Virus record (IMG/VR): IMGVR_UViG_3300009503_000018
Coordinates: 62,001-126,000 of that record
Length of the DNA stretch: 64,000 bases
Strand: one strand, 5' to 3'
DNA from: a virus
This document shows positions 1-64,000 of the stretch, piece after piece (the stretch's first letter is position 1; the number at the start of each line of letters is the position of its first letter). Both the position numbers and the translations under genes were made by a program. The notes under the pieces were generated by a model. It did no database searches. It was not told where the DNA came from and saw only the letters and a program-made list of their open reading frames with translations.

Positions 1-186
1 TTCTTGCTCGAACTCTTGAAATTTCTTTCGAATTTCTCCTACGGAAATAAAATCTGTGTCCGCCATATTTGATATATACTTTTCAAAGGCGGTGTGTATA
101 AGTGCGCATTTGTTCATGGACACGTACTCGCGAAGTACGTTTTGAACAATGTCTTTCGGGGCTTTGCTTTCTTTACTTTCTTCCAT
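1..186 (-). CDS. Hypothetical protein, cut by the left edge
   Basis: An open frame starts with ATG at 186 and runs 62 codons off the left edge without a stop. The N-terminus is hydrophilic (MEESKESKAPKDIV) and the rest looks helical and charged. Its start lies inside the end of the preceding gene (14-base overlap), the compact packing seen through this leftward block. No family is recognised. Confidence 0.6.
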   Translation of the reverse strand, partial: MEESKESKAPKDIVQNVLREYVSMNKCALIHTAFEKYISNMADTDFISVGEIRKKFQEFEQE

Positions 187-610
187 AAAGAATATCTACT
201 GTGTTTGGAGTAACATTCTCCGATGCCATATGATAGTGACCTTGTATCGCTAGACTTAGCAGATACTGAGGTGTAAAAATATATGTTTGTGTGACGCCCG
301 GAATGGCATTTAATAATTCGGAGAACTTCGTCCAATGATTTTTACGAATAGCGGCAATAATATAAACTTCATATAGTCCGTTTTTCCCGTTGTTAATCAG
401 CAAAACCAACTTTTTGAGCGCTTCATGGTTTGGCGGAAACAAAATATTTATTAATTTTATAAAAGCCTTGATAGATTCTGGTTCGCTGTACGGAAATTCC
501 CATATGACGCAACGCGCATCTTTAAAAAATCGGGACTCTATAATGTTTTGTGTTTGATAAAAAATAAAAGAGCATAATTTAGCAAATTTGAGTAAAAAGA
601 AATTCAACAC
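173..610 (-). CDS. Hypothetical protein, 145 aa
   Basis: The frame starts at a GTG (608-610) with a modest AGGA-like site upstream and encodes 145 residues rich in hydrophobic and aromatic positions, with no membrane segment or known motif that I can identify. It follows the primase-polymerase gene after a 58-base AT-rich gap and overlaps the next leftward gene by 14 bases. Its place next to replication genes suggests a replication role, but nothing in the sequence proves it. Confidence 0.6.
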   Translation of the reverse strand: MLNFFLLKFAKLCSFIFYQTQNIIESRFFKDARCVIWEFPYSEPESIKAFIKLINILFPPNHEALKKLVLLINNGKNGLYEVYIIAAIRKNHWTKFSELLNAIPGVTQTYIFTPQYLLSLAIQGHYHMASENVTPNTVDILYGRK

Positions 611-668
611 ATTTCGTCCTATTTTTAAGCGAATTTGATTTTATTTGTAACACATTTTAACAGTCATG

Positions 669-3083
669 TCAAGATTCAGCGTCAGAATAATTTCTCCTTT
701 CTGGAACTTTATTGTCCCACAAAGGATTCACATCAAAAACTTGACCACGATGTTGATGTCTCCCGTTCGTATTAGCATCACGAATAAAGCCACGGTCCAT
801 AAGATACAGTAAGGCATTTTCAATAACGCGTCCGTGTTTTTTGGTGCAACGAACCGCATCTTGTTTGGTGATTTGCTTTTTATTATTACGCGCGATATAT
901 AACAGAATATTTCTCGCAACGTCGTGGGACACTGAAGATTGCATTTGTTCATGGGCAGCAATCGCGTGAGAAATAAAATATGCGCCCAACTCTCTTGCAT
1001 TTGAGAATGTCCGTGCGTCGATTTCCCACTCCCACGGACACCCCTCGATGATGTTTTCAGCCATGTGAAATAAACCAGCGATACGAATAACGGCGCCCGC
1101 GAGTTTGGCTCCCCACTCTTTGAGTTCATCGCAGGTTGCTAAGACCCCGCCAGGTCGACACTGAGTATTAATCCATGTCCGAAACTCATCTAACAGCTCT
1201 TTTGCCTCCGACGATAGTGTCAAAACGTGCGGGACATCAGTTTCTCCTTCTATTGATTCTCGATATGGAATACTCAATAAGGCCCGAACGTTTTTTCGAT
1301 ATACGTCGAAAACGCGAAATGGGATTGTTTGTGGATTCATATTCTCTTTAAATTCTTTTTCTACCATACTATACAAGAACCGAGCATATAATCCACGGTA
1401 CGCCAAACCCGTTTTATCCAAAAGCCCTCGAAGTGATTTCGTCTGCGTGCAAATACCAATAGTCAAAGCGGGTTTTCGAATATCTTCTTCCCGCCGAGAT
1501 ATTCTATTGACTCGAATATCGTCGCCCGCATGACCCTTTAAATACACGTCAATATCAGGCTCTCCGTTGGTTTGGTAACGTCCATTCATCATAGCGAAGA
1601 TATCGCCTTCAGCACTCAAAATAGCCAATCGACCACTTTGTTCATAGAGCTTTGTTTTAATGGCTTGCGGCGTAATATCATCACCGATAAGGCTTGGAAG
1701 GATAGCCTTTTTTTCAAGTTCGGCGATTTTTTCGAGAATTTTGGTTGTTTCTTCGAGTATAGATGGTTCGTCTATACCCGCTTTCGCAGTCCGAGACCGG
1801 AGTGAGCGATACCGTGATTCAAGTAAATCCATATGGGCTTTGATTTTGCGAATTTCACTTTCTGCTCGTGTCTTCAGATACGACTCGTGTTCTTGTATTA
1901 CTTCGACCATATGCCGAAATACAACACCTTTGCGACTTCCCGGCGGTGCGCACACTACCGTAAACAAATTCAGCGGTTCACTCCAATCGCTTGTCACAAA
2001 TACGCGAACTTTTCGAGCACATCCTGTCGCTAATACTGAAAGAGCGCACATCGACGCCATGTCTACTGGAGTCTGTGTCGTTTCAGCTACGGCTTCAACA
2101 TAATTCTTTACCCATCCAGGAAAAACATGTGTCGGAAATGCCGGTAAATTGAGTTCGTCAAAGGCGACTGGGGCTTGCCATTCAACCGTTTCTACCGGTT
2201 GTTCATACGGACGACGAACATTTTTCCAGCTCGTTCCTGGAGCAAACTTGCGATACGCCCACTGGACTTGTTTGATTGCCTCGGCATGAGGATACGGCGG
2301 ATTACAATTATCGGCCGCTTGAAGAATCCAAGTCAAAGCCGTATCATATGAAAAATCTTGCGCTCGTAACGAGGCGGCGAGTCGAGTAATGGCATGATTG
2401 CGTTCGCCTTCCGGGACTCCGCACAAAGCACGAACAACATTGAAACGTTCTGATTCTCTTCCTTGCTCCAAGGAGGCGGCCGAAATCAGCGCAAGTACCC
2501 ATTCAGGAGCTTGAGCGACTGGGACTTCCCACGGTGCAGAGTCTTCGCACCACTCGTAATTTCCATTCGCATTCCGTGATGGTGGAAGAACCGCTTGTCC
2601 ACCTTCTCCGCGAACATCAATACCGATACCAGGAAACAATTTCGCTTTGGTCGGAATAGTAATAGTCGAAGGGCATTGAAAACAAATATGCCGTCCGTCG
2701 CTTCCGGTTTTTGCAATCGGGGTTGGCGGGATATCGCCATATTTTTTGATCAGTTCTACCCATTTTTCCACGCCCCCATCTTTAGTGTCAATATCGACCA
2801 GAAAAAGATTAGAAGCTTTGCCTGTCGCTACTCCAATATTGGAATTAGGCCAATAGTCCTTAAACCAAGCAACAATTTCTGTTGGTTCTGTCGTCGCTTT
2901 GAGCTGCCATTCATTAAAACGGGGATGTTTTCCTGGACTAAGACATTCGGATTTTCTCCAACACGTGCATTTTCCGTTTACACACGCATGGTTTGGAATA
3001 ATTCTCCACCCTAGTGTTGCATAGTACAGCGCGAATTCTAATGTTGTTTTTGGAATTTTAAAATCAGCCATACTAGAATTCAC
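669..3083 (-). CDS. Primase-polymerase / DUF3987 helicase-like fusion
   Basis: This 800-residue protein resembles two-domain phage replication proteins. Residues about 10-210 match the bifunctional primase/polymerase (Prim-Pol) fold, including the metal-binding stretch FLVDIDTKDGG, a cysteine group (CxCWRKSEC) and the region around GIDVRGEGGQAVLPPS. The C-terminal 450 residues resemble DUF3987 primase-associated ATPases, with a P-loop-like APPGSRKGVV in place of a standard Walker A and a middle coiled coil. It probably primes and unwinds DNA at the fork. The start is unsettled: GTG at 3083 overlaps the ribonucleotide reductase gene by 11 bases, while ATG at 3071 lies just past that gene's stop. 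The usual GKT/GKS is degenerate (SRKG), so ATPase activity is uncertain. Confidence 0.8.
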   Translation of the reverse strand: MNSSMADFKIPKTTLEFALYYATLGWRIIPNHACVNGKCTCWRKSECLSPGKHPRFNEWQLKATTEPTEIVAWFKDYWPNSNIGVATGKASNLFLVDIDTKDGGVEKWVELIKKYGDIPPTPIAKTGSDGRHICFQCPSTITIPTKAKLFPGIGIDVRGEGGQAVLPPSRNANGNYEWCEDSAPWEVPVAQAPEWVLALISAASLEQGRESERFNVVRALCGVPEGERNHAITRLAASLRAQDFSYDTALTWILQAADNCNPPYPHAEAIKQVQWAYRKFAPGTSWKNVRRPYEQPVETVEWQAPVAFDELNLPAFPTHVFPGWVKNYVEAVAETTQTPVDMASMCALSVLATGCARKVRVFVTSDWSEPLNLFTVVCAPPGSRKGVVFRHMVEVIQEHESYLKTRAESEIRKIKAHMDLLESRYRSLRSRTAKAGIDEPSILEETTKILEKIAELEKKAILPSLIGDDITPQAIKTKLYEQSGRLAILSAEGDIFAMMNGRYQTNGEPDIDVYLKGHAGDDIRVNRISRREEDIRKPALTIGICTQTKSLRGLLDKTGLAYRGLYARFLYSMVEKEFKENMNPQTIPFRVFDVYRKNVRALLSIPYRESIEGETDVPHVLTLSSEAKELLDEFRTWINTQCRPGGVLATCDELKEWGAKLAGAVIRIAGLFHMAENIIEGCPWEWEIDARTFSNARELGAYFISHAIAAHEQMQSSVSHDVARNILLYIARNNKKQITKQDAVRCTKKHGRVIENALLYLMDRGFIRDANTNGRHQHRGQVFDVNPLWDNKVPERRNYSDAES

Positions 3084-4782
3084 AAGTCCCCTTCGTACAT
3101 TGTAAACGAAGAGCCTCTTCCATGTCTAGTGGTTCAATCGGGCTTTTTCCTCGTGAGCTGTCTCGATACAAAGTCACGCCCTTCAATTGACCAATATATT
3201 TTCTCAAAATTGGATCGAGGTCTTCTCCTGTATATGATTTCGGCAGATTAATCGTTTTGGAGATTGCGTTATCCACATGCCGTTGACAAATCGCTTGAAT
3301 CTCTAAATGATCTTTGACAGAAATTTCAAGGGCAGATTCATACAACCGAACACGAGGATCGCCAGTGTCGCGTAAATCGACGAAAGGTTGGTGTTCGATA
3401 ATCTCTTCTTCTAGGCGATCTCCTGATCGGAATCTACGCCGATACGCGAATGCGTATAACGGTTCAATTCCGCTTGTGACATTAGAAACAATACTCGTTG
3501 TACCTGTCGGAGCACAAGTCAATAAAGCACAATTACGAATGCCGTTTCTCAGAATTCTCTCTCGGATACCAATGCTGAGATTTTTTTGACAAAACCCTGA
3601 CTCAACGAACTTGCCCCGGTTCAATGCCGGAAATTGACCTTTTTCAATGGCGAGGTCAATACTTGCTTCATACGCTTTCTTTTTGATGAATCGGAATACC
3701 TCGTCAACGGCGGCTTTCCCTTCGTCGGATGTGTATTTTTTTCCCAACAAGACCAACATATCGTGCAAGCCCATAACGCCAAGACCGATACGACGGACTT
3801 GTTTGCAATGCTCTTCAATTTCTTTGAGAGGATATGTATTTACATCTAAAACGTTATCCAAAAATCGTACAGCAATAGCAATCGTCCGTGCCAAACTGCG
3901 ACGATCTAATTCTCCATTGACGACAAATCGAGGCAATACAAGCGCACCCAAATCACAACATCCGTAGGCTTCCAAAGGGATTTCGCCGCACGGGTTTGTC
4001 GAAATGCACGGATGAGAATAATAAATGTTGTTCTGTTGATTCCACAACCAGCCATTAAGAATACCGGGCTCTCCACATGCAACAGCGTTGTCTAGAATTT
4101 TTTTCCACAATTCCCGAGCAGGTATGGTCTTTACTACTTGGTTATTCCACATAAATTCGTGGAGTTCGTCTCGTTCTACGCGCTTCAAGAATTTTGTCGG
4201 ATCCTCGTTCATAAAAACGACGCTGACGTTGGCATTAGTCAGTTTTTTGAGGTCGAGCTTTTTGTCCAGAAATTCAGGAATATCTGGATGATCGTGATTC
4301 AAACACAGCATTAGAGCTGTACGCCGTCCTCCTCCGGCGCGGATAACGTCTCCGGCAGCATTGATAATTTCCATAAGAGACACAGCTCCGGTTGCTGCTC
4401 CAGAATGTCCACGAATAACACTACCACGCGGACGAATTGGAGAAAAGTTTATTCCAATTCCTCCCCCCATACCAGACACAACAATCGAATCTGATACTGT
4501 CTTGCCCCATCCTTCGCGGGAGTCGCTTGTCGGCAAACAAAAACAATTCAGCAGTTGTCCACGGGGTCTGCCGCTACCATACCAAATACGACCACCCGGC
4601 ATAAACCGATTATTTACCAATTCGTTCCAAAATACTTCTTCGCACTCTTTGATTTTGTCGTTATTTTCGGCGGCCGCTACAACGCGAGCGACTCGTCGAC
4701 ACGCATCTTCCCACGTCTCGTCATGATTCAAGGCATACCGCTCTTTAAAAATTCGCATTGAAAAATCATTTTTTCCAACCAT
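3073..4782 (-). CDS. nrdJ: Class II (B12-dependent) ribonucleotide reductase
   Basis: The 569-residue protein would reduce ribonucleotides to deoxyribonucleotides for phage DNA synthesis using adenosylcobalamin. Visible hallmarks are the catalytic loop NPCGEIPL (about residues 263-270), the N-terminal cysteine region LLNCFCLP, the CAPTGTTS loop, MGGGIGINF, and a C-terminal cysteine pair CTKGTC that would be re-reduced by thioredoxin-like donors. It is short compared with cellular NrdJ, as is common in phages. I chose ATG 4782 because GAGGA lies 9 bases upstream; a longer TTG start at 4803 is less likely. There is no separate small subunit gene nearby, consistent with class II. It ends inside the start region of the primase-polymerase gene. 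Confidence 0.92.
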   Translation of the reverse strand: MVGKNDFSMRIFKERYALNHDETWEDACRRVARVVAAAENNDKIKECEEVFWNELVNNRFMPGGRIWYGSGRPRGQLLNCFCLPTSDSREGWGKTVSDSIVVSGMGGGIGINFSPIRPRGSVIRGHSGAATGAVSLMEIINAAGDVIRAGGGRRTALMLCLNHDHPDIPEFLDKKLDLKKLTNANVSVVFMNEDPTKFLKRVERDELHEFMWNNQVVKTIPARELWKKILDNAVACGEPGILNGWLWNQQNNIYYSHPCISTNPCGEIPLEAYGCCDLGALVLPRFVVNGELDRRSLARTIAIAVRFLDNVLDVNTYPLKEIEEHCKQVRRIGLGVMGLHDMLVLLGKKYTSDEGKAAVDEVFRFIKKKAYEASIDLAIEKGQFPALNRGKFVESGFCQKNLSIGIRERILRNGIRNCALLTCAPTGTTSIVSNVTSGIEPLYAFAYRRRFRSGDRLEEEIIEHQPFVDLRDTGDPRVRLYESALEISVKDHLEIQAICQRHVDNAISKTINLPKSYTGEDLDPILRKYIGQLKGVTLYRDSSRGKSPIEPLDMEEALRLQCTKGTCEF

Positions 4783-4848
4783 CTCTTTTCTTCCTCGCCC
4801 CAATAGTGTTGATAGTAATCCTAACTCTTTTCTGCGTCCCCAAAAAGT

Positions 4849-6597
4849 TCATGCGAGATAAGCAAGGAGTTCTTCTTTTTTCAACGCAATCAACTGTGCA
4901 TCTTCCAATGTAAGAGCGTCGAATATGTCTTGACGTTTCTTTAAGACTGCGTTGACTAATTGATCCACGGACTTCGCCGCTTCGATTGTGATAATTAATG
5001 CGGGGTCCGTATTTGATCGACGATCTATTCTGTCCAATGACTGACGATACAATGGCAAATACCACGGTTTCTCTAAATAGACCGCTGTTCGACAAACCTT
5101 TAACCAATCAATGCTCGTTCCAGCTTTTTCCGGAATAGACACGACAATTCGGGCTTTCTTTGATAAAACAGCGTCTCGCACTGTTCGGTCGTCCGAACCA
5201 CCGTAATATGCAACGGCATGATAACGTTTATATCTCTGGACTAATTTATCAACCGACTCTCTCCACTGCGTCCATACTAAAAGTTGAGCATCAGGATTGC
5301 TCAAAATTTCCTCAACCACATCGTCTAATTCGAGATATTTTGCTGAATCACCAGAAAATTTTTTAAACCCAGCAATATGTGGATGATTCAGGATTTGTCG
5401 GAGACGTAACACGCGCGTTCCCGCCCCTACAACAGAGACCGTATCTCCTTCCGATGTCTGAATTTCAGCGTGAATGGCTTTTTTCATTTCATTGTAAATT
5501 TTCTCTTGACCTCCACGCAGCGTAACAACACGTGTTTGAAAAATCTTTGAAGGACGATTCAACACTTCAGATTTCAAAAATCGAATTGATGCGCACTCCA
5601 TCCAATCTTTGAGCGTTTGAAGATTTTTGAACCCCGTTTCGACCATCACACGCCTGTGACCAAAAAATCGCAGTTTCCGTTCAACAAAGTAATTATAAAA
5701 AACAGAATACGGAGGAAAGTACCGATTTGGGCAATGTTCAACTAATTTCAACGGTGCCCACGCGCTTTTTGGATTTCCGTCAATGGCGGTTCCCGTCGCG
5801 CACACGAGTTTAACATCTCCCCACCGCTGAATCAAATCCATGATTCTCTTGTGCCGCTTGGCATTCGGATTTTTTAAGGTGTGACATTCGTCGAGAGCGA
5901 CAAAGTCAAACTTCAACTTCTTAAAAGAGTCGAATACTCTAACACGGCTCTTGGAATCTTGATATAATGCATCGTAATGCAAGATTAAGAGATCATAATT
6001 ATTATTTTGAAACTCTTGGAGATCACGAAGGACCGCTTGAGTGCCATTCCCAACACACAACGCCTTTAATGTTGTGTGCCGCTTGACTTCTTCTATCCAA
6101 TCTAATTTTCCCGAATTCAAACACAATACTAGCCCTTTATTGCACACACCTGTCGATTTCCAATACAAAAATGTGTATAAGAGTATGAGAGTTTTCCCAA
6201 GTCCAGTTTCCGAAGCTTCAAGTGATCGTCCACGTTCGATATGGAATTTAATACACTGGAGCTGGTCAGGATATGGCTTTGTCTTCGCGCCCTGAATTTT
6301 TTCGAGCAAAGTTTCATCTGGCGGAGCTTTTTTGAGAGTTAGTAAATACTGGCGTCGTTCCTCAAACTGATCAATAAAGTCTTTTGCTTCTAAGGACATT
6401 TCTCCTTTATCAGGAGCTTGTAACGTATTCAAGCGGTGGGCGAATATGTGGAAATCGTGGACGCCAATAAGCCACGCCCGACACTTCTCATCGTATTTTG
6501 CCGTGAGAAGAGACCGAATCGCGGTAATTGCTTGTTGAGAAGCGTCAGTGAATTCGATTTTTAAACGGCCGTTATCCGCCACATCAACAAAAATCAT
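4849..6597 (-). CDS. SNF2-like superfamily II helicase
   Basis: The 582-residue protein carries the SF2 helicase motifs in order: SETGLGKT (Walker A, about residue 133), DECH box in VALDECHTLKNP, motif III CATGTAIDG, motif V around IVVSIPEKAGTSIDW and motif VI QSLDRIDRR. The pattern, including the motif II flanks and the short N-terminal beta-rich region, resembles SNF2/SMARCAL1-like DNA translocases more than DEAD RNA helicases. It probably remodels replication forks or recombination intermediates. It lies between the polymerase side and the reductase gene, 66 bases from the latter. ATG 6597 has no strong ribosome-binding site. Confidence 0.85.
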   Translation of the reverse strand: MIFVDVADNGRLKIEFTDASQQAITAIRSLLTAKYDEKCRAWLIGVHDFHIFAHRLNTLQAPDKGEMSLEAKDFIDQFEERRQYLLTLKKAPPDETLLEKIQGAKTKPYPDQLQCIKFHIERGRSLEASETGLGKTLILLYTFLYWKSTGVCNKGLVLCLNSGKLDWIEEVKRHTTLKALCVGNGTQAVLRDLQEFQNNNYDLLILHYDALYQDSKSRVRVFDSFKKLKFDFVALDECHTLKNPNAKRHKRIMDLIQRWGDVKLVCATGTAIDGNPKSAWAPLKLVEHCPNRYFPPYSVFYNYFVERKLRFFGHRRVMVETGFKNLQTLKDWMECASIRFLKSEVLNRPSKIFQTRVVTLRGGQEKIYNEMKKAIHAEIQTSEGDTVSVVGAGTRVLRLRQILNHPHIAGFKKFSGDSAKYLELDDVVEEILSNPDAQLLVWTQWRESVDKLVQRYKRYHAVAYYGGSDDRTVRDAVLSKKARIVVSIPEKAGTSIDWLKVCRTAVYLEKPWYLPLYRQSLDRIDRRSNTDPALIITIEAAKSVDQLVNAVLKKRQDIFDALTLEDAQLIALKKEELLAYLA

Positions 6598-6622
6598 ATT
6601 CTTTACTGCGAAACTAGAATTT

Positions 6623-6910
6623 TTATTTTGCTGATGCTTTTTTCCGACCTGCCTGCATAGCCGCTTTTTGTGCTTCTGTCAGGACTTTTCCTTCTCTCTT
6701 TCTCTTTTTTCGTGGGAGTTTAATCCAGTCTTTAGGAACAATCCAAGACCAGGAATCAGTTGCTCCGGGCCACATGGGCTGTGGCGGACCGAGGCGACGT
6801 GTAAGCTTCTTCAGCAACACCGGCGATGTAGTTTCTATCCATGCCGTGTCTTCTCCGTCGTTGAATCCAATGATTGTTTCTCTTTCGATTTTAGTCCGAG
6901 ACTTCGCCAT
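6623..6910 (-). CDS. Small basic hypothetical protein, 95 aa
   Basis: ATG 6910 is preceded by GGAGG at good spacing. The protein has a neutral N-terminal half with several Trp residues (WIETTSP, SWSWIVPKDW) and a very basic C-terminal tail (KLPRKKRKRE... GRKKASAK), which suggests nucleic-acid contact. It sits directly after the DNA polymerase gene and before the helicase gene, so it may be a polymerase or helicase accessory factor; this is inference only. Confidence 0.65.
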   Translation of the reverse strand: MAKSRTKIERETIIGFNDGEDTAWIETTSPVLLKKLTRRLGPPQPMWPGATDSWSWIVPKDWIKLPRKKRKREGKVLTEAQKAAMQAGRKKASAK

Positions 6911-6932
6911 TTGTACCTCCTATACTTTGCGA

Positions 6933-9083
6933 TTATTTTAGGTCGGCCCAGGATTTTCCAATTTTCGGTTTGAATTTGAGAGGAACCGAAATATATTCTT
7001 GCACGCTTGTCATGGCTTTTTCAAAATCCTGTGCAAACAAATCGACGTTTTGATCAGCACGTACACTGAAAATTACTTCATCATGCACATATAAGTACAA
7101 CACAGCGTCCAAGTTGTGCCGTTTTATGAGTTCTCCAACCCGGACAATACCCAAATTAGTAATATCGGCCGCAGACCCTTGAATCTTCGTATTGACAATT
7201 TGTCTTTCTACATGTTCGATTTCACGCTTCAATCGGCGACACTCGACTGTATAATAGCACTCCCACAAAAAAGGGCAAGTTGCACACGTGTCTTTTTTGT
7301 AGGTTTTAAGCAATGGTCGGATTTTTTCGGCTCGGTCTCTTGTCCATTCGTGCAAATCCATACCCAAGTCATATTGTATGGACATAGCGACTCCGCCGTA
7401 TTTTTTCATTTGACCATAACATGCGGGCGGCTGTCGTGGATATGGGGGTGTGTCACGAGGCGGAAGCTTTTTTATGTCGGGAATGTACCGCCGGCGCCCA
7501 AACAGCATTTCCACATAGCCTTGGGCTCGTGCTAGAGAAACCTCGTGTTTCGCCCACGGCTTAATATATTTATAAATACGGAAGAATTTTTCATAGTACT
7601 CTTTTGCGGCAGGAACATCACAATCGAGTTGTCGAGCAAGCCCAAATGCGGTTTCCAAATACAGCAAAGCAAAATTGATACTTTTGGCGAGTCGACGAGC
7701 CTCTGGAAATAATGTTTCTACTTCTTCAACCCGGCATGGCAAATTCAACATCGCTACAGCCGTAGACGAATGAATGTCTTTATCGTGATGGTAAATTTTT
7801 AATAGTTCAGGATCTTGACAATAATGCGTCAATACCCGAGCTTCCAATTGGCTGTGATCACCGCCACACAAGACCCAACCCTCTTCCGCCACAAACGCTT
7901 TTCGGACAAGGGGGCCATGTGGAATTTGGTGCAATCGCGCCATACTGAGCCGGCCGGTTCGTGTTCCATGAATTTTTGGATCTGTCCGATAAAACCCGTC
8001 AGGACCAATATCAGATAGCAACCCAGTAAAATACGTGCTTTTAAGTTTTTCGGCAGCCCGATATTCAATAATATAATCAACAACCGGGTGAGTTCCACGA
8101 AGCCGTTTTAGCTCGGCTTCATCGGTACTGTACCCCTTTTTTGTTTTACGCCCCCCCGGTAATTTCAACGTGTCATATAAGAGTTCTCGTAATTGATCTG
8201 GTGAGCTTGGATTAAATACTGGATTACCGACGATTGTACGGATTTGATCTATTAAAATTTTTATTTCTGCATTATACCAATTTTCGCCATTTTCGAGATA
8301 TTCCGTATCAAGACAGACTCCGTGTACACGCATATCGAGGGCTGTGCGGGCAAGCGGCATTGTAATAACAGTATAGATGGGCTGTGTAGTCGGTAACAGC
8401 GATTGTTCAAGAATGTCATCGAGTCTTCGGGTCCAAACGGCATCTCCAGCACCATATTCTGCAACATACTGTACAGGAATTAACCAGTATTTCGGATTTT
8501 CGTCTGTACCTCCTACCGCTTTATTCCACCGCTTGAGTTCGACTTCATACCAATCGGCGTCAGGATGAATTTTTTTCACCGCCAGTTCTTTAAGACTATG
8601 CTGTGAGTCTGCATCCACAACATGAGATTTCAACATCGTGTCGCTGTAAATACCGCGAACCACAATATCAAAATTGAAATAGATAATCGGAATATCATAT
8701 AGCAAATTATGAAATATCTTTTTTATATCACTTTCTAAAAATGACTTTAAAAAATCAACAAGATAACGGAACTTTTTTTCGCTGTTCCAGTATATTGTTC
8801 CTTCTGGGGAATTATACATCGGAATATAATATCCTTCTTCCCACGGCGGGAAAGATAGGCAAATCCCGATTACCTTGTCTCGGTCAACATGTAGACCGGT
8901 TGTTTCAGTGTCCACAGCCGCTCGTGATGCGTGCTCAGCGACCTTTTCTAAGGCTTTAATAGTTTCATCAGATTCTACAAGGATGGGACGAAAGAGGTTA
9001 GGACACGGCCGAACCGGAGGAGGGAGAACAACCTGGGGTGGTACACCCTCTTTCGGCGGTTGAAGATCCGTGTACTTGTTCAT
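6933..9083 (-). CDS. Family A DNA polymerase with 3'-5' exonuclease
   Basis: The 716-residue replicative polymerase has an N-terminal DnaQ-like exonuclease (motif I AVDTETTGLH, about residue 56) and a polymerase domain with motif A GDHSQLEAR, motif B RRLAKSINFALLY and motif C YVHDEVIF. In motif B the catalytic Arg, Lys, Phe and Tyr are kept, but the two usual glycines are Ala and Leu. Between motifs B and C is a cysteine cluster, C600-x2-C603-x5-C609-x5-C615, that could bind zinc or an iron-sulfur cluster and is not part of the standard PolA core. No 5' nuclease domain is present. The ATG overlaps the stop of the preceding gene (ATGA), implying coupled translation. Confidence 0.93.
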   Translation of the reverse strand: MNKYTDLQPPKEGVPPQVVLPPPVRPCPNLFRPILVESDETIKALEKVAEHASRAAVDTETTGLHVDRDKVIGICLSFPPWEEGYYIPMYNSPEGTIYWNSEKKFRYLVDFLKSFLESDIKKIFHNLLYDIPIIYFNFDIVVRGIYSDTMLKSHVVDADSQHSLKELAVKKIHPDADWYEVELKRWNKAVGGTDENPKYWLIPVQYVAEYGAGDAVWTRRLDDILEQSLLPTTQPIYTVITMPLARTALDMRVHGVCLDTEYLENGENWYNAEIKILIDQIRTIVGNPVFNPSSPDQLRELLYDTLKLPGGRKTKKGYSTDEAELKRLRGTHPVVDYIIEYRAAEKLKSTYFTGLLSDIGPDGFYRTDPKIHGTRTGRLSMARLHQIPHGPLVRKAFVAEEGWVLCGGDHSQLEARVLTHYCQDPELLKIYHHDKDIHSSTAVAMLNLPCRVEEVETLFPEARRLAKSINFALLYLETAFGLARQLDCDVPAAKEYYEKFFRIYKYIKPWAKHEVSLARAQGYVEMLFGRRRYIPDIKKLPPRDTPPYPRQPPACYGQMKKYGGVAMSIQYDLGMDLHEWTRDRAEKIRPLLKTYKKDTCATCPFLWECYYTVECRRLKREIEHVERQIVNTKIQGSAADITNLGIVRVGELIKRHNLDAVLYLYVHDEVIFSVRADQNVDLFAQDFEKAMTSVQEYISVPLKFKPKIGKSWADLK

Positions 9084-9733
9084 CGCTTAAAACACTTATA
9101 CCGACCGAACGATTCGACAATGCGGTATCCGTGAGCCTCTTGTGCGGTTAATGCTGTGACTTGCGCAATAACTGCATCGACTTTGGTCGCAGCCTCTTTG
9201 CGTAAAGAGAGGACTGTCGCCTTTACATCACCGAGCGTAGTCCAATTCCGAATAAAAATATCCAAGACGAGGCGGCGAAGCGAATCTCGCCGAAACGGAT
9301 TAACCGCAGGTTGAAGCGATATGCTAACACCGTGCGCCCGAATCCGCTGTCGATCATTTTGTTCTTGCACGGCATTATATTGTGGAGATTCCTGGCGCGC
9401 AAACAACTCGTCTGACTCAGCCAAGACTTGCTCATACGATTTTTTCGAACAGTGTATCGCGTTGATGGGAATATTCATTGACAACAATTTCGCGACTAAG
9501 CAGGACTTTGCTAATGCACATTCATACGGCTCCCCCTCATGAAGAGGGAGCTGGGGATTACACACTCCTGACTCAAGGTTTGGGTCAGAAAAACAGGGGG
9601 GAATTTTTGATGTCGGGATTGACTCGGAAAGTCCCTCAACGATTTCGATCAATCGCTGTTTATCCCCTTTAAATTCTGGACGTGCAATGTCGTTAACAAT
9701 AACGTCGAAATTTTTGTTTTCTGGCTTTTGCAT
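9080..9733 (-). CDS. Hypothetical cysteine-containing protein, 217 aa
   Basis: The frame begins with ATG 9733, which overlaps the stop of the preceding 56-aa gene by one base (TGATG), and ends in an ATGA overlap with the polymerase gene. Several cysteines (PPCFSDP, GVCNPQ, YECALAKSC, IHCSKKS) sit in the first half and could form a metal site; the second half is helical and basic. The tight coupling to the polymerase suggests a replication accessory protein, but I do not recognise the family. Confidence 0.7.
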   Translation of the reverse strand: MQKPENKNFDVIVNDIARPEFKGDKQRLIEIVEGLSESIPTSKIPPCFSDPNLESGVCNPQLPLHEGEPYECALAKSCLVAKLLSMNIPINAIHCSKKSYEQVLAESDELFARQESPQYNAVQEQNDRQRIRAHGVSISLQPAVNPFRRDSLRRLVLDIFIRNWTTLGDVKATVLSLRKEAATKVDAVIAQVTALTAQEAHGYRIVESFGRYKCFKR

Positions 9734-9903
9734 CACGAATTTTTCAAATCTTTTACATAAATGATTGTGTGATCTGTGTTCGACTTTTTTGTTGATAATT
9801 GTTCGGAATTGAAAATTCGACTACAATTTAAACACAGATACGCCCCGGAAGGCAAACGATGAAAAGCGTCCTGTCCACACTTGGGGCAAAAAATATTTTT
9901 CAT
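9733..9903 (-). CDS. Tiny zinc-ribbon protein, 56 aa
   Basis: A 56-codon frame (ATG 9903, TGA 9733-9735) encodes a protein with a clear zinc ribbon: CPKC at residues 6-9 and CLNC at 24-27. It is joined to its neighbours without gaps: the preceding gene's stop ends at 9904 and its own stop overlaps the next ATG by one base. The compact joints and the spaced cysteine pairs support a real gene. Small zinc ribbons of this sort are common phage accessory proteins; the function is unknown. Confidence 0.7.
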   Translation of the reverse strand: MKNIFCPKCGQDAFHRLPSGAYLCLNCSRIFNSEQLSTKKSNTDHTIIYVKDLKNS

Positions 9904-10140
9904 TTAAACGTATGATTCCAATTCATCAACGATGTCGTCGATCTCGCCTTCTAATTCTACGGCATCAGTGTACAACCGTTCAAGCTGGTGAGCAACATGG
10001 GCTAAAATCTCTGGTGTTGTATAGTACACTTCAGACGGCATTGGTGGCGGAAGACTCGTTTTCGCCATCCCCCGTAAAAAATCCTGGAGATCACGTACTC
10101 CAGTTCGGATATTGTTCAATAACTGCTCGTATCGCTCCAT
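9904..10140 (-). CDS. Small helical hypothetical protein, 78 aa
   Basis: The protein is acidic and helical at both ends (LLNNIRTGVRDLQDFL, LEGEIDDIVDELESYV) with a Pro-rich linker (LPPPMP) between. ATG 10140 overlaps the stop of the preceding gene by one base (TAATG). No family is recognised; it could be an adaptor or dimerising partner of a neighbouring gene product. Confidence 0.6.
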   Translation of the reverse strand: MERYEQLLNNIRTGVRDLQDFLRGMAKTSLPPPMPSEVYYTTPEILAHVAHQLERLYTDAVELEGEIDDIVDELESYV

Positions 10141-10325
10141 TAGTTTCCAACCTCGGTTTCAGATTCTTCTTCATACATCGCACTGACTAAAAGATTGAGT
10201 TTTTCAGAAATGTCCAGTAGCAATAACAAAATCAATGTATCGCGTTCTGAAAAACACCCCGCCGCAATACGAGTACGAATGTCGTCTAAGCTCAGCTCAG
10301 TAATTGTTTGAAAAGTTCCCGCCAT
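10140..10325 (-). CDS. Small helical hypothetical protein, 61 aa
   Basis: I chose ATG 10325 (MAGTFQTITEL) rather than the more upstream GTG at 10370 because the shorter form leaves a smaller overlap (34 bases) with the glycosyltransferase gene. The protein is one or two amphipathic helices with a run of five leucines (LILLLLLDISEKLN) and an acidic tail. The function is not known. Confidence 0.5.
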   Translation of the reverse strand: MAGTFQTITELSLDDIRTRIAAGCFSERDTLILLLLLDISEKLNLLVSAMYEEESETEVGN

Positions 10326-11485
10326 TGTGGCACCACATGATGCTTCCAGGTTCTGTTTTCTTGATACCACTTCCGTCCCTGAAGCGCCATCTCTTTGTAT
10401 TTTGTGTAATTAGTACGGACTTCGAGCATTGCTTTTGCGACGACGCGCGGATCAGCATAATATCGCCAATTGCTCCTGTCAGTACCAAACGGAAGAGCCG
10501 AATGACGAAGTCCGGGGTCATACAGGTAACCAAAATCTCGCACGACTTCGGGGAATGAAGTATGTCGGGGAGCGATAACCGGTATTCCAGCACAAATTGA
10601 TTCCGATATCGAGAGTCCCCAGCCGTCACCGATGGATGTCGTCAATGTTACTCGACACGCGTTGTACATGGCATTGAGTTGCTCCTCGGACAATCGCGCT
10701 GGAGACACTCGAATTGAATTATTTTTCTTGAAGTTTAGACTGTTAGCAATAAGGCGAATATTACAGCCAATACTTTCTTCTTCATTCATGTGAAGGACAA
10801 GAGTATCGTCATTGTCGACAAGATTTTTATACTCTCGCAATGCCGCAATCGAACATGGGATATTTTTCCGGACTTGATTTTTGTTAACATTAATAAAAGC
10901 AAAATCTCCAACTAACTTTTTGTAGTACGCCACGGCTGGATTTGAACCAGGCGGAATTGGTCGAAAAGTCTCCGGATCCGCGCCGTGTGGAATGACTTTA
11001 GTCCGAATCCCCAATGTGGGGTGAATTCTTTTTACCGTGTCTAAGGCAAATTCTGTGTAGGTCACAGGTACGTCAACGCAGACAAGCCAATCATACCACA
11101 CTCCGTCCAGCTCTTCGCAATCAATAGGGAAATAGCACACAACCGGAATTTGACCTTTCTTTTTTACACGCTCAACAACATCAGGCATGAAATCGCGCAT
11201 GAGCCACGCATCATTGAGTATAAAAAATAAATCGAACTGCTCGAATTCGACCCAGCGTTTCAAATGCTCTCTCCCGTAATAATCTATCGGACCTGCGCCG
11301 AGCAAAGGATTACATGCCGGATAAATCTTCAGATGAGGAAATTCGTGAGGATATCCATTATAGTTTATGCCAAATATTTTAATATCAAAATCATCAATTA
11401 GGTTAGTGAAAATGCTTTTAATAACATTTCCAAACCCGGTGCAGACAGTCGGGGTATCCCCGTAGACGGCAATAGTCTTTTTCAT
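10292..11485 (-). CDS. GT4-type glycosyltransferase
   Basis: This 397-residue protein looks like a GT-B fold glycosyltransferase of group 1. The N-terminal Rossmann half starts MKKTIAVYGDTPTVCTGFGNV, and the C-terminal half has the nucleotide-sugar region: VIPHGADPETF, FINVNKNQVRKN, and the acceptor/donor motif with GWGLSISESICAGIPVIAP containing the EX7E-like pair. Phage enzymes of this kind modify DNA bases or sugars on capsid or host surfaces; the target cannot be told here. ATG 11485 overlaps the preceding stop (ATGA) and has AAGGAG upstream. Confidence 0.85.
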   Translation of the reverse strand: MKKTIAVYGDTPTVCTGFGNVIKSIFTNLIDDFDIKIFGINYNGYPHEFPHLKIYPACNPLLGAGPIDYYGREHLKRWVEFEQFDLFFILNDAWLMRDFMPDVVERVKKKGQIPVVCYFPIDCEELDGVWYDWLVCVDVPVTYTEFALDTVKRIHPTLGIRTKVIPHGADPETFRPIPPGSNPAVAYYKKLVGDFAFINVNKNQVRKNIPCSIAALREYKNLVDNDDTLVLHMNEEESIGCNIRLIANSLNFKKNNSIRVSPARLSEEQLNAMYNACRVTLTTSIGDGWGLSISESICAGIPVIAPRHTSFPEVVRDFGYLYDPGLRHSALPFGTDRSNWRYYADPRVVAKAMLEVRTNYTKYKEMALQGRKWYQENRTWKHHVVPQWRELFKQLLS

Positions 11486-12246
11486 AGCTTCAGCTCCTTT
11501 ATAGCCGTTAAAAAGATTTTGCGATATTTTTCTTGCGCCGCAGTCGCAATGCGGTCTCCCCCGAAATCGTCCAATACTTCTGTTAGCCGTTTGGCAAATA
11601 CGGCTTGATTGATTCTTCCGGCAAGGAACTCGTTGGCCGAATCTTTCACAAGATTAGATTTTTCTGTTAATACCGTGACATACAGTTCTGTCATCTCTTC
11701 GACAAAGGTCACAAACGTTTTTTCAGCAACCCGATGGACAATATCCATCGGGTTTCTCATTTTCATAACAGTTTCTGCTTGCTCGCGCAGCTCGCGAAAT
11801 ACTGCTAGAAGCTTAAGCAAATTCGGTCCTGTATCATCACGTCCGCATTTTTCACATTTTGTCGCTGTATGGATTTTTTTCCACTCGTCGTGAAGATAAT
11901 TTACCCGATCCATGAGCGTAACCATCATGCGATCCAGGGTCTTGATCACATCAACGCGCTCTTTAAATTCCTCGGCAAAGATCGCTCGTTCGCCTTCTGT
12001 TAGGGTCGGGACACTTGGATTTCTCTCCAACTTCATTTCAATCATTTCATCGACAACATCTTTCACAGGGAAATGGTACTTAAAATGCCGCGACAGAGCC
12101 TTCTGAACGTTGGAAACTTTTCGCTGGGGGAAGTACTTTTTCGCGATCGCGTCGTATTTCCATAGATTAACCCAACGATCGGTGTGCAGAGCCTCACGCT
12201 GTTCGGGCGGAAGCTTACAAATTGAGCAATGTCCACTAAGTTTCAT
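11482..12246 (-). CDS. Zinc/HTH DNA-binding-like protein, 254 aa
   Basis: Start ATG 12246 lies 5 bases past the preceding stop; a GTG at 12264 would overlap that gene. The first 60 residues match a recurrent phage pattern of a CxxC knuckle (CSICKLPPEQ) followed by a helix-turn-helix ending in a SRHFKYH signature. A second pair, CEKC, occurs about residue 130 before a helical C-terminal half. It could be a DNA-binding regulator or a terminase small subunit-like protein; the second idea is weak because no large subunit gene is nearby. Confidence 0.6.
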   Translation of the reverse strand: MKLSGHCSICKLPPEQREALHTDRWVNLWKYDAIAKKYFPQRKVSNVQKALSRHFKYHFPVKDVVDEMIEMKLERNPSVPTLTEGERAIFAEEFKERVDVIKTLDRMMVTLMDRVNYLHDEWKKIHTATKCEKCGRDDTGPNLLKLLAVFRELREQAETVMKMRNPMDIVHRVAEKTFVTFVEEMTELYVTVLTEKSNLVKDSANEFLAGRINQAVFAKRLTEVLDDFGGDRIATAAQEKYRKIFLTAIKELKL

Positions 12247-12251
12247 CGTCG

Positions 12252-13064
12252 TTAAAACCGCCACAGCATGCTCGGAAAGCCGTGTTTTTCTACACAGTCA
12301 ACGAATTGCTTCATCGCAGGCTTTAGCGAATCATAATTTGATTTGAGAGCGTTGTATAGATCAGAATACAATGGAGTAAAATCTCCGCACTTATTAATTT
12401 CTTGAATACGTGGATACAATTGGCGAATTTCTGGGATATGTTCTGTGTGATACTTCAAAACCGTTAGCCCGTTCCGTACCATATCGTCAATGGCCGCTGA
12501 ACGTGGCTCAGCACCTTCGCGCATCGGGCGGGCCCATGTAAAATGCATGCGCGTTGTGTCCAACGGCTCATCAGAGTAATTTCCGATAATATCAGCTTCT
12601 GCTCTTTTCACGCACAAATCTTTTACAAGCAGCGATCCCCGTTTAACAATAACGGAATCAGCAAACACGTAATTCGCTATCAAATCCCCGTCGATGTGAA
12701 TTTGATTCGCCATAATCCTGTCAGCAAAGCATGGACCATAAAAGGTCATAACGGTTGCTTCAACTGTAGCAAACCGTGATTCGCCGACGATAAGGATTTT
12801 TTTCGCTTTAACGGACGCGGCATTAGAAAAAGGTTCATAACAGGCCAAAAATGAGCAGATAATTGGTCCGTGTATTGCTGTTTCATTGCGAAATACAATA
12901 TCGCCGGTGGCTTCTATTGAATTATGATGATGAAATTGGCACGGCCTTTCTACACACACATCGCCATCGACTTTAATATTGGCGTTTTTTATTGTACAAT
13001 CCGCCAACCATAGAGACCCGTTAACTTCCAAGCTGCCGGTAATATCTTTTCCTTCGATAATCAC
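12252..13064 (-). CDS. Beta-solenoid (bactofilin-like) protein, 270 aa
   Basis: Residues 1-160 consist of short strand repeats with alternating hydrophobic positions and turns (ITGSLEVNGSLWLAD, IKVDGDVCVE, IHIDGDLIANYVFADSVIV, RGSLLVKDL), the pattern of polymer-forming bactofilins and other right-handed beta-solenoids. The last 100 residues are helical. Start is GTG 13064, preceded by an almost ideal sigma70 promoter at such a distance that transcription would start at the GTG itself. It heads the block leading to the glycosyltransferase. Bactofilins normally form cytoskeletal filaments; in a phage the role is open, and a sugar-modifying or structural solenoid is possible. Confidence 0.65.
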   Translation of the reverse strand: MIIEGKDITGSLEVNGSLWLADCTIKNANIKVDGDVCVERPCQFHHHNSIEATGDIVFRNETAIHGPIICSFLACYEPFSNAASVKAKKILIVGESRFATVEATVMTFYGPCFADRIMANQIHIDGDLIANYVFADSVIVKRGSLLVKDLCVKRAEADIIGNYSDEPLDTTRMHFTWARPMREGAEPRSAAIDDMVRNGLTVLKYHTEHIPEIRQLYPRIQEINKCGDFTPLYSDLYNALKSNYDSLKPAMKQFVDCVEKHGFPSMLWRF

Positions 13065-13070
13065 GCGGAG

Positions 13071-13099
13071 ATTATACTACTGTCAAAATCTTTTGGCAA
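13071..13099 (-). promoter_or_regulatory. Sigma70-type promoter, leaderless geometry
   Basis: On the minus strand TTGCCA (13094-13099) and TATAAT (13071-13076) are separated by 17 bp. The GTG start of the beta-solenoid gene begins 6 nt after the -10 box, so the predicted first transcribed base is the start codon. No Shine-Dalgarno site is present. Confidence 0.65.
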
Positions 13100-13114
13100 G
13101 AGGGTTTGATCGTA

Positions 13115-13372
13115 TTAAATTTCAACAACCCATTGGGGAACAAATGTCCGTTCGGTAATATGGGCGGCGGAGATACGATCTAAACGAAAACCTCGAATTT
13201 CATTTTTGGTCAAATCAAAACCAAAAAACCGAATACTGCCCGGGTCTTTTCCCGAACGCCAGGAATATGGTTCGACTTCCCGTGTCGAGGTCTGCCCTTT
13301 CTGGTCCGTGTAGTTGATGATAACGGTATGTAGGGCTCTAGCCGCTTGCCGTATTGCTTCTGACGGGTCCAT
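13115..13372 (-). CDS. Stand-alone WYL-domain-like protein, 85 aa
   Basis: The small protein fits the WYL domain, an Sm-like ligand-binding fold usually attached to a helix-turn-helix in bacterial regulators. Matching positions are the first strand VIINYTDQKG, the REVEPYSWR stretch, the FFGFDL strand and the conserved FRLDRI near the end. It lacks a DNA-binding domain. WYL proteins sense nucleic acids or nucleotides and control defence genes, so a role in regulation or counter-defence is possible. It lies 50 bases upstream of the solenoid gene. The start is ATG 13372 with a weak ribosome-binding site. Confidence 0.6.
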   Translation of the reverse strand: MDPSEAIRQAARALHTVIINYTDQKGQTSTREVEPYSWRSGKDPGSIRFFGFDLTKNEIRGFRLDRISAAHITERTFVPQWVVEI

Positions 13373-13383
13373 TCCAAACGAGT

Positions 13384-13908
13384 TTAGGCTCCTTCGCGTT
13401 TAGAGCATGGGTCGTTCGGGTTGGGGAATGGAAGAATTTCGTCGTCTATTTTACCTTTTTTAATAACAGGAGAACCTGTTGCACCTTCGAAAAGATAATC
13501 AATTAGAGAAGCGGTATCGCCGTGCCATGTTGACATTTTATATTTTCTTTTCTGAATAGACTCTTCTCGAAGTTCGATTTCATTCATTTTGAAGTCCGCC
13601 GAGACAAAAACGACCCGCTTCGGACCGAAAAAGCCGATAATATACACTTTGTCTGTTAAGTCAAGACCATCATTTTGCGCGACGAGCATATGCGCATGGA
13701 GCATCCAAAAGACTTGTTTATGAGTAACATCAAAGCTAAAATGATACGCGAATAACACCCCATCACCACAAGGGAGTTCAGCAACTAACGGCGTTTGATT
13801 CATATCTTCCGGGGAGACGTTCGCAAAAGGGTCTTTGTTTTGTGCTGACACAACGGCACACAGAAACGACAACGAAAAAATAATTATAACTAAAATTTTT
13901 AATTTCAT
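13384..13908 (-). CDS. Secreted hypothetical protein, 174 aa
   Basis: The first 22 residues form a typical signal peptide: basic MKLK, hydrophobic ILVIIIFSLSFLCAVV, then SAQ before the mature part. The mature 150 residues hold two cysteines (LPCGDG and NPNDPCSKR) and beta-rich segments. A secreted phage protein might act in the periplasm or on the cell surface, for example in superinfection exclusion. No family is recognised. ATG 13908 is preceded by AGGTG. Confidence 0.7.
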   Translation of the reverse strand: MKLKILVIIIFSLSFLCAVVSAQNKDPFANVSPEDMNQTPLVAELPCGDGVLFAYHFSFDVTHKQVFWMLHAHMLVAQNDGLDLTDKVYIIGFFGPKRVVFVSADFKMNEIELREESIQKRKYKMSTWHGDTASLIDYLFEGATGSPVIKKGKIDDEILPFPNPNDPCSKREGA

Positions 13909-13920
13909 ACTACACCTATT

Positions 13921-14394
13921 TTACTTCCACGGATGGTATACATCAACTACACTTCGGTGGGGAGGGACCGTTCCGGGAAGCGGCGGAGGCGCATACATAT
14001 AATCGCGGTCGAGTAAAGGACGAGGAAATTGCTGAGCGGTAAATAATGCATCAATAGCGTCTTTGGTGAATACATCGGTTTTTTCTCCAGTTCGAAAAAT
14101 CGCCGGATCAAGAATAACCCCCTCACGAATCACCAATGGAACGACCAATTCAAATCGTGTATCGCGTCCTGTTGCTTGGATTTTGCCTGTAAAGTATGCA
14201 ACAGCATTTCGCAAAGACCCATCGGCCCATAAAGACTCAATATCGGTCTTGAAATGTGACCACGTCCCAGAAACTGGAAGTCCAAAACTCGATAAGAATT
14301 CAGACAATTTTTGAGAACCGACTCTAGCAATGGTAAGCGCGTTGGCTTCTCCGTATAGCTTAGTGTGTTGTGGCCGTTTATAATTCCTAGGCAT
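13921..14394 (-). CDS. Hypothetical protein, 157 aa
   Basis: The protein is soluble, basic at the N-terminus (MPRNYKRPQHTK) and Pro-rich at the end (APPPLPGTVPPH). The middle (GKIQATGRDTRFELVVPLVIREG) is strand-rich. It is packed between a zinc-ribbon gene and the secreted protein gene with short gaps. No function can be assigned. Confidence 0.65.
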   Translation of the reverse strand: MPRNYKRPQHTKLYGEANALTIARVGSQKLSEFLSSFGLPVSGTWSHFKTDIESLWADGSLRNAVAYFTGKIQATGRDTRFELVVPLVIREGVILDPAIFRTGEKTDVFTKDAIDALFTAQQFPRPLLDRDYMYAPPPLPGTVPPHRSVVDVYHPWK

Positions 14395-14397
14395 ATA

Positions 14398-14970
14398 TTA
14401 TGATGCGGTCCCACAATTTGTGCAAGTCGAATCGCACAAGTCTTCTCCGCATACTCGACAAGTCCCTAGTCGCACCAATGGTTCGTCCATGTTCACATAA
14501 TGACGAACTTCGGATGGAGAAAATTCGTGGGCGACAAAGTCATCATCCACGCCAATACAAGTGTCGTCGTGAATTTCGATAACATGTAAGCTCGTACCGT
14601 CGTGGAGTGTGGCGTGCGCATACAGTTTCATTGGTCCAAGAGAATTAGCTGGTTTAGTGGTGGGCGCGTGCTTTGTGGCTACGGCGTTTTGTACTTTTTG
14701 ACCCATGTCGAGATCGACTTTCGATATTGGTCTTCGGGTCTGAGCCGGATTCTCCATTGGACCAGCGACAATTTTGATGTGACCTTTGGTAATTCCTTCT
14801 ACCAAATAAGCGACCTTTTTCAAGTCCGGCTGTTCTTGTTCTGTTAGCTCAACAATACCTTCTCGATGGCAAAAATCGCTTAATTCTTTGAATGTAAAAC
14901 GATCTTTAAAAGGCAAAGTCGAACCCAAAGAGTCAAGAAAAATGAGCGCGGTCGGAACACTGCTATCCAT
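14398..14970 (-). CDS. Zinc-ribbon-tailed hypothetical protein, 190 aa
   Basis: The C-terminus carries a compact zinc-binding segment, CRVCGEDLCDSTCTNCG (about residues 170-186). The first 80 residues are helical and contain two LTEQEQ/KKVAYL segments; the middle has a short beta domain (MKLYAHATLHDG... HVIEIHDD). It is followed at 3 bases by the next gene and preceded at 1 base by the C2H2 finger gene, so the three are probably co-translated. The function is unknown. Confidence 0.65.
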   Translation of the reverse strand: MDSSVPTALIFLDSLGSTLPFKDRFTFKELSDFCHREGIVELTEQEQPDLKKVAYLVEGITKGHIKIVAGPMENPAQTRRPISKVDLDMGQKVQNAVATKHAPTTKPANSLGPMKLYAHATLHDGTSLHVIEIHDDTCIGVDDDFVAHEFSPSEVRHYVNMDEPLVRLGTCRVCGEDLCDSTCTNCGTAS

Positions 14971-14971
14971 T

Positions 14972-15229
14972 TTATCCTAAGTCCTTTACGCCATGATCCC
15001 TTGACAAATGATCGCGTAGATCTCCGCCATTTGTAAATACACGATTACAACCCGGATACCGACACTTCCACGGTCGTCCTTCAGATGGCGCCGCGATAGA
15101 AGGTCCGGCAGTGTGTGTAGGATTTGCGCCAGCACCCGACATACTTGCTCCGCCACCCATCGGAGATATGCCGGGACCGAGGACATCGGGTCCAGCCTTT
15201 TTCAGAAAGGCTCTTTTGCTCAAAAACAT
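14972..15229 (-). CDS. C2H2 zinc-finger protein, 85 aa
   Basis: Residues about 54-79 form a single classical C2H2 finger: WKCRYPGC, a 12-residue linker containing F and L at the usual hydrophobic positions, then HLSRDH (C-x4-C-x12-H-x4-H). The first 50 residues are Gly/Ala/Ser-rich and probably disordered. Classical TFIIIA-type fingers are frequent in eukaryotes and archaea and uncommon in phages. The finger could bind DNA, RNA or a protein. The start ATG 15229 lacks a clear ribosome-binding site; internal ATGs near residues 24 and 30 are possible starts. Confidence 0.7.
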   Translation of the reverse strand: MFLSKRAFLKKAGPDVLGPGISPMGGGASMSGAGANPTHTAGPSIAAPSEGRPWKCRYPGCNRVFTNGGDLRDHLSRDHGVKDLG

Positions 15230-15270
15230 GGTAACGTGACACCCCCAGTCAACAACTGGAACTTTTCATG

Positions 15271-15657
15271 TTAATTTCCAAATATGATACGTACAAGAAT
15301 CGGCGCAGCGACTGGAACATTCGCGTCAACGGAATTAGACCAAGCAGAGACCGTCGCCGCATCGGCAGTGTCAGCACGGAGCCAAAACCGAGTCGATCCT
15401 ACGCCCGTTACATTGACAAGAGTTGTGAATTCCTGACCACACGCAAATCCAGTTGGAAGAGCCACGGTAACAACCGTAGCTTTTGCATCTGGTTGAGTTC
15501 CAGCATTGGCCACAGGTTCATAAGCTAACTCATATTGCGTAATTGCGCCACAATCACTGTCTTGACGAAAGACAACTTGAGCAGGACCGCTTGCTAGACA
15601 CGAACAACTCAGAGCAAAAACAATGGGCAAAACATTACGAATCAGTTTAATAATCAC
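15271..15657 (-). CDS. Exported, possibly lipid-anchored protein, 128 aa
   Basis: The GTG start at 15657 is chosen because GAGGAG lies 7 bases upstream. The first 20 residues (MIIKLIRNVLPIVFALSC) are a signal peptide ending in a cysteine cluster (SCSC) that might be a lipobox, although the -3 residue is not ideal. The mature part is a single beta-sandwich-like domain with a disulfide-capable pair (DSDCGAI, GFACGQE), similar in pattern to fibronectin type III repeats. It could act at the cell surface, for example in superinfection exclusion or adhesion. Confidence 0.6.
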   Translation of the reverse strand: MIIKLIRNVLPIVFALSCSCLASGPAQVVFRQDSDCGAITQYELAYEPVANAGTQPDAKATVVTVALPTGFACGQEFTTLVNVTGVGSTRFWLRADTADAATVSAWSNSVDANVPVAAPILVRIIFGN

Positions 15658-15658
15658 C

Positions 15659-16195
15659 TTAATTCTCCTCTTCCCATGCCTTGATGAGGCTTATATGAAT
15701 TTTGCTGACACCTTCACGCTTCATACGTTCTACTACCCAATCGCCGAATTGGGCGGCTGCTGTTTCTCGGTCATATACTTTGGACTGATCCCGGGGATGA
15801 GAAAGAACGTCGGAATACTTCTTATGACAATTATCGCATTCGTAGGGATTTCCTTCTTTCGTTATATTTGGGGCTGAACAAGACTCGCACTCCCACAAAA
15901 TATGAACTTTATTTCCAACTAACGTGCGATAGGCAGCTTTCGCATAATCCTCTGTTGAATCTTCCTCGGCGATAAGACACCTTTCCTCGGTTCCCTCTTC
16001 TCCGACTCGAACAATGTAGGATCGGCCATCTTCCCCCGCTTCCATTTTCCATACTGGCTCATAATTGTCTCGAATACGATAGAGTCCCCCAACTTTAATT
16101 AAATCAGACCGTTTTACAATAGGCATAGGCGGCGGTTGGTTCCGCCCACGAACCCAATTTCGTAGATTTTCCCAATTAAAGCGCAATGTTGCCAT
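15659..16195 (-). CDS. Zinc-ribbon hypothetical protein, 178 aa
   Basis: I use ATG 16195 because a strong GGGGAGGGG site is directly upstream; the longer GTG start at 16219 has none. The protein has a basic N-terminus (WVRGRNQPPPMP), a short beta domain and a zinc ribbon CESC...CDNC about residues 115-133, followed by a helical tail. It is separated by 80 bases from the sigma-like gene on its left. No family is recognised. Confidence 0.65.
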   Translation of the reverse strand: MATLRFNWENLRNWVRGRNQPPPMPIVKRSDLIKVGGLYRIRDNYEPVWKMEAGEDGRSYIVRVGEEGTEERCLIAEEDSTEDYAKAAYRTLVGNKVHILWECESCSAPNITKEGNPYECDNCHKKYSDVLSHPRDQSKVYDRETAAAQFGDWVVERMKREGVSKIHISLIKAWEEEN

Positions 16196-16275
16196 TTCCC
16201 CTCCCCAAGGATTACTCACGAGAATTCAACTATTTTTTTATTCAAGAGAATACGTTTTCCCATAAAATAACCTAA

Positions 16276-17304
16276 CTATTGTTCAATTTGAAAGCGTCGA
16301 ATAAGCTTGTCAAAAGTCGTTGTTGAAATCTCTAAGATCTCCGCCGCCCGTTTCTTCGAACGAAACAGCTTTAAGCTAATAATCAGTATTATCTCTATTG
16401 GAGTATTGTATGATGACTGTAACCGATTGATGATCGGAGGCCATAGTTTCTTACATCGTTTTGAACAATAGCCAAAGCCTCTTTCAATAATAGTTTTTGT
16501 CGGTTTTAACTCATTTTGACAAAGCCTGTTTGCGCATTTCTTAGGCGTTCTGCGTCCTGGGATTGGCGTCCGTAATATAATGTTGGTGTTGCAATCATCA
16601 TCCGTACTTTGCTGAATATACTCCAGCGGCAAAGACGGAGATATTGGAGCTTCAAAAGGGACTTTTACTTGTTCAGTTGTTTTATATTCATTGATTATTT
16701 CAAATAACAAATTTCTCGATTGTTCGAGATTCAAATCTTGTCGGTTTCGCGCTTGGCTTAAAAGGTCTAAACGGCGCTGTTTAATAGCGTAATCAATAAA
16801 GTCCTCTTCGGGGGGTTGTGAAGAGTACACATACTCTTCTCCGACGGAGTTCATAAAATCCCCCAAGCGCTTTTCTATTTTGTCCTTACTGTCGTTGTCG
16901 TTGTTAAGGATCTCTCCTTTTAGTTCCTTTCGGAGTTTAAAAAGAGAAATTCCGAAACGCGAACGAAATTTTAAAATATAGTCGCGAATCGCGTTCCGAA
17001 CAACCGCTCTTACGTACAAATAGAATTCTTCTTCTGAAACAAACCGGGGCGGATGCTTATTAATTTTTTGTAAAAAATTAAGTAAGCTGAGATACCCCTC
17101 TTGTTCCAAATCTGCCCGATCATCCGGATTTGTGTGCGTCCCATATTCTTTGTGAATGAAGCCTTTAAGCCAAGGTTTGAGGACTTCGATTATTTCTTCG
17201 GGCGCGGGGGGACGATACTTGCGTACATATTTCCTTTTTCTATGCGCTGTTTTATTTTTATGTTGTTTGATAGTTGTGATATATTTATATTCTCTTCTTC
17301 GCAC
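16276..17304 (-). CDS. Sigma70-like factor with zinc knuckle
   Basis: Residues about 40-125 resemble sigma region 2: DLEQEGYLSLLNFLQKI, then FYLYVRAVVRNAIRDYI, which fits the core-binding and -10-melting helices. The middle is a variable linker. About residues 260-290 are a zinc-knuckle-like segment (CANRLCQNEL...GYCSKRC). The last 45 residues (KKRAAEILEISTTTFDKLIRRF) look like a helix-turn-helix. The protein may redirect host RNA polymerase to late or middle phage genes. The GTG start 17304 overlaps the preceding 60-aa gene by 20 bases. Confidence is high for the sigma 2-like region, moderate for the function. Confidence 0.7.
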   Translation of the reverse strand: MRRREYKYITTIKQHKNKTAHRKRKYVRKYRPPAPEEIIEVLKPWLKGFIHKEYGTHTNPDDRADLEQEGYLSLLNFLQKINKHPPRFVSEEEFYLYVRAVVRNAIRDYILKFRSRFGISLFKLRKELKGEILNNDNDSKDKIEKRLGDFMNSVGEEYVYSSQPPEEDFIDYAIKQRRLDLLSQARNRQDLNLEQSRNLLFEIINEYKTTEQVKVPFEAPISPSLPLEYIQQSTDDDCNTNIILRTPIPGRRTPKKCANRLCQNELKPTKTIIERGFGYCSKRCKKLWPPIINRLQSSYNTPIEIILIISLKLFRSKKRAAEILEISTTTFDKLIRRFQIEQ

Positions 17305-17467
17305 GCTGTTTTTCAGTCTTGGAAAATTGAGATCGTGCGTTTTTTGCGAAAACTGCCTCCTTTTGTTGTTGTAATGTTTTGATAGTTTCCTTTCTTAGAG
17401 CTACCAACCCCTTTTCATAACGCTTGAATGCTGCGTCAATCATACGAAAAACATCTTGGGGTATCAT
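17285..17467 (-). CDS. Small basic helical protein, 60 aa
   Basis: The protein is one long basic helix (FRMIDAAFKRYEKGL, RKETIKTLQQQKEAVFAK, KTEKQRAKKR). ATG 17467 overlaps the stop of the deoxyribosyltransferase-like gene (ATGA), and its end overlaps the sigma-like gene. The coupling supports translation; the role is unknown. Confidence 0.5.
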   Translation of the reverse strand: MIPQDVFRMIDAAFKRYEKGLVALRKETIKTLQQQKEAVFAKNARSQFSKTEKQRAKKRI

Positions 17468-17979
17468 GATTCACCAAAACGCGCTTGATAGTGCCAATTC
17501 CAGTATGTCACAATATTTTCTAGAGCTTCTTCTAATGTGGAAAATTTATGAGTTATTGTTTCGGTAATAAACGGATGATTTTGATACAAATAATTGTCTT
17601 CCTCGACGACGGCAATTATCGGCTTTTGATATTGCCACGCCCAAGCCATTTCGAAAAATGATCCAATCAGCGGCTTTTTGATTGGAATACCGCTATAGCC
17701 TTTTACTTTAAGATTGACGAGAAGAATGTGCGCCGATTTTACCATTGCATGATCGCGCATGAATACGGCGCTGTTCGGTATACTCGATGTAATCCCTCCA
17801 TCATTCGATGTGTTCAATTCTTTTTTCGCCATTGGCGACAATGGAATAATCCCATTAGCTCGCAAATACTCGCTTGCTTTTGCTCTCCATTCCGTGAAAT
17901 ACGGATCTTCCGTTGTAATAGTCCCCGCAAGATATACCCGTAAGGAGTCCTTTTTCAATTCAAAATTATTTTTTTTCAT
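17464..17979 (-). CDS. Nucleoside 2-deoxyribosyltransferase-like protein
   Basis: The 171-residue protein matches the deoxyribosyltransferase fold: VYLAGTITTEDPYFTEWR at the N-terminus (substrate loop), RDHAMVKSAHILLVNL in the middle and the active-site helix GSFFEMAWAWQYQKPIIAVV with a candidate catalytic Glu. Such enzymes exchange bases between deoxynucleosides, and phage versions can salvage nucleosides or feed base-modification pathways. A Shine-Dalgarno AGGAGA precedes ATG 17979. It sits near the dCMP deaminase gene, consistent with nucleotide metabolism. Confidence 0.7.
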   Translation of the reverse strand: MKKNNFELKKDSLRVYLAGTITTEDPYFTEWRAKASEYLRANGIIPLSPMAKKELNTSNDGGITSSIPNSAVFMRDHAMVKSAHILLVNLKVKGYSGIPIKKPLIGSFFEMAWAWQYQKPIIAVVEEDNYLYQNHPFITETITHKFSTLEEALENIVTYWNWHYQARFGES

Positions 17980-18266
17980 AGATTCTCCTGATACTCAGGA
18001 ATATCACCGTTTTTCTTTACGGCCCCGTCTTCATATAAAGAAATGTATCTGCGATAAAATTCGAGGACTGCGCATATCAAAGTCCCTACTCCCAACGCAA
18101 GTGCCCAATACCTTTTCTCCGGTAGGACTTTGAGCAAAAGACGGGTCACTACATAATTGAGTTCGCCGGCGAACGCTGTATGTGATTTGTTCATACAAAT
18201 ATTCGCAGCAAGTTTCTCGATCCACGGATCTATTTCTTTTCTTCGCGTGTCTTCGATGTACGGCAT
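17976..18266 (-). CDS. Conserved small phage protein (DUF6899-like)
   Basis: The 96-residue protein has the layout of a small conserved phage family that I recall as DUF6899: an MPYI start, GELNYVVTRLLLKVL in the middle, and a C-terminal LEFYRRYISLYEDGAVKKNGDI. The role of that family is not established. It overlaps the endonuclease VII gene by 37 bases and the next gene by 4, so it is embedded in the operon. Confidence 0.65.
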   Translation of the reverse strand: MPYIEDTRRKEIDPWIEKLAANICMNKSHTAFAGELNYVVTRLLLKVLPEKRYWALALGVGTLICAVLEFYRRYISLYEDGAVKKNGDIPEYQENL

Positions 18267-18751
18267 GTTAGCACTTGTTGTGCTGGCGTCGTTTCCAAAT
18301 ATTCCGCTGCCCGCCTGAGATATTCGGTATTGTCGCCGAATTTCGCGATTGCATTATTACAGCGCCAGCACAATATTCCTCGAATTTGGTCTCTAATTAA
18401 TTTCGGATCTTTCCGTTTTTCCCCTTTTTCGTGTCGATGATCCACGCTTAGGCTGACCGTTTTTGGTGATCTTCCACAAATCCAACATACCCCGTTTTGT
18501 GCGTAAAGTAAATTTTTGTACTCGGTTAGGGTTATACCATACGTCCTCAAGAGAGCACAATCCCGTTTTCGTTCTTTGACAGTATATTGCGCAATTTCAT
18601 TAACACATAATTTACATAAATATCGTTTGTCTGGTTCGGTCAATACCGTATCACACCGCGAACAGTGTCCTCGGCAGCGGGGACATATAGCCCACTTCTC
18701 TTTTTTATGTTTCGTAAATATGGACCGGCACCGTTTGCATTTTTTCCGCAT
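18230..18751 (-). CDS. Recombination endonuclease VII family protein
   Basis: The C-terminal half fits T4-type endonuclease VII, which resolves branched DNA: YGITLTEYKNLLYAQNGVCWICG, the catalytic LSVDHRHEKG, and ILCWRCNNAIAKFGD with the second cysteine pair that closes the zinc site. The N-terminal 60 residues add further cysteine pairs (CKRC, CPRC, CSRC, CKLC), so the protein may bind two or three zinc ions. ATG 18751 lies 1 base beyond the stop of the deaminase gene; a longer start inside that gene is less likely. A resolvase fits with RecA, SbcCD and SNF2-like proteins elsewhere in the window. Confidence 0.85.
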   Translation of the reverse strand: MRKKCKRCRSIFTKHKKEKWAICPRCRGHCSRCDTVLTEPDKRYLCKLCVNEIAQYTVKERKRDCALLRTYGITLTEYKNLLYAQNGVCWICGRSPKTVSLSVDHRHEKGEKRKDPKLIRDQIRGILCWRCNNAIAKFGDNTEYLRRAAEYLETTPAQQVLTCRTSKTREEKK

Positions 18752-18752
18752 G

Positions 18753-19241
18753 CTACGCTGTCCATTCTTTACCGTCAAGGAGAATTGTTATTCCAAAATT
18801 TCCATCAATTAATTTATATTGAACACCAGATTCTCGCAGCAAGTTCAATCCTATATGGACCGCCTCTTCCCACCGTTCCGGAGCGTGGTCGTAAATTTTT
18901 TTATGTCCAATAACTTCGGTTATGCCACATTGAATAATCGCCCGCGCACAATCAGGACATGCAAACCACGGAACATACATTTTAGCACTACGCGTTGAAA
19001 TACCTCTTTTTGCCGCTGAAAAGAGGACATTCCTTTCCGCGTGTTCGACGTACTTGTATTTCAGCGGGCGCTCCCAGCGGTCACGAGTTTCCTTAACGCC
19101 TGTAGGAAAACAATTTGCCGCGTCCGCTAAAATATTTCCACACGCATCAACGAGAACGGCGCCGTTTTGTGTACTAGGATCGGTGCTATATTTCGCAGCA
19201 ACCTGATACGCCAATTTCAAATAAAAATAGTCGTCTCTCAT
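18753..19241 (-). CDS. dCMP/cytidine deaminase family protein
   Basis: The 162-residue protein has the zinc-dependent deaminase signature: HAERN (His ligand and catalytic Glu) and ACPDCARAI (two cysteine ligands, with Ala where Pro is usual). Phage enzymes of this family usually convert dCMP to dUMP for thymidylate synthesis. Length and the ~25-residue insertion before HAE agree with dCMP deaminases. It shares a TAATG joint with the 69-aa gene before it. Confidence 0.85.
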   Translation of the reverse strand: MRDDYFYLKLAYQVAAKYSTDPSTQNGAVLVDACGNILADAANCFPTGVKETRDRWERPLKYKYVEHAERNVLFSAAKRGISTRSAKMYVPWFACPDCARAIIQCGITEVIGHKKIYDHAPERWEEAVHIGLNLLRESGVQYKLIDGNFGITILLDGKEWTA

Positions 19242-19450
19242 TATTCTGATTCTTCTCTTTCGTCTTCCTCTTCTTCTGTGACGACTTCAAAAAATGTTTC
19301 GGTCTTTTTTTCGAAAGTTGTGACAATGAAACCCTTTTTATCGTATTCCGGTCCAACAAATGCTAGTGCTTCGTCCTTGGAGTTAAACATTTTAACAAAA
19401 GTGGGGTCGTTTTGATTAGTAACAACTGTAAATAGACTCTTTCGTGCCAT
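19241..19450 (-). CDS. Small acidic hypothetical protein, 69 aa
   Basis: ATG 19450 follows GGAGG. The body is a small beta/alpha domain (FTVVTNQNDPTFVKMFNSKDEALAFVG) and the C-terminus is highly acidic (EEEEDEREESE). An acidic tail of this kind occurs in DNA mimics and DNA-binding-protein partners, but no function can be shown. Confidence 0.6.
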   Translation of the reverse strand: MARKSLFTVVTNQNDPTFVKMFNSKDEALAFVGPEYDKKGFIVTTFEKKTETFFEVVTEEEEDEREESE

Positions 19451-19462
19451 TTATTCCTCCGT

Positions 19463-21496
19463 TTAATGTTCTCCTGAAAGGTCATATTCTTCGATATGGG
19501 TAACATGATTTTGTTTCACGGCTCGAATTTCTTTATCGAATCTCCCGCTATCGCGAACACTTCGATGGTTCGTAATAACAAGAACGGTCCTACCATCGCC
19601 GGTAAGATGTTCGAGAAGTTTGCACATTTGTTCTTCGCCCCAAGTATCCAAATTCGCAAATGGCTCATCCAGTAGCAACAAATTTACATTCGCATCTGCT
19701 TGTTCCATTGACAGATCTCCGAAAGCTCCAGTAATGGCCAAACTCAATGCGGCTTTTTCACCTCCTGAATAAAACCGTATCGGGACGTGTTTTTTATTTC
19801 CGTCTTTGACCAAAATGTCAAGTTCGGTTTTTACTCCTTTGCCATCTGCTTTTGGAACTTCTGTAACCAATTCTGCGTGAACTTCTCCATCCGTCAGGAT
19901 AGACAAATATTTAGCTAGTGAATTATTAAACGCGTCGCGACTCGAATGAATTTTGAACGATTTAAAACCTTTATCTCCAATAAGTTCTTCGCATCGCTCA
20001 ATATACTTAATGCTTTTTTCATTTTTCTCATTAATAGTAATTTGGTGCTGTAATTGCTTGTTAAGTTTTTCATATTGAGACCGGGAATTTTCGGCGGTTT
20101 CAATCTGTGTTTTCAACTGTGTATACGCTTGTGTAAGATGGAGTTGCTCAGCCAAGAGATCTTTCTTTTCCTCCTCAATTTTTTCCGGAATATGAACACC
20201 GGTCCCGATACACTCTTTTAGAGTTTTGAGTTGTTCTACTACCTTTTGTAGGTCGTTGCTTGCTGTTTGTAGAAGGGCGTGATTTGCCGTCATGTCAGCT
20301 TCATACGCCCGCATATCTCGTAATACTCCCTGTGTACTTTTCTGTGTAGAAAGCATTTGTTGGAGCGCGTCTTTTAGAGCGTCTCTCTTTTTCGTCAACT
20401 CTTTAATGGTCCGTGTATATTTCGTATGCAAACTTTGGCGCAACTCATCAGAAACCGCTTGTTCACACTCCGCACATTCCCCTTTCAAAGATTCCACATG
20501 TTGTAGCCGCATCTCCGCCTGCCGTACTTCCGCGTTTGCCATTGCATGTTTATTTTGGAGATCGCAGACTTGTGCATTAATCGCCTCAACTTCTGCTTCA
20601 AGCTGTGCCGACGTTTTAAATGTCGAAAACCGAAAACTAAAATCTTCTGCCTTTTGGCTGCACGTTTTCGCTAATTGCTGAACGCGATCTTTTAATAGAC
20701 GCTCTTTAGTTTGTAGTTCTGCAATAAGTCGAAGTTTCTTTGCCTCTTCTTCCAACGAGGCAAGTTCGTCTGCAATAACACGCAGTCGTGCTTGTTGTTC
20801 TTGGAGTTCCCGCGACCATTGAGCAATTTCTTCGGGTGCGACCAGTGTTTTTGCCATCGCGGCAACTTGCGCTTGAAGTGTTGTTACAACCCCTTGCCCT
20901 TTCAGCAATTCTTGACGCAGGGATTTTCTCCACTCGCTCGCCACTTTGATATATTTGTCGCACTCGTCGAGATTCAAGATATTTCCAAAAATAGCTTTCC
21001 GCTCTTTGTCAGTACGTGTAATAAAATCAGCTATTTTCGATTGTGGAATATACGCTTGATTGACGAATTGGTCATATGTCATTCGAATATGATCCCGAAT
21101 GATTTTTTTGGTATCCGTATTTCGAGCGCCTTTTTCTGGTTGCCAGTTTTGGCCGTCCCACCGATACAACGTCCAATGCGTGCCTTCCTTCGGATGCTGC
21201 CGTGCATAAACAACATAATACGGCACACCAGCATCGTCAATAAACGAAACTGCTATGCGACATCCCTGGTCACGTCGAACCGTATTAATGACGGTATCGT
21301 GAGTTGAACCGTCGTCGTTTTCTTCAAATAAAGCAGTCGTAATGGCTTTAAAAATAGAACTTTTTCCCGCCCCAGACGAAATACCACGATCACGATTTTC
21401 GCCGGTGACGAGATATAACTTCCCGGGCTCAAAATCGAGGACTTGTTTGTCCCCATAAGACCGAAACCCCTCAATTTCGACCGAACGAATGATCAT
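19463..21496 (-). CDS. sbcC: SbcC/Rad50-like (T4 gp46-like) ATPase
   Basis: The 677-residue protein would pair with the SbcD-like nuclease to process DNA ends. It has a split ATPase: Walker A GAGKSSIFKA near the N-terminus, then a long coiled coil with the zinc hook CAEC near its middle, and a C-terminal ABC signature YSGGEKAALSLAI and Walker B LLLLDEPFANLD. It is shorter than bacterial SbcC (about 1000 aa), as in phages. Its ATG (21494-21496) lies at the edge of the tnpB insertion, and the usual ATGA coupling to the upstream gene has been broken by it. Confidence 0.92.
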   Translation of the reverse strand: MIIRSVEIEGFRSYGDKQVLDFEPGKLYLVTGENRDRGISSGAGKSSIFKAITTALFEENDDGSTHDTVINTVRRDQGCRIAVSFIDDAGVPYYVVYARQHPKEGTHWTLYRWDGQNWQPEKGARNTDTKKIIRDHIRMTYDQFVNQAYIPQSKIADFITRTDKERKAIFGNILNLDECDKYIKVASEWRKSLRQELLKGQGVVTTLQAQVAAMAKTLVAPEEIAQWSRELQEQQARLRVIADELASLEEEAKKLRLIAELQTKERLLKDRVQQLAKTCSQKAEDFSFRFSTFKTSAQLEAEVEAINAQVCDLQNKHAMANAEVRQAEMRLQHVESLKGECAECEQAVSDELRQSLHTKYTRTIKELTKKRDALKDALQQMLSTQKSTQGVLRDMRAYEADMTANHALLQTASNDLQKVVEQLKTLKECIGTGVHIPEKIEEEKKDLLAEQLHLTQAYTQLKTQIETAENSRSQYEKLNKQLQHQITINEKNEKSIKYIERCEELIGDKGFKSFKIHSSRDAFNNSLAKYLSILTDGEVHAELVTEVPKADGKGVKTELDILVKDGNKKHVPIRFYSGGEKAALSLAITGAFGDLSMEQADANVNLLLLDEPFANLDTWGEEQMCKLLEHLTGDGRTVLVITNHRSVRDSGRFDKEIRAVKQNHVTHIEEYDLSGEH

Positions 21497-21504
21497 TGCT
21501 TGGT
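21493..21504. repeat. 12-bp direct repeat, right end of tnpB element (copy 1)
   Basis: TCATTGCTTGGT occurs here and again at 22693-22704, exactly 1200 bases apart, flanking the tnpB element. This copy contains the ATG of the SbcC gene; the other contains the stop of the 82-aa gene. The two copies would collapse to a normal ATGA gene overlap in an empty site. Confidence 0.85.
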
Positions 21505-21627
21505 GACGACATCCTCAGTCAATGACAAGGACTTCTCAGGTTAACCTGAAGGCTCCGTCCAAGCCGAAGGATATTTATCGCTGCATTCACATCTCTGTCA
21601 AGTAGTAAACTACACGAACACGAGTGT
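21503..21627 (-). ncRNA. Candidate tnpB 3'-end guide RNA scaffold
   Basis: The 3' end of tnpB and the 16 bases past it form a region repeated at 28909-29033 with about six mismatches over 125 bases. On the minus strand it holds two hairpins, GGCT-loop-AGCC and TCAGG-TTAA-CCTGA, near the end. TnpB proteins are known to use RNA from this position, with the guide taken from DNA just outside the element, here from 21502 leftward into the SbcC gene start. No transcription evidence is available. Confidence 0.55.
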
Positions 21628-22640
21628 ATTCGTTCTGACAATGTTTTTTGTCGAACCAATCCACATTGTGAACAGGTACTTGACGTGCCACGAGGTGGGA
21701 CCTTGACGAATCGGCGTCCAGCCTCTTCCGCTTTGACACCAAGAATGTCGAGGAATCGTGACCATGCAGCATCTGTTATAGATTTAGATTTATTGAGCCC
21801 GCTCGTTGACTTGTGTGTCATTTCACGCACATCTAAATCCTCAACGACGATCATTGCATTCTCAGAAACAATTCGATGGGCAAGTTTATGCTGAAAATCA
21901 TTTCGTTGATTTGTTATTTTCGCATATAACCTGGCGAGGTATGCTTTCGCCTTTTCTCGACGCTTCGAGCCTCGATTCTTTCGACTAAGCGCTCGCTGAG
22001 CTGCGCTCAGCCGCTCTTCAGTTTTTCGATACCATCGTGGATTCTCGATTTTTTCACCGGTAGACAACGTGGCAAAACTCTCTAAACCCATATCAATACC
22101 AATTTCTGCGGTTGCTTCAGGGTATGGTTTGGCAGGAACATCAGCGCAGGAAAATATCGCATACCATTTTCCTGCTCGACGCTTGAGGGTGAGCATCTTT
22201 GGTTTTCCAGTAATTGGTCGGTGAAACCGAATCCGAACACACCCAATACCACCAAGACGGATTTTCTTCGGGCTAATCAAACGAAAGCCAATATCCTGAG
22301 GCCATGTCAGGCTATTATAACGATCTCGTCCTTTGAACCTTGGATAACCAGGCTTTTCGCCATTTTTTACACGCCCGAAGAATTGTTGAAATGCAAAATC
22401 GACACGGTAAATTACCTGTTGAAGAACCTGCGCATAAATATTCGCGAATTCAGGTCGTTCTTGTTTGACAACGGGAAGTTCTTTTGATTGTTCAAAAAAG
22501 CCAATACGCACACCATGTTTCCAGGCTTCGCGCTCTTTGATCGCCGCATTGTACAATTCACGGCAATATCCAAGCCACAGGTCTAATTGTTGTGCTTGTA
22601 CCTTGGTTGGATATATGCGATATTTAAATGCTCTATGCAT
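21519..22640 (-). CDS. tnpB: TnpB-like RNA-guided nuclease (IS200/IS605 OrfB)
   Basis: The 373-residue protein has the TnpB layout: N-terminal HRAFKYRIYPT, the RuvC residues GIDMG (Asp), VVEDLDV (Glu) and LDRDVNAAIN (Asp), and a zinc ribbon starting CSQCG. The second half of the ribbon is CSC rather than CxxC, while the spacing to the last catalytic Asp is kept. I chose ATG 22640; the longer frame to 22715 reads through upstream gene and tRNA-like sequence. No tnpA transposase is beside it, so the element is either not autonomous or moves by nuclease-assisted homing. It separates the sbcC gene from its operon partners. Confidence 0.92.
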   Translation of the reverse strand: MHRAFKYRIYPTKVQAQQLDLWLGYCRELYNAAIKEREAWKHGVRIGFFEQSKELPVVKQERPEFANIYAQVLQQVIYRVDFAFQQFFGRVKNGEKPGYPRFKGRDRYNSLTWPQDIGFRLISPKKIRLGGIGCVRIRFHRPITGKPKMLTLKRRAGKWYAIFSCADVPAKPYPEATAEIGIDMGLESFATLSTGEKIENPRWYRKTEERLSAAQRALSRKNRGSKRREKAKAYLARLYAKITNQRNDFQHKLAHRIVSENAMIVVEDLDVREMTHKSTSGLNKSKSITDAAWSRFLDILGVKAEEAGRRFVKVPPRGTSSTCSQCGLVRQKTLSERIHSCSCSLLLDRDVNAAINILRLGRSLQVNLRSPCH

Positions 22641-22669
22641 TAATAGACATATTAGGCTACGTACTTTAT

Positions 22670-22694
22670 AGTAGCGGCGGAGGGACTCGAACTC
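22670..22694 (-). other. tRNA 3'-end-like fragment
   Basis: On the minus strand the stretch begins GTTCGAGTCCCTC and continues into CGCCGCTAC, which matches the T-loop and 3' acceptor side of a bacterial tRNA or tmRNA. The 5' part of the molecule, the anticodon arm and a matching 5' acceptor strand are absent, so this is a remnant. It lies in the 52 bases between the 82-aa gene and tnpB, inside the inserted element. Confidence 0.4.
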
Positions 22695-22704
22695 ATTGCT
22701 TGGT
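22693..22704. repeat. 12-bp direct repeat, left end of tnpB element (copy 2)
   Basis: Second copy of TCATTGCTTGGT; it includes the stop codon of the 82-aa gene. See the copy at 21493-21504. Confidence 0.85.
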
Positions 22705-22941
22705 ATGCATTTCAAAAGCGAATGCTACTGTATACCCTTCAACTCGTTGTTCGTCAAGTACTGAATTTAACAGTTCTTTCGTCGGACATACAACGACTCG
22801 TCTTTTCTCTATACCTTCTTTCTGAAGGACCGCGACATATGAAACAGCGTTATGCTGTATAGATTTATGCACCGATAAAAGAAGATCTGCAAACTCATCA
22901 ACGGAAACTGGTTTTTCTATTTCTATATGTTTTCTATTCAT
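22693..22941 (-). CDS. Hypothetical protein between SbcD and SbcC, 82 aa
   Basis: ATG 22941 overlaps the stop of the SbcD-like gene (ATGA). The protein has a helical first half and a strand-helix-strand second half (RRVVVCPTKELLNSVLDEQRVEGYTVAFAF). Before the tnpB insertion its stop would have overlapped the SbcC start by 4 bases, so it was a fixed member of the sbcDC operon. A role as SbcCD accessory factor is a guess from position. Confidence 0.65.
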   Translation of the reverse strand: MNRKHIEIEKPVSVDEFADLLLSVHKSIQHNAVSYVAVLQKEGIEKRRVVVCPTKELLNSVLDEQRVEGYTVAFAFEMHTKQ

Positions 22942-24014
22942 ATTGTATCAATCCGTCGTTCAATTTCTTTTAAATACTCCAGCAATTCCGGGTCATTATC
23001 GACTTGCTGCACGTAAGAAAGTAATTGCTTTCCAATTGGAATTCTTTTGTTGATTTTTGCATTGACATTTAAGGGAGTTGTCGCTTTCGCCTGCATACGG
23101 ACCTTTGCCGAAGCCGCCCCCATCGCCCGCAGGCGTTTCTCTAGTTCTCGTCGAACAGACACAGGAGCTTGACCATTATGTTCTACAACCATAAATACAA
23201 CATTGCCCACAACGTTTTTCTCAATTTGGAGCATTTCTTCTATATCACCAGCCCAAGTTTTCACAACATTAATGATTTTAGGAAAAGGCGATTCAACAAA
23301 TTCAACTGCAATCGACGATTCAACGTCGACAATAAGAGCCCCTTTCGCACCTTGATCGCCGTCTTGGACGCGCTCTAATGGCGTTCCAATATGCCAGGCA
23401 GGGACATTTTCAAATTTGAGTTCTTGACGTAAGTGAATATGCCCTCCCAGCACGTAGGATAATTCAGAACGGTCAATGGTTTCTCGGACAATTCCTGTTG
23501 TGGCGGCATATTTTCCATCTCGTGAATGTCCGATGACGGAATCATGGAAAAACAGAACATTAATATCGTGCGGACTTAAGTCATACTCGAACTGTGTGTA
23601 ACCATAGGGCAAAAAGTGCAATAACAGCCCATTAAAGTCTAGGACACCGGGCTTGTCAAACACAACAATTTTATCGTCGTCATTCCATATTTGTACGCCG
23701 TTATAACTGTGCCATTGTCCTGTCTTGTCATACAAATCGTGGTTGCCAAGAAGACACGCAATACGAACATTGTCGCGGCGAAATCGGTTGAGCCGCTCGT
23801 CCGCTAAGTCCCGCATCCATGCTGGTGGTCTGTGAGGTTTAAAGCGGTCTCCACCAAAAATTACTGCGTCGGCCTTTTTTTGTAAAGCAAGTTCTCGAAC
23901 CCAGTCCCACACATTCAGCGTATCAAGCAACCGGCTGTTAAAACCGGTTTTCTGGTCAATATGACCTTCGCTATATTCGCCGATGTGACCATCGCTAAAC
24001 ACGACGAGTTTCAT
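22938..24014 (-). CDS. sbcD: SbcD/Mre11-like (T4 gp47-like) nuclease
   Basis: The 358-residue protein has the calcineurin-like metallophosphoesterase motifs: FSDGHIG (motif I), FGGDRF (II), LLGNHDLYD (III), a His in FFHDSVIGHS (IV) and VLGGHIHLRQ (V). It should form the nuclease half of an SbcCD/Mre11-Rad50 complex that processes double-strand ends for recombination-dependent replication. It is coupled by ATGA overlaps to the IMPDH-like gene before it and the 82-aa gene after it. Confidence 0.9.
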   Translation of the reverse strand: MKLVVFSDGHIGEYSEGHIDQKTGFNSRLLDTLNVWDWVRELALQKKADAVIFGGDRFKPHRPPAWMRDLADERLNRFRRDNVRIACLLGNHDLYDKTGQWHSYNGVQIWNDDDKIVVFDKPGVLDFNGLLLHFLPYGYTQFEYDLSPHDINVLFFHDSVIGHSRDGKYAATTGIVRETIDRSELSYVLGGHIHLRQELKFENVPAWHIGTPLERVQDGDQGAKGALIVDVESSIAVEFVESPFPKIINVVKTWAGDIEEMLQIEKNVVGNVVFMVVEHNGQAPVSVRRELEKRLRAMGAASAKVRMQAKATTPLNVNAKINKRIPIGKQLLSYVQQVDNDPELLEYLKEIERRIDTI

Positions 24015-25036
24015 AAGGTTTCTCGAATATGAGGCAACCCTTCATTATATGCCGCTGGTGTAATTTCAATAAATTCTGCTTTTTGTTGTAATTCTTGAAT
24101 GTTTTTTGCTCCACAATACGTCAAACCAGACCGCAAACCGCCAATCAGATCTCGTACAACATTCTCTACTGGACCTTTACACGGGACTTTGATAGAAATC
24201 CCCTCCGCTGTTTTCCACTCTGGTACATCACCATAGTAGTCACGATGCGCCTCAACAGAGGCCATGCCACGAAATATTTTATAGTTATTCGGGCCGTCCC
24301 AAATCTCTTCGCCGGGAGTTTCGTCTGTACCAGCCAACAAACCGCCAACCATAACCATAGTCGCTCCGGCAGCGAGCGCTTTTACTACATCTCCCGGGAA
24401 ACGAATTCCTCCGTCCGCTATTACTGGACGACCGGTCCTACTGCAATCCATAATCGCTGTAATTTGTGGAACACCAAACCCGGTTTTTAGGCGTGTTGTA
24501 CATACTGACCCTGGACCGATACCAACCTTGATTGCATCGGCACCACAACTAGCCAAATAATCAGCGCCGGCGGCCGTGGCGACATTTCCAGCGATAATAT
24601 AAATATTCTTTTTAAACTTTTCCCGTAACGCTTTAATCATTTTGCCGGTCAATCGTGAATGACCGTGGGCTACATCAACGCAAAATAGCGTTGCACCAGC
24701 ATTATACAATGCTTCAGCGCGATCCAATCCTTCATTAACACCTACCGAGACTCCTACGATGGGATATTTATTGTCTTGTGATTGTGTTGCCTTTTTATAT
24801 TCATTGACATTTTCTTCAATTGAAATAAAACGATGCAATATCCCTAGACACCCCAATTCCCACATCTTTCTTGCCATTACTGCTCCACAAATTGTATCCA
24901 TATTTGCTGCAATAATAGGCACTTTAAATAAATACGGACCTAATGACGCTTCGGTAGAGACCGCCGACCGAGAAGAGAAATGATTATAATTGGGCTGTAA
25001 CAACAGATCATCAAAAGTTAATCCACGACGGATCAT
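24011..25036 (-). CDS. IMP dehydrogenase / GMP reductase family enzyme
   Basis: The 341-residue TIM barrel has the family's catalytic cysteine loop [13 protein letters not shown], the upstream [10 protein letters not shown] and IIAGNVAT strands, the phosphate-binding [10 protein letters not shown], and [12 protein letters not shown] near the end. No CBS domains are present. GGLRSGxxYCGA and AGTDETPGE are closer to IMP dehydrogenase, while the short length and the [14 protein letters not shown] stretch recall GMP reductase, so the reaction is left open. ATG 25036 is chosen for its ATGA overlap with the phosphoribosyltransferase gene. Either enzyme would tune guanine nucleotide supply during infection. 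Confidence 0.88.
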
Positions 25037-25380
25037 TTCTCTCTCTCCCAAGGATAAACAACATATTGATCTATTTCTCGCACCCAATATGTCGGCACAA
25101 ACGGACAATGTTTGTGCTTGTGGAGTGTAGCGATATCGTATTTATCTATAAAAGGAGATAGAGTTTTTCCACTATCTGCAATATCGTCCACGACGAGACT
25201 GTGTTCTTCGGGCTCATCAAACTTGAGAGGGAGGTCAAGCAAATGCGATAACGTAACACCAAGGGGCAGACCGCCCCGTGGGAGACTGAAAATGGATGAA
25301 TACTTTTTTCCTTTTTTACGGATTTGCGCTACGAGTTGAGACACGTCCGTGTCGAAATCTGCCCACGAATACACAATCAT
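25033..25380 (-). CDS. Phosphoribosyltransferase-like protein, 115 aa
   Basis: The protein has the type I phosphoribosyltransferase PRPP loop, SLVVDDIADSGKTL, and the preceding SLPRGGLPLGVTLSHLL strand-helix. At 115 aa it is shorter than usual (about 150-180), with a reduced hood region. It most resembles purine-type (xanthine/hypoxanthine) transferases, which would supply nucleotides to the adjoining IMPDH/GMPR-like enzyme. ATGA overlaps link it to recA on one side and the IMPDH-like gene on the other. Confidence 0.8.
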   Translation of the reverse strand: MIVYSWADFDTDVSQLVAQIRKKGKKYSSIFSLPRGGLPLGVTLSHLLDLPLKFDEPEEHSLVVDDIADSGKTLSPFIDKYDIATLHKHKHCPFVPTYWVREIDQYVVYPWEREK

Positions 25381-26372
25381 GAATTGTTTTTTTGGATAGC
25401 AATGTTTTCTTGAATTTTCTTTAACATTTCAGGATGTTCCACGAGAAAAGCTCGGGCATTGTCAGCGCCCTGTCCAATACGCTCTCCCTCAAAGGAATAC
25501 CACGCCCCTGTTTTTTCGATGACACCTGTATCGACGCCGTAATTGAGCCAGCATTTGACAACATCAAACCCCTCCCCATAGATCAAATCGAATTCCGCTT
25601 CGCGAAATGGGGGAGCGACTTTATTCTTTACGACTTTGACTTTCATTGTATGACCAATAACTTCTTCACCATTTTTCAGTGTTGTGCTCTTTCGCACGTC
25701 GAGGCGCACCGAAGCATAAAACTTTAGGGCATTTCCTCCAGTTGTTGTTTCAGGATTTCCAAACATTACTCCGATTTTCTGGCGCAATTGATTAATAAAA
25801 ATAATCGAGGATCGGTGCTTATTCAAGTTACTGGTGATCTTGCGCATCGCTTGCGACATGAGGCGAGCTTGCAAGCCCATATGCGCACTCCCCATTTCTC
25901 CCTCGATTTCTGCTTTCGGGACGAGAGCTGCTACCGAATCTACCACGATCAAGTCCACGCCGGCTTCAATAGCAAAATCAGCCATTTCTAGCGCTTGTTC
26001 CCCACTATCTGGCTGAGATACTAGTCCTTTCGACAAATCGAGTCCCAACCGCTGAGCATACTGCAAATCCAAAGCATGTTCTGCATCAATGTAATGAACT
26101 ATTCCGCCTAATGATTGGGCTCGGGCAGCAACCTGAATTGCTAATGTCGATTTCCCCGTTGCCTCGGGACCGTAAATTTCGACCATTCGTCCGCGCGGGA
26201 TACCGCCTACGCCCAATGCGTTATCAAGAGGTGGAATGCCGGTCGGAATAACTTCAACACTAGGAAGTTCTTGCTGCCCGCCCAACACAAAAGCGGACTC
26301 AGCGCCGAATTTCTTCGTAAAACCCGAAAGATAATTCTCGATGTCTTTTGATGGACTTGGTGAAGCAAACAT
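25377..26372 (-). CDS. recA: RecA recombinase
   Basis: The 331-residue protein is a bacterial-type RecA: Walker A GPEATGKST, YIDAEHALD, Walker B LIVVDSVAALVPKAE, loop L1 around GEMGSAHMGLQARLMSQAMR, and L2/FINQLRQKIG with GNPETTTGGNALKFYASVR. It catalyses homologous strand exchange and is much closer to cellular RecA than to T4 UvsX. I use ATG 26372, which has AAGGA 8 bases upstream; a GTG at 26396 is possible. It follows the probable SSB gene and overlaps the phosphoribosyltransferase gene by 4 bases. Confidence 0.96.
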   Translation of the reverse strand: MFASPSPSKDIENYLSGFTKKFGAESAFVLGGQQELPSVEVIPTGIPPLDNALGVGGIPRGRMVEIYGPEATGKSTLAIQVAARAQSLGGIVHYIDAEHALDLQYAQRLGLDLSKGLVSQPDSGEQALEMADFAIEAGVDLIVVDSVAALVPKAEIEGEMGSAHMGLQARLMSQAMRKITSNLNKHRSSIIFINQLRQKIGVMFGNPETTTGGNALKFYASVRLDVRKSTTLKNGEEVIGHTMKVKVVKNKVAPPFREAEFDLIYGEGFDVVKCWLNYGVDTGVIEKTGAWYSFEGERIGQGADNARAFLVEHPEMLKKIQENIAIQKNNS

Positions 26373-26397
26373 TTTCTTTTCCTTTGGCGGAACCACG

Positions 26398-27567
26398 TTA
26401 CCTCCACGTCACTTTAGGGCGTCTTGGTGCCGAAACCGGCATCGGCGACGGTTCAGAAGACGGCTCAGGAGTTGAAGTCACTGATTCAGGGACTCGCGGC
26501 GAAGGAACAACCGGTTTTGGACTAAGCTCGACTGGGCTTACAGGACGAGGAACGGAGTTATTAGGAGCCACTTCCGCGCTGGGCTCGACGGGCTTTGAAA
26601 AAGCTACCGATGCCGGAGCCACGGGACGCGGCGGCGTCATAAACTTTTTTGTCCGTACTGGTGTACCCGAACCAAAACTTTGAACATACGCTTGTTTTTG
26701 CTCAGGAGTCCAAACCTGAACCCACTGCGCCGGATCGGGAATATCTTCCGCCGCTTGAAGATACGCCACTACCTCTCCGGGAAGATTCGGGATTTCATCT
26801 TCAATTTCAATAAAGTATTCGCAAAACTGGGAACCCCGCGTATTATCGCGCGTTACATTCACGACACGATACCCACCAGACTCAAAGTCCCAGAATTTCT
26901 TTAGTTTCTGTTTGCGGTACAACTGACCGATGATTGAGTCCGGACCAAAATACCCCTGAATTCGGACATGACCGCCGTCCTCTTCTTCGAGGGGCTTTTG
27001 ACCTAAAGCCTTCGCGACATCGAAAACGGCAAAGTAATATCTGTCGACGGGTCCCCAAGCCTTGGCAAGGTCACGAACAGCGCTTACCTCGGGATGCTGC
27101 GCGATAACGGTAAAAAATTCGTCCTTTGCAATATTTTCGAGACCTGCCGCTTTCCGCTTTTCAGTGTACTCATCCCAAAACAACTGAGCGTGCCGGCAAA
27201 ATACACATTCGTCAGTGTCGAACACCGGCGGGACCGGCTGACCAGCGCGCGATAAAGATTTCGCTTGCTTGTTCATCTGCGTTTCACAAGCAACCATAAC
27301 CCGACGGAAATTACTATCATCGGCGGGAGCTAGTTCAACCCAGTGAACAGCCAACTTGGCGTAATAATTGACCATATCAGGCCAATGCCGGAAAAATGTG
27401 AAGCGGTTCAAATTAAAAGCGAGAAAAAACAGTCTATTCTCCGCAGCTTTCCGTTCTTCGCTTGGGAGCATACGGAACAAGTTCGGATCACGCTTAAAAT
27501 TCTTTCGTGAACCCTCTTCTCCCGGACTCTCCACGTCTACCTCTTGCGGATAATTCAACTCAACCAT
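26398..27567 (-). CDS. Possible single-stranded DNA-binding protein, 389 aa
   Basis: The protein sits directly before recA and starts the operon. Residues 1-290 form a globular domain with a cysteine pair (DECVFCRHAQLFWDEY) and a strand-rich stretch ending in FCEYFIEIEDEIP, a layout reminiscent of T4 gp32-type phage ssDNA-binding proteins. The last 90 residues are low-complexity Pro/Ser/Val/Thr with repeats of SPxP and PxPV, as in the flexible tails of SSBs, but ending basic (RRPKVTWR) rather than acidic. The assignment rests on context and overall pattern; no diagnostic motif is conclusive. The ATG follows GGAGG. Confidence 0.5.
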   Translation of the reverse strand: MVELNYPQEVDVESPGEEGSRKNFKRDPNLFRMLPSEERKAAENRLFFLAFNLNRFTFFRHWPDMVNYYAKLAVHWVELAPADDSNFRRVMVACETQMNKQAKSLSRAGQPVPPVFDTDECVFCRHAQLFWDEYTEKRKAAGLENIAKDEFFTVIAQHPEVSAVRDLAKAWGPVDRYYFAVFDVAKALGQKPLEEEDGGHVRIQGYFGPDSIIGQLYRKQKLKKFWDFESGGYRVVNVTRDNTRGSQFCEYFIEIEDEIPNLPGEVVAYLQAAEDIPDPAQWVQVWTPEQKQAYVQSFGSGTPVRTKKFMTPPRPVAPASVAFSKPVEPSAEVAPNNSVPRPVSPVELSPKPVVPSPRVPESVTSTPEPSSEPSPMPVSAPRRPKVTWR

Positions 27568-27595
27568 GTTACCTCCGTTAAAAATAACGACTCAA

Positions 27596-27633
27596 AGTAT
27601 ACCATCCATACACCACACGGGAATACTTGTCAA
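27596..27633 (-). promoter_or_regulatory. Probable sigma70-type promoter of the recombination operon
   Basis: On the minus strand TTGACA (27628-27633) is followed after 17 bp by TATGGA (27605-27610); an extended -10 TGGTATACT (TATACT at 27596-27601) lies just downstream and may be the real box. Either would start transcription 25-35 bases before the ATG at 27567, which has GGAGG. It would drive the SSB-like, recA and following genes. Confidence 0.5.
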
Positions 27634-27641
27634 GAGCATAA

Positions 27642-27875
27642 TTAATCCATTGGAACTAAAGGTGCTGTTAGTACTTTTGGTTCGTCCCACCACTGGATAT
27701 GTCCCAATGTTTCCCAACATTTAATAAAATTTACAGCCGCATTCCAATTTGGAAAATTATAGCGCTGAATAACTGGGCTGGCGAATACGGCCCGTGAATG
27801 TTCGACATACGTCAGTTCAACAGAACCGTCGTCTTGTTCTATCAGTTGAATGCCTTTTCCAAAGCCACGTGACAT
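27642..27875 (-). CDS. Hypothetical protein, 77 aa
   Basis: The small soluble protein has alternating strands (GIQLIEQDDGSVELTYVEHSRAVF) and a helix with Trp residues (WNAAVNFIKCWETLGHIQWW). ATG 27875 lies 13 bases after the stop of the 225-aa gene. The family is not recognised. Confidence 0.6.
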   Translation of the reverse strand: MSRGFGKGIQLIEQDDGSVELTYVEHSRAVFASPVIQRYNFPNWNAAVNFIKCWETLGHIQWWDEPKVLTAPLVPMD

Positions 27876-27888
27876 GTAAATGCCCTTC

Positions 27889-28566
27889 TCAATTGATATT
27901 CGACTGCAACGTCGCTCTTCGATCAGCGGCGAGAGTCCTGATACTCCAAATTTTATTGTTAAATGCGGCGGAAATCGCTTTTAATTGTCGTGTTTTATGC
28001 TGTAAGGATAACAGGTGTGTCTGGGCATCCTCGTATGAAGGAGCATAAATATACATCTCTTCTTTGAATTCCTCTGCGCTTTTCGGGGTTAATCCAATAC
28101 CGGACACTTCTGCAACATACCCTTTATACGCAATCTCAGCATATTCATCTTGATTCGCGTTTTTAGAGAAAATTAACACCGCCGCATTTTCTTTTGCAGC
28201 TACTGTCGGATTTTTTTCTCCACTCCCTTTGAGATAATACTTAGCGTACTTCTCTATATGGGCCATGTACTGCGCATAATCAATTTTTTCGAACCGATCT
28301 TTTGCCAATTCCGCGTCGATTGCCAATTGGGACCAGAAATGTTCCTGAGCTGAACACTCCCTGACTTCACGTTCTAAATCGCTTTCGTCTACCACGAGCA
28401 TCTCAGAAATGATGAATTCTTCATTTCCGTGCTCATCAGACACGACGACACGGAAATCTTGAGTCGTTTGGCCGTGGATAATAACGTTAATCGACATTGT
28501 TCGACGACGTTGGACACCCCCAGTCGATGGTGGGAGCTTCTCCGCAATCTGGAGAGCCCCCACCAT
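27889..28566 (-). CDS. Possible UvsY-like recombination mediator, 201-225 aa
   Basis: The protein has a short strand-rich N-terminus (INVIIHGQTTQDFRVVV) and then long helices: EREVRECSAQEHFWSQLAIDAE, a segment with AKYYLKGSGEKN, and a C-terminal YEDAQTHLLSLQHKTRQLKAISAAFNNKIWSIRTLAADRR. The helix-rich order and the final 'count lengths' helix recall phage recombination mediators of the UvsY type, and it lies just upstream of the SSB/RecA genes. The start is either ATG 28566 or ATG 28497; neither has a clear ribosome-binding site. This is a context-based suggestion. Confidence 0.45.
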   Translation of the reverse strand: MVGALQIAEKLPPSTGGVQRRRTMSINVIIHGQTTQDFRVVVSDEHGNEEFIISEMLVVDESDLEREVRECSAQEHFWSQLAIDAELAKDRFEKIDYAQYMAHIEKYAKYYLKGSGEKNPTVAAKENAAVLIFSKNANQDEYAEIAYKGYVAEVSGIGLTPKSAEEFKEEMYIYAPSYEDAQTHLLSLQHKTRQLKAISAAFNNKIWSIRTLAADRRATLQSNIN

Positions 28567-28603
28567 TTAACCACAACACCGGATGATGCGCCATTAGTCA
28601 GGT

Positions 28604-28816
28604 TTAACCAACGGCTACCCGATCAGCCACTTCGGTCTTGACCATCGAGAAAATATAAGTGGCCAAAAGACGAAGCCGATCGCTCTGACTCTTGGTCTGA
28701 GTCAGACCCCGAACGCCCAGCTCTTCGAGATCGCGAAGGAGAGCACGGGTTCTCTGTCGCGCACGGGGATGTAGTGCGACACCTTCGACTGTGCTTGGGA
28801 CTAGCTTATTAGCCAT
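28604..28816 (-). CDS. Small basic hypothetical protein, 70 aa
   Basis: ATG 28816 is chosen because an ideal AAAGGAGGT site lies 6 bases upstream; the frame continues further up but into tnpB-remnant sequence. The protein is basic and helical (HPRARQRTRALLRDLEELGVRG) and its codons favour G/C in third position more than its neighbours. The leader directly abuts the end of the orphan tnpB RNA-like copy B. Confidence 0.65.
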   Translation of the reverse strand: MANKLVPSTVEGVALHPRARQRTRALLRDLEELGVRGLTQTKSQSDRLRLLATYIFSMVKTEVADRVAVG

Positions 28817-28840
28817 TTCGGACCTCCTTTTTGAAATTTC

Positions 28841-28899
28841 GTGACGGCACCCCAACAGGGCTTCTCGGGATAACCCCGACGGCTCCGTCCGAGCCTAAG
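28841..28899 (-). ncRNA. Orphan tnpB RNA-like scaffold, diverged copy B
   Basis: Aligned to the tnpB end, this 59-base stretch keeps GTGACG at the outer edge and both hairpins. The second hairpin reads TCGGG-loop-CCCGA where the tnpB copy has TCAGG-loop-CCTGA, a compensatory change that keeps pairing. The first is GGCTC-loop-GAGCC. There is no intact tnpB beside it. If it is a guide RNA scaffold, the guide would come from 28840 leftward, the leader of the 70-aa gene. Confidence 0.5.
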
Positions 28900-28908
28900 C
28901 TTAATACC

Positions 28909-29033
28909 GTGACGACATCCTCAGTCAATGACAAGGACTTCTCAGGTTAACCTGAAGGCTCCGTCCAAGCCTGAGTATATTTATCGCTGCATTCACATCT
29001 CTGTCAAGTAGTAGACCACACAAACACGAGTGT
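28909..29033 (-). ncRNA. Orphan tnpB 3'-end copy A (RNA-like remnant)
   Basis: These 125 bases match the tnpB end at 21503-21627 with about six mismatches and still read the last codons of TnpB, from LLDRDVNAAIN to the stop, without any upstream reading frame. It therefore contains the last RuvC Asp but cannot make a nuclease. It lies immediately upstream (minus strand) of copy B. It may be a fossil of a second insertion or an RNA that works with the TnpB encoded 7 kb away. Confidence 0.6.
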
Positions 29034-29068
29034 AATCCACCGCCGCTTTTGATCAATCATTCTGCCAC

Positions 29069-29251
29069 TTAACCCAATTCATTATTTACGGGAACAATCC
29101 GCCAATTCAAACTAGGCATTCTCTCTCGTACATCGTCTAAGCACACTAAGATCTCCTCTAAGCTATGAGGCTCACCAAAGGGTCTCCATTCACTATACTG
29201 CTCATCTTTTAGACTCCATTCAAGAATCCACTTATCTAGTATACTGCTCAT
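29069..29251 (-). CDS. Short ORF of doubtful status, 60 aa
   Basis: The frame starts inside repeat R2 and its first 20 residues (DKWILEWSLKDEQYSEW) are encoded by repeat R1. The ancestral start, ATGGATAAG in the repeats, is CTAGATAAG here, so the current ATG is a substitute from the neighbouring copy. The region looks like a decaying duplicated gene; whether it is translated is uncertain. Confidence 0.3.
   Translation of the reverse strand: MSSILDKWILEWSLKDEQYSEWRPFGEPHSLEEILVCLDDVRERMPSLNWRIVPVNNELG
29194..29236 (-). repeat. Degenerate gene-start repeat R1
   Basis: One of three near-identical copies of a small gene's beginning, reading DKWILEWSLKDEQY on the minus strand. It lies only 3 bases from R2. 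Confidence 0.7.
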
Positions 29252-29294
29252 CTTTTAGACTCCGTTCAAGAATTCATTTATCCATCTGTGCGAC
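29240..29294 (-). repeat. Degenerate gene-start repeat R2
   Basis: This copy starts ATGGATAAATGA, so it has a stop three codons after the ATG where R3 has TGG. The rest matches R1. It shares its upstream flank GTCGCA with R3. Confidence 0.7.
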
Positions 29295-29315
29295 CGACGA
29301 ACGCGCTTTCCGTTA

Positions 29316-29585
29316 TCAACGATGTAGACCATACAAACGCTTCTCTGAGTAGTGAATGTGACACAGCCACAGATAGCCGCCCGGTGTTGGCATGCCACAC
29401 GTCCCGTCGCTGCGACAACCCGCCATGTCGCATACCGGCACGAACTGCGTCACCGCCTTACACTTTGGACACCCTTCGACGATATCGTTCAAATTAAACG
29501 GGTTTGGCGCCTTGAGAATTTTGGCCGTAGGCAATAGCGTGTCACACGCCCGACAACGACTATGGCGCGGTGTCTGCATTTTCAC
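29316..29585 (-). CDS. Multi-zinc-knuckle hypothetical protein, 89 aa
   Basis: The protein has many cysteines in pairs: CRAC, CPKC, CDMAGC, GTCG and a final LCHIH. The order suggests two small zinc-binding units, the second resembling CxxxGC...CG-P...C-x2-H sequences seen in nucleic-acid-binding phage proteins. It sits inside the decaying region between repeats R2 and R3, but its cysteine pattern is intact, which argues it is real. The function is unknown. Confidence 0.6.
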   Translation of the reverse strand: MKMQTPRHSRCRACDTLLPTAKILKAPNPFNLNDIVEGCPKCKAVTQFVPVCDMAGCRSDGTCGMPTPGGYLWLCHIHYSEKRLYGLHR

Positions 29586-29601
29586 ACCTCGCGCGGATCA
29601 A

Positions 29602-29654
29602 TGCTGCTCATTTTTTAGACCCCATTCAAAAATCCACTTATCCATTTTTGCGAC
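29602..29654 (-). repeat. Degenerate gene-start repeat R3
   Basis: Third copy, reading MDKWIFEWGLKNEQH before a TGA, 300 bases from the other two. The ATG is intact but the frame ends after 15 codons. Confidence 0.65.
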
Positions 29655-29680
29655 GACCTCTTAGTCAATTAAGGACTTCT
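29650..29680 (-). repeat. Weak tnpB-end-like trace (copy C)
   Basis: The stretch GCGACGAC...TAGTCAATT-AAGGACTTCT resembles the outer 36 bases of the tnpB end, with a two-base gap and several mismatches by eye. It covers the last bases before the VWA gene's stop. The match is short, so chance resemblance is possible. Confidence 0.3.
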
Positions 29681-30936
29681 TACGCTTGAACTGTAACGCT
29701 TTCGCCCCACGGCGCTGGGGAATGCTCTTTTGTGAATGCCCACAGCACTGGATAGTCCGGAGCTGTCTTAGGAAACGTCCCGTATCCATCTGTGAAATAA
29801 ACGAGCAGATTAGGACACAGACCGAGTTCGGCGATCTTATCGAACGCCGGACGAAAATCAGTCCCACCGCCCCCCTTGAACTTCACAGCATTGAAAACTT
29901 CATCGAATTTGTCGATTTCGGCGATTTCGTGAACCTTGGCATCGGCTGTCATGACGATAGTGCGGTCTGCAAGCATAACGACATCTCGAATTTCTGAAGC
30001 AAACTCGTTTAGAATATCCGCAGAAATAGACCCTGATGTATCAACTACGAGAACAAGAAGCGCCGCCTCTTTTTTGGCCAAACCAGGGAGGAATGTCCGA
30101 CCCCCCGCAACGCAACCAGTTAGGATTGAGCGGACTCCGCCGTGGTAATCGACCTTCTCAAAGATGTTCAATGCCTGTCCACGAATGAACTTTCGCCAGT
30201 CTACTTTTGGATCGCGTAGATGCTGGACCAAGCGCTCTACGCCGAGAGGCATTTGCCCACGCTTTTTTGCCTGGTCGGCTGCACGGATAATACGATCCGC
30301 GAGAGCGGCTTCGTCGAGATTGGGATTGGAAAAATGTGCATCCCACGAACCCATATCGCCTGCTTCTTGTTGGCAATAAGGGCAATCGGGATCGGCATCG
30401 CCCTGACCCTGGTCCGAACCTGCTTTATCCGCACCTGAACCTGAACCCGACTTTCCTTTGTTCTCATCGAGGAGTTTTTTGTAGATTTCCTCAGCCGCGA
30501 GCCCACTAAACTCTCTTCGATACAGCGTCCACTCCGGCAACTGCATGGACAGATCCTCAATGAGGATTGCATTGACAGCATAGTCACATGCGCAGTTCCA
30601 CAGCTTATGGCTCTGGTGATTTTGCCGCCTCTGGATATGCCGGAGTGCGAGATGCATTACTTCATGACATAGCACAGCTCGACGAACAGGCTTCTCCAAG
30701 GCCAAAACAAAAGCAGGATTGTAAAAGAGGTGTACTCCATCAACACCCATCGTGGGAAAGTCCCACGTCGGGATTCGACGCAGACCACACAGAAGCTGCC
30801 CAAAGAACGGCTGATTGGTTAGAAGCTGAATCGTGGCGATAGAAAGAGCGTCTTCCGCCTTTTCAATCATCTTCGGCTTTTCCGCGTCGGGCGGGATGTG
30901 TGGATGCAAAGCCTTGTGTCGAGTATTTTTATCCAT
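29680..30936 (-). CDS. VWA-domain protein with HExxH-type N-terminus
   Basis: The 418-residue protein has a putative metallopeptidase-like N-terminal half (DUF2201-like), with LCHEVMHLALRH as the HExxH signature, a Gly/Ser/Asp-rich linker (about residues 160-190) followed by CPYC, and a C-terminal von Willebrand A domain with the MIDAS motif VVDTSGSISAD and the GGGGTDF loop. Such proteins team with MoxR AAA+ ATPases, and the MoxR gene stands directly upstream with its stop overlapping this start. The pair may insert metals or remodel a protein complex during infection. The codons are richer in G/C at third positions than neighbours. Confidence 0.85.
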   Translation of the reverse strand: MDKNTRHKALHPHIPPDAEKPKMIEKAEDALSIATIQLLTNQPFFGQLLCGLRRIPTWDFPTMGVDGVHLFYNPAFVLALEKPVRRAVLCHEVMHLALRHIQRRQNHQSHKLWNCACDYAVNAILIEDLSMQLPEWTLYRREFSGLAAEEIYKKLLDENKGKSGSGSGADKAGSDQGQGDADPDCPYCQQEAGDMGSWDAHFSNPNLDEAALADRIIRAADQAKKRGQMPLGVERLVQHLRDPKVDWRKFIRGQALNIFEKVDYHGGVRSILTGCVAGGRTFLPGLAKKEAALLVLVVDTSGSISADILNEFASEIRDVVMLADRTIVMTADAKVHEIAEIDKFDEVFNAVKFKGGGGTDFRPAFDKIAELGLCPNLLVYFTDGYGTFPKTAPDYPVLWAFTKEHSPAPWGESVTVQA

Positions 30937-32204
30937 TACTTCTCCACAACCGCAGTAGCCAACCGAGACATCAACTCCGTAAATTCTACTTTAGCATGCT
31001 TTCGGAAAAAGTCAACTAGGCGAATTTCCGAAGCCAAATTCATATCTTGCAACGTCTTGACCTTAAGTTCGATCTGACCGAGTGTGCCCAAGAACTTAAA
31101 GATGTTCTGTGCTTGATGCGGATGCACAATCTTCGCAGCATGCACTTTTACCCAATGCGCGACTGCGCACGAATACGCATACTTCTGGCTTACATCCTCG
31201 GTGTCGTATTGAGGCATCTTCCCTTCATTAACGATTTCCTCCGGACACACCTTTTGGAACTGCGCAAGAAATGCCATAAACTCCGTAGTTGCTCCAGGTC
31301 CAATCAAGGGGAGAGCCAGCCGCCGGAAGTCCACATCGGACTGTGCATTAGTTTGGTCGAGAACTCGGGAATAAAATTCCCAACTTCGCGGATTCGGCTG
31401 CGCCTGTTCATCCTTCTTGAACTTTGTTGGCATGAGCGTATCGGGATACGTAGAAATCGCGCCAATAATCTCGGGACGAATCGCGTTCTCTCGCGCCCAA
31501 GCCAAAAAATCTTCGGCGTCAGTAACAATTTCAATATGCGCAACCCGATTGTTTAGGGCGGATGAAATCCGATGGACGAATGTCCCATCACCCGCCTGAT
31601 TTCCGGCGAGAACAATCATGCACCGCTTCGATAGTGCGTGAGAATGCACACGCCGGTCATACACAAGCTGCAATGCCGCGTTCTGCACCGCTTCGCATGC
31701 ATTGCTAAATTCGTCGAGGAACAAGATGGAATACACGTCATCATCCGTATTCAAATACTCCGGCTTAAACCACTGAGTAGTCTTAGACTTAGGATCAGCA
31801 AAGGGCAACCCTTTGACCTCAACTGGATCAAACAAGGCAAGGCGCACATCGTCTACACGGATATGCGCGGGAGCTGGTCCGCGCGTCACAACCGGCTTTC
31901 CATTCTCATGTGTCACTCTCGTAACGCCACGCACACACAAGGCACATCCGGTCGGAAGATGATGCTTGGGGCATCCCCGCACATGTTCTGTAGGATTAGA
32001 CGACTGGGTCTTACATCCCCCGCACTTATCGCCTGTAGCGAACTCTTCAGCTTTCTCGATCGCCATTTGATACACAATAGCGGACTTACCCACACCGGGC
32101 GGTCCATGCATAAATGGGGGGCAGGGCTGCGGAATGTTCAGAAACAACCGCAACAGAGCCTTTGCTTCGGAAATGCTGACCTTATCCACATCTCGGACAC
32201 TCAT
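30936..32204 (-). CDS. MoxR-type AAA+ ATPase
   Basis: This 422-residue ATPase has Walker A HGPPGVGKSAIVYQ, Walker B LFLDEFSNA, sensor 1 VLAGNQAGDG and an arginine finger region near NNRVAHIEI. About residues 60-95 hold an insertion with cysteines and histidines (CGGCKT, RGCPKHH, CALC) that may bind zinc. It begins an operon with its own promoter and an ideal AGGAGG site, and its VWA partner follows. MoxR proteins work as chaperones that activate or remodel other complexes; the phage target is not known. Confidence 0.88.
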   Translation of the reverse strand: MSVRDVDKVSISEAKALLRLFLNIPQPCPPFMHGPPGVGKSAIVYQMAIEKAEEFATGDKCGGCKTQSSNPTEHVRGCPKHHLPTGCALCVRGVTRVTHENGKPVVTRGPAPAHIRVDDVRLALFDPVEVKGLPFADPKSKTTQWFKPEYLNTDDDVYSILFLDEFSNACEAVQNAALQLVYDRRVHSHALSKRCMIVLAGNQAGDGTFVHRISSALNNRVAHIEIVTDAEDFLAWARENAIRPEIIGAISTYPDTLMPTKFKKDEQAQPNPRSWEFYSRVLDQTNAQSDVDFRRLALPLIGPGATTEFMAFLAQFQKVCPEEIVNEGKMPQYDTEDVSQKYAYSCAVAHWVKVHAAKIVHPHQAQNIFKFLGTLGQIELKVKTLQDMNLASEIRLVDFFRKHAKVEFTELMSRLATAVVEK

Positions 32205-32224
32205 AATAATTCCTCCTACATCCC

Positions 32225-32253
32225 CTTATACTAGGGAAAATGCCAAAAGTCAA
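32225..32253 (-). promoter_or_regulatory. Sigma70-type promoter for the MoxR-VWA genes
   Basis: TTGACT (minus strand, 32248-32253) and TATAAG (32225-32230) are 17 bp apart. Transcription would start near 32218, just ahead of the AGGAGG site at 32211-32217. It is back to back with the ligase promoter. Confidence 0.65.
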
Positions 32254-32262
32254 GAGCGAGAT

Positions 32263-32291
32263 TTGACAGAACAACATGTTCCAGGTATACT
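32263..32291 (+). promoter_or_regulatory. Sigma70-type promoter of the ligase gene, leaderless geometry
   Basis: Consensus TTGACA (32263-32268) and TATACT (32286-32291) with a 17-bp spacer. The ATG of the ligase gene starts 6 nt after the -10 box, so the mRNA would begin at or within a base of the ATG. No Shine-Dalgarno site is present. Confidence 0.75.
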
Positions 32292-32297
32292 ATAAGT

Positions 32298-33206
32298 ATG
32301 AACCCTCTGCCGAGGATACCCCCAGCTCGTTGTACTGGGGAATTGTCATCATCCATTCACATAGATGACTACATGGCAGAACCCAAGCTCGATGGCGGAC
32401 GGTACATGCTCTATTTGGAGCATGATGGAACTGTCCATTTTTATAGCCGTCGGGACTTTCCTCGTATTGATAAATGCGATGTCGTTCCGCATATTGCCCG
32501 TCCATATCCTCAGTTCCGAGGAACTATCCTTGACGGAGAAGTTGTGTTGCCCAATCAAACCCAATTGAGCGAGACGACTCGAATCCTGAATATGACTCCA
32601 AAAAAGGCCGTTGCTGAACAAGAGAAGCGGGGGAAGCTTACGTACCACGTCTTTGATATTCTCTTTGTTCGTGGAGACGATGTGCGTTGGCAACCGTATC
32701 ACATAAGACGGACACTGCTAGAGTCCGTGATTTCCGGAATTGCGAACCCCCATATTCAAATAATTCCACAGAGCAAAGACTATGCTCAACTATTCACGAG
32801 CATAATCGCGCAGGGAGGCGAGGGAATCGTCCTGAAGCATATTCGTTCTTCATATGGTATGAATTGGATTAAGATGAAGCGTCGACACGACGTGAGCTGT
32901 GTCGTATCTGGTTTCCAAGAAGGACAAGGAAAATATCGTAATAATCTCGGGTCTCTCCGCGTGTCCGTATGGGACGGCGGCAAGCTCGTCGAAGTAGCAA
33001 CATGTTCTGGAATGACAGATGCGGAAAGAAGTCAAATCTGGAGACACAAGGAGCGCTTTATTGGACGCGTTGTGGATGTCTTTGCGCAATCTATTACGCA
33101 GGACAAAAGGCTTCGCCACCCTATTTTTCACCGCTTCCGTGACGATTATGCTCCAAGTGATTGTACCATGAAAAAGCTCCTATCCGATCTTCAAGCCAGG
33201 ACTTGA
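32298..33206 (+). CDS. ATP-dependent DNA ligase
   Basis: The 302-residue protein has the nucleotidyltransferase motifs of ATP-dependent ligases: motif I EPKLDGGR with the adenylated Lys at residue 30, motif III in FDILFVRGD, IV GEGIVLK and V WIKMKRR, followed by an OB-fold domain (VVSGFQEGQGKYRNNLGSLRVSV). It seals nicks during phage replication and repair. It heads the rightward cassette and has a promoter that would give a leaderless message. Confidence 0.92.
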   Translation: MNPLPRIPPARCTGELSSSIHIDDYMAEPKLDGGRYMLYLEHDGTVHFYSRRDFPRIDKCDVVPHIARPYPQFRGTILDGEVVLPNQTQLSETTRILNMTPKKAVAEQEKRGKLTYHVFDILFVRGDDVRWQPYHIRRTLLESVISGIANPHIQIIPQSKDYAQLFTSIIAQGGEGIVLKHIRSSYGMNWIKMKRRHDVSCVVSGFQEGQGKYRNNLGSLRVSVWDGGKLVEVATCSGMTDAERSQIWRHKERFIGRVVDVFAQSITQDKRLRHPIFHRFRDDYAPSDCTMKKLLSDLQART

Positions 33207-33231
33207 CATTATTCGACAATCCGTATATTGT
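33203..33231 (+). promoter_or_regulatory. Probable promoter of the 197-aa gene
   Basis: TTGACA at 33203-33208, overlapping the end of the ligase gene, is followed by TATATT (33224-33229, 15-bp spacer) or TATTGT (33226-33231, 17-bp spacer). A strong AAGGAGG site stands before the ATG at 33251. Confidence 0.5.
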
Positions 33232-33250
33232 TGCTTGTAAGGAGGCGACA

Positions 33251-33844
33251 ATGCCAATCGTTAAGAAGGAAGAAAAGGCTACAAAGTCCTATCCCGAGCC
33301 ATTCCTTCGGCTCGCGGACAAGGCGGCGACGCTCCAGGTCGCGCAAAGCTACTTCCGCGACCTATACGATGAGGCGCGCAGCGAAATCGAGCAGTATCTC
33401 GCCGATGATAACTGCCCTATTACCGTCCATATCGGCGAGAAGGGATCAAATCCCAAGATCGACGGCGTTTGCACCATTATCCTTACTCAGCCCGAGCGAC
33501 TCGATAATAGAGCGGCCGCGCAAACCGTTGCCGACCTTGTATCCACAGGCAAGATTAATCCAGCCGATCTCGTCGAGCTTATTTCACAAGTCAACAAGGA
33601 AGCTTTGGCGAAGGTTGTTGACTCAGACACGCTCAAGTCTTTGATTAAGCGCAACGACGACGGCGATGTGCCTGTGCAGATTGCAGTCCGTGTTGACAAC
33701 GAATATAAGCTCGCGGTTCATCCGTATTTCGAAGCCATGTACGCTACCGTGAGCGAAAAGATCGACAAACAGCGCGAGCCGACAGCTCAGCTAAAGATCA
33801 AATCCGACAAAGACGACAAGAAGCGTAATCGAAAGGCAGCATAA
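33251..33844 (+). CDS. Hypothetical protein, 197 aa
   Basis: I use ATG 33251 because AAGGAGG lies 5 bases upstream; the frame extends into the ligase gene. The protein is soluble and highly charged, with a small beta domain (ITVHIGEKGSNPKIDGVCTIILT) between helices and a very basic C-terminus (DKDDKKRNRKAA). Codon use favours AAG, GAC and CGC in contrast to neighbours, suggesting high expression or another origin. The function is unknown; the strong promoter and ribosome-binding site suggest an abundant protein. Confidence 0.65.
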   Translation: MPIVKKEEKATKSYPEPFLRLADKAATLQVAQSYFRDLYDEARSEIEQYLADDNCPITVHIGEKGSNPKIDGVCTIILTQPERLDNRAAAQTVADLVSTGKINPADLVELISQVNKEALAKVVDSDTLKSLIKRNDDGDVPVQIAVRVDNEYKLAVHPYFEAMYATVSEKIDKQREPTAQLKIKSDKDDKKRNRKAA

Positions 33845-34041
33845 TGAACACTAATAAGCAGGACACGGAACTAATATGGCAGCCGATTCCGGCGAAATGC
33901 TCAGGCGGCGTAATCTACGGATGGAGGCTCCGGCGCAGCGACGGCGTAGTCAGCGATGAATTGTATGTTACTTATGCGCAGGCTGTACGTTCTGCCGCAT
34001 ATGTGAATTATCGAAATCAAATGTCAAAATTCACACGATGA
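33844..34041 (+). CDS. Small hypothetical protein, 65 aa
   Basis: The ATG overlaps the preceding stop by one base (TAATG). The protein looks like a small beta domain (IYGWRLRRSDGVVSDELYVTYAQ) with one helix. No family is recognised. Confidence 0.55.
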   Translation: MNTNKQDTELIWQPIPAKCSGGVIYGWRLRRSDGVVSDELYVTYAQAVRSAAYVNYRNQMSKFTR

Positions 34042-34385
34042 TCACAGTTTTGGCTATTTGCGATATTCCCGGCGAGGGAAAAAGAGAAATGTGGTCTGCT
34101 CAGTACAACGAGCGCACAAAAACAGCTTTTATCCAATATGGGAAGGTTCCTCCCGGCAGATTTAAGTCTGTAGGCACCCTCCTGCTTCTAAAAACCAACC
34201 AGTGTAAAAAACAACAATTTTCCGATCATAATTCAGCCTTAGATTTTCTTCAAAAGAGTATTCAACAAAAAAATTCTGAAGGATATCGAGTAGTTTTGTA
34301 TCAACATGACGAACTCCCTATGACATATTTGTCAAATTGTCCCTTCAATGAAAATGGATTCATCCGGATGAAAACATGGGGATAA
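34038..34385 (+). CDS. Hypothetical protein, 115 aa
   Basis: ATG 34038 overlaps the previous stop (ATGA). It is a beta-rich protein whose end, SEGYRVVLYQHDELPMTYL, resembles the end of the 92-aa protein at 34823-35101 (NGYKVTLFKHDGLDIDWL), suggesting two paralogs flank the SprT-like gene. The function is unknown. Confidence 0.6.
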   Translation: MITVLAICDIPGEGKREMWSAQYNERTKTAFIQYGKVPPGRFKSVGTLLLLKTNQCKKQQFSDHNSALDFLQKSIQQKNSEGYRVVLYQHDELPMTYLSNCPFNENGFIRMKTWG

Positions 34386-34454
34386 CTAAGTCTGAGACAC
34401 AAAAATAGTTTCTCTCCTTGGAGAGCGAGCGAGCCCCTTTCCAGGAACCGATAA

Positions 34455-34826
34455 ATGTCGATAATTCTGTGGCGTGATATTGTTGATATTGCCCAAAAAG
34501 TTTGTCGAAAGTACAACTTAAAATACGGGCAGATCCTTCCCTGCACAAGCAAAACATATCGAAGTTTTGGGGAAACTGCTCCGTGCCCCCGTTGTTGCAA
34601 TTCTCTCGTATTCGACGGAGCAAATTGCAAAGAGAAAATCATCAAAATTCGTATTCATCAGCTCAATCGGGTTAACCGTCCTCTAAAAACGAGCACAATT
34701 CTGAACACATTAGCCCACGAATTGGCTCATCTCAAATACTGGGATCATGGACGAGAACATTTAAACTTTACAAAAGAGATTGTACAATACATAGCGGATT
34801 TAGGCTACGAAGTAGCGAAATCATGA
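34455..34826 (+). CDS. SprT-like zinc metalloprotease, 123 aa
   Basis: The protein has the active-site motif LAHELAHLKYWDHGREH: HExxH plus a third histidine a few residues on, as in SprT-like and WLM-type proteases. A cysteine pair CPRC with a further Cys (ANCKEK) could be a structural zinc site. Cellular relatives (SPRTN) cut proteins crosslinked to DNA; a small phage form could remove bound proteins from the phage or host chromosome. It lies after a 69-base gap with a short inverted repeat. Confidence 0.7.
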   Translation: MSIILWRDIVDIAQKVCRKYNLKYGQILPCTSKTYRSFGETAPCPRCCNSLVFDGANCKEKIIKIRIHQLNRVNRPLKTSTILNTLAHELAHLKYWDHGREHLNFTKEIVQYIADLGYEVAKS

Positions 34827-35101
34827 TCCGAATACGACTTGAGCATCCTTTGAAAGGAGAATTACGCCTCGAAGGAGGAAAAACGAGTTTTCCGAATCTC
34901 CCGTGGAGAGTTCGACTGTTCTCTGGACGAGGAGACGAAAAACATCTTGTCGAGGAAACACGACATGCTGAAGAAGAATCCGTAATCACTTACATAGACC
35001 GGTTCGTAAAACATAACATTCAAAATGGGTATAAAGTTACTTTATTTAAGCATGATGGACTTGACATTGACTGGCTGTGTGGTCTAGGAGTTAAAACATG
35101 A
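34823..35101 (+). CDS. Hypothetical protein, 92 aa
   Basis: ATG 34823 overlaps the SprT-like stop (ATGA). The C-terminal half matches the pattern of the 115-aa protein at 34038-34385 (GYKVTLFKHDG). The first half is basic and strand-rich. The function is unknown. Confidence 0.6.
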   Translation: MIRIRLEHPLKGELRLEGGKTSFPNLPWRVRLFSGRGDEKHLVEETRHAEEESVITYIDRFVKHNIQNGYKVTLFKHDGLDIDWLCGLGVKT

Positions 35102-35481
35102 AAAATAAAGTCGCTTTTATAGGAAGTTCAAAACTTGTCGACGATTGCGACGCGTGCAGTCGTATTGAAGAAGAATTTCTGAAAGCTGCCCCTGATCTTG
35201 TTGTGTTGGTCCCCAACGCACGATTCAATGCATTTATAAGATCTCTGGCTGACAAATATAGCATTCCTGTTGATGAGATGGATCCGCCCAAACCTACATG
35301 GCTCAGACGGACGACCATCAGCGAAGGCAAAATGCGATGTCGATCACTGTATGGCTATTATGTAGTAACACGGGCAAATAAACTTATATGTTTCGGAGCA
35401 AAATCGGCTCCTGGAACAGCATATCGTCCAATTGTCGAATACGCGCGGGGGCAGATCCCTGTTATCGAATTTTACTTTTAA
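35098..35481 (+). CDS. Hypothetical protein, possible SLOG-like fold, 127 aa
   Basis: ATG 35098 overlaps the previous stop (ATGA). It starts KVAFIGSSKLVDDCDAC and has alternating strands and helices (DLVVLVPNARFNAFIRSLADKYSIPV), a pattern like small Rossmann/SLOG proteins that bind nucleotides. The match is loose. Its stop overlaps the convergent endolysin gene by 4 bases, leaving no room for a separate terminator. Confidence 0.45.
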   Translation: MKNKVAFIGSSKLVDDCDACSRIEEEFLKAAPDLVVLVPNARFNAFIRSLADKYSIPVDEMDPPKPTWLRRTTISEGKMRCRSLYGYYVVTRANKLICFGAKSAPGTAYRPIVEYARGQIPVIEFYF

Positions 35482-35936
35482 TACGCTCTCGCGTATTGGA
35501 AATGCATCGGATCTTTGCGTTTTTTGAATTTGCCGCCCCAAAAAAATCCGTGGTGTTTAAAAATTTTAACAATCCGCATATCCATCGTCGATGTTTCTGA
35601 GCCAAGGGGATTGGATTCTGCATTGATATCAATCGCAATACCCCAACTATGCGTGCTAGGATAGGATTTAAAACCTCGAATTGGACGGGGTTGATAAATA
35701 CCACTATATTCGCTCGCCAAATCCGCTAATCCTCTATTTTTTATTTCTGTAAAAACAGACAGAAACACCGGAACAAGCAAACGGTGACATCGCATAGATT
35801 TGACGACTTGCCCCTCATATCGTATCGGATATGGGGGAACAAATGAAGCAATATACTTTGTTTCAAAATCCGGATCGTCAATATTGCCAAATGTGGCAAT
35901 AATTTCGTCCAATCCCCACGGAACTCTAGGCCACAT
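35478..35936 (-). CDS. M15 family peptidase (endolysin)
   Basis: The 152-residue protein carries the D-Ala-D-Ala carboxypeptidase/VanY-like zinc signature: STHSWGIAIDINAESNPLG (SxHxxGxAxD) and DPMHFQYA (the last ligand His). It should cleave peptidoglycan stems and release progeny. No signal peptide or membrane segment is present, so a holin or other route is required. It follows the tail fibre gene and starts inside its end by 11 bases. Confidence 0.85.
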   Translation of the reverse strand: MWPRVPWGLDEIIATFGNIDDPDFETKYIASFVPPYPIRYEGQVVKSMRCHRLLVPVFLSVFTEIKNRGLADLASEYSGIYQPRPIRGFKSYPSTHSWGIAIDINAESNPLGSETSTMDMRIVKIFKHHGFFWGGKFKKRKDPMHFQYARAY

Positions 35937-38004
35937 AGTGATATTCCGCCGTTACTGTCAAATTTCTTCCATCATAACCTGAATTTGATGGTTCACGCTG
36001 CATACCAATTGTGACTGGCACAGACGGCGTAGCTAAAAAGGGAAAGGGCCCAGGCGCATACAAAATCTGATTAGGAGGACCGTTCTTAGGGAATGTAAAC
36101 AATGTAAATTCTTGATCTCGAATAATCAAACGAACAGTCAGTGTCCCTACACTTGAAGGATGAGCTAATCGGGCAAAAATATTTTGAATATTGCCTGATC
36201 GTCCAAATGTATATGACAAAAGATAATTACCCGTAGCCGCCGCTGCATCAGCTATGCCTGCTTTGAGAGTCGGAGATGCCGGAGTTGTTAAATTAGTAAG
36301 ATCCGCCCATTTTAATATCGTCATGGTCAAATTGTCTTGTTTCCATTTGTCCTGATTCGTCTGGAACCCGTAATTCTCCGGACGATCTGGAGGAACAACA
36401 TTGGGCGGATCGACGTTGATTACGGCCCCATGTTGAATTGCGCCGCGACCTCCACGATGACCAAATAGGTTATTGGCATCAAAGTCGGTCAAATGTTTAA
36501 GAATCGTTTGATCGCCACCATACAAATTCCCCGCCTGGACTCCCGCAGCCGCCGTAGCTCGTTGACCGGCTGTTCCAGTTAGATTTTGCGCAGCCGACCC
36601 CGCGTGTGCAACGAACATCGACAATGGAGTCACAGGAACAACCAGTCGATCCAGTTGTAGGGTCCGCTTCTGCACATTCGCATTCGTAATCGTGCCGTAT
36701 CGGCGAAGATCCAGCGTCGGTTTGCCGGGCGGAACGAAAAACGGACTTGATGGATCAAATGGGGTATAGGTAATGCTGCCATTCGGTGCTGGGATTGTAA
36801 AATTCCCGAAATCTGAGATAGATCGGAACGTTGTCGATCCATCCCAGAATACCAGACCGATTGCAAAAAACTTTTTCTCATTCTTACCAGAAACATTGGA
36901 AAATTCGAGAGCATTATTGAGCCATTCTGGTATGCTATTGTTCAATGGAACAAGTGCGTCTAAGTCGCCTTTTTTCATGGCGAGAACTTGCAATCCACTA
37001 CTGTCGCTCCCGGCTTTGGCGACGATGTAGTACAGGCCCGCCTGTTGGCCAGTAAAGAGAATTGAAGTTGTACCAATTGCACTGGTATCGAAGCGCACTC
37101 CGTTGATTAACAGCGTTTCCGAAGAAGAAATCCCGTTGACGGTGACGGTATTCGTTGGGGCATTTGCAACAGAAAAAGCAAACGATCCCGAAATCGGAGT
37201 AAAATCGTCGTCTGCGGGCTCAAACCCAATCAAGCCATTGGAATGTTCGTTTGCTAAATGCTCTTGGAATTTCACATCGCCGCCAATATCGGATAACGTA
37301 AGTCCATGCGGATTATTGGTTGTAGGAATTCCTGTCCCGATTAAGCTACGATGGAATTCGTCTTTCGCGGAATGTATAGGGAATTCGTTGTTTGCAGGGC
37401 TTTCATACAAATTCTGCAAACTCGCAATTTGCTGACGAGTTTTCGGATTTACTCCTTGATTTGGCTGATCGCCACCTTTTGTCCGGACGAGCGGTGTATT
37501 CTGTTTTAAAGCGATTCCTGTCCCTGTTCCAACAAATTCGCCCAACAGAATAAAATTCCCATCAATAACTTGCGCATTCAAGGCGTTTGTTTTGGCCGCA
37601 GTTCGACCGGCATCGGTAGTGTCGGCAGCGACAAAAAATTCGCCGACGACTTGGGGCGTTGCCCGTGTATCAAACGTGACGGGATCGACTTCATGAGGTT
37701 TCGGATTAGAAGTCACCTCGGTAAGTCGGAGACCAAAAAAGGAACTCTTCCCGGCATCAAACGCCGCTCCGACGATGTTTGTTAGTGGGGTTGTTAAATT
37801 AATAATCTCGCCATTGAATAATGACGCTTTGCCAATCCCAACCGTAACCGAATTATTGACAATTGATAGCGTCAGACCTTCGATAACACCAAATCGACTC
37901 AATTGAGTCCGTGTTAGCAAAATTTCAGAAATTTTCGTATTTTCAGTATTATCTAAATCTGACTCGTCAACTTCTACACCGTCAGTGTACAGTGTCCTTT
38001 GCAT
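35926..38004 (-). CDS. Tail fibre / tail appendage protein, 692 aa
   Basis: The N-terminus (MQRTLYTDGVEVDESDLDNTE) followed by beta-rich sequence with many Gly, Asn and Thr matches phage fibre or baseplate-appendage proteins, and the NNPHGLTLSDIGGD segment is typical of phage fibre repeats. Residues about 200-290 have NEHSNGLIGF; the C-terminal 100 residues end in a compact beta domain. It sits at the end of the baseplate-fibre block and just before the endolysin. It probably takes part in host recognition. Confidence 0.75.
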   Translation of the reverse strand: MQRTLYTDGVEVDESDLDNTENTKISEILLTRTQLSRFGVIEGLTLSIVNNSVTVGIGKASLFNGEIINLTTPLTNIVGAAFDAGKSSFFGLRLTEVTSNPKPHEVDPVTFDTRATPQVVGEFFVAADTTDAGRTAAKTNALNAQVIDGNFILLGEFVGTGTGIALKQNTPLVRTKGGDQPNQGVNPKTRQQIASLQNLYESPANNEFPIHSAKDEFHRSLIGTGIPTTNNPHGLTLSDIGGDVKFQEHLANEHSNGLIGFEPADDDFTPISGSFAFSVANAPTNTVTVNGISSSETLLINGVRFDTSAIGTTSILFTGQQAGLYYIVAKAGSDSSGLQVLAMKKGDLDALVPLNNSIPEWLNNALEFSNVSGKNEKKFFAIGLVFWDGSTTFRSISDFGNFTIPAPNGSITYTPFDPSSPFFVPPGKPTLDLRRYGTITNANVQKRTLQLDRLVVPVTPLSMFVAHAGSAAQNLTGTAGQRATAAAGVQAGNLYGGDQTILKHLTDFDANNLFGHRGGRGAIQHGAVINVDPPNVVPPDRPENYGFQTNQDKWKQDNLTMTILKWADLTNLTTPASPTLKAGIADAAAATGNYLLSYTFGRSGNIQNIFARLAHPSSVGTLTVRLIIRDQEFTLFTFPKNGPPNQILYAPGPFPFLATPSVPVTIGMQREPSNSGYDGRNLTVTAEYHYVA

Positions 38005-38079
38005 AATTCCCTCATATTAAACGAATTGTAGTAAATACGTTGGAGAGTCCATTAATATAGAACTTTTCCTTTTAAACAA

Positions 38080-38883
38080 TTATACCGTGGAAAACCCATA
38101 TGAAATAAAAATTTCCAGAGACGTAGCCGTACCGCTTGTCCTAACAACTTTCCAACTACACAAATCTCCAATGGACACTGGAATCTGTGTGGTAGAATCG
38201 GTTGTACCCTGCGGTGTAGACCCCGCCCCCGTAAGATTAAAAGCCAAGGCTGTGTCCGCACCGTTTTTTCTTAAAACGAGAGATGCCGTGCTTCCGCTTG
38301 CAAACTGACTCCATCGTACAAAAAAATTCTTGAATTTCCCAGTAACTGGCCACGGTGTTTGAGCCTGTGTTTCATTAAAAGCCGGAAAACCTCCCATATC
38401 AAAAAAAATAGGAGTAGCAGATAACGGACTAATTAGTAGAGCTGTTTGTGGTGAATCTGTATTACCAATTGCATAGTAACTTATGAATTTATTCTGTGTA
38501 TCTTCAAAAGCCGTTATTACATGCATAAAACCTGAGGGGGAGGGGGACCCACTTATCCAATTAGTTATATAATTTGTCTGTGAAGCCGGTATAACAGCAT
38601 TAACTGGTGTAAAACTCGCTGTAGTATTTAATCCGGATATCGCAATTGGGGGAGTCAAAGACGCGTTGTTATTATATTTAAGTCTATAAGAAACAGCATT
38701 ACCTGCACCTGGCGGTGTAGGCGCAATCGCAACAGTGGTTATGACGTTAATTCCGTCTAGGAGTATATTAGTTGAGTTAGGAACCGTCTGTTCGCCCGAA
38801 CTTCCCCCCACTATTGAACTCTGACTAAACATCGAGTCCCATCCAGTAGAAAAGCCTATTCTTCTCCATTTAATAAACGCCAT
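38080..38883 (-). CDS. Tail appendage protein with beta tip domain, 267 aa
   Basis: The protein is rich in Ser, Thr, Asn and Gly and beta-structured. Its last 85 residues (from KFKNFFVRWSQF to ISYGF) resemble in order the last 80 residues of the 2195-aa protein (SLFIVLQGNLTA...SAGYK), so both may carry the same receptor-binding or trimer tip. A GAGGG site precedes ATG 38883. A host-binding role is inferred from this position and pattern. Confidence 0.65.
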   Translation of the reverse strand: MAFIKWRRIGFSTGWDSMFSQSSIVGGSSGEQTVPNSTNILLDGINVITTVAIAPTPPGAGNAVSYRLKYNNNASLTPPIAISGLNTTASFTPVNAVIPASQTNYITNWISGSPSPSGFMHVITAFEDTQNKFISYYAIGNTDSPQTALLISPLSATPIFFDMGGFPAFNETQAQTPWPVTGKFKNFFVRWSQFASGSTASLVLRKNGADTALAFNLTGAGSTPQGTTDSTTQIPVSIGDLCSWKVVRTSGTATSLEIFISYGFSTV

Positions 38884-38897
38884 AATTTATAACCCTC

Positions 38898-41800
38898 TTA
38901 TGAAGATAAATTCACTTTATACCCTGCCGATATCATACTCAAAGTCGTCGTCGATGATGGCACCGTAATTTGAACACACAAAGTATCTCCCGCATGAATT
39001 GGTAATGACCCAGTAGCACTTCCGATCCTACTTCCGCTTGTCATCGTCACAACAATTTCATTTCGCGCTACTCCATTCACACAGAACTTCGCCGTTAAAG
39101 AAGCCGCAGTTAAATTTCCCTGCAATACTATGAATAACGATGTTAACGTAAGATCAATAGGGATAATGGCAGTTGCAATACCAGGAGTCGAACTCAAACC
39201 ACCCAAGCTTTCTTGCGCGATTGCCCAATACGAAGTACCAGCTAGAGAAAATCCTCCACTGGTATTAGGAGTAAACAATGCGGCACTGCCCAACGTAGAT
39301 ACTGCGGTTGTCAATGTCCCTCCCAAAGAGATTGTTCCCGTCAAAGCTTTTTGTTGCTGGGTCGGTTCTTCGAAGACTTGGAGACCACATCCCCCGAAGG
39401 GAAGTTTTCCAAAGGGCTCAAATCCGAACCCACAATTGGATACAAACGGGCTGTCGACAATTCCGGCAACGGAGCGGACCCGATAATCATCGACATCAAA
39501 GTCTCCATATGCCGTAACACGGAATTGGACCAAATCACCCAATAGGAATTTATCACCAATATTAAACGGCACAAACGGTCCAAAATTCATATTAGCGTCT
39601 GTCGTTGCAAATTCCCATTGCTCATTAACGGGAGACACAAACTCGACCCGTAACGATTTGTATGTCAATGTATACGTTGCACTATCGTCAAATGCACCAA
39701 GGAATACCTCGACGGTTGTTTCATCAACAAACTGCCAAAATTCATCGCCGACCTCTTGGGTTTGACCAGCTACGGTCTTTTCAAGAGTAGCCAATGCTTG
39801 ATCCATAATCGCTGGGACAGTCAGCTTTGCGATACGGTTTTCATCCAGCGTCAAAACTTTTTGTACATCTTCCTTGATTTCTTCGACATTGCGGACTTTA
39901 TAACTATATGGCAACAATACATACGCCGTTTCTGGCTCAGGAACGGAAATCGGCGGCGTAGTATACTGATATTTGAGGAAATACTCAAACTCATATGTCG
40001 CTGTTGGATCAACTTCTGCGGGATTTAACACAATCGTATTTTCATTCTGGAATTGCCATCCGGATGCGCTTTGAGGAATCGGCATGCCGTTCTTGACAAG
40101 GAGGCTGTCTTGATCTGTTTTTGCAGTAAAATCCAGAGGCGCTGAGAATCCAACACCGCTAAATACGACGACTTGAGCATACCGTCCCCGTTCTATAGGC
40201 TTCAGATACGAGAAGCGGTCTGGAACACGGGGGACGACAACGAAATTTGTCGAGATTCCACTACTATTCGCGAAATCTCCGCTTGTCCCAAAAAAGAAGA
40301 ATCGAGCAGAACGATCGGGTTCAATTTTTTGTCCAACGGGTTTAATCGTCTGTGGATAACTACTATCCCGATCTACTCCGCCCGGGAAAAATGAATAATC
40401 AATAACCAAATCACTTGGAGATGGATCAGGGATAGTACTCGTCCCCGTTCGGGCTAATTGTCCCGTATCGTATCGAATAATATAATCGACATTCCGTGTA
40501 AATGGTTGCGGATCAACTCCGCCGGTTAACTGGCTGGTAATCGGTGATAACGTGACGACGGAAGAATTCGCCGTAAAGATCAACTTGTTACCAGCAACGC
40601 CGGGAGTGATCGCTCGGACTGTGACAATCCCCAGCTCCGTGTTAATTTCCGCTTCATGGGTCAATGAATTGGATAAGACTTGATCAACAAAATTCTGGAA
40701 AGTGTCGTCGGCGGTCAATCCAATTACGACTTGAATATTATTTGCCCCGATTACAAAATTGTTGTCAAACTCGTATACATCATCCCCAAGTCGGATAATA
40801 TCTCCATCAGCAGGATTTCCGGTATACGTAATAGTCCCAAACGCTTGGATGCCACGCCGAGAGACCGATTCTGAATTTTCAAAAATATTCTTGTTTTGTA
40901 AATCTGTAAATTGCGTACCAATAAGAACCACCGGTTCGTCATTAACTTCCTCGACAATTCCTACAAGTCCCGCCTCAATAACCGTAAATGAATCGGGATT
41001 TGCAATGGTCAACCGGTGCAATCCATATTCTCGCTGTTTATTACGCGGAATGGTATGACTGGATAGATGCAGCGATTTATCCGTTTCGTTAATTAAATAG
41101 GGTTCACTGGCCACGACGTGAATACCACTCGTTACTCCAGAGAACGTCATGCGTGCCTCAATCTCTTGAAACTTCTGACCCGGATCGGAGGCAATAACTT
41201 CTACGACTGCGGGACTTTCTGTAATCTGGAGCGGAGTCCCCGTATTAAGAATTCCCGAATCAAATCGTAAAGACGCATACCCCAAAATTCCGCTAACCAT
41301 GAGTCCACTGACCGCAATACCTGAAGGATGAAAAGCGCGAGTCCAAAACCGTAAATGCCAATCCGTGCCAAAAAACTTGTTCGCTTGAGGAACCGCCCGG
41401 GCAATTAACGAAACGACCCCGCTTCCGCCCGCAGCGACTTCCCATGCTGGACGCCGAGTACTAATGTCATTACAAACGCCCTCACCATCAGCAAATCCTA
41501 AAATGGGATTCGCACTTCCAAAACCAATAACCAGACAACTATTGACTCCAGAGTACAATGTCTTGAGACCCAATCGACCATGAGGAAACACATCAGGTAC
41601 TACTTCACAAAATGCAGTAATACCGCTTAAGCGGGCATTCAAATACGCGGCAACTTCATCACACGTCGGATTGTCCGGATCAACAAATCCGCCAGCGATA
41701 GCTCCATCTAAATGCCCAGAAGCTAATACTTTTACTTCCGGAACAACAGTGACTTGATTTGGGTCTGCTCCAGTTCCAACACGGCCGATTACGGAATACC

Positions 41801-44800
41801 CCGTCCCCGGAGTAAAAACATCACTTGACGGTCCAAGAATACTAAAGACCGCCAAGACCAACTCTCCGCTCGTAGACAGTGTAGAGGTCGGCCCAACAGT
41901 CAGACTCGTCCCTACGCCCGTATTTGTTGCCGTCTGATCGGCCATACAAACTGAAGCATTAAGGACACTAATCGCTACTCCATTAAATTGTTGCCCATTA
42001 TTGACGGAAACGATAATCGTGTCCGTCCCAGCCGTTAAATTACTTCCGAGAACACGTGAAAAGACATATACCCGACCGTTGCCTCCTGAAGTCACTGACG
42101 CATCGAGATTGTACGTCCCTCCTTGAGTATCAACGCAGGTCGGGGGTGTCGGATCTTGAGTCGTCGAGGCAGTACCAACACAGACGATAACTTTATTCCC
42201 AGTAAAAACTGTTGATGTAATCCCAACCGTCGCTGTCTGAATTCCCGAAATTGTTTGGAATGTTCCAGCAACTGCAACTGTCGGCGGTGTAGCCGCCGTT
42301 TCGTATGTCACTAATGCGGCCGCATAATTTCGACTGATATTATTGGTTCCTGTCGCTGTCTGCGCTGAGGTGTCTCCATTGTTCGGAAGAATCGTCAATA
42401 CAGAAGATTCTTTTCGAAAAGGTGTCGTATTTCCTGCGACGCCTGGAGTATTCGCCGTGACGGTAATCGTGTTAGACGTGACATCTAAAGTCGTTGTTGC
42501 CTCGCCGACGGCATTCACCAATGCCGTTAGCCCCGAATACGTAAACCCAACACCAGAAGGATTTATGGGAACAAGCATCGTCCCACCACAAATCCCTGAA
42601 GCATTACTATCAAATTCATATCCGACTGAACCAATAACCAACACGTCCCCATCAGCAGGTTGACCACTATACGTAATCAATCCACCAGCGTTCAGTGCAG
42701 TTCCGCCGGACAAAAATCCGGGATTCCCCGTAATCAACGTAAAAGCAGGAGGAGAAGCTGCATTTCCTAAAAAGATAATCTGGTTTCCAGAAAGACCTTC
42801 CTGTGCTTGAATAAGGATTTGGTTGGTGTCCGTATTAATCGTTGCACTCACCAATGAGGATTCAATGTTGATTTCTTGAGTTAATTGAATATAGGGCTGA
42901 TCAATCGTGTCTTGCGGAGGCGGATTATTCGGATCCAGATCTTGAATATGAATCGGGATTGCACCTGGCTGAACAGCCGGCAAACTCCCACCAAACAAAA
43001 ATCCCCCAGAAGGATTTAGCGTAATCGCAGTCGAATTTGCTTGGAATGATATGGTATCGCCTATTGGACCAATAATTTTTGCTCTAAACGTAATTGTTTT
43101 AGCAGTTGTATCGAGTACCGCAGTAACCATCGAGCCCAAAAATGCAACGACGTTTGACTGTAAGATCGAGAAAGTCTCATCGTCTGTAGCACCGATAACA
43201 GACTGAATATGTCCAGGAGCGACCACACAATCCGAATCAAATTCAAAAACAACTCCACCGAGAGTAAAAGTGTCCCCATCGGCAGGTTGTCCGCTGTACG
43301 TTAGTACGCCGGAAGAACGAGAACCGATGTCAAATTCAAAAACTTGATTACCAATATGGACAAAGTCGCCATCTTGAGGATATCCGGTATAAGAGATAAT
43401 TCCAGAAGCGCTCTGCGTTTCGTTCTTAAAAACGACTTTTTGCATGCGACTATCATTGGCGACGTGGAATTCAAGAAGCGTTTTATTGGTGCATTCCCAC
43501 ACCAAATCATCTATGGTAGCTAAAGCGCCTGGACCGGCCGGATCAGGAGAAACCGTGATCAATAATTGTGCGAATTTTGTAGTCGGCGGAGGTGTTGCTT
43601 CTAAACTAAAAGACGAATAATCTTGCGATGGAGCAGGCAACAGAATACCAGTATCGTCTGATCCCAACAAAGTTTGATTTTGGTCAAAATATTGAAATGT
43701 ATACTTAAATTGCGCCGAAACAGCCGGAGAAATAGCGGCGCCCACTGTCGTCGGCGCCTCAGACAACGAATGAAAAATCGTATACGCCGCACCATTCAAC
43801 GGTCTTCGATAAACAAAATACCGACTATTATTGACTGGTGTAGGAGATCCACCCCAATCCCCAACACCGATTACGGTGTGATCTATAAACAAAATATCAC
43901 GAACAATCTGCCGATGAACCCCATTAATAATCGTGTCAACTCGGATTTTATCTCGTACATAGAACAGCCCAGGATTGAAAGAAGGGGCGGTTTGAACACC
44001 GGCGGCGATAAAATCTTGTGTTGGATCTATCAGCCCTTTTGACGTGTACGTTACTGGAACAAGAGATGCACCACCAGAAACATAAACATCCTTCGGAGTT
44101 CCATTCGGTCCTTTCCGCCAAAGATCAATAGCTAGTACGCTGACGAAGACGCCTTTAATTACGCCGTCAAATAAATGAACCCCATCGTCAATATGCACCA
44201 CCATTCCGACTTTAACACCCAGATCAACGAAATTAACACTCAAATCTGTGAGGGTTACTGTGACTTGATCTGGGGTCGAAATTATCGGATCCTCTCCTAC
44301 TTGTTTATCAACATAACCAAAAACGGCGTTCGATGTCTGCCAAGTAAAAAGTGTTGGAGGATTTGGCGGACTAATATAAACCGGTCCTTCATTCGTCGCC
44401 TGATGAAACCCGGTCAATTGTAATACACATCCGCTGCTTGGTATTGATTTCTTTTCTGTTTTTATAGTATTGACTACGTCAACAAGGGTCGTGCCGACCA
44501 AGGTTCGTCTCGTGCGGACAGCCAACGAGGTATGTCCACTGTGAGATTTACTCGTCGTAATAAAGAAATCGGGTCCGTCGGTCGTGTCCCATTCCGTAAA
44601 CCCATTATTAAAACTTCCATTCCCTAACAGCTTCGTCCCTATCAAGCCAGGATACGGAGAGTCTTTTGTGGCTTTTACAACAGCGCTGCCTGTTCCAAAA
44701 ATAGCCGCATCAATGCTCTTCGGTAGCGACAGAGACCCTGTTGGAGCCTCAATACGCCAATCAAACGGTTGTGATCCCTGTAATCCAGGAGGTGGCGGAG

Positions 44801-45485
44801 CGTTTTGTCGAGTAAAATTATCCAATCCAAACAACGTATCCGCAGTCGATGCGATTTCGATACGAACCGATCCACCAGCATCTGATCGTAACGTTTCAAT
44901 ACAAAACCGCTTTCCAAATAAACTCGCCACAGCACCAATTAATTGCGAGTTAATAGCGTCAATGACTTCCTGTTCAGTAACCGCATCACCACTTGGTAAT
45001 GTAATCGTTTGCGGCGTACCACCATCGACCGTGACAATTAAGGTATTCGTATCTTGAGTAATAGTATACGGTCCATCGACAGTAGCACAAACAAAACCGT
45101 CTCCGTGCTTAAAAAAGCGATTCGGAAGATACTGAAAGCCCAACAACCACCGAGAGAGTGATCTTACATCTCGAATAACGGGAGGGATCATGGTCGTCGC
45201 GGCGACGACTTGCGAAATACCCTCGCCAGTTCCCCCGAGCATCAAAAATGCTTGAATCGTTTCTTGCAAATGTTCGCGGAAAACTTCCAACTGCCAAGCC
45301 GGATCAATTTTTCCCCCAGTCAGCACCGCATACCGATCACTCAGATCGCTGATCGCGGCTGTGCTCAAATATATCGCAGCTAATGCGGCCTGGCGTTGAT
45401 CTTCGATTTGTTCAAAGATTTCGCCGATCGCTTCTTCCCAAACTGCGATATTGGAGCCAAAAAAGAAATCTGTAAAATCCGCCAT
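38898..45485 (-). CDS. Giant baseplate/fibre protein, 2195 aa
   Basis: The first 110 residues are helical (MADFTDFFFGSNIAVWEEAIGEI...) and resemble the baseplate-binding part of P2 gpI-type proteins. The rest is a chain of beta domains. Four copies of the motif TYSGxPADGDxxxxGxxxYEFD encode at about 43410, 43310, 42685 and 40837. A different domain, TVDGGTPQTITLPSGDAVTEQEVIDAINS..., is shared with the tail sheath. The C-terminus ends in a small beta domain like that of the 267-aa protein. It is 6.6 kb long, the longest gene here, and lies after the J-like wedge cluster, as expected of a host-attachment fibre. Confidence 0.8.
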   Translation of the reverse strand: MADFTDFFFGSNIAVWEEAIGEIFEQIEDQRQAALAAIYLSTAAISDLSDRYAVLTGGKIDPAWQLEVFREHLQETIQAFLMLGGTGEGISQVVAATTMIPPVIRDVRSLSRWLLGFQYLPNRFFKHGDGFVCATVDGPYTITQDTNTLIVTVDGGTPQTITLPSGDAVTEQEVIDAINSQLIGAVASLFGKRFCIETLRSDAGGSVRIEIASTADTLFGLDNFTRQNAPPPPGLQGSQPFDWRIEAPTGSLSLPKSIDAAIFGTGSAVVKATKDSPYPGLIGTKLLGNGSFNNGFTEWDTTDGPDFFITTSKSHSGHTSLAVRTRRTLVGTTLVDVVNTIKTEKKSIPSSGCVLQLTGFHQATNEGPVYISPPNPPTLFTWQTSNAVFGYVDKQVGEDPIISTPDQVTVTLTDLSVNFVDLGVKVGMVVHIDDGVHLFDGVIKGVFVSVLAIDLWRKGPNGTPKDVYVSGGASLVPVTYTSKGLIDPTQDFIAAGVQTAPSFNPGLFYVRDKIRVDTIINGVHRQIVRDILFIDHTVIGVGDWGGSPTPVNNSRYFVYRRPLNGAAYTIFHSLSEAPTTVGAAISPAVSAQFKYTFQYFDQNQTLLGSDDTGILLPAPSQDYSSFSLEATPPPTTKFAQLLITVSPDPAGPGALATIDDLVWECTNKTLLEFHVANDSRMQKVVFKNETQSASGIISYTGYPQDGDFVHIGNQVFEFDIGSRSSGVLTYSGQPADGDTFTLGGVVFEFDSDCVVAPGHIQSVIGATDDETFSILQSNVVAFLGSMVTAVLDTTAKTITFRAKIIGPIGDTISFQANSTAITLNPSGGFLFGGSLPAVQPGAIPIHIQDLDPNNPPPQDTIDQPYIQLTQEINIESSLVSATINTDTNQILIQAQEGLSGNQIIFLGNAASPPAFTLITGNPGFLSGGTALNAGGLITYSGQPADGDVLVIGSVGYEFDSNASGICGGTMLVPINPSGVGFTYSGLTALVNAVGEATTTLDVTSNTITVTANTPGVAGNTTPFRKESSVLTILPNNGDTSAQTATGTNNISRNYAAALVTYETAATPPTVAVAGTFQTISGIQTATVGITSTVFTGNKVIVCVGTASTTQDPTPPTCVDTQGGTYNLDASVTSGGNGRVYVFSRVLGSNLTAGTDTIIVSVNNGQQFNGVAISVLNASVCMADQTATNTGVGTSLTVGPTSTLSTSGELVLAVFSILGPSSDVFTPGTGYSVIGRVGTGADPNQVTVVPEVKVLASGHLDGAIAGGFVDPDNPTCDEVAAYLNARLSGITAFCEVVPDVFPHGRLGLKTLYSGVNSCLVIGFGSANPILGFADGEGVCNDISTRRPAWEVAAGGSGVVSLIARAVPQANKFFGTDWHLRFWTRAFHPSGIAVSGLMVSGILGYASLRFDSGILNTGTPLQITESPAVVEVIASDPGQKFQEIEARMTFSGVTSGIHVVASEPYLINETDKSLHLSSHTIPRNKQREYGLHRLTIANPDSFTVIEAGLVGIVEEVNDEPVVLIGTQFTDLQNKNIFENSESVSRRGIQAFGTITYTGNPADGDIIRLGDDVYEFDNNFVIGANNIQVVIGLTADDTFQNFVDQVLSNSLTHEAEINTELGIVTVRAITPGVAGNKLIFTANSSVVTLSPITSQLTGGVDPQPFTRNVDYIIRYDTGQLARTGTSTIPDPSPSDLVIDYSFFPGGVDRDSSYPQTIKPVGQKIEPDRSARFFFFGTSGDFANSSGISTNFVVVPRVPDRFSYLKPIERGRYAQVVVFSGVGFSAPLDFTAKTDQDSLLVKNGMPIPQSASGWQFQNENTIVLNPAEVDPTATYEFEYFLKYQYTTPPISVPEPETAYVLLPYSYKVRNVEEIKEDVQKVLTLDENRIAKLTVPAIMDQALATLEKTVAGQTQEVGDEFWQFVDETTVEVFLGAFDDSATYTLTYKSLRVEFVSPVNEQWEFATTDANMNFGPFVPFNIGDKFLLGDLVQFRVTAYGDFDVDDYRVRSVAGIVDSPFVSNCGFGFEPFGKLPFGGCGLQVFEEPTQQQKALTGTISLGGTLTTAVSTLGSAALFTPNTSGGFSLAGTSYWAIAQESLGGLSSTPGIATAIIPIDLTLTSLFIVLQGNLTAASLTAKFCVNGVARNEIVVTMTSGSRIGSATGSLPIHAGDTLCVQITVPSSTTTLSMISAGYKVNLSS

Positions 45486-45509
45486 GTCTATTTTGTGCTT
45501 AATTCAATT

Positions 45510-46022
45510 TTATGACCCAATAATTTGTAGATCGTAAGTAAATTGGATTTGTGTGCCCTGGGAGACAAGAATAGGAGCGAATTTGCTCCGATCAAATAAT
45601 ACTCCGCCCGTCGCAGCGGAAAATAATCCGTGCTCGGTAATTGCGAATGTCCCATTGTATGTGTGCGCTGCAACAGACCGGTAATTTCCGGGTCCGGTAC
45701 TGGTTTGAGTCCCAACTTCCCGAGTTTCTACTTCGGATCCAAGAGAGATATCCGTTCCGGCTTCTGCCGCCGTACCGGTTCCGCTAGCATGATATTTGAA
45801 ATTTTGCAATGTCGTCGCAGACCCGCCTTGCAATACTGCAACAATTTGCGCAATTGCCCCTTGAGTTACAACGGCCTTTGATACAACCCCAAGATCTGTC
45901 CACTCATTCTCTCCAGGATAACGAACACGAATTGACAATTGTCCCACAACTTTAAGCGGAATTTCCTGAATTCTGTTGCGGCGGCGGTAGTCAAGAATTC
46001 GTTTTTTTATAAATTTTTCCAT
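45510..46022 (-). CDS. Tail/baseplate-associated protein, 170 aa
   Basis: A basic N-terminal segment (MEKFIKKRILDYRRRNR) precedes a beta-rich domain with a characteristic phage signature, ITEHGLFSAATGGVLFDRSKFAP...IQFTYDLQI, often found in proteins next to baseplate J. It lies between the CHB-like gene and the giant fibre gene. It is probably a baseplate periphery protein. Confidence 0.6.
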   Translation of the reverse strand: MEKFIKKRILDYRRRNRIQEIPLKVVGQLSIRVRYPGENEWTDLGVVSKAVVTQGAIAQIVAVLQGGSATTLQNFKYHASGTGTAAEAGTDISLGSEVETREVGTQTSTGPGNYRSVAAHTYNGTFAITEHGLFSAATGGVLFDRSKFAPILVSQGTQIQFTYDLQIIGS

Positions 46023-46624
46023 TAGAAAGTTTCCTCTGTCTGAATTTCAATATTATTATCCCCCGAACGCGATACGACAGGAAATTCAATAGTATCACCG
46101 GGGTTCAATCGGGGAAAAGAAGAAGTATTCAATGCGTCGATTCCGTTTTGGAGGAGACGAACGATTACGGGAAATCCTTCAATATTTTTGAAAAGATAAG
46201 TATATGGTGTATTTGAGGTTGGAACTACCCACTTACCGCCCCCCACATAAAAATTATGGTCCACAATTGCCCCATCCAGCTTTTTAAAAAAATGTTTGTT
46301 GTCACGAAAAATCTCTGCCGGATTATTACGAGTTACAGTATATACTAATGTTTGTGTTTTTGTTTGATTAAAATCTTGATTTAGACGATTGTCAATAGCT
46401 TTAAATTTCAAAACTGTTGTTGTGGAAATTTTTATCGTAACAGGAGCATCCTGTTTGAATGTCCCCAATGCTCCATCTTGTGGAATACTTCCATCGAGCG
46501 TATATAAAATAAACGCGGGGACATTCGTATCAAGTACGACCTCATCGCCCGCTTCAAACGACGGCGATGGAAGTGGAGATGCCACAACTTTTACTGGAAC
46601 AAATAGACTTTGAACTTTCATCAT
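46022..46624 (-). CDS. Baseplate-linked protein with chitobiase C-terminal-like domain
   Basis: Residues about 15-105 match the CHB_HEX_C type beta domain: FILYTLDGSIPQDG, PVTIKISTTTVLKFKAID and a following TLVYTVTR. It is followed by a domain with NIEGFPVIVRLLQNGIDALN. The ATG overlaps the J-like gene's stop (ATGA). A similar N-terminal domain occurs in the 254-aa gp25-like gene two genes upstream. The domain may bind sugars or simply act as a linker. Confidence 0.65.
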   Translation of the reverse strand: MMKVQSLFVPVKVVASPLPSPSFEAGDEVVLDTNVPAFILYTLDGSIPQDGALGTFKQDAPVTIKISTTTVLKFKAIDNRLNQDFNQTKTQTLVYTVTRNNPAEIFRDNKHFFKKLDGAIVDHNFYVGGGKWVVPTSNTPYTYLFKNIEGFPVIVRLLQNGIDALNTSSFPRLNPGDTIEFPVVSRSGDNNIEIQTEETF

Positions 46625-48051
46625 GTCGACAAGTGAAGTGTAATATTGGTGTCACTAACGTGTGCAAATTCATTTTTCGCGATTACGATAATGTCTGAAC
46701 CTTGTTCCGTTGCCCGCGACAAACGATCGAAAGGAAGAATAACGAAATCCACGCCCGGAACACTGCGGATAACAAGATCGAGATCGGACGGAATAATATT
46801 TTCTCCAAGACCACGTGTATTAACAAATGACGTAATAGCTGATAGAATTTTATCCGAAATGGTATCAATTGAAGCGTCGGGCAATATTTTAATTGTAGCC
46901 TCAATAGAGATTTCAACTTGCGTTGCTCGACGGAACAACACATCGGCCAAGACCGTGTTCTCTAAAGTATCCATACTTGTTTGAAGATCAGAAATGACTT
47001 TATCCGCCACATATTCGATTGTAATTTGTTCTCCAATTGCCGGAAGGCCGGATGCCGAACGGTTCCATCGAATCAAATCTCTCGCTCTCGCCGATCCCCC
47101 TAAGACCGTGTCGGGAACGACGAAGAAATGCACATTTTCCGTGAGCGGACCAACCACGGTCCCAGTAATACTCGCTACGGGACCAGGAAAAATAATCGGT
47201 TCAACATCAAAAGAAATATCTAACCCATCGAATACTTCACTTTGTTGAATTACGGCAGGTTCTTCACCCAAAATATACACATCGACCGCGCCAGAGAGAT
47301 TTTCAGCCCTTTTCATCAGTGGATCGCCAGCCATCACTACAAGAGCATCGACCACCCGATCATCATTGAGCGCAAACCGTCGTACACCATTCGCTGTTCC
47401 ACGTTCTGTGCCCAATAAGGCGAGACGAATTCGCCTCGCATACTCCAAATTCGTTTCGGCATCTTTTCCCCCTACGGTAGCCGACTTATTAACAACTGAG
47501 GAAATACCCGGGATTTGGCGCTGTATTTGCGTAATCGTCCCTGCGGCCACACGACCGGCATCCCCAGGAGTAATCGCCCGAATTGGTGCTTCAATTTCAA
47601 ATACGCCGGCTGTCGGATTAAAAAAGGCATTCGCCGATGCGGCGAACAACGTCACTGTCCGTGTCGTAACAAATGTTTGCACAGACTTAATCCCAACAAC
47701 AGATGATGTAGAAACAGGAATTCCTTGAGGGATAACGATGTCCGATGTTGGTTGACTCGACGTGAAGAAGAATACCGAACCTGTCGCTCGCACGGGACCT
47801 TTCCGCTTAATCCCTAGTGATTCACCCAAAAGGTCTAATTCTTCAGTCGTCATAAGTTCAGCGTTTTTCAAAAACTGAATATCAAAAACACGCTGAATTT
47901 GAGTGTAAATATCCCGAGCCACAAGCGACACGGGATCAATAACGATATCTTTTACCGGACCAAACCCTGTTTCAATGGAGCGATCACGATTCTTAATCGC
48001 ATTCGCTAAATCCTGAATAAGGTCCGCTCTACTTTTAACCGTAATCGCCAT
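46621..48051 (-). CDS. Baseplate J-like protein (gpJ / T4 gp6-like wedge)
   Basis: The 476-residue protein has the baseplate J layout: an N-terminal DIVIDPVSLVARDIYTQIQ helix, a beta segment around ATGSVFFFTS, the diagnostic ITPGDAGRVAAGTITQIQRQIPGISSVVNKSATVGGKDAETNLEYARRIRLAL and TANGVRRFALNDDRVVDALV. It forms part of the wedge ring around the hub. An AGGAG site precedes ATG 48051. The downstream overlap (ATGA) couples it to the CHB-like gene. Confidence 0.9.
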   Translation of the reverse strand: MAITVKSRADLIQDLANAIKNRDRSIETGFGPVKDIVIDPVSLVARDIYTQIQRVFDIQFLKNAELMTTEELDLLGESLGIKRKGPVRATGSVFFFTSSQPTSDIVIPQGIPVSTSSVVGIKSVQTFVTTRTVTLFAASANAFFNPTAGVFEIEAPIRAITPGDAGRVAAGTITQIQRQIPGISSVVNKSATVGGKDAETNLEYARRIRLALLGTERGTANGVRRFALNDDRVVDALVVMAGDPLMKRAENLSGAVDVYILGEEPAVIQQSEVFDGLDISFDVEPIIFPGPVASITGTVVGPLTENVHFFVVPDTVLGGSARARDLIRWNRSASGLPAIGEQITIEYVADKVISDLQTSMDTLENTVLADVLFRRATQVEISIEATIKILPDASIDTISDKILSAITSFVNTRGLGENIIPSDLDLVIRSVPGVDFVILPFDRLSRATEQGSDIIVIAKNEFAHVSDTNITLHLST

Positions 48052-48059
48052 GTTTACTC

Positions 48060-48824
48060 CTATACTAGGATCGTACCCGAATCGGACACTTTTTGTCCGC
48101 TGACCGTCTCGACCATGAAGAAATAGCGGAATGATGTCGGATCAAGCGGAACGACCGTCACCGTAATAATTCTTCGAATTTGTTCATCCGACGGTACCCG
48201 CTCGTCTTGTTGCAAGTTCATAAGCGTAGTCAGTGCATCAAAAATTGATGCTTGTATTTCGTTGGCTGCAAAATCAACAGGAAGACTTTGCCCTAAGATA
48301 CGATTCAACGCCGACCCAAATTTTGGGAGCGTGCGATCCCCAATAGGGGCATTTTGTGGCACATTCTCGACCAATATAGACTCACGAATATCTTGTTTTG
48401 TTTTGTCAATTCCGAACACAACATCATATTGACCTGGTGATGTCCGAACCAAATCTCCTATATCATTAATTGTCAATGTATAATTCCGAATCGAAGGACC
48501 AACAGTTGGGACCTCGTTTCTTGCTGTCAATTCTAACACGTCATAAAATTCAATGGCAATACTGGTGGTAAACGTCGTCGGAGGACTCAGATTTCGAGCA
48601 AAAAACTTTAGCGTGGTTGGTCCATTAATTGGTAATTGTGTAATTGGAGATCGACGGATTTTGGTGGAGGGATTTGTATCCGACGGGACTGATCCATCTG
48701 TCGTATACAAAATTTCGAAAGGTGGACCAACAACAGGGGAAACCCCATCATCAAATGCAGTAATATCAATCCGCAGAAATTCAATAAATTGGCCACCTCG
48801 TGGCGATGCTTTCACTTGCAACAT
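48060..48824 (-). CDS. Baseplate wedge, gp25-like with N-terminal CHB-like domain
   Basis: Residues about 30-95 form a CHB_HEX_C-like domain (ILYTTDGSVPSDTNPSTK, LKFFARNL). The C-terminal 130 residues have the gp25-type lysozyme-like wedge signatures: NDIGDLVRTSPGQYDVVFGIDKTKQDIRESILVENVPQNAPIGDRTLPKFGSALN. The protein would sit between the J-like wedge and the spike. The fusion of the two domains is notable, since gp25-type proteins are usually single-domain. Confidence 0.7.
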   Translation of the reverse strand: MLQVKASPRGGQFIEFLRIDITAFDDGVSPVVGPPFEILYTTDGSVPSDTNPSTKIRRSPITQLPINGPTTLKFFARNLSPPTTFTTSIAIEFYDVLELTARNEVPTVGPSIRNYTLTINDIGDLVRTSPGQYDVVFGIDKTKQDIRESILVENVPQNAPIGDRTLPKFGSALNRILGQSLPVDFAANEIQASIFDALTTLMNLQQDERVPSDEQIRRIITVTVVPLDPTSFRYFFMVETVSGQKVSDSGTILV

Positions 48825-48826
48825 AA

Positions 48827-49366
48827 TTATTTGATAAAATCCGTTGTCTTTTTTACGGCGTTTCCTATAAAATCACTTAACTTATTGGCAGCACCGGGCT
48901 GATTGGACTTTTCTAATATTGTTAATTGTATAATGGTACACAAATCGCTTAAAGCGGATATAGCATCTTCGGCTTCGTTCTTTGCTGTTTGAATTAAACC
49001 ATCTCGTGTCGAAATCTGTCTCGCTATATATGTAGCATCCGCAAGCGCAGTTGCCGTAATATTCCCAGCATCGACCGCCCCTTGAAAGACATCGGCGATA
49101 GGACCGCAGTTTGGGCTTAAAGACCGCGCAATACTCAATAGAGGACTTGACGCGATTTGATCATCTAAAAACGTACTTGCTGTTTTTACGATTTTTTCCA
49201 TATTTGATAATTGGGCATTTAAAGATCCGGTAACAGCCAAAGCTTTACTCAGCTCTTTATCCAATATATCTATTTTTGAATTTATAAAATCGCAAACCGC
49301 TGATAATTCAGCGACCGCGAATTTTCCCAAAACTTCAAATAAACACTGGTCGAATTTAAATGCCAT
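48827..49366 (-). CDS. Helical baseplate-associated protein, 179 aa
   Basis: ATG 49366 lies 2 bases past the PAAR gene's stop. The protein is mostly helical, with a coiled-coil-like stretch (INSKIDILDKELSKALAVTGSLNAQLSNMEKIVKTAS) and two cysteines. It lies between the PAAR tip and the gp25-like wedge and is probably a baseplate connector; no family is recognised. Confidence 0.55.
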   Translation of the reverse strand: MAFKFDQCLFEVLGKFAVAELSAVCDFINSKIDILDKELSKALAVTGSLNAQLSNMEKIVKTASTFLDDQIASSPLLSIARSLSPNCGPIADVFQGAVDAGNITATALADATYIARQISTRDGLIQTAKNEAEDAISALSDLCTIIQLTILEKSNQPGAANKLSDFIGNAVKKTTDFIK

Positions 49367-49368
49367 AA

Positions 49369-49662
49369 TTATGGACCTAAAATTACTGTTTGAGCGTTCC
49401 CAGATCCCGGAGAAATGACATCCCCACAACTTGCCGGGTCCACATTCACACGAACCGCCTTTTTCCCTTCAACAATAATTGTTTGATTAGGATTCGCTTG
49501 TGCTGTCGGCGCAACATGTGGTCCGGTGTTTGGAGGATGAGACGGAAGAGGATCACCATCCAAGATCCAAGCCTGCCCGTATGATTTTGTTTTTACAGCA
49601 GACGCACTTGAAATCGGAACTCCTACAATTGTATCCCCGTTAACTGCCACTGGCGCTCCCAT
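49369..49662 (-). CDS. PAAR-like spike tip protein
   Basis: The 97-residue protein starts MGAPVAVNGDTIVGV and contains SHPPNTGPHVAP followed by a beta stretch ending VNVDPASCG, the His/Cys pattern of PAAR proteins. These sharpen the end of the tail spike and bind a metal at the apex. An AGGAGG site precedes ATG 49662. The gene follows the spike gene, the usual order. Confidence 0.75.
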   Translation of the reverse strand: MGAPVAVNGDTIVGVPISSASAVKTKSYGQAWILDGDPLPSHPPNTGPHVAPTAQANPNQTIIVEGKKAVRVNVDPASCGDVISPGSGNAQTVILGP

Positions 49663-49670
49663 ATATCCTC

Positions 49671-51212
49671 CTAATTAATCAGAACCTGTGTTCCCACTAT
49701 TGTTACAACTCCTCCACCCGTTATTGTTACTGCTCCCCCACCCGATATTGTCACATTCCCGCTGGCCGAAACAGAGATCGTCGTCGCATTCTCTGATAAT
49801 GATGTCGCTGCTTGAATCGTAATTGTTCCGTCCGATTGCTGCGTAATACTCACGCCGGCGCGATCTCGAATCATGGTTTCTGCCGTTCGAGTAATGTTCA
49901 ATCCATTATCTTTCACGTCCGTCCCAGCAATGCGCCGAATTTTTCCTCCCGCGACGTGTTTAATATCTTTTTTTGCGGTCTGCGTAATATTGTCAGCTAC
50001 CATTGATACGCCTTTTCCGAGTACTTGAATTGCTTTCTTTGCGTATATCGTCCATCCACCCCCATTCGCATTGAGGCGACCACCATCTTCACTCTCCGAA
50101 GATATCGTTACACCCCCCTCCTCATCAATATCATGAGCATAGACTTGTTTCCCATCTTTATTAATAAGTAGCCGATGCCGTAAGGATTTGCCGACTGGAC
50201 CAATCCCGCTTAATTTTCCTCCATCTCCCCCAATAGGCCCAATACCAGTTATTATGCCCGCTAAATCGCTTGCTGTAGATATAATATCGTCTAAACTGCC
50301 ACCAATTCCATTAATTACCGTGTTAATAGCCGTCGAAATTGCATCAATCTGGTTATTTACAAAACTAACAACTTGATCGGCGATTTGTCCTAGGCTTTGT
50401 ACAAACTGATCTTTGAGAGCACCAATATCACCTTTAAAAAAACTTGTCGCCACATCGCCGACGTTTGGAAGTTGAAGTTGCGTCGTCGTTCCATTTCCAC
50501 TAGTCCCGCTCAGCTCAACTACGCCGTTCGTATTCACAACTTCTCCGAGCGACTCTTGCACAAGCAAGTTTCCCTGCTCGTCAAATAACCGTACATCAAA
50601 TTCCCGTATTGGCGTAGGACCATTGTTTGGTTGTCCAGAACCTGCGGTCGGAAGTTCGCGTGCTGAGACCCCAGGAAACAGCCGGTACGCATGTCCAAAC
50701 CGTAACCAACTTTGACCATCAGTGACTTTAAACGCAGTTTGACTATGTTCAATTAAGCTTTCTATTCCAAAGATATGAATACGACCAGACAGACCCATTA
50801 ACAGGACATCGCCCATATTGTTAAATCGGAGATATCCCCCTCCGGAAGAACGAATGTCTATCTCCCCGGGTCGCAACGCTTGTCCCATTTCCGGACCTTC
50901 CCCACCAGCCCGATTCTTTTCGTTTTTTTCAAAACCTTCGGTTCTAGCGGAATATGCCCACGGATGCCAACCTAAAATGGCCGCAGAATCATCAGGACGA
51001 ATTCCGACTAAAACCACATCATTAACTTGGGGGATAAAACGAATCCACGCATCGCGGCTCATTGCGACAACCGGCATCGGAACACCGTCACGAAATCCAA
51101 AGTGATCGCAAAACTGAATAGACACCTTACCCGCTTTTTCATCCACAGCGGTAATTAAGGCAAACATTATTCGGTCGTAATTTCCTTTGGCCAAATACGG
51201 ATCTGAAATCAT
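49671..51212 (-). CDS. Tail spike protein, gpV/VgrG-like
   Basis: The 513-residue protein has an N-terminal OB fold (ALITAVDEKAGKVSIQF...VLVGIRPDDSAAILGWHP), a middle with SSGGGYLRFNNMGDVLLMG, and a C-terminal repeat-rich beta-helix with Gly/Thr/Ile runs (NVTISGGGAVTITGGGVVTIVG). This is the layout of the central spike that pierces the outer layer. It lies between the hub gene and the PAAR gene. The trimer prediction is by family analogy. Confidence 0.85.
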   Translation of the reverse strand: MISDPYLAKGNYDRIMFALITAVDEKAGKVSIQFCDHFGFRDGVPMPVVAMSRDAWIRFIPQVNDVVLVGIRPDDSAAILGWHPWAYSARTEGFEKNEKNRAGGEGPEMGQALRPGEIDIRSSGGGYLRFNNMGDVLLMGLSGRIHIFGIESLIEHSQTAFKVTDGQSWLRFGHAYRLFPGVSARELPTAGSGQPNNGPTPIREFDVRLFDEQGNLLVQESLGEVVNTNGVVELSGTSGNGTTTQLQLPNVGDVATSFFKGDIGALKDQFVQSLGQIADQVVSFVNNQIDAISTAINTVINGIGGSLDDIISTASDLAGIITGIGPIGGDGGKLSGIGPVGKSLRHRLLINKDGKQVYAHDIDEEGGVTISSESEDGGRLNANGGGWTIYAKKAIQVLGKGVSMVADNITQTAKKDIKHVAGGKIRRIAGTDVKDNGLNITRTAETMIRDRAGVSITQQSDGTITIQAATSLSENATTISVSASGNVTISGGGAVTITGGGVVTIVGTQVLIN

Positions 51213-53434
51213 TATGCTTTCATCCTCGATATAATTTGGTTCAATTGTTCAACCAGTTTTTGTCGCTCTGTTTCATTCAATGTAAGCGGTTGTCCTAATT
51301 GATCAGCAATCTTTTCTAGTTGCTGTTTATCGGTCGTCGATAGAACTTCTTTTCCTGTTGCTGCTTCTTCGCGTAATATTTCTGACAATAAATCACGAGC
51401 CATATTACTCGAAGGATCTCGGACGCTGTTCTCCGCCGGGCCGCCCAAAGAATGAATTACTGGACGCGCACCGAATTGGGAGTCCCCAGACGTGTTTGTA
51501 TTTCGTACCCAGGACCATCCAAAATCGCCGGAAATTTTCGTCCATGTCGCATTTTTGACATCAAAATGCCGAATATAGCGTAATTCATATACTGTTTGGG
51601 CAAGAGCCCCCCACACAATTTGGTGATGGATCGCAACACAATACCCAATAATATTTCGATATTTAAAGAAATACGGTCGTCCAATCGGCGCTCTAAAATT
51701 TGGTAGAGTCTCAAGACCCTCAAGGCGAAAAGCATCGGAATTCGAGAGTTCCTGAGCCATAGCAGCCAATGCTTTTAACGACGAATTTAAATAATCTCGT
51801 GAATATTTAAATGGACGCCTTTCGATTTTTTGACGTACACCGAATCGTGCTGCTAATTCGGGATTAAATTCTACACCAATAGCTACGGGCGGAAGACCCT
51901 CGGGGTTGATATCGGCAATTGGCGACCCTTCAATAATCGTCAACGTAGTAATATTCCGATCATCCTCCGTCATAGAAAACTTCGAAAACTCATTCTGGAT
52001 CTGGAGAATGTTTCTCCACGGTTTTGCGTGTAATTGAGGAATCATGTCATATTGAGGAAATTCAAGGACAATATCGCCCTTCGGCGTCGCGTACCACACA
52101 CTATCTTGTTTTGTTACGAACTCGTTAATTACGTCTAGACGCGAGCGAAAATCGGAATAGTACGTAATTTGCATAGCCCAGTCATATGGCCACCGGAAAC
52201 TCGCGCTGGGATCCGTTGACTCACTCGTGAATGCGGTTTTCGCCGGGAGAATAACCCAAAACGTATTAGGCTCTGGTGCGATACTGGGCTCTGCACCTAG
52301 AGACCAATCCGCACCATATCTATCTACTTGCTCTTCTGTAAGAATCGGATATATTCTATCCAGGGCCTCGCTGACTTTTCGTTCGATCGCTCCCCCACCA
52401 GCCGATCCGTCGATAATCACGAGTTCTTTATTGTTTGGATTAAATCCAAGCAATCCTGTGACTAATTGCATGCCGGGTTCAGTCTGGTTATTCAAGAAAT
52501 TTGATGGCCGATGACCGGTGTCGCCAAAGAGCAAAAAGTCCATAATACCTTGCGGACCAGAACCGTCTGGATTCGTATTGACTAACCGCATTCCAGCCTG
52601 AATCGCCGCGTTGCCGGTCGCAAGGGTTGCATCACCCGAAATTCGCTTGAAGAATGCGGCAGCGTCTTGCCCAACGAACAACTCATTCGTCACGTTAATG
52701 TTAAAAACGTTCGGACTTGTCGTTGTCCGCATATACCGCAACAAACGACGAATATCTTCACAGAATAAATGTAATTTGGATTGATTCGTCTCTGAATCAA
52801 AATCTTCAGTAACAGCCGAAACATATCCCGTAAAGGCAAAGTACCACTCCTCTTGGCTTCCCGCCGTTTGCGATTTATTCGCAATACTCCACGGATTTTT
52901 AAAGAACACACGAACAGGATCGCCCATCTGGATCATCGGCGACCCCGGCAGAAACGGGAAATTTCGATCATTTTTGAAACGATTCAACACGGCTTGACCA
53001 GCTTGACCTAATGATTGATTCTTACCAAGAGAAGCTCGGAAATTTGCGATCTTTTTTTTCGCGAATTTTACGGGAGTAATTTTTCGGCGAGTTTGGGTGC
53101 TCGTCCCTATGGCGCCTTTCTTAAATAACGGTCCATCATTGTCTCCTAATGACAATTCATCGGGAATAAAATCATACCGCATTAAGCTTAATGCGGTAGG
53201 CACAATCCATTTCAAATTATCATTCACAATATGAATTTCCGCTGTCCCAACATTATCATTCATTTGCTGACTGACTTGGACCGCATACACATCATCAGTA
53301 ATTTCGATGCCCCAGATAAATACACGATAGTCGGGTGCGCCAATAAAAACCTGACTCTCTTTTTGTGGCGTATCAACTGAATACGATACGCGATCAGTCA
53401 GGCTATCTCCGATGGTCCCTGTCTTATCTGCCAT
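51212..53434 (-). CDS. Baseplate hub protein, gpD/gp27-like
   Basis: The 740-residue protein has the order and patterns of hub proteins that bind the spike: an early beta region (DYRVFIWGIEITDDVYAVQVSQQMNDN), a middle with FVGQDAAAFFKRI, and a C-terminal domain with RDYLNSSLKALAAMAQELSN and GRPYFFKYRNIIGYCVAIHHQI. The last 110 residues are helical (LSEILREEAATGKEVLSTTDK). The start and stop overlap the neighbouring genes (51212 and 53434), consistent with co-translation. Confidence 0.75.
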   Translation of the reverse strand: MADKTGTIGDSLTDRVSYSVDTPQKESQVFIGAPDYRVFIWGIEITDDVYAVQVSQQMNDNVGTAEIHIVNDNLKWIVPTALSLMRYDFIPDELSLGDNDGPLFKKGAIGTSTQTRRKITPVKFAKKKIANFRASLGKNQSLGQAGQAVLNRFKNDRNFPFLPGSPMIQMGDPVRVFFKNPWSIANKSQTAGSQEEWYFAFTGYVSAVTEDFDSETNQSKLHLFCEDIRRLLRYMRTTTSPNVFNINVTNELFVGQDAAAFFKRISGDATLATGNAAIQAGMRLVNTNPDGSGPQGIMDFLLFGDTGHRPSNFLNNQTEPGMQLVTGLLGFNPNNKELVIIDGSAGGGAIERKVSEALDRIYPILTEEQVDRYGADWSLGAEPSIAPEPNTFWVILPAKTAFTSESTDPSASFRWPYDWAMQITYYSDFRSRLDVINEFVTKQDSVWYATPKGDIVLEFPQYDMIPQLHAKPWRNILQIQNEFSKFSMTEDDRNITTLTIIEGSPIADINPEGLPPVAIGVEFNPELAARFGVRQKIERRPFKYSRDYLNSSLKALAAMAQELSNSDAFRLEGLETLPNFRAPIGRPYFFKYRNIIGYCVAIHHQIVWGALAQTVYELRYIRHFDVKNATWTKISGDFGWSWVRNTNTSGDSQFGARPVIHSLGGPAENSVRDPSSNMARDLLSEILREEAATGKEVLSTTDKQQLEKIADQLGQPLTLNETERQKLVEQLNQIISRMKA

Positions 53435-54147
53435 TAGCTAGCATTTGTCACGATTTGTTCGGCTTGAGCAAATAGTGTTTCTAGATCCGGAATAGTGTTA
53501 TGAACAATAAGACCCAAACTCCATTCAACGAGGAACGGGTTTCTTGCCGAATGACGCCACTCAATCGGAGCCGTGAAATGCCCCACGAATGTAACAGGAG
53601 TGGGCAATGCTGGTGTTTGTAATCGAATATAATGATTGTTAATCCCGTTCTCAGTGACAAACGGCTCTCGGGTGATCCGCCACAACCGTAGCCAGTCCCG
53701 TTGCTTCGGCGTAATCGGGTTTTGTCCGGCGGCAGTAGTTGTGTTAGCAGTCGGAATAAACAACGATTCAATATTTGCAACTTCCGTACTCAGTACTTCG
53801 CGAACAGTGCGTGGCGTCTGGCGTTCGAACGCCAATGACCGCGTAATTCCCCGCATACGAATTTCGAGCAGGTCGAGATGATTGGACGAACGATCTTTCC
53901 GCCAAAAGAAAAACGCGCGACCATCTTTAATAATCTGTTCGGAAATGCGGGATCGCTGAACAAATTCGATGTCTTGAGGAGCGACTTTCAGACGTATTCC
54001 AACTACTTTCGGATCGACAGATTCAGTATTAACTCCACCAATCGTTCGTAACGCCTCATCTGTAAAAATCTCTACACCTTGACCTTTATCTTTTGGAATA
54101 TTATTGAATAATGCATCAGCAAGCGCCGGAATTGGAAATGTCGGCAT
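53434..54147 (-). CDS. Baseplate-associated protein, 237 aa
   Basis: The protein lies between the membrane-protein gene and the hub gene. It has a strand-rich first half (GVEIFTDEALRTIGGVN, IEIRMRGITRSLAFERQTP) and a C-terminal half with FVGHFTAPIEWRHSARNPFLVEWSLGLIVH. The location and size recall baseplate wedge or tail-tip connectors (gp53-like), but no signature is decisive. A GAGGGGG site precedes ATG 54147. Confidence 0.55.
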   Translation of the reverse strand: MPTFPIPALADALFNNIPKDKGQGVEIFTDEALRTIGGVNTESVDPKVVGIRLKVAPQDIEFVQRSRISEQIIKDGRAFFFWRKDRSSNHLDLLEIRMRGITRSLAFERQTPRTVREVLSTEVANIESLFIPTANTTTAAGQNPITPKQRDWLRLWRITREPFVTENGINNHYIRLQTPALPTPVTFVGHFTAPIEWRHSARNPFLVEWSLGLIVHNTIPDLETLFAQAEQIVTNAS

Positions 54148-54168
54148 AATCCCCCTCCATCGAATAAA

Positions 54169-54627
54169 CTACGCAGCGCGTGTCCATCCGCACATAGTAC
54201 ACATAAATCCACCGTTCACACGGTTCTTTTCGTCCAAATTACGACACCGTGGACATTCAAGGTCCATTGTGCCTGTTCCTTGTGCAAGATGCTTGTTAAG
54301 CGGAAGTCGATAACGACGCCATCCAATAATAGACAAAACCCCAAACACAACCAATTGGACTGTATGATTTGCCACAATAAACCATACCAATCGCGGTGCT
54401 ACTTCAGGATTATCAAGTAGAAAGTCCAAGAGAAAAAAGCCGGTTCCAACCACAAACGTGAACAGACCCATGCTTACAACAATCACCACCAACGTCCCAA
54501 GAAACTTTCCGACACGCACCACGTCCGCGCGCAATTGGGTTATCTCCCCCCGAGCGACCTTCTCGTTTAGGCTAAGATCTGCATAAGCTATGCCGGAAGT
54601 CCGCAAAGAGTTCTCAATGCTGTTCAT
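54169..54627 (-). CDS. Zinc-ribbon membrane protein, 152 aa
   Basis: The protein has two membrane segments, about residues 43-70 (TLVVIVVSMGLFTFVVGTGF) and 82-103 (FIVANHTVQLVVFGVLSII), and a C-terminal zinc ribbon CPRCRNL...CTMCGW. ATG 54627 is preferred over the TTG at 54630, with AAGGGG upstream. It has its own promoter. In the middle of the tail module it could be a holin-like or membrane-anchoring factor; the zinc ribbon is unlike classical holins. This is speculative. Confidence 0.55.
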   Translation of the reverse strand: MNSIENSLRTSGIAYADLSLNEKVARGEITQLRADVVRVGKFLGTLVVIVVSMGLFTFVVGTGFFLLDFLLDNPEVAPRLVWFIVANHTVQLVVFGVLSIIGWRRYRLPLNKHLAQGTGTMDLECPRCRNLDEKNRVNGGFMCTMCGWTRAA

Positions 54628-54658
54628 CAAAGACCCCTTTCATCTTTTTTATACAAAA

Positions 54659-54687
54659 TAAATAGCACAATCGCGCTGTTTTGTCAA
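54659..54687 (-). promoter_or_regulatory. Probable sigma70-type promoter before the membrane protein
   Basis: TTGACA (minus strand, 54682-54687) and TATTTA (54659-54664) are 17 bp apart, with an extended -10 TG one base before the box. It overlaps the last bases of the tape-measure gene and lies 32 bases from ATG 54627. Confidence 0.5.
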
Positions 54688-54688
54688 A

Positions 54689-56662
54689 TTACTCTGTCGG
54701 TTCAACACCATAAATACCACTCCTCGCCACGTCCATTTTCTTCAATGTCCCCGTACTAAAAACGTGGTTTGTTGTTTGAACACTCGCGGCAGGGCGATAA
54801 GGGCGAGCCCCCGGTTCTACCCCGACTGTCTGGTTAATGTTTGCAGCCATTGTAGAAACGGCGTTTGGTAATTCGTTCGCAACACGGGCTGCCCCAAAAA
54901 CCGGAGTAGAAAAGAGTCCCGCAGCCATTGTCCCCGCCGAGACGAGATCACCAGGTCCTGGCGGCGTTGGTCCGGGCAAGCCCTTGAGCGCCGAGAAAAC
55001 ACTCATGGTTGTACGTCCCCAATTCTGCCAATACCCATGCGCCCACAACCGTACATCCATCAAAGTGTTTGCGATTCTGTCCATAGTAGATAGCATAGCA
55101 CGACCTTGCTTGTCCGCCGCTTCCAACATATCTTTTTGTAGCCCAGCCTCTTCTAACCGCTTTTTAACGTGAGGATCTCTTTGAGCTTCGCGCATATAAT
55201 CTTTCAAAATTCTTGTCATCGCGCCCGGGTCCGTTGGGCTGACCCCACGAAGTTTAGCACGCTCGGTCAATTCGTGCATTAAACGTTCGATCGCGGCTGC
55301 CTGCGTAGGGAGAATCCCCATTGTTTTTTCCACCGCAGCAAAAGCTGCTATTTGTTGTTCGGGTCCATAACTTTCAAAAAATTGATGAAGACCCATGAAT
55401 TTTGTCAGCGCCATTCGCGCGGCAAAGCCACGACGACCTCGTGTCAAAGCCTGTTGCTCTTGCAGCATCAGCAATCGAGGATCTTTGAACTGCGGCAACG
55501 CTCGTTCTTGCAATTGCTTTAGGAGGTTACGCCCGGCGGCTGTTTGTGACAACAGCAAACGTTCGATTTGACTCCGCCGGAAAACTTCGGCCGTTCCCAT
55601 ACGTGTTACATCTGGAAGAACGCCTTGAAATATACCCGCGCCAATAGGTCCCATTTGTCCCGGGCGGAACATGGGCCCGCCCGGACCTGTGGCCATCGTT
55701 TTTACTAATGCTTCAGCAATAGTATTCATATCACGTAGCGACGCACCACTATTTTTTCCTCCCGCAGTAATTTGTCCTAACACATCAATCAATGTTTGAC
55801 CGGCAGACAGCGTCCTCGCAATACTCGAATTCGTCTGCCAACTCACCGCCAAGAATTCGAGTTGAGCCGACCGCATATCCAAAACCATTCGGCGTGCGTT
55901 TTTAAGGCTTTCACCGTAATGCGTGACCGTCTCTATTTGCAAAGCCGCGACGGTTTGCGGCTTTAAATTCATGATCCGCTCTGTCGCTAATGCAAATTGC
56001 ACTTCACGTTCACTTCCCTCAGCAAAACCAACACCGACTTTAGACAATTGATCAAGTAGCGCGGCAACTTGTTCCTGTGTGGCACCTGTCGATCGTGAAA
56101 TATCGCGCACGGCGAGCATATATCGAGCACCAATATCATCAAAATCGACATCCAAGCGGTGTCCGGCAGTCACAATCGGTGCAACCCGGGCACCAATCAT
56201 GCGGAACCCTTCGTACTGGAACATCAGTTCCTTCATGACGAGGCCGCCGATCATGCCGGCAATAGGTGCCCAAACGCCGCCGACCCCAAGCAACCGCATC
56301 AAACCTCTGCCCGCGAAAGACCCCAAGTCTTCGCCGACTTTCCCAAGACCAGGAGAGATTTGTCCAAGCGTCGTCGGAATTCCACGTTGGAACGATTGCT
56401 GAACAGTTTTTGCCAGACTCTGTGCGAATTCTAAAGATTTACCCCGAGACGTTTCGAAAAACTGAGTCATCATGCGTTCCATCTTGGAACTCATCTTGGA
56501 CAAATGTTTCTCAAATTCGTCGGCCGCTTTCCGCGTCCCTTCGATCATCGCACGGGTGTTTTCTTCGACTTGGCGTCGGCTTTCTTCAAACATTCGCTCG
56601 ATGTCTTGTGGTGACGACTCTGGAGTTAGCGGTCGTCCATATGGGTCATATAGTACCGGCAT
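54689..56662 (-). CDS. Second tape-measure-like protein, 657 aa
   Basis: The protein starts immediately after the stop of the 760-aa tape-measure gene and shares its plan: an N-terminal coiled coil (RRQVEENTRAMIEGTRKAADEFEKHL), a hydrophobic Gly-rich stretch (GVWAPIAGMIGGLVM), then the block FRMIGARVAPIVTAGHRLDVDFDD, which parallels IRMLGARLMPVLTAGHELRTDF in the 760-aa protein. It lacks the C-terminal transglycosylase of the other. The pair may build the tail interior together or act in alternative assemblies. Confidence 0.75.
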   Translation of the reverse strand: MPVLYDPYGRPLTPESSPQDIERMFEESRRQVEENTRAMIEGTRKAADEFEKHLSKMSSKMERMMTQFFETSRGKSLEFAQSLAKTVQQSFQRGIPTTLGQISPGLGKVGEDLGSFAGRGLMRLLGVGGVWAPIAGMIGGLVMKELMFQYEGFRMIGARVAPIVTAGHRLDVDFDDIGARYMLAVRDISRSTGATQEQVAALLDQLSKVGVGFAEGSEREVQFALATERIMNLKPQTVAALQIETVTHYGESLKNARRMVLDMRSAQLEFLAVSWQTNSSIARTLSAGQTLIDVLGQITAGGKNSGASLRDMNTIAEALVKTMATGPGGPMFRPGQMGPIGAGIFQGVLPDVTRMGTAEVFRRSQIERLLLSQTAAGRNLLKQLQERALPQFKDPRLLMLQEQQALTRGRRGFAARMALTKFMGLHQFFESYGPEQQIAAFAAVEKTMGILPTQAAAIERLMHELTERAKLRGVSPTDPGAMTRILKDYMREAQRDPHVKKRLEEAGLQKDMLEAADKQGRAMLSTMDRIANTLMDVRLWAHGYWQNWGRTTMSVFSALKGLPGPTPPGPGDLVSAGTMAAGLFSTPVFGAARVANELPNAVSTMAANINQTVGVEPGARPYRPAASVQTTNHVFSTGTLKKMDVARSGIYGVEPTE

Positions 56663-58945
56663 TTACCCAATTCTCCCCGGGAGATTTGCAATGACTCTCC
56701 GCACATAATCAACAGTACTTAATCCAGTCGCCAAATCTCTTGATCGCAAAGCCCGTGCAAGAGGTTTTCCACTATGCCAGACAGAAGCAACATCTTCTAC
56801 GGTCTTATATTGTCTCATGAGTTTTGCCAATTGATAATTAACAATCTGTTCCTGCAAAGCAGGATTATCATAAAACTCTCTCGGAGTAATTGCATATCCC
56901 AGAGCTTCTTTAGACCATTCTGGGATATTGGCTGGCATCACTTGATATCGTCCAAGAGCGCGTTGTCCAAAATATCGTGACGAAGGATCAGTAATTACCG
57001 GTCCAATCGCATGATATCCCCCACGACTTTTGCTTTCTACGGCTGCTAACGCTTCTTTAACACCAAACAGCGCACTCTCATCCACAAACGTCGTTGTTTG
57101 TTCGATGCCGCGTGAAGTAGATTTGGAATATGAAAAAACAGGAGTAGAACGCGATGGGAAAATACCGGGTTTGACCGGTACTTCGGCAGGAGGAGCCTCT
57201 CGAATCGCCGGTACATCAAGACGAGTGGGCGGAAGTGGAGCTGCTTCCGGCCGCGTTGCGGCGGCAGCTTCCCGTGGAGCAAGCAATTGAATCGCTTGAT
57301 CAAACAATATTGATCCCTTTGTCGCTAGATCATCAAAGAATTTTCCATTCGTCAGTTCAGCTAACCCTTCAGCGACAGAAGCCAATTTCTCTTGCACAGC
57401 AAGCATCGCTTTATCTTTTGTCGATAAAGCCCCGGCTGTTAACTGGGCGGCCTGCCGCATAATTTCTTCAGGATTTTTTCCAGCATATTCCGTGCCTCGC
57501 GTCGCTTCTTTGTATGCGGCACTCTGTCCAATTGCCATAAATGCTTCTTGTGGCTTCATCCCTCTTTCGAGGTTTTTTCGAAATTCATCAGCCATTGTCA
57601 TTACGACATATCCGGCCATTCCTCCAAGCCCAAACGCTGCTTCCAACCTCAAGAGCGTCGCCGTTGATTGCTGTTCGACTGTGCCCGGAAAAGAAGCACG
57701 CATCGCTGAGATCCCTTCCAAAATTGACATGAAATACTGCGATGTCAGCGCCTGGTTCGTGGCCATTAACTGCGTCAATGGAATCGTAATTAAAGCAGGA
57801 TCAAGCCTGTTGATCTCCGCTAACCCTTGTGCCGCTGCGAGGATTTGTTGGCCTCGCGGACTTCGGCTCAAGATATCGGAAATCCAAATCCCTTGCGTAA
57901 TATTTTGTCTCATACTCCCTGTTGTACTTGGGGCCATGCGCTGCATGAATTCTCTTACTACACCCCCCATCATTCCTGGTCGAAGCCCCATTTGCCCCAT
58001 CGTATTTACCATGCCGAGGAGCATAGTATTCATTGCTGTTGCTTCGAGCGCCGTCCCTTTTACAGCGCCGGCAACATCCTGATACAATTGTGCGAGCATA
58101 TTCGTGCTCGAAAGGGCAACAGCAAGAGAGCTGTGAGTACGGCGTGCTACGTTGTGCCAATATTCAGTCGCTGAAGAAACACCTTGCAATATTTTCGCCA
58201 CATCTTGCCATGACTCTCCATATTGAGTAATGATCGTTGCATCTAATGCCTCAACAAGCCCAGATTCCAAGTTTAAAACCTTTTCTGCGGCTAAAGCGTA
58301 TCGTGTTGCCTTTTCTCCTGCTTGATCAAACCGAATACCCAAACGTGACAATTCCGCGGCTAATCCGAAGATTTCTTCTTGTGAAGCCCTTGTTGCTCGT
58401 TGAATATCTGTCGAAATTCGTAGTGCTTGTGCTCCAGAACGTGTAAAATCAGTCCGCAACTCATGTCCGGCCGTGAGTACTGGCATCAACCGGGCCCCTA
58501 ACATACGAATCCCTTCCCGCGCCTGAATTCCAGCCACAAATCCCCCACCTAAGAGTGCGCCAAGTTGGCGACCCAGTTCCGGAGATTTTCCGAATTGCTG
58601 TGCTAACCCTTTCCCTAATGCTGCCCCAATCGCTTTTCCCGCTTCAACGCCGAGTCTTCCAAAGCCGCCCTCGCCGACTATTTTGGTCATATCGCGCAAG
58701 ACATTTTCAAACCCACCAACCACACTCCCCATCAATCGAAGGCTTAAAGATTGGAATCGCGTTAGGTTTTTTTCACTTGTTTCTTGATATTTTTTTGTTC
58801 CGGATTCAACGGTTTGAACATAGAGTTTTTGCATTGCGCTCAGAGACCGCAACGCGGATTCTGTATAGATCTGAAAAAGCTCTTGCTGCTTTTTCAGTGT
58901 CTCGGTAAAAATTCGTTGCTGTTGCTCAAGTTCTTCGGCTGTCAT
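56663..58945 (-). CDS. Tape-measure protein with C-terminal transglycosylase-like domain
   Basis: The 760-residue protein has an N-terminal coiled coil (LEQQQRIFTETLKKQQELF), a Gly-rich hydrophobic region, the shared middle block (IRMLGARLMPVLTAGHELRTDF), and a C-terminal domain from about residue 620 with ALAAVESKSRGGYHAIGP, RALGRYQVMPANIPEWS and NPALQEQIVNYQL, which resembles SLT-type lytic transglycosylases with a Glu in the first motif. Tail length is set by the tape measure; the enzyme would loosen peptidoglycan during DNA entry. It directly follows the tail chaperone genes. Confidence 0.85.
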   Translation of the reverse strand: MTAEELEQQQRIFTETLKKQQELFQIYTESALRSLSAMQKLYVQTVESGTKKYQETSEKNLTRFQSLSLRLMGSVVGGFENVLRDMTKIVGEGGFGRLGVEAGKAIGAALGKGLAQQFGKSPELGRQLGALLGGGFVAGIQAREGIRMLGARLMPVLTAGHELRTDFTRSGAQALRISTDIQRATRASQEEIFGLAAELSRLGIRFDQAGEKATRYALAAEKVLNLESGLVEALDATIITQYGESWQDVAKILQGVSSATEYWHNVARRTHSSLAVALSSTNMLAQLYQDVAGAVKGTALEATAMNTMLLGMVNTMGQMGLRPGMMGGVVREFMQRMAPSTTGSMRQNITQGIWISDILSRSPRGQQILAAAQGLAEINRLDPALITIPLTQLMATNQALTSQYFMSILEGISAMRASFPGTVEQQSTATLLRLEAAFGLGGMAGYVVMTMADEFRKNLERGMKPQEAFMAIGQSAAYKEATRGTEYAGKNPEEIMRQAAQLTAGALSTKDKAMLAVQEKLASVAEGLAELTNGKFFDDLATKGSILFDQAIQLLAPREAAAATRPEAAPLPPTRLDVPAIREAPPAEVPVKPGIFPSRSTPVFSYSKSTSRGIEQTTTFVDESALFGVKEALAAVESKSRGGYHAIGPVITDPSSRYFGQRALGRYQVMPANIPEWSKEALGYAITPREFYDNPALQEQIVNYQLAKLMRQYKTVEDVASVWHSGKPLARALRSRDLATGLSTVDYVRRVIANLPGRIG

Positions 58946-59493
58946 CGAACAATCTTAATTCGGCGCTTTTTTTGTGCTTCAGCTTTTTCTGCTATGGCAT
59001 CAACTTTTTTCAAAATTTGAGGCTCATTTTGAGGTTGCTGGTCTGGATTTCTTTCTAAGCGCATTTTCTTCGCCTTTACCTTTTCTTCCGCCTGTGCAAC
59101 AACACTATCAATTTCGGTCAGCAACCCCTCTTTTTCGAGCATTTCTGCTTGGCGTTCATAAATACTTTCATCAACGCTTGATTCTTCTACACGAACATGT
59201 GTGTTCGCCAATTTTGAATATGCTTCGGGATTTAAGACTGCCGAAAGCGGGATCGCGTGAACAGGATCATCCGCATTAATTGGCGATTCAGGCGATTCAG
59301 AGAACATAGATAAATCCGTCCCAACAAATCGAGCCCAACGGCGCATTTCCCTCCGTTCCCGGCTAATTTGCATTTGGTGTGCCATGATCCACCGCGCTGT
59401 ATTCATCTTTCCGAGCCGAGGATCGGTAGGAGGAATATTCCAATCCGCCAATACCCTTTGCTTCAGCGCGAGAAAAGGGTATTGGCTTAGGAG
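58942..59493 (-). CDS. Tail assembly chaperone extension reached by -1 frameshift
   Basis: This frame lies in the -1 frame relative to the 152-aa chaperone gene and is open from the slippery site (CTC at 59491-59493) to TAA at 58942. Slippage joins residues 1-151 of the first protein to 14 residues starting LLSQYPFLALK and the following 169, giving about 334 aa. A TTG at 59451 exists, but there is no separate ribosome-binding site. The extension ends in a basic helical tail (QKKRRIKIVR). As in lambda gpG/gpGT, both forms are expected to load onto the tape-measure protein. Confidence 0.8.
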   Translation of the reverse strand, partial: LLSQYPFLALKQRVLADWNIPPTDPRLGKMNTARWIMAHQMQISRERREMRRWARFVGTDLSMFSESPESPINADDPVHAIPLSAVLNPEAYSKLANTHVRVEESSVDESIYERQAEMLEKEGLLTEIDSVVAQAEEKVKAKKMRLERNPDQQPQNEPQILKKVDAIAEKAEAQKKRRIKIVR

Positions 59494-59499
59494 TTTTTT
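59447..59499 (-). promoter_or_regulatory. Programmed -1 ribosomal frameshift signal
   Basis: The heptamer A-AAA-AAC (59493-59499) lies in the zero frame just ahead of the stop TAA (59487-59489). Six bases later a perfect 13-bp stem begins (arms 59474-59486 and 59447-59459, loop of 14 bases at 59460-59473). Slippery heptamer, 6-base spacer and strong stem-loop are the classical features of -1 frameshifting. Confidence 0.85.
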
Positions 59500-59945
59500 A
59501 TGTCTTCCTCCGAAACGATCCGGGTCGGCAATTCAACTTCCTTTTGAAACAGATCGTACAATTCTTCCAAATATTCCCGAGGCAGCTTCGAGTACACTTT
59601 AGTGTGCAAATTATATGCAATTAGGTATTTTGAATTTGATGCAATAAATTCTCGTGCTGACAATGGAATCCCTTCGCCCACTTCGTCCAAACCCGGAATC
59701 TGTTCGACCGGAACTCCATCAATGGCGACTGTCGCAACCGCCAACGTGGGCGATCGTTGAGAAGACAACATGACCATTGGACCATTCATATTAATGAACT
59801 GGTCTCTCCAGGTATAATCTTCATCGAACAACGACCGAAACGTATATGTCTTTCCACGACACGTAACCGTTTTTGTGACTTTCCCCTTTTCGATCAAATC
59901 ATACAGATCATCAAGGGGGTTAATTGCCGACTTCGGTATGCTCAT
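59487..59945 (-). CDS. Tail assembly chaperone (gpG-like), 152 aa
   Basis: The protein lies between the tail tube and tape-measure genes, where myophages encode assembly chaperones. It has TYTFRSLFDEDYTWRDQFIN, FIASNSKYLIAYNL and a helical C-terminus (YLEELYDLFQKEVELP) and ends at a TAA that is bypassed by -1 frameshift. An ideal GGAGGTGTT site precedes ATG 59945. The position and the frameshift signal identify the role more than the sequence itself does. Confidence 0.8.
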   Translation of the reverse strand: MSIPKSAINPLDDLYDLIEKGKVTKTVTCRGKTYTFRSLFDEDYTWRDQFINMNGPMVMLSSQRSPTLAVATVAIDGVPVEQIPGLDEVGEGIPLSAREFIASNSKYLIAYNLHTKVYSKLPREYLEELYDLFQKEVELPTRIVSEEDIKNS

Positions 59946-59956
59946 AACACCTCCAA

Positions 59957-59992
59957 AAAATTAAAAATACACAAAACCCCAAAGGGTTTTGT
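59957..59992 (-). terminator. Probable intrinsic terminator/attenuator after the tail tube
   Basis: A 9-bp perfect stem (arms 59971-59979 and 59984-59992, loop CAAA) is followed, reading leftward, by a T-rich stretch interrupted by two A's. It lies between the tail tube gene and the chaperone gene and would reduce chaperone expression relative to tube, as fits their different copy numbers. It fits the leftward direction; reading rightward, no T tract follows. Confidence 0.6.
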
Positions 59993-60067
59993 CTTATTAT
60001 ATTCTTGAAAAAGGAAAAGATATAGATAAAGGAAGGAAAGGAAACGACTTTTAACTACACATATCAA

Positions 60068-60514
60068 TTACAGATTGAGAATATCGGTAACTTCGAGGGT
60101 TGCGTCTGCTCGGATCACACGCTCTCCAGTCGCGCTGTACTCTCGACCAATAGAACTAAACCAACACCCTTGATAGATTGTTCCAATAATCAAACCGCTT
60201 GGAAGTTGCCAAATCTCCTGCACATCAAATGGGTTAGTATGATCGGCAAGATGAATCGCACTTGCTGGGAATCCAAATGCTTCGTGCATACGCTTGGTAA
60301 ATAGATCATACCGAGCAACATCAATTTGAAGCTGAGTCACGTTCCCGGGAACAATATCAATACGCCGACCTGAAGTCAACGAATTCAATTCGTAAATCGG
60401 CGTCATATCCCGCTGTTGACGCGGTGCCCATCGTTGGATGATACCGATCGTTACACCTCGAAAACGGATCGAGATGATGTGCTGACTAGCAACTCGTGTA
60501 TTGGGAATAGCCAT
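60068..60514 (-). CDS. Tail tube protein
   Basis: The 148-residue protein follows the sheath gene and is beta-rich, with the typical order of a myophage tube (IISIRFRGVTIGIIQRW..., NSLTSGRRIDIVPGNVTQLQIDVARYDLF...VIRADATLEVTDILNL). ATG 60514 is preceded by GAGGA at 9 bases. It forms the inner tube through which DNA passes and should be expressed at the same high level as the sheath. Confidence 0.85.
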   Translation of the reverse strand: MAIPNTRVASQHIISIRFRGVTIGIIQRWAPRQQRDMTPIYELNSLTSGRRIDIVPGNVTQLQIDVARYDLFTKRMHEAFGFPASAIHLADHTNPFDVQEIWQLPSGLIIGTIYQGCWFSSIGREYSATGERVIRADATLEVTDILNL

Positions 60515-60543
60515 ATTAAGCAATCCTCTTCATTAACTTATAT

Positions 60544-62553
60544 TTAGGCACCTGACGGCACAGCCACACTATATGTTCCAAATAGTCTCTTCGCAATAAA
60601 CTTCACAAAGAAGAAAAATCGGAAGTCATACGTTGTCGGATCACTCTTGCGCTGTTGGACGATAATATCCGTAGCCAAGTCAATATTACGGATTGATCCA
60701 TCGTTGTTTTGAAATGGCGCAATCGCCCCATCGGCAATTGCTGCATTCAACTGTGTCGCGATTTGCGACTTAACTTCAAAGACGAACTGCGCCAAATCAT
60801 CGGGTACAAGTCCTACGATTGTCGCATCGAGCTGGTTCCGAACACGCTTGACAATATTGTCTTTTTGTGCCATGACGTTAATTTCACGGAATTCCGCGCT
60901 CGACTGATCCGTAGTTACCGGATCAAATAGCAAGAAACGCCCGCCCTTCGTATCCACCAAGTTCACCCCATTCGAAGCCATAAAATCGCGATCGCCTTTA
61001 TTCATAATCTCGACGGCGTCGAAGCCCACCAGCTCTTTGCGCAATAGCCCTTCAGCCGGGCTCAAGAAACTAGCCTGCAATGCAGCGACCGCCGTAGCAA
61101 GATAGGTGCTATCCAACTTGAGTTGCTTTGCTGATCCGTCTGGGAACCGGAACGTCTTCTGCACAAACGACGGTCCCGTGAGCACAAACCGACCCCGACC
61201 CGGACTGTCGGCAGCAACCTGCAATTCCTGCGTGGCGACAAAGACGAACGTCCCAGCCGTCTCTCCATCTCCAGCAACAGTTCCAACGGGCATGCCAAAC
61301 CAGCCCATACGTTCCGCCTTATTAATCAAGCTCGACTGTTGGATTACATGGTCCCGCAATGCAGCACGAACCAATGGTTTCACTCCGCCCGCATTAAGCG
61401 TAGGATGCCCGAGTACAACAATATCTGTCAGATCAGGATTTAATTCGGCGCCTTTAATCGCGGTAATATAGTCAATATCTTGAGCTGCCTGTCCCGTTCC
61501 GGTATTCTGAACCTGAATATGATAGAGAAACGGTGGCTGCTGCTCAAAGGCGATTTGTCCCGCCAATGCAAGCGCATTCGTTGACGAAATCGGTCCGACT
61601 TTTGCAATAAACTGATCAAAACTGGTACTCAAAATGGGCGTATTGAAATCCGTCGCAGGACGGTTTGCATGATACGTAACAAAATACGTCGCTCCCTGTG
61701 CTGGATTCTTGCCAGCGCCTTGAGCAAATTGTCCACTCAAGAAACCAAGAATGGAATTCGAAGTCCCGGCGCCGACTTGAATTGTGGCACTATTTCCAAC
61801 CGCCGTTGTTTTCAACACCACATGTCCACCTGAAGCGAATGCCGCCATGCCGGTAATATTGGTATTCAAAACCGTAACAACTTCTGCCGCCGTCGCAGCA
61901 TTGGGATTTGCAAAGTTCCCATTTGAGAACGTAACGGACTGTTCAATGCCACCATTCAACGTTACGTTGAATGTCTGTCCTACTAATCCACTAAACGTTT
62001 CGGTCGTGGATCCCGTAATGGTCGGCGCAGTCGGGCTCAGCCACGCAACCCCAGAACTCACCAAAACATAATCTGTCCCAGACACGAAATCACTCGTACC
62101 CGGAAAGGATCCAACACGGACAATCGCTCCACATGGCACATTCACATCAAACGCCAACTCGTCGACCGTTTGTGTCGCCGTCGTAGCTTGATAGGAGAAC
62201 GTGTATGTCGCGGTCGGATCAAAAAACGCTGCCGCAATCTGAATGGTCGTTGCGTTTACAACAGAAAAAGCGTCGGCAACTTGCTGATCTCCATTTTTGA
62301 ACAAAAACATGGAGCTTTTCTTGCCGTCGCTGGTTTTGGACAAAGTAAATTGCAGTGTGCTCGGATTGACGGTAACGGCTTCCTGATTAATATAGGCTCG
62401 AACAACACTTTCATCGGTCACGAGTTTGCACGGATCACCTTCGCCGATCAGCACGAGCTGCCGGGGGAGACCAATAAATGCCGGAATAGGCTGAACGACC
62501 TCTTCCTGAATATATACCCCAGGCGGAACATACCGTGATACGCGAATTGCCAT
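60544..62553 (-). CDS. Contractile tail sheath protein, 669 aa
   Basis: The N-terminus MAIRVSRYVPPGVYIQEE is the handshake strand region of sheath proteins, and the C-terminal half has GGRFLLFDPVTTDQSSAEFREINVMAQKDNIVKRVRNQLDATIVG and PFQNNDGSIRNIDLATDIIVQQRKSDPTTYDFRFFFFVKFIAKRLFGTYSVAVPS, classical for sheaths. Around residues 175-275 an additional beta domain is inserted (NGGIEQSVTFSNGNFANPNAATAAEVVTVLN), shared with the giant fibre protein. An AGGAGG site precedes ATG 62553. Confidence 0.95.
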   Translation of the reverse strand: MAIRVSRYVPPGVYIQEEVVQPIPAFIGLPRQLVLIGEGDPCKLVTDESVVRAYINQEAVTVNPSTLQFTLSKTSDGKKSSMFLFKNGDQQVADAFSVVNATTIQIAAAFFDPTATYTFSYQATTATQTVDELAFDVNVPCGAIVRVGSFPGTSDFVSGTDYVLVSSGVAWLSPTAPTITGSTTETFSGLVGQTFNVTLNGGIEQSVTFSNGNFANPNAATAAEVVTVLNTNITGMAAFASGGHVVLKTTAVGNSATIQVGAGTSNSILGFLSGQFAQGAGKNPAQGATYFVTYHANRPATDFNTPILSTSFDQFIAKVGPISSTNALALAGQIAFEQQPPFLYHIQVQNTGTGQAAQDIDYITAIKGAELNPDLTDIVVLGHPTLNAGGVKPLVRAALRDHVIQQSSLINKAERMGWFGMPVGTVAGDGETAGTFVFVATQELQVAADSPGRGRFVLTGPSFVQKTFRFPDGSAKQLKLDSTYLATAVAALQASFLSPAEGLLRKELVGFDAVEIMNKGDRDFMASNGVNLVDTKGGRFLLFDPVTTDQSSAEFREINVMAQKDNIVKRVRNQLDATIVGLVPDDLAQFVFEVKSQIATQLNAAIADGAIAPFQNNDGSIRNIDLATDIIVQQRKSDPTTYDFRFFFFVKFIAKRLFGTYSVAVPSGA

Positions 62554-62667
62554 TCAGAAATCCTCCTAAGTTACCGTCCTACCCCACCTCGTTAAAAAAG
62601 GGTTCCCTTCCTCAAATACAACTGTTTCTCATTGTCTTTTCGTGCGTTTTTTCATTAAAGCGTTAAA
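62554..62667. other. Intergenic region before the sheath gene, 114 bp
   Basis: This gap holds the strong AGGAGG ribosome-binding site of the sheath gene (about 62562-62568). A short AAGG/CCTT inverted repeat with T's is present but too small to call a terminator, and no convincing -35/-10 pair is seen. Confidence 0.4.
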
Positions 62668-64000
62668 CTACCCAACTTTCGCGGGGTTAGTCAATAAATT
62701 ACCAATTTCTTGAATAACGTCGGGATCATCAATAAATACAGCGCCCGGGTCCCCAGCCGTATCGGGATTTTCACGGAATCCGACACTTTCGCCGACCGAA
62801 GTTAAAAAGGCGTTTGTATTATCAAAAATCTCTAAGCGTTTTTGTAGAGCCCCATAATCACTCGATTCACAATGCGAAATATAGCCCCGCAAGCGAATTC
62901 TTGACCTTTGCGGGTCCACTTTCCATTCAAATTGTGCGGACAAATTCACCCCAATGGGAATATTGACGCGCGACCCTTCTCCTAAAACCGTTACTGGACC
63001 AGTAGACACATTCCCCTTAATAATGGCCAATCTCGCTGGAGATCCGGGTCGGACGAGCAGTTGATAACAATCACTTTCAAGCGGGTTTCTTCCCTGTTGC
63101 ATAGCACAGATTACTAAAGCCGAATTTCCATTCGAAAATCGGAACTTCGTTCGCAATCTTCCAGAGACAATACCGGGACTGTTTTTATTGACTAAAACTC
63201 CAGCCTCACTACCATCAGAAAGACTCTTAAAGGCGACAAGACCATTCCCGCTAATTCCACTTATTGATGTCATCAGTGTTGTGTCGATTTGTCGTACTAT
63301 AGCGCTCGGATTTACTACGATATCCCATTTTTGAGTATTAATTCCATTCACAAACCCGATACCACTATTAATTTCAAAATTATCGGAATTGGCAAATTGC
63401 CATTGACGAGGCTCATCAAGAGGCACAATATCAAATCGTGCAAGGAAATTTGCATCATCTTCAAGGTGGAAAGTGGGGTTAAAGCACACGGAAACATCAA
63501 ATGCTTCGCGGTCGGCATAATCCAGGAACAAAATCGGGACGGTGATCCTATTAAAATAAATCATTTCGAATGCTTCGCCGTCAGGACGCGCCTGTTGCGT
63601 CTCGCCTTGAATCACCGCTTCAGATTTTAAAATTAATTGGTAATTATTCGGGACTCCAGAAAATGGGTCAATATTCGTGTCGCCGAGAAAAGCGTACTCT
63701 GTTTCCTCTGCATATGTGGTAAAAAATGTATGCACAATATCGGTCAACTCGGAACGAATATTCGTATCCGTCGTGGAAATTTCAATAACCACCGTCATGT
63801 CGCCGCCGACAATTTCGCGAATCATCGGCTTTCCTGTAACGGGATCATGATATGTGTGAATCACTTGACGCCCAATCCCCATCTTTTTTTCCGTTCCAGG
63901 AGCGGACATAACGGCGACCGTCGGAATGCGCTGGTTCGCGTGCGGCATGGCTTGAATCACTTGCACAAACGATTCCGCCGACGTTTGCCCAGCCAAACCG
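62668..64000 (-). CDS. Tail/neck structural protein, cut by the right edge
   Basis: The frame continues through the right edge; the first possible start inside the window is a TTG at 63996. The first 200 residues include GRQVIHTYHDPVTGKPMIREIV and VVIEISTTDTNIRSELTDIVHTFF, resembling tail-terminator or neck-type proteins, and a beta-sandwich follows (RLRTKFRFSNGNSALVICAMQQG) before a C-terminal tail. It lies upstream of the sheath gene. I consider it a tail completion or neck protein of unsettled family. Confidence 0.6.
   Translation of the reverse strand, partial: GLAGQTSAESFVQVIQAMPHANQRIPTVAVMSAPGTEKKMGIGRQVIHTYHDPVTGKPMIREIVGGDMTVVIEISTTDTNIRSELTDIVHTFFTTYAEETEYAFLGDTNIDPFSGVPNNYQLILKSEAVIQGETQQARPDGEAFEMIYFNRITVPILFLDYADREAFDVSVCFNPTFHLEDDANFLARFDIVPLDEPRQWQFANSDNFEINSGIGFVNGINTQKWDIVVNPSAIVRQIDTTLMTSISGISGNGLVAFKSLSDGSEAGVLVNKNSPGIVSGRLRTKFRFSNGNSALVICAMQQGRNPLESDCYQLLVRPGSPARLAIIKGNVSTGPVTVLGEGSRVNIPIGVNLSAQFEWKVDPQRSRIRLRGYISHCESSDYGALQKRLEIFDNTNAFLTSVGESVGFRENPDTAGDPGAVFIDDPDVIQEIGNLLTNPAKVG

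Follow-up and report, generated by a model that had tools for sequence, protein, structure and literature searches.

A lambda G/GT-type programmed -1 ribosomal frameshift with a covarying hairpin very probably joins the tail chaperone frames of an uncultured contractile-tailed virus

Introduction

In bacteriophage lambda, a -1 frameshift at G_GGA_AAG gives rise to gpG and gpGT (Levin 1993, Xu 2004, 2013, reviewed in PMC5009743), and G binds the tape measure while T binds the tube protein (PMC5009743). This kind of frameshift is a textbook case for lambda-like phages and has been described for the myophage tail chaperone of Pakpunavirus / Vandenendeviridae, in line with the original prediction, which named it as known in lambda and many myophages. 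The passages of the Pakpunavirus report that deal with the chaperone give GTTTTT as the slip site and an open second frame at -1 for all relatives, and within these passages a conserved hairpin is not described (PMC12846349). For the tail genes of Corynephage phi16, an internal Shine-Dalgarno-like sequence, the heptamer GGGGGAA and a 3' RNA structure, predicted to be an H-type pseudoknot, have been proposed from a single genome (PMC5506516). The g-t gene pair of the haloarchaeal tailed virus HCTV-2, a siphovirus, carries A_AAA_AAC (PMC5009743). Outside of viruses, the cellular gene dnaX of E. coli combines a GGAGG-like 5' sequence, the A-rich heptamer A_AAA_AAG and a 3' stem-loop, and here the shift truncates the product rather than extending it (PMC5009743). 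The spacer between heptamer and structure is usually 5-9 nt long (PMC5009743).

Here, we analysed a 64-kb stretch of DNA (the window), which comprises bases 62001-126000 of a 139,527-bp IMG/VR virus record. Coordinates of features in the window are window positions and refer to the minus strand. As in lambda, two overlapping frames, the second at -1, are flanked by the genes for the tail tube and the tape measure, an in-phase X_XXY_YYZ heptamer is found near the end of G, and the predicted products are a short chaperone and its long fusion form. Unlike lambda, the window has A_AAA_AAC as the heptamer, a long stem 6 nt downstream and a contractile tail, and no sequence similarity to the lambda proteins was detected. 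The heptamer is that of HCTV-2, and the possible 5' and 3' elements described below resemble those proposed for phi16 and those of dnaX, whose heptamer ends in AAG instead of AAC.

Results

The minus strand reads 5'-...GAC ATA AAA AAC TCC TAA at the junction of the two frames. The slippery heptamer A_AAA_AAC (59493..59499) has the zero-frame phase AT[A] [AAA] [AAC], that is X_XXY_YYZ, and is followed by the 6-nt spacer TCCTAA (59487..59492), which includes the gpG stop codon; the predicted in-frame position directly 5' of this stop was thus confirmed. The zero-frame product, assigned from its ORF, position, structural model and homologues, is a gpG-like tail assembly chaperone of 152 aa (59487..59945) with the C-terminus ...EEDIKNS*. 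The -1 frame is open from a CTC codon at 59493 to a stop at 58942, which corresponds to 183 codons plus stop (58942..59493) and encodes a T-like segment that would be read after a shift only. The length of the fusion, 151 + 183 = 334 aa, agrees with the proteins of 152 and roughly 334 aa that had been predicted, as does the -1 phase of the second frame and its opening at the heptamer. A Shine-Dalgarno-like GGAGG (59507..59511) is present 7 nt 5' of the heptamer and might act as a 5' stimulator. It is found in the window and the near-identical L003 only; of the other close relatives described below, L005 has AGGTG and L006 has none. The GGAGG could promote slippage in a dnaX-like manner, although it lacks conservation in the close relatives.

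Downstream of the spacer, the fold and conserved pairs delineate a putative stimulatory stem-loop (59447..59486) with a perfect stem of 13 bp, formed by the 5' arm GCCAATACCCTTT (59486..59474) and the 3' arm AAAGGGTATTGGC (59459..59447), and a 14-nt loop (59473..59460). The spacer of six bases, the stem and the loop of the original prediction therefore hold to the base. AAAAAAC alone occurs at the expected frequency in the window (32 found versus 30 expected), but its pairing with a long perfect stem is uncommon: a search of both strands of the 64 kb for XXXYYYZ followed at 3-10 nt by a perfectly paired stem (8 bp or longer) returned three sites, among which the chaperone site has the longest stem and the other two have shorter ones. 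The 80 nt starting at the heptamer have a folding energy of -29.8 kcal/mol, compared to -14.2 kcal/mol for shuffled sequences (z = -5.9), and 0/200 shuffles were as good. No match to Rfam was found anywhere in the window.

The two frames are located in a contractile tail module, at the usual position of tail assembly chaperones. In minus-strand order, the module consists of a sheath gene (60544-62553; phrog_2839, E = 1e-16), a gene for a tube-like protein (60068-60523; a weak match to phrog_985, which is labelled virion structural), gpG/T, two long ORFs of 760 aa (56663-58945) and 657 aa (54689-56662), which we label tape-measure-like from their position and without a family match, and then further genes including one for a baseplate wedge / J-like protein. 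L005 has the same gene order. The 657- and 760-aa ORFs are paralogous (28% identity across some 400 residues, E = 2e-33), and L005 has a comparable pair of 764 and 620 aa. Of the two ORFs in the window, only the 760-aa one has a C-terminal segment, GRYQVMP..., with the look of a lysozyme-type domain. A 2195-aa ORF (38898-45485) without a PHROG match lies 3' of the baseplate genes. A terminator-like hairpin with a T-rich tail (59992-59971) separates the tube gene from gpG and could reduce the expression of the chaperone relative to the tube. No tRNA genes were found in a search of the window.

The window gpG matched no PHROG or Pfam family, neither gpG nor T had a match in sequence searches of named phages, and a profile search of PDB sequences returned noise only. 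However, comparison of an AlphaFold2 model of gpG (pLDDT 79.7) with predicted viral structures using Foldseek identified the predicted tail assembly chaperones of Rhodococcus phage Finch (E = 1.2e-4) and Bacillus phage Gemini (E = 2.2e-3), the unnamed Bacillus phage G proteins gp182 (4.3e-4) and gp181 (1.3e-3) and, as a weak match, N15 GT. In the PDB, Foldseek found no match at E <= 0.001. By this comparison, in which both sides are predicted models, gpG has a tail assembly chaperone fold. In the T model, residues 1-50, which are encoded from the junction across the hairpin, have pLDDT values of about 84-96 and the remainder is less certain; Foldseek gave no significant match for T.

Profiles built from the gpG, T and tube alignments recovered only three close contigs. 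L003 (contig 3300035183_001290) is near-identical to the window, and L005 and L006 share ~63% identity with it in the sheath and 52-60% in gpG. A_AAA_AAC is unchanged in all three. In L005 and L006, it is followed by the 6-nt spacer TC[CA]TAA and a 13-bp stem as in the window; these intact relatives, in which the lack of heptamer and stem would have spoken against a frameshift, keep both. All pairs of the stem (13/13) are retained in the window, L005 and L006, so that 39/39 helix cells pair, and sliding the partners in this alignment lowers helix pairing to 33-49%. Three stem pairs show double-sided changes between these three sequences. For pair 18-49 (CAA to CAG with TTG to CTG) and pair 24-43 (CCT to CCG with AGG to CGG), the changes are synonymous on both sides, while for pair 25-42 one side is silent and the other leads to one amino-acid change. 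As the double changes are silent on both sides for the first two pairs and on one side for the third, protein constraint does not account for them. The shuffle control is modest with three sequences (18/500 shuffles reach the observed score), and it is the coding context of the double changes in the alignment rather than this control that makes the case for a covarying helix. In the close relatives, conservation of the -1 protein (L[LI]SQYP.L..KQRVLA.W.....TD.RLGKMN.ARW) sets in at the first codon past the heptamer, upstream of every plausible internal start.

Among named genomes, Virus Rctr197k (KX853510), which comes from a methane-oxidising enrichment, gave the best matches for the sheath (33%) and the tube (41%). 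No relative was recovered when genome contigs were scanned with a profile of the sheath alignment; addition of the Rctr197k sheath to the profile revealed 23 further, more distant contigs, and nearly all of these carry a gpG homologue 3' of the tube gene. This placement is the same in 22 loci, which we examined with L003 representing the window. The next conserved frame after gpG is at -1 in 22/22 loci. A canonical in-phase heptamer, defined as X_XXY_YYZ with Y = A or T, is present within the overlap in 19/22 loci, whereas 1.5 are expected from the heptamer rate in other ORFs of the same loci (Poisson P about 7e-15, with loci treated as independent despite their shared ancestry). A_AAA_AAC also occurs in L026, L035, L036 and L039, and other relatives have CCCAAAC, CCCTTTA or GGGAAAA at the homologous site. 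The remaining three loci lack a canonical heptamer and have U_UUU_UGA (L032) or A_AAA_G (L020 and L033) at the homologous point; as a weaker reading of these sequences, they are possible single-tRNA slip sites in the same -1 arrangement. When translated from the slip site, T is homologous across the loci and in most begins with two hydrophobic residues.

Stems starting 3-9 nt past the heptamer were scored against shuffles and against other positions in the same region. The stem beats 97% of shuffles and other positions in 18/22 loci, and in most of the 22 a long stem begins 3-8 nt past the heptamer; a convincing stem was not found in L015, L020 and L032, and that in L019 is weak. Since three of the 22 loci are without a canonical heptamer and several without a convincing stem, not all relatives use the same signal. 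An independent group of nine members (L026, L027, L031, L034-L037, L039 and L040), which can be aligned without gaps, has a 6-nt spacer and a 13-bp helix as in the window and a 24-nt loop. In this group, 93% of helix cells are paired compared to 33-66% when the partners are slid, and three pairs are doubly changed, with a covariation score of 0.387 versus 0.222 in shuffles. The distance between helix and heptamer is constant in relatives even if their gpG stop is located 39-87 nt farther downstream.

Rctr197k itself (L015) resembles the window in its gene order, its G and T homologues and the -1 position of T overlapping G; it differs in its in-phase site, C_CCT_TTA, and in its stem, which is not significant. 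Its gene pair (L015 4828-6062; KX853510 76827-78061) was deposited as two separate hypothetical proteins and is probably one frameshifted gene. In addition, L015 has two tail tube homologues in tandem (3613-4119 and 4180-4812), compared to a single tube gene in the window and in its close relatives.

Discussion

We consider it very probable that the two frames of this uncultured contractile-tailed virus are joined by programmed -1 ribosomal frameshifting as in lambda G/GT. Our analysis shows the site and its phase, the hairpin, the conservation of these elements, the covariation, protein-level coding before and after the junction, the gene order and the chaperone-like gpG fold. From these we infer that slippage occurs, how efficient it is and what the short and long products do. 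The claim of the original prediction that a frameshift links two tail chaperone frames is strongly supported by the conserved heptamer and stem with compensatory changes, the 22/22 loci with -1 phase and the gpG fold. In the mechanism we propose, ribosomes translating gpG would reach A_AAA_AAC with the 13-bp hairpin positioned at the mRNA entrance. The majority would continue and terminate two codons later, which would yield the 152-aa gpG. A minority would slip back by one base, with both tRNAs re-pairing on AAA AAA, and would read on in the -1 frame to produce the 334-aa gpG-T fusion. If the roles are those of the lambda proteins, gpG might coat the tape-measure protein, and the T part of the fusion might recruit tail-tube subunits.

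Alternatively, gpG and T could be separate proteins, with T translated from an internal start (TTG 59451 or ATG 59406) and the heptamer present by chance. ORF finders indeed call a 169-aa ORF from TTG 59451, and the three close relatives share an ATG (KMN). However, both the conservation and the confidently predicted fold of T extend upstream of these two codons up to the heptamer, start positions and Shine-Dalgarno matches of T are not common to the relatives, and in about half of the 19 heptamer sites no start with even a 4-nt Shine-Dalgarno match is present within the first 60 codons. Separate starts would also leave the -1 phase in all 22 loci and the conserved hairpin unexplained, and we regard this explanation as improbable.

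Even less probable is that the frames are joined by transcriptional rather than ribosomal slippage, with the polymerase slipping on the A6 run. Runs of 6-7 A are present at the site in many relatives, but six A are a short run for polymerase slippage, and the runs in the homologous C- and G-containing heptamers are too short for it. RNA hairpins can promote polymerase slippage (PMC5009743); yet the phase is always X_XXY_YYZ, and spacer and stem match ribosomal signals (5-9 nt, PMC5009743). A strong stem immediately 3' of the gpG stop codon might also suggest a role in transcription termination or RNA processing unconnected with frameshifting. This is the least credible reading, and we reject a terminator at the stem, as no T run follows it, a terminator scan does not call it, the conserved -1 frame passes straight through the hairpin, and the hairpin keeps its distance to the heptamer in relatives even where the gpG stop is farther downstream.

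Returning to ribosomal frameshifting, the hairpin has the features of a dnaX-like 3' stimulator, namely a stable stem-loop located 6 nt 3' of the heptamer with compensatory changes. The description of heptamer and stem as unusually strong in the original prediction finds no support. A_AAA_AAC was well below A_AAA_AAG in published tests in E. coli, which may not be the host of this virus, and it is among the best heptamers on mammalian ribosomes (PMC5009743). In addition, the stems of relatives are equally stable, and the hairpin region of L005 is more stable than that of the window. The efficiency of the frameshift cannot be read from the sequence. We suggest only tentatively, and with some doubt, that frameshifting in the Rctr197k-related group depends on a long hairpin of 13 bp whose spacing from the heptamer is fixed at 6 nt, while its loop is free to range from 14 to 24 nt.

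As far as the passages available from it go, the literature naming Rctr197k appears not to treat the chaperone site, and the passages on frameshifting in the PaBG paper, which belongs to this literature, concern dnaX. The frameshift is of a known kind, and the covarying hairpin, its constant distance and its presence in a divergent uncultured group are a modest addition. Gene callers split the gene pair, for example in Rctr197k, and our analysis corrects its annotation. It also widens the range of the lambda-type chaperone frameshift to viruses with contractile tails whose group had not been described. Varied heptamers and a covarying hairpin at a near-constant distance make the set of about 20 divergent natural sites a useful comparative test bed for the trade-off between hairpin and heptamer in bacterial -1 frameshifting.
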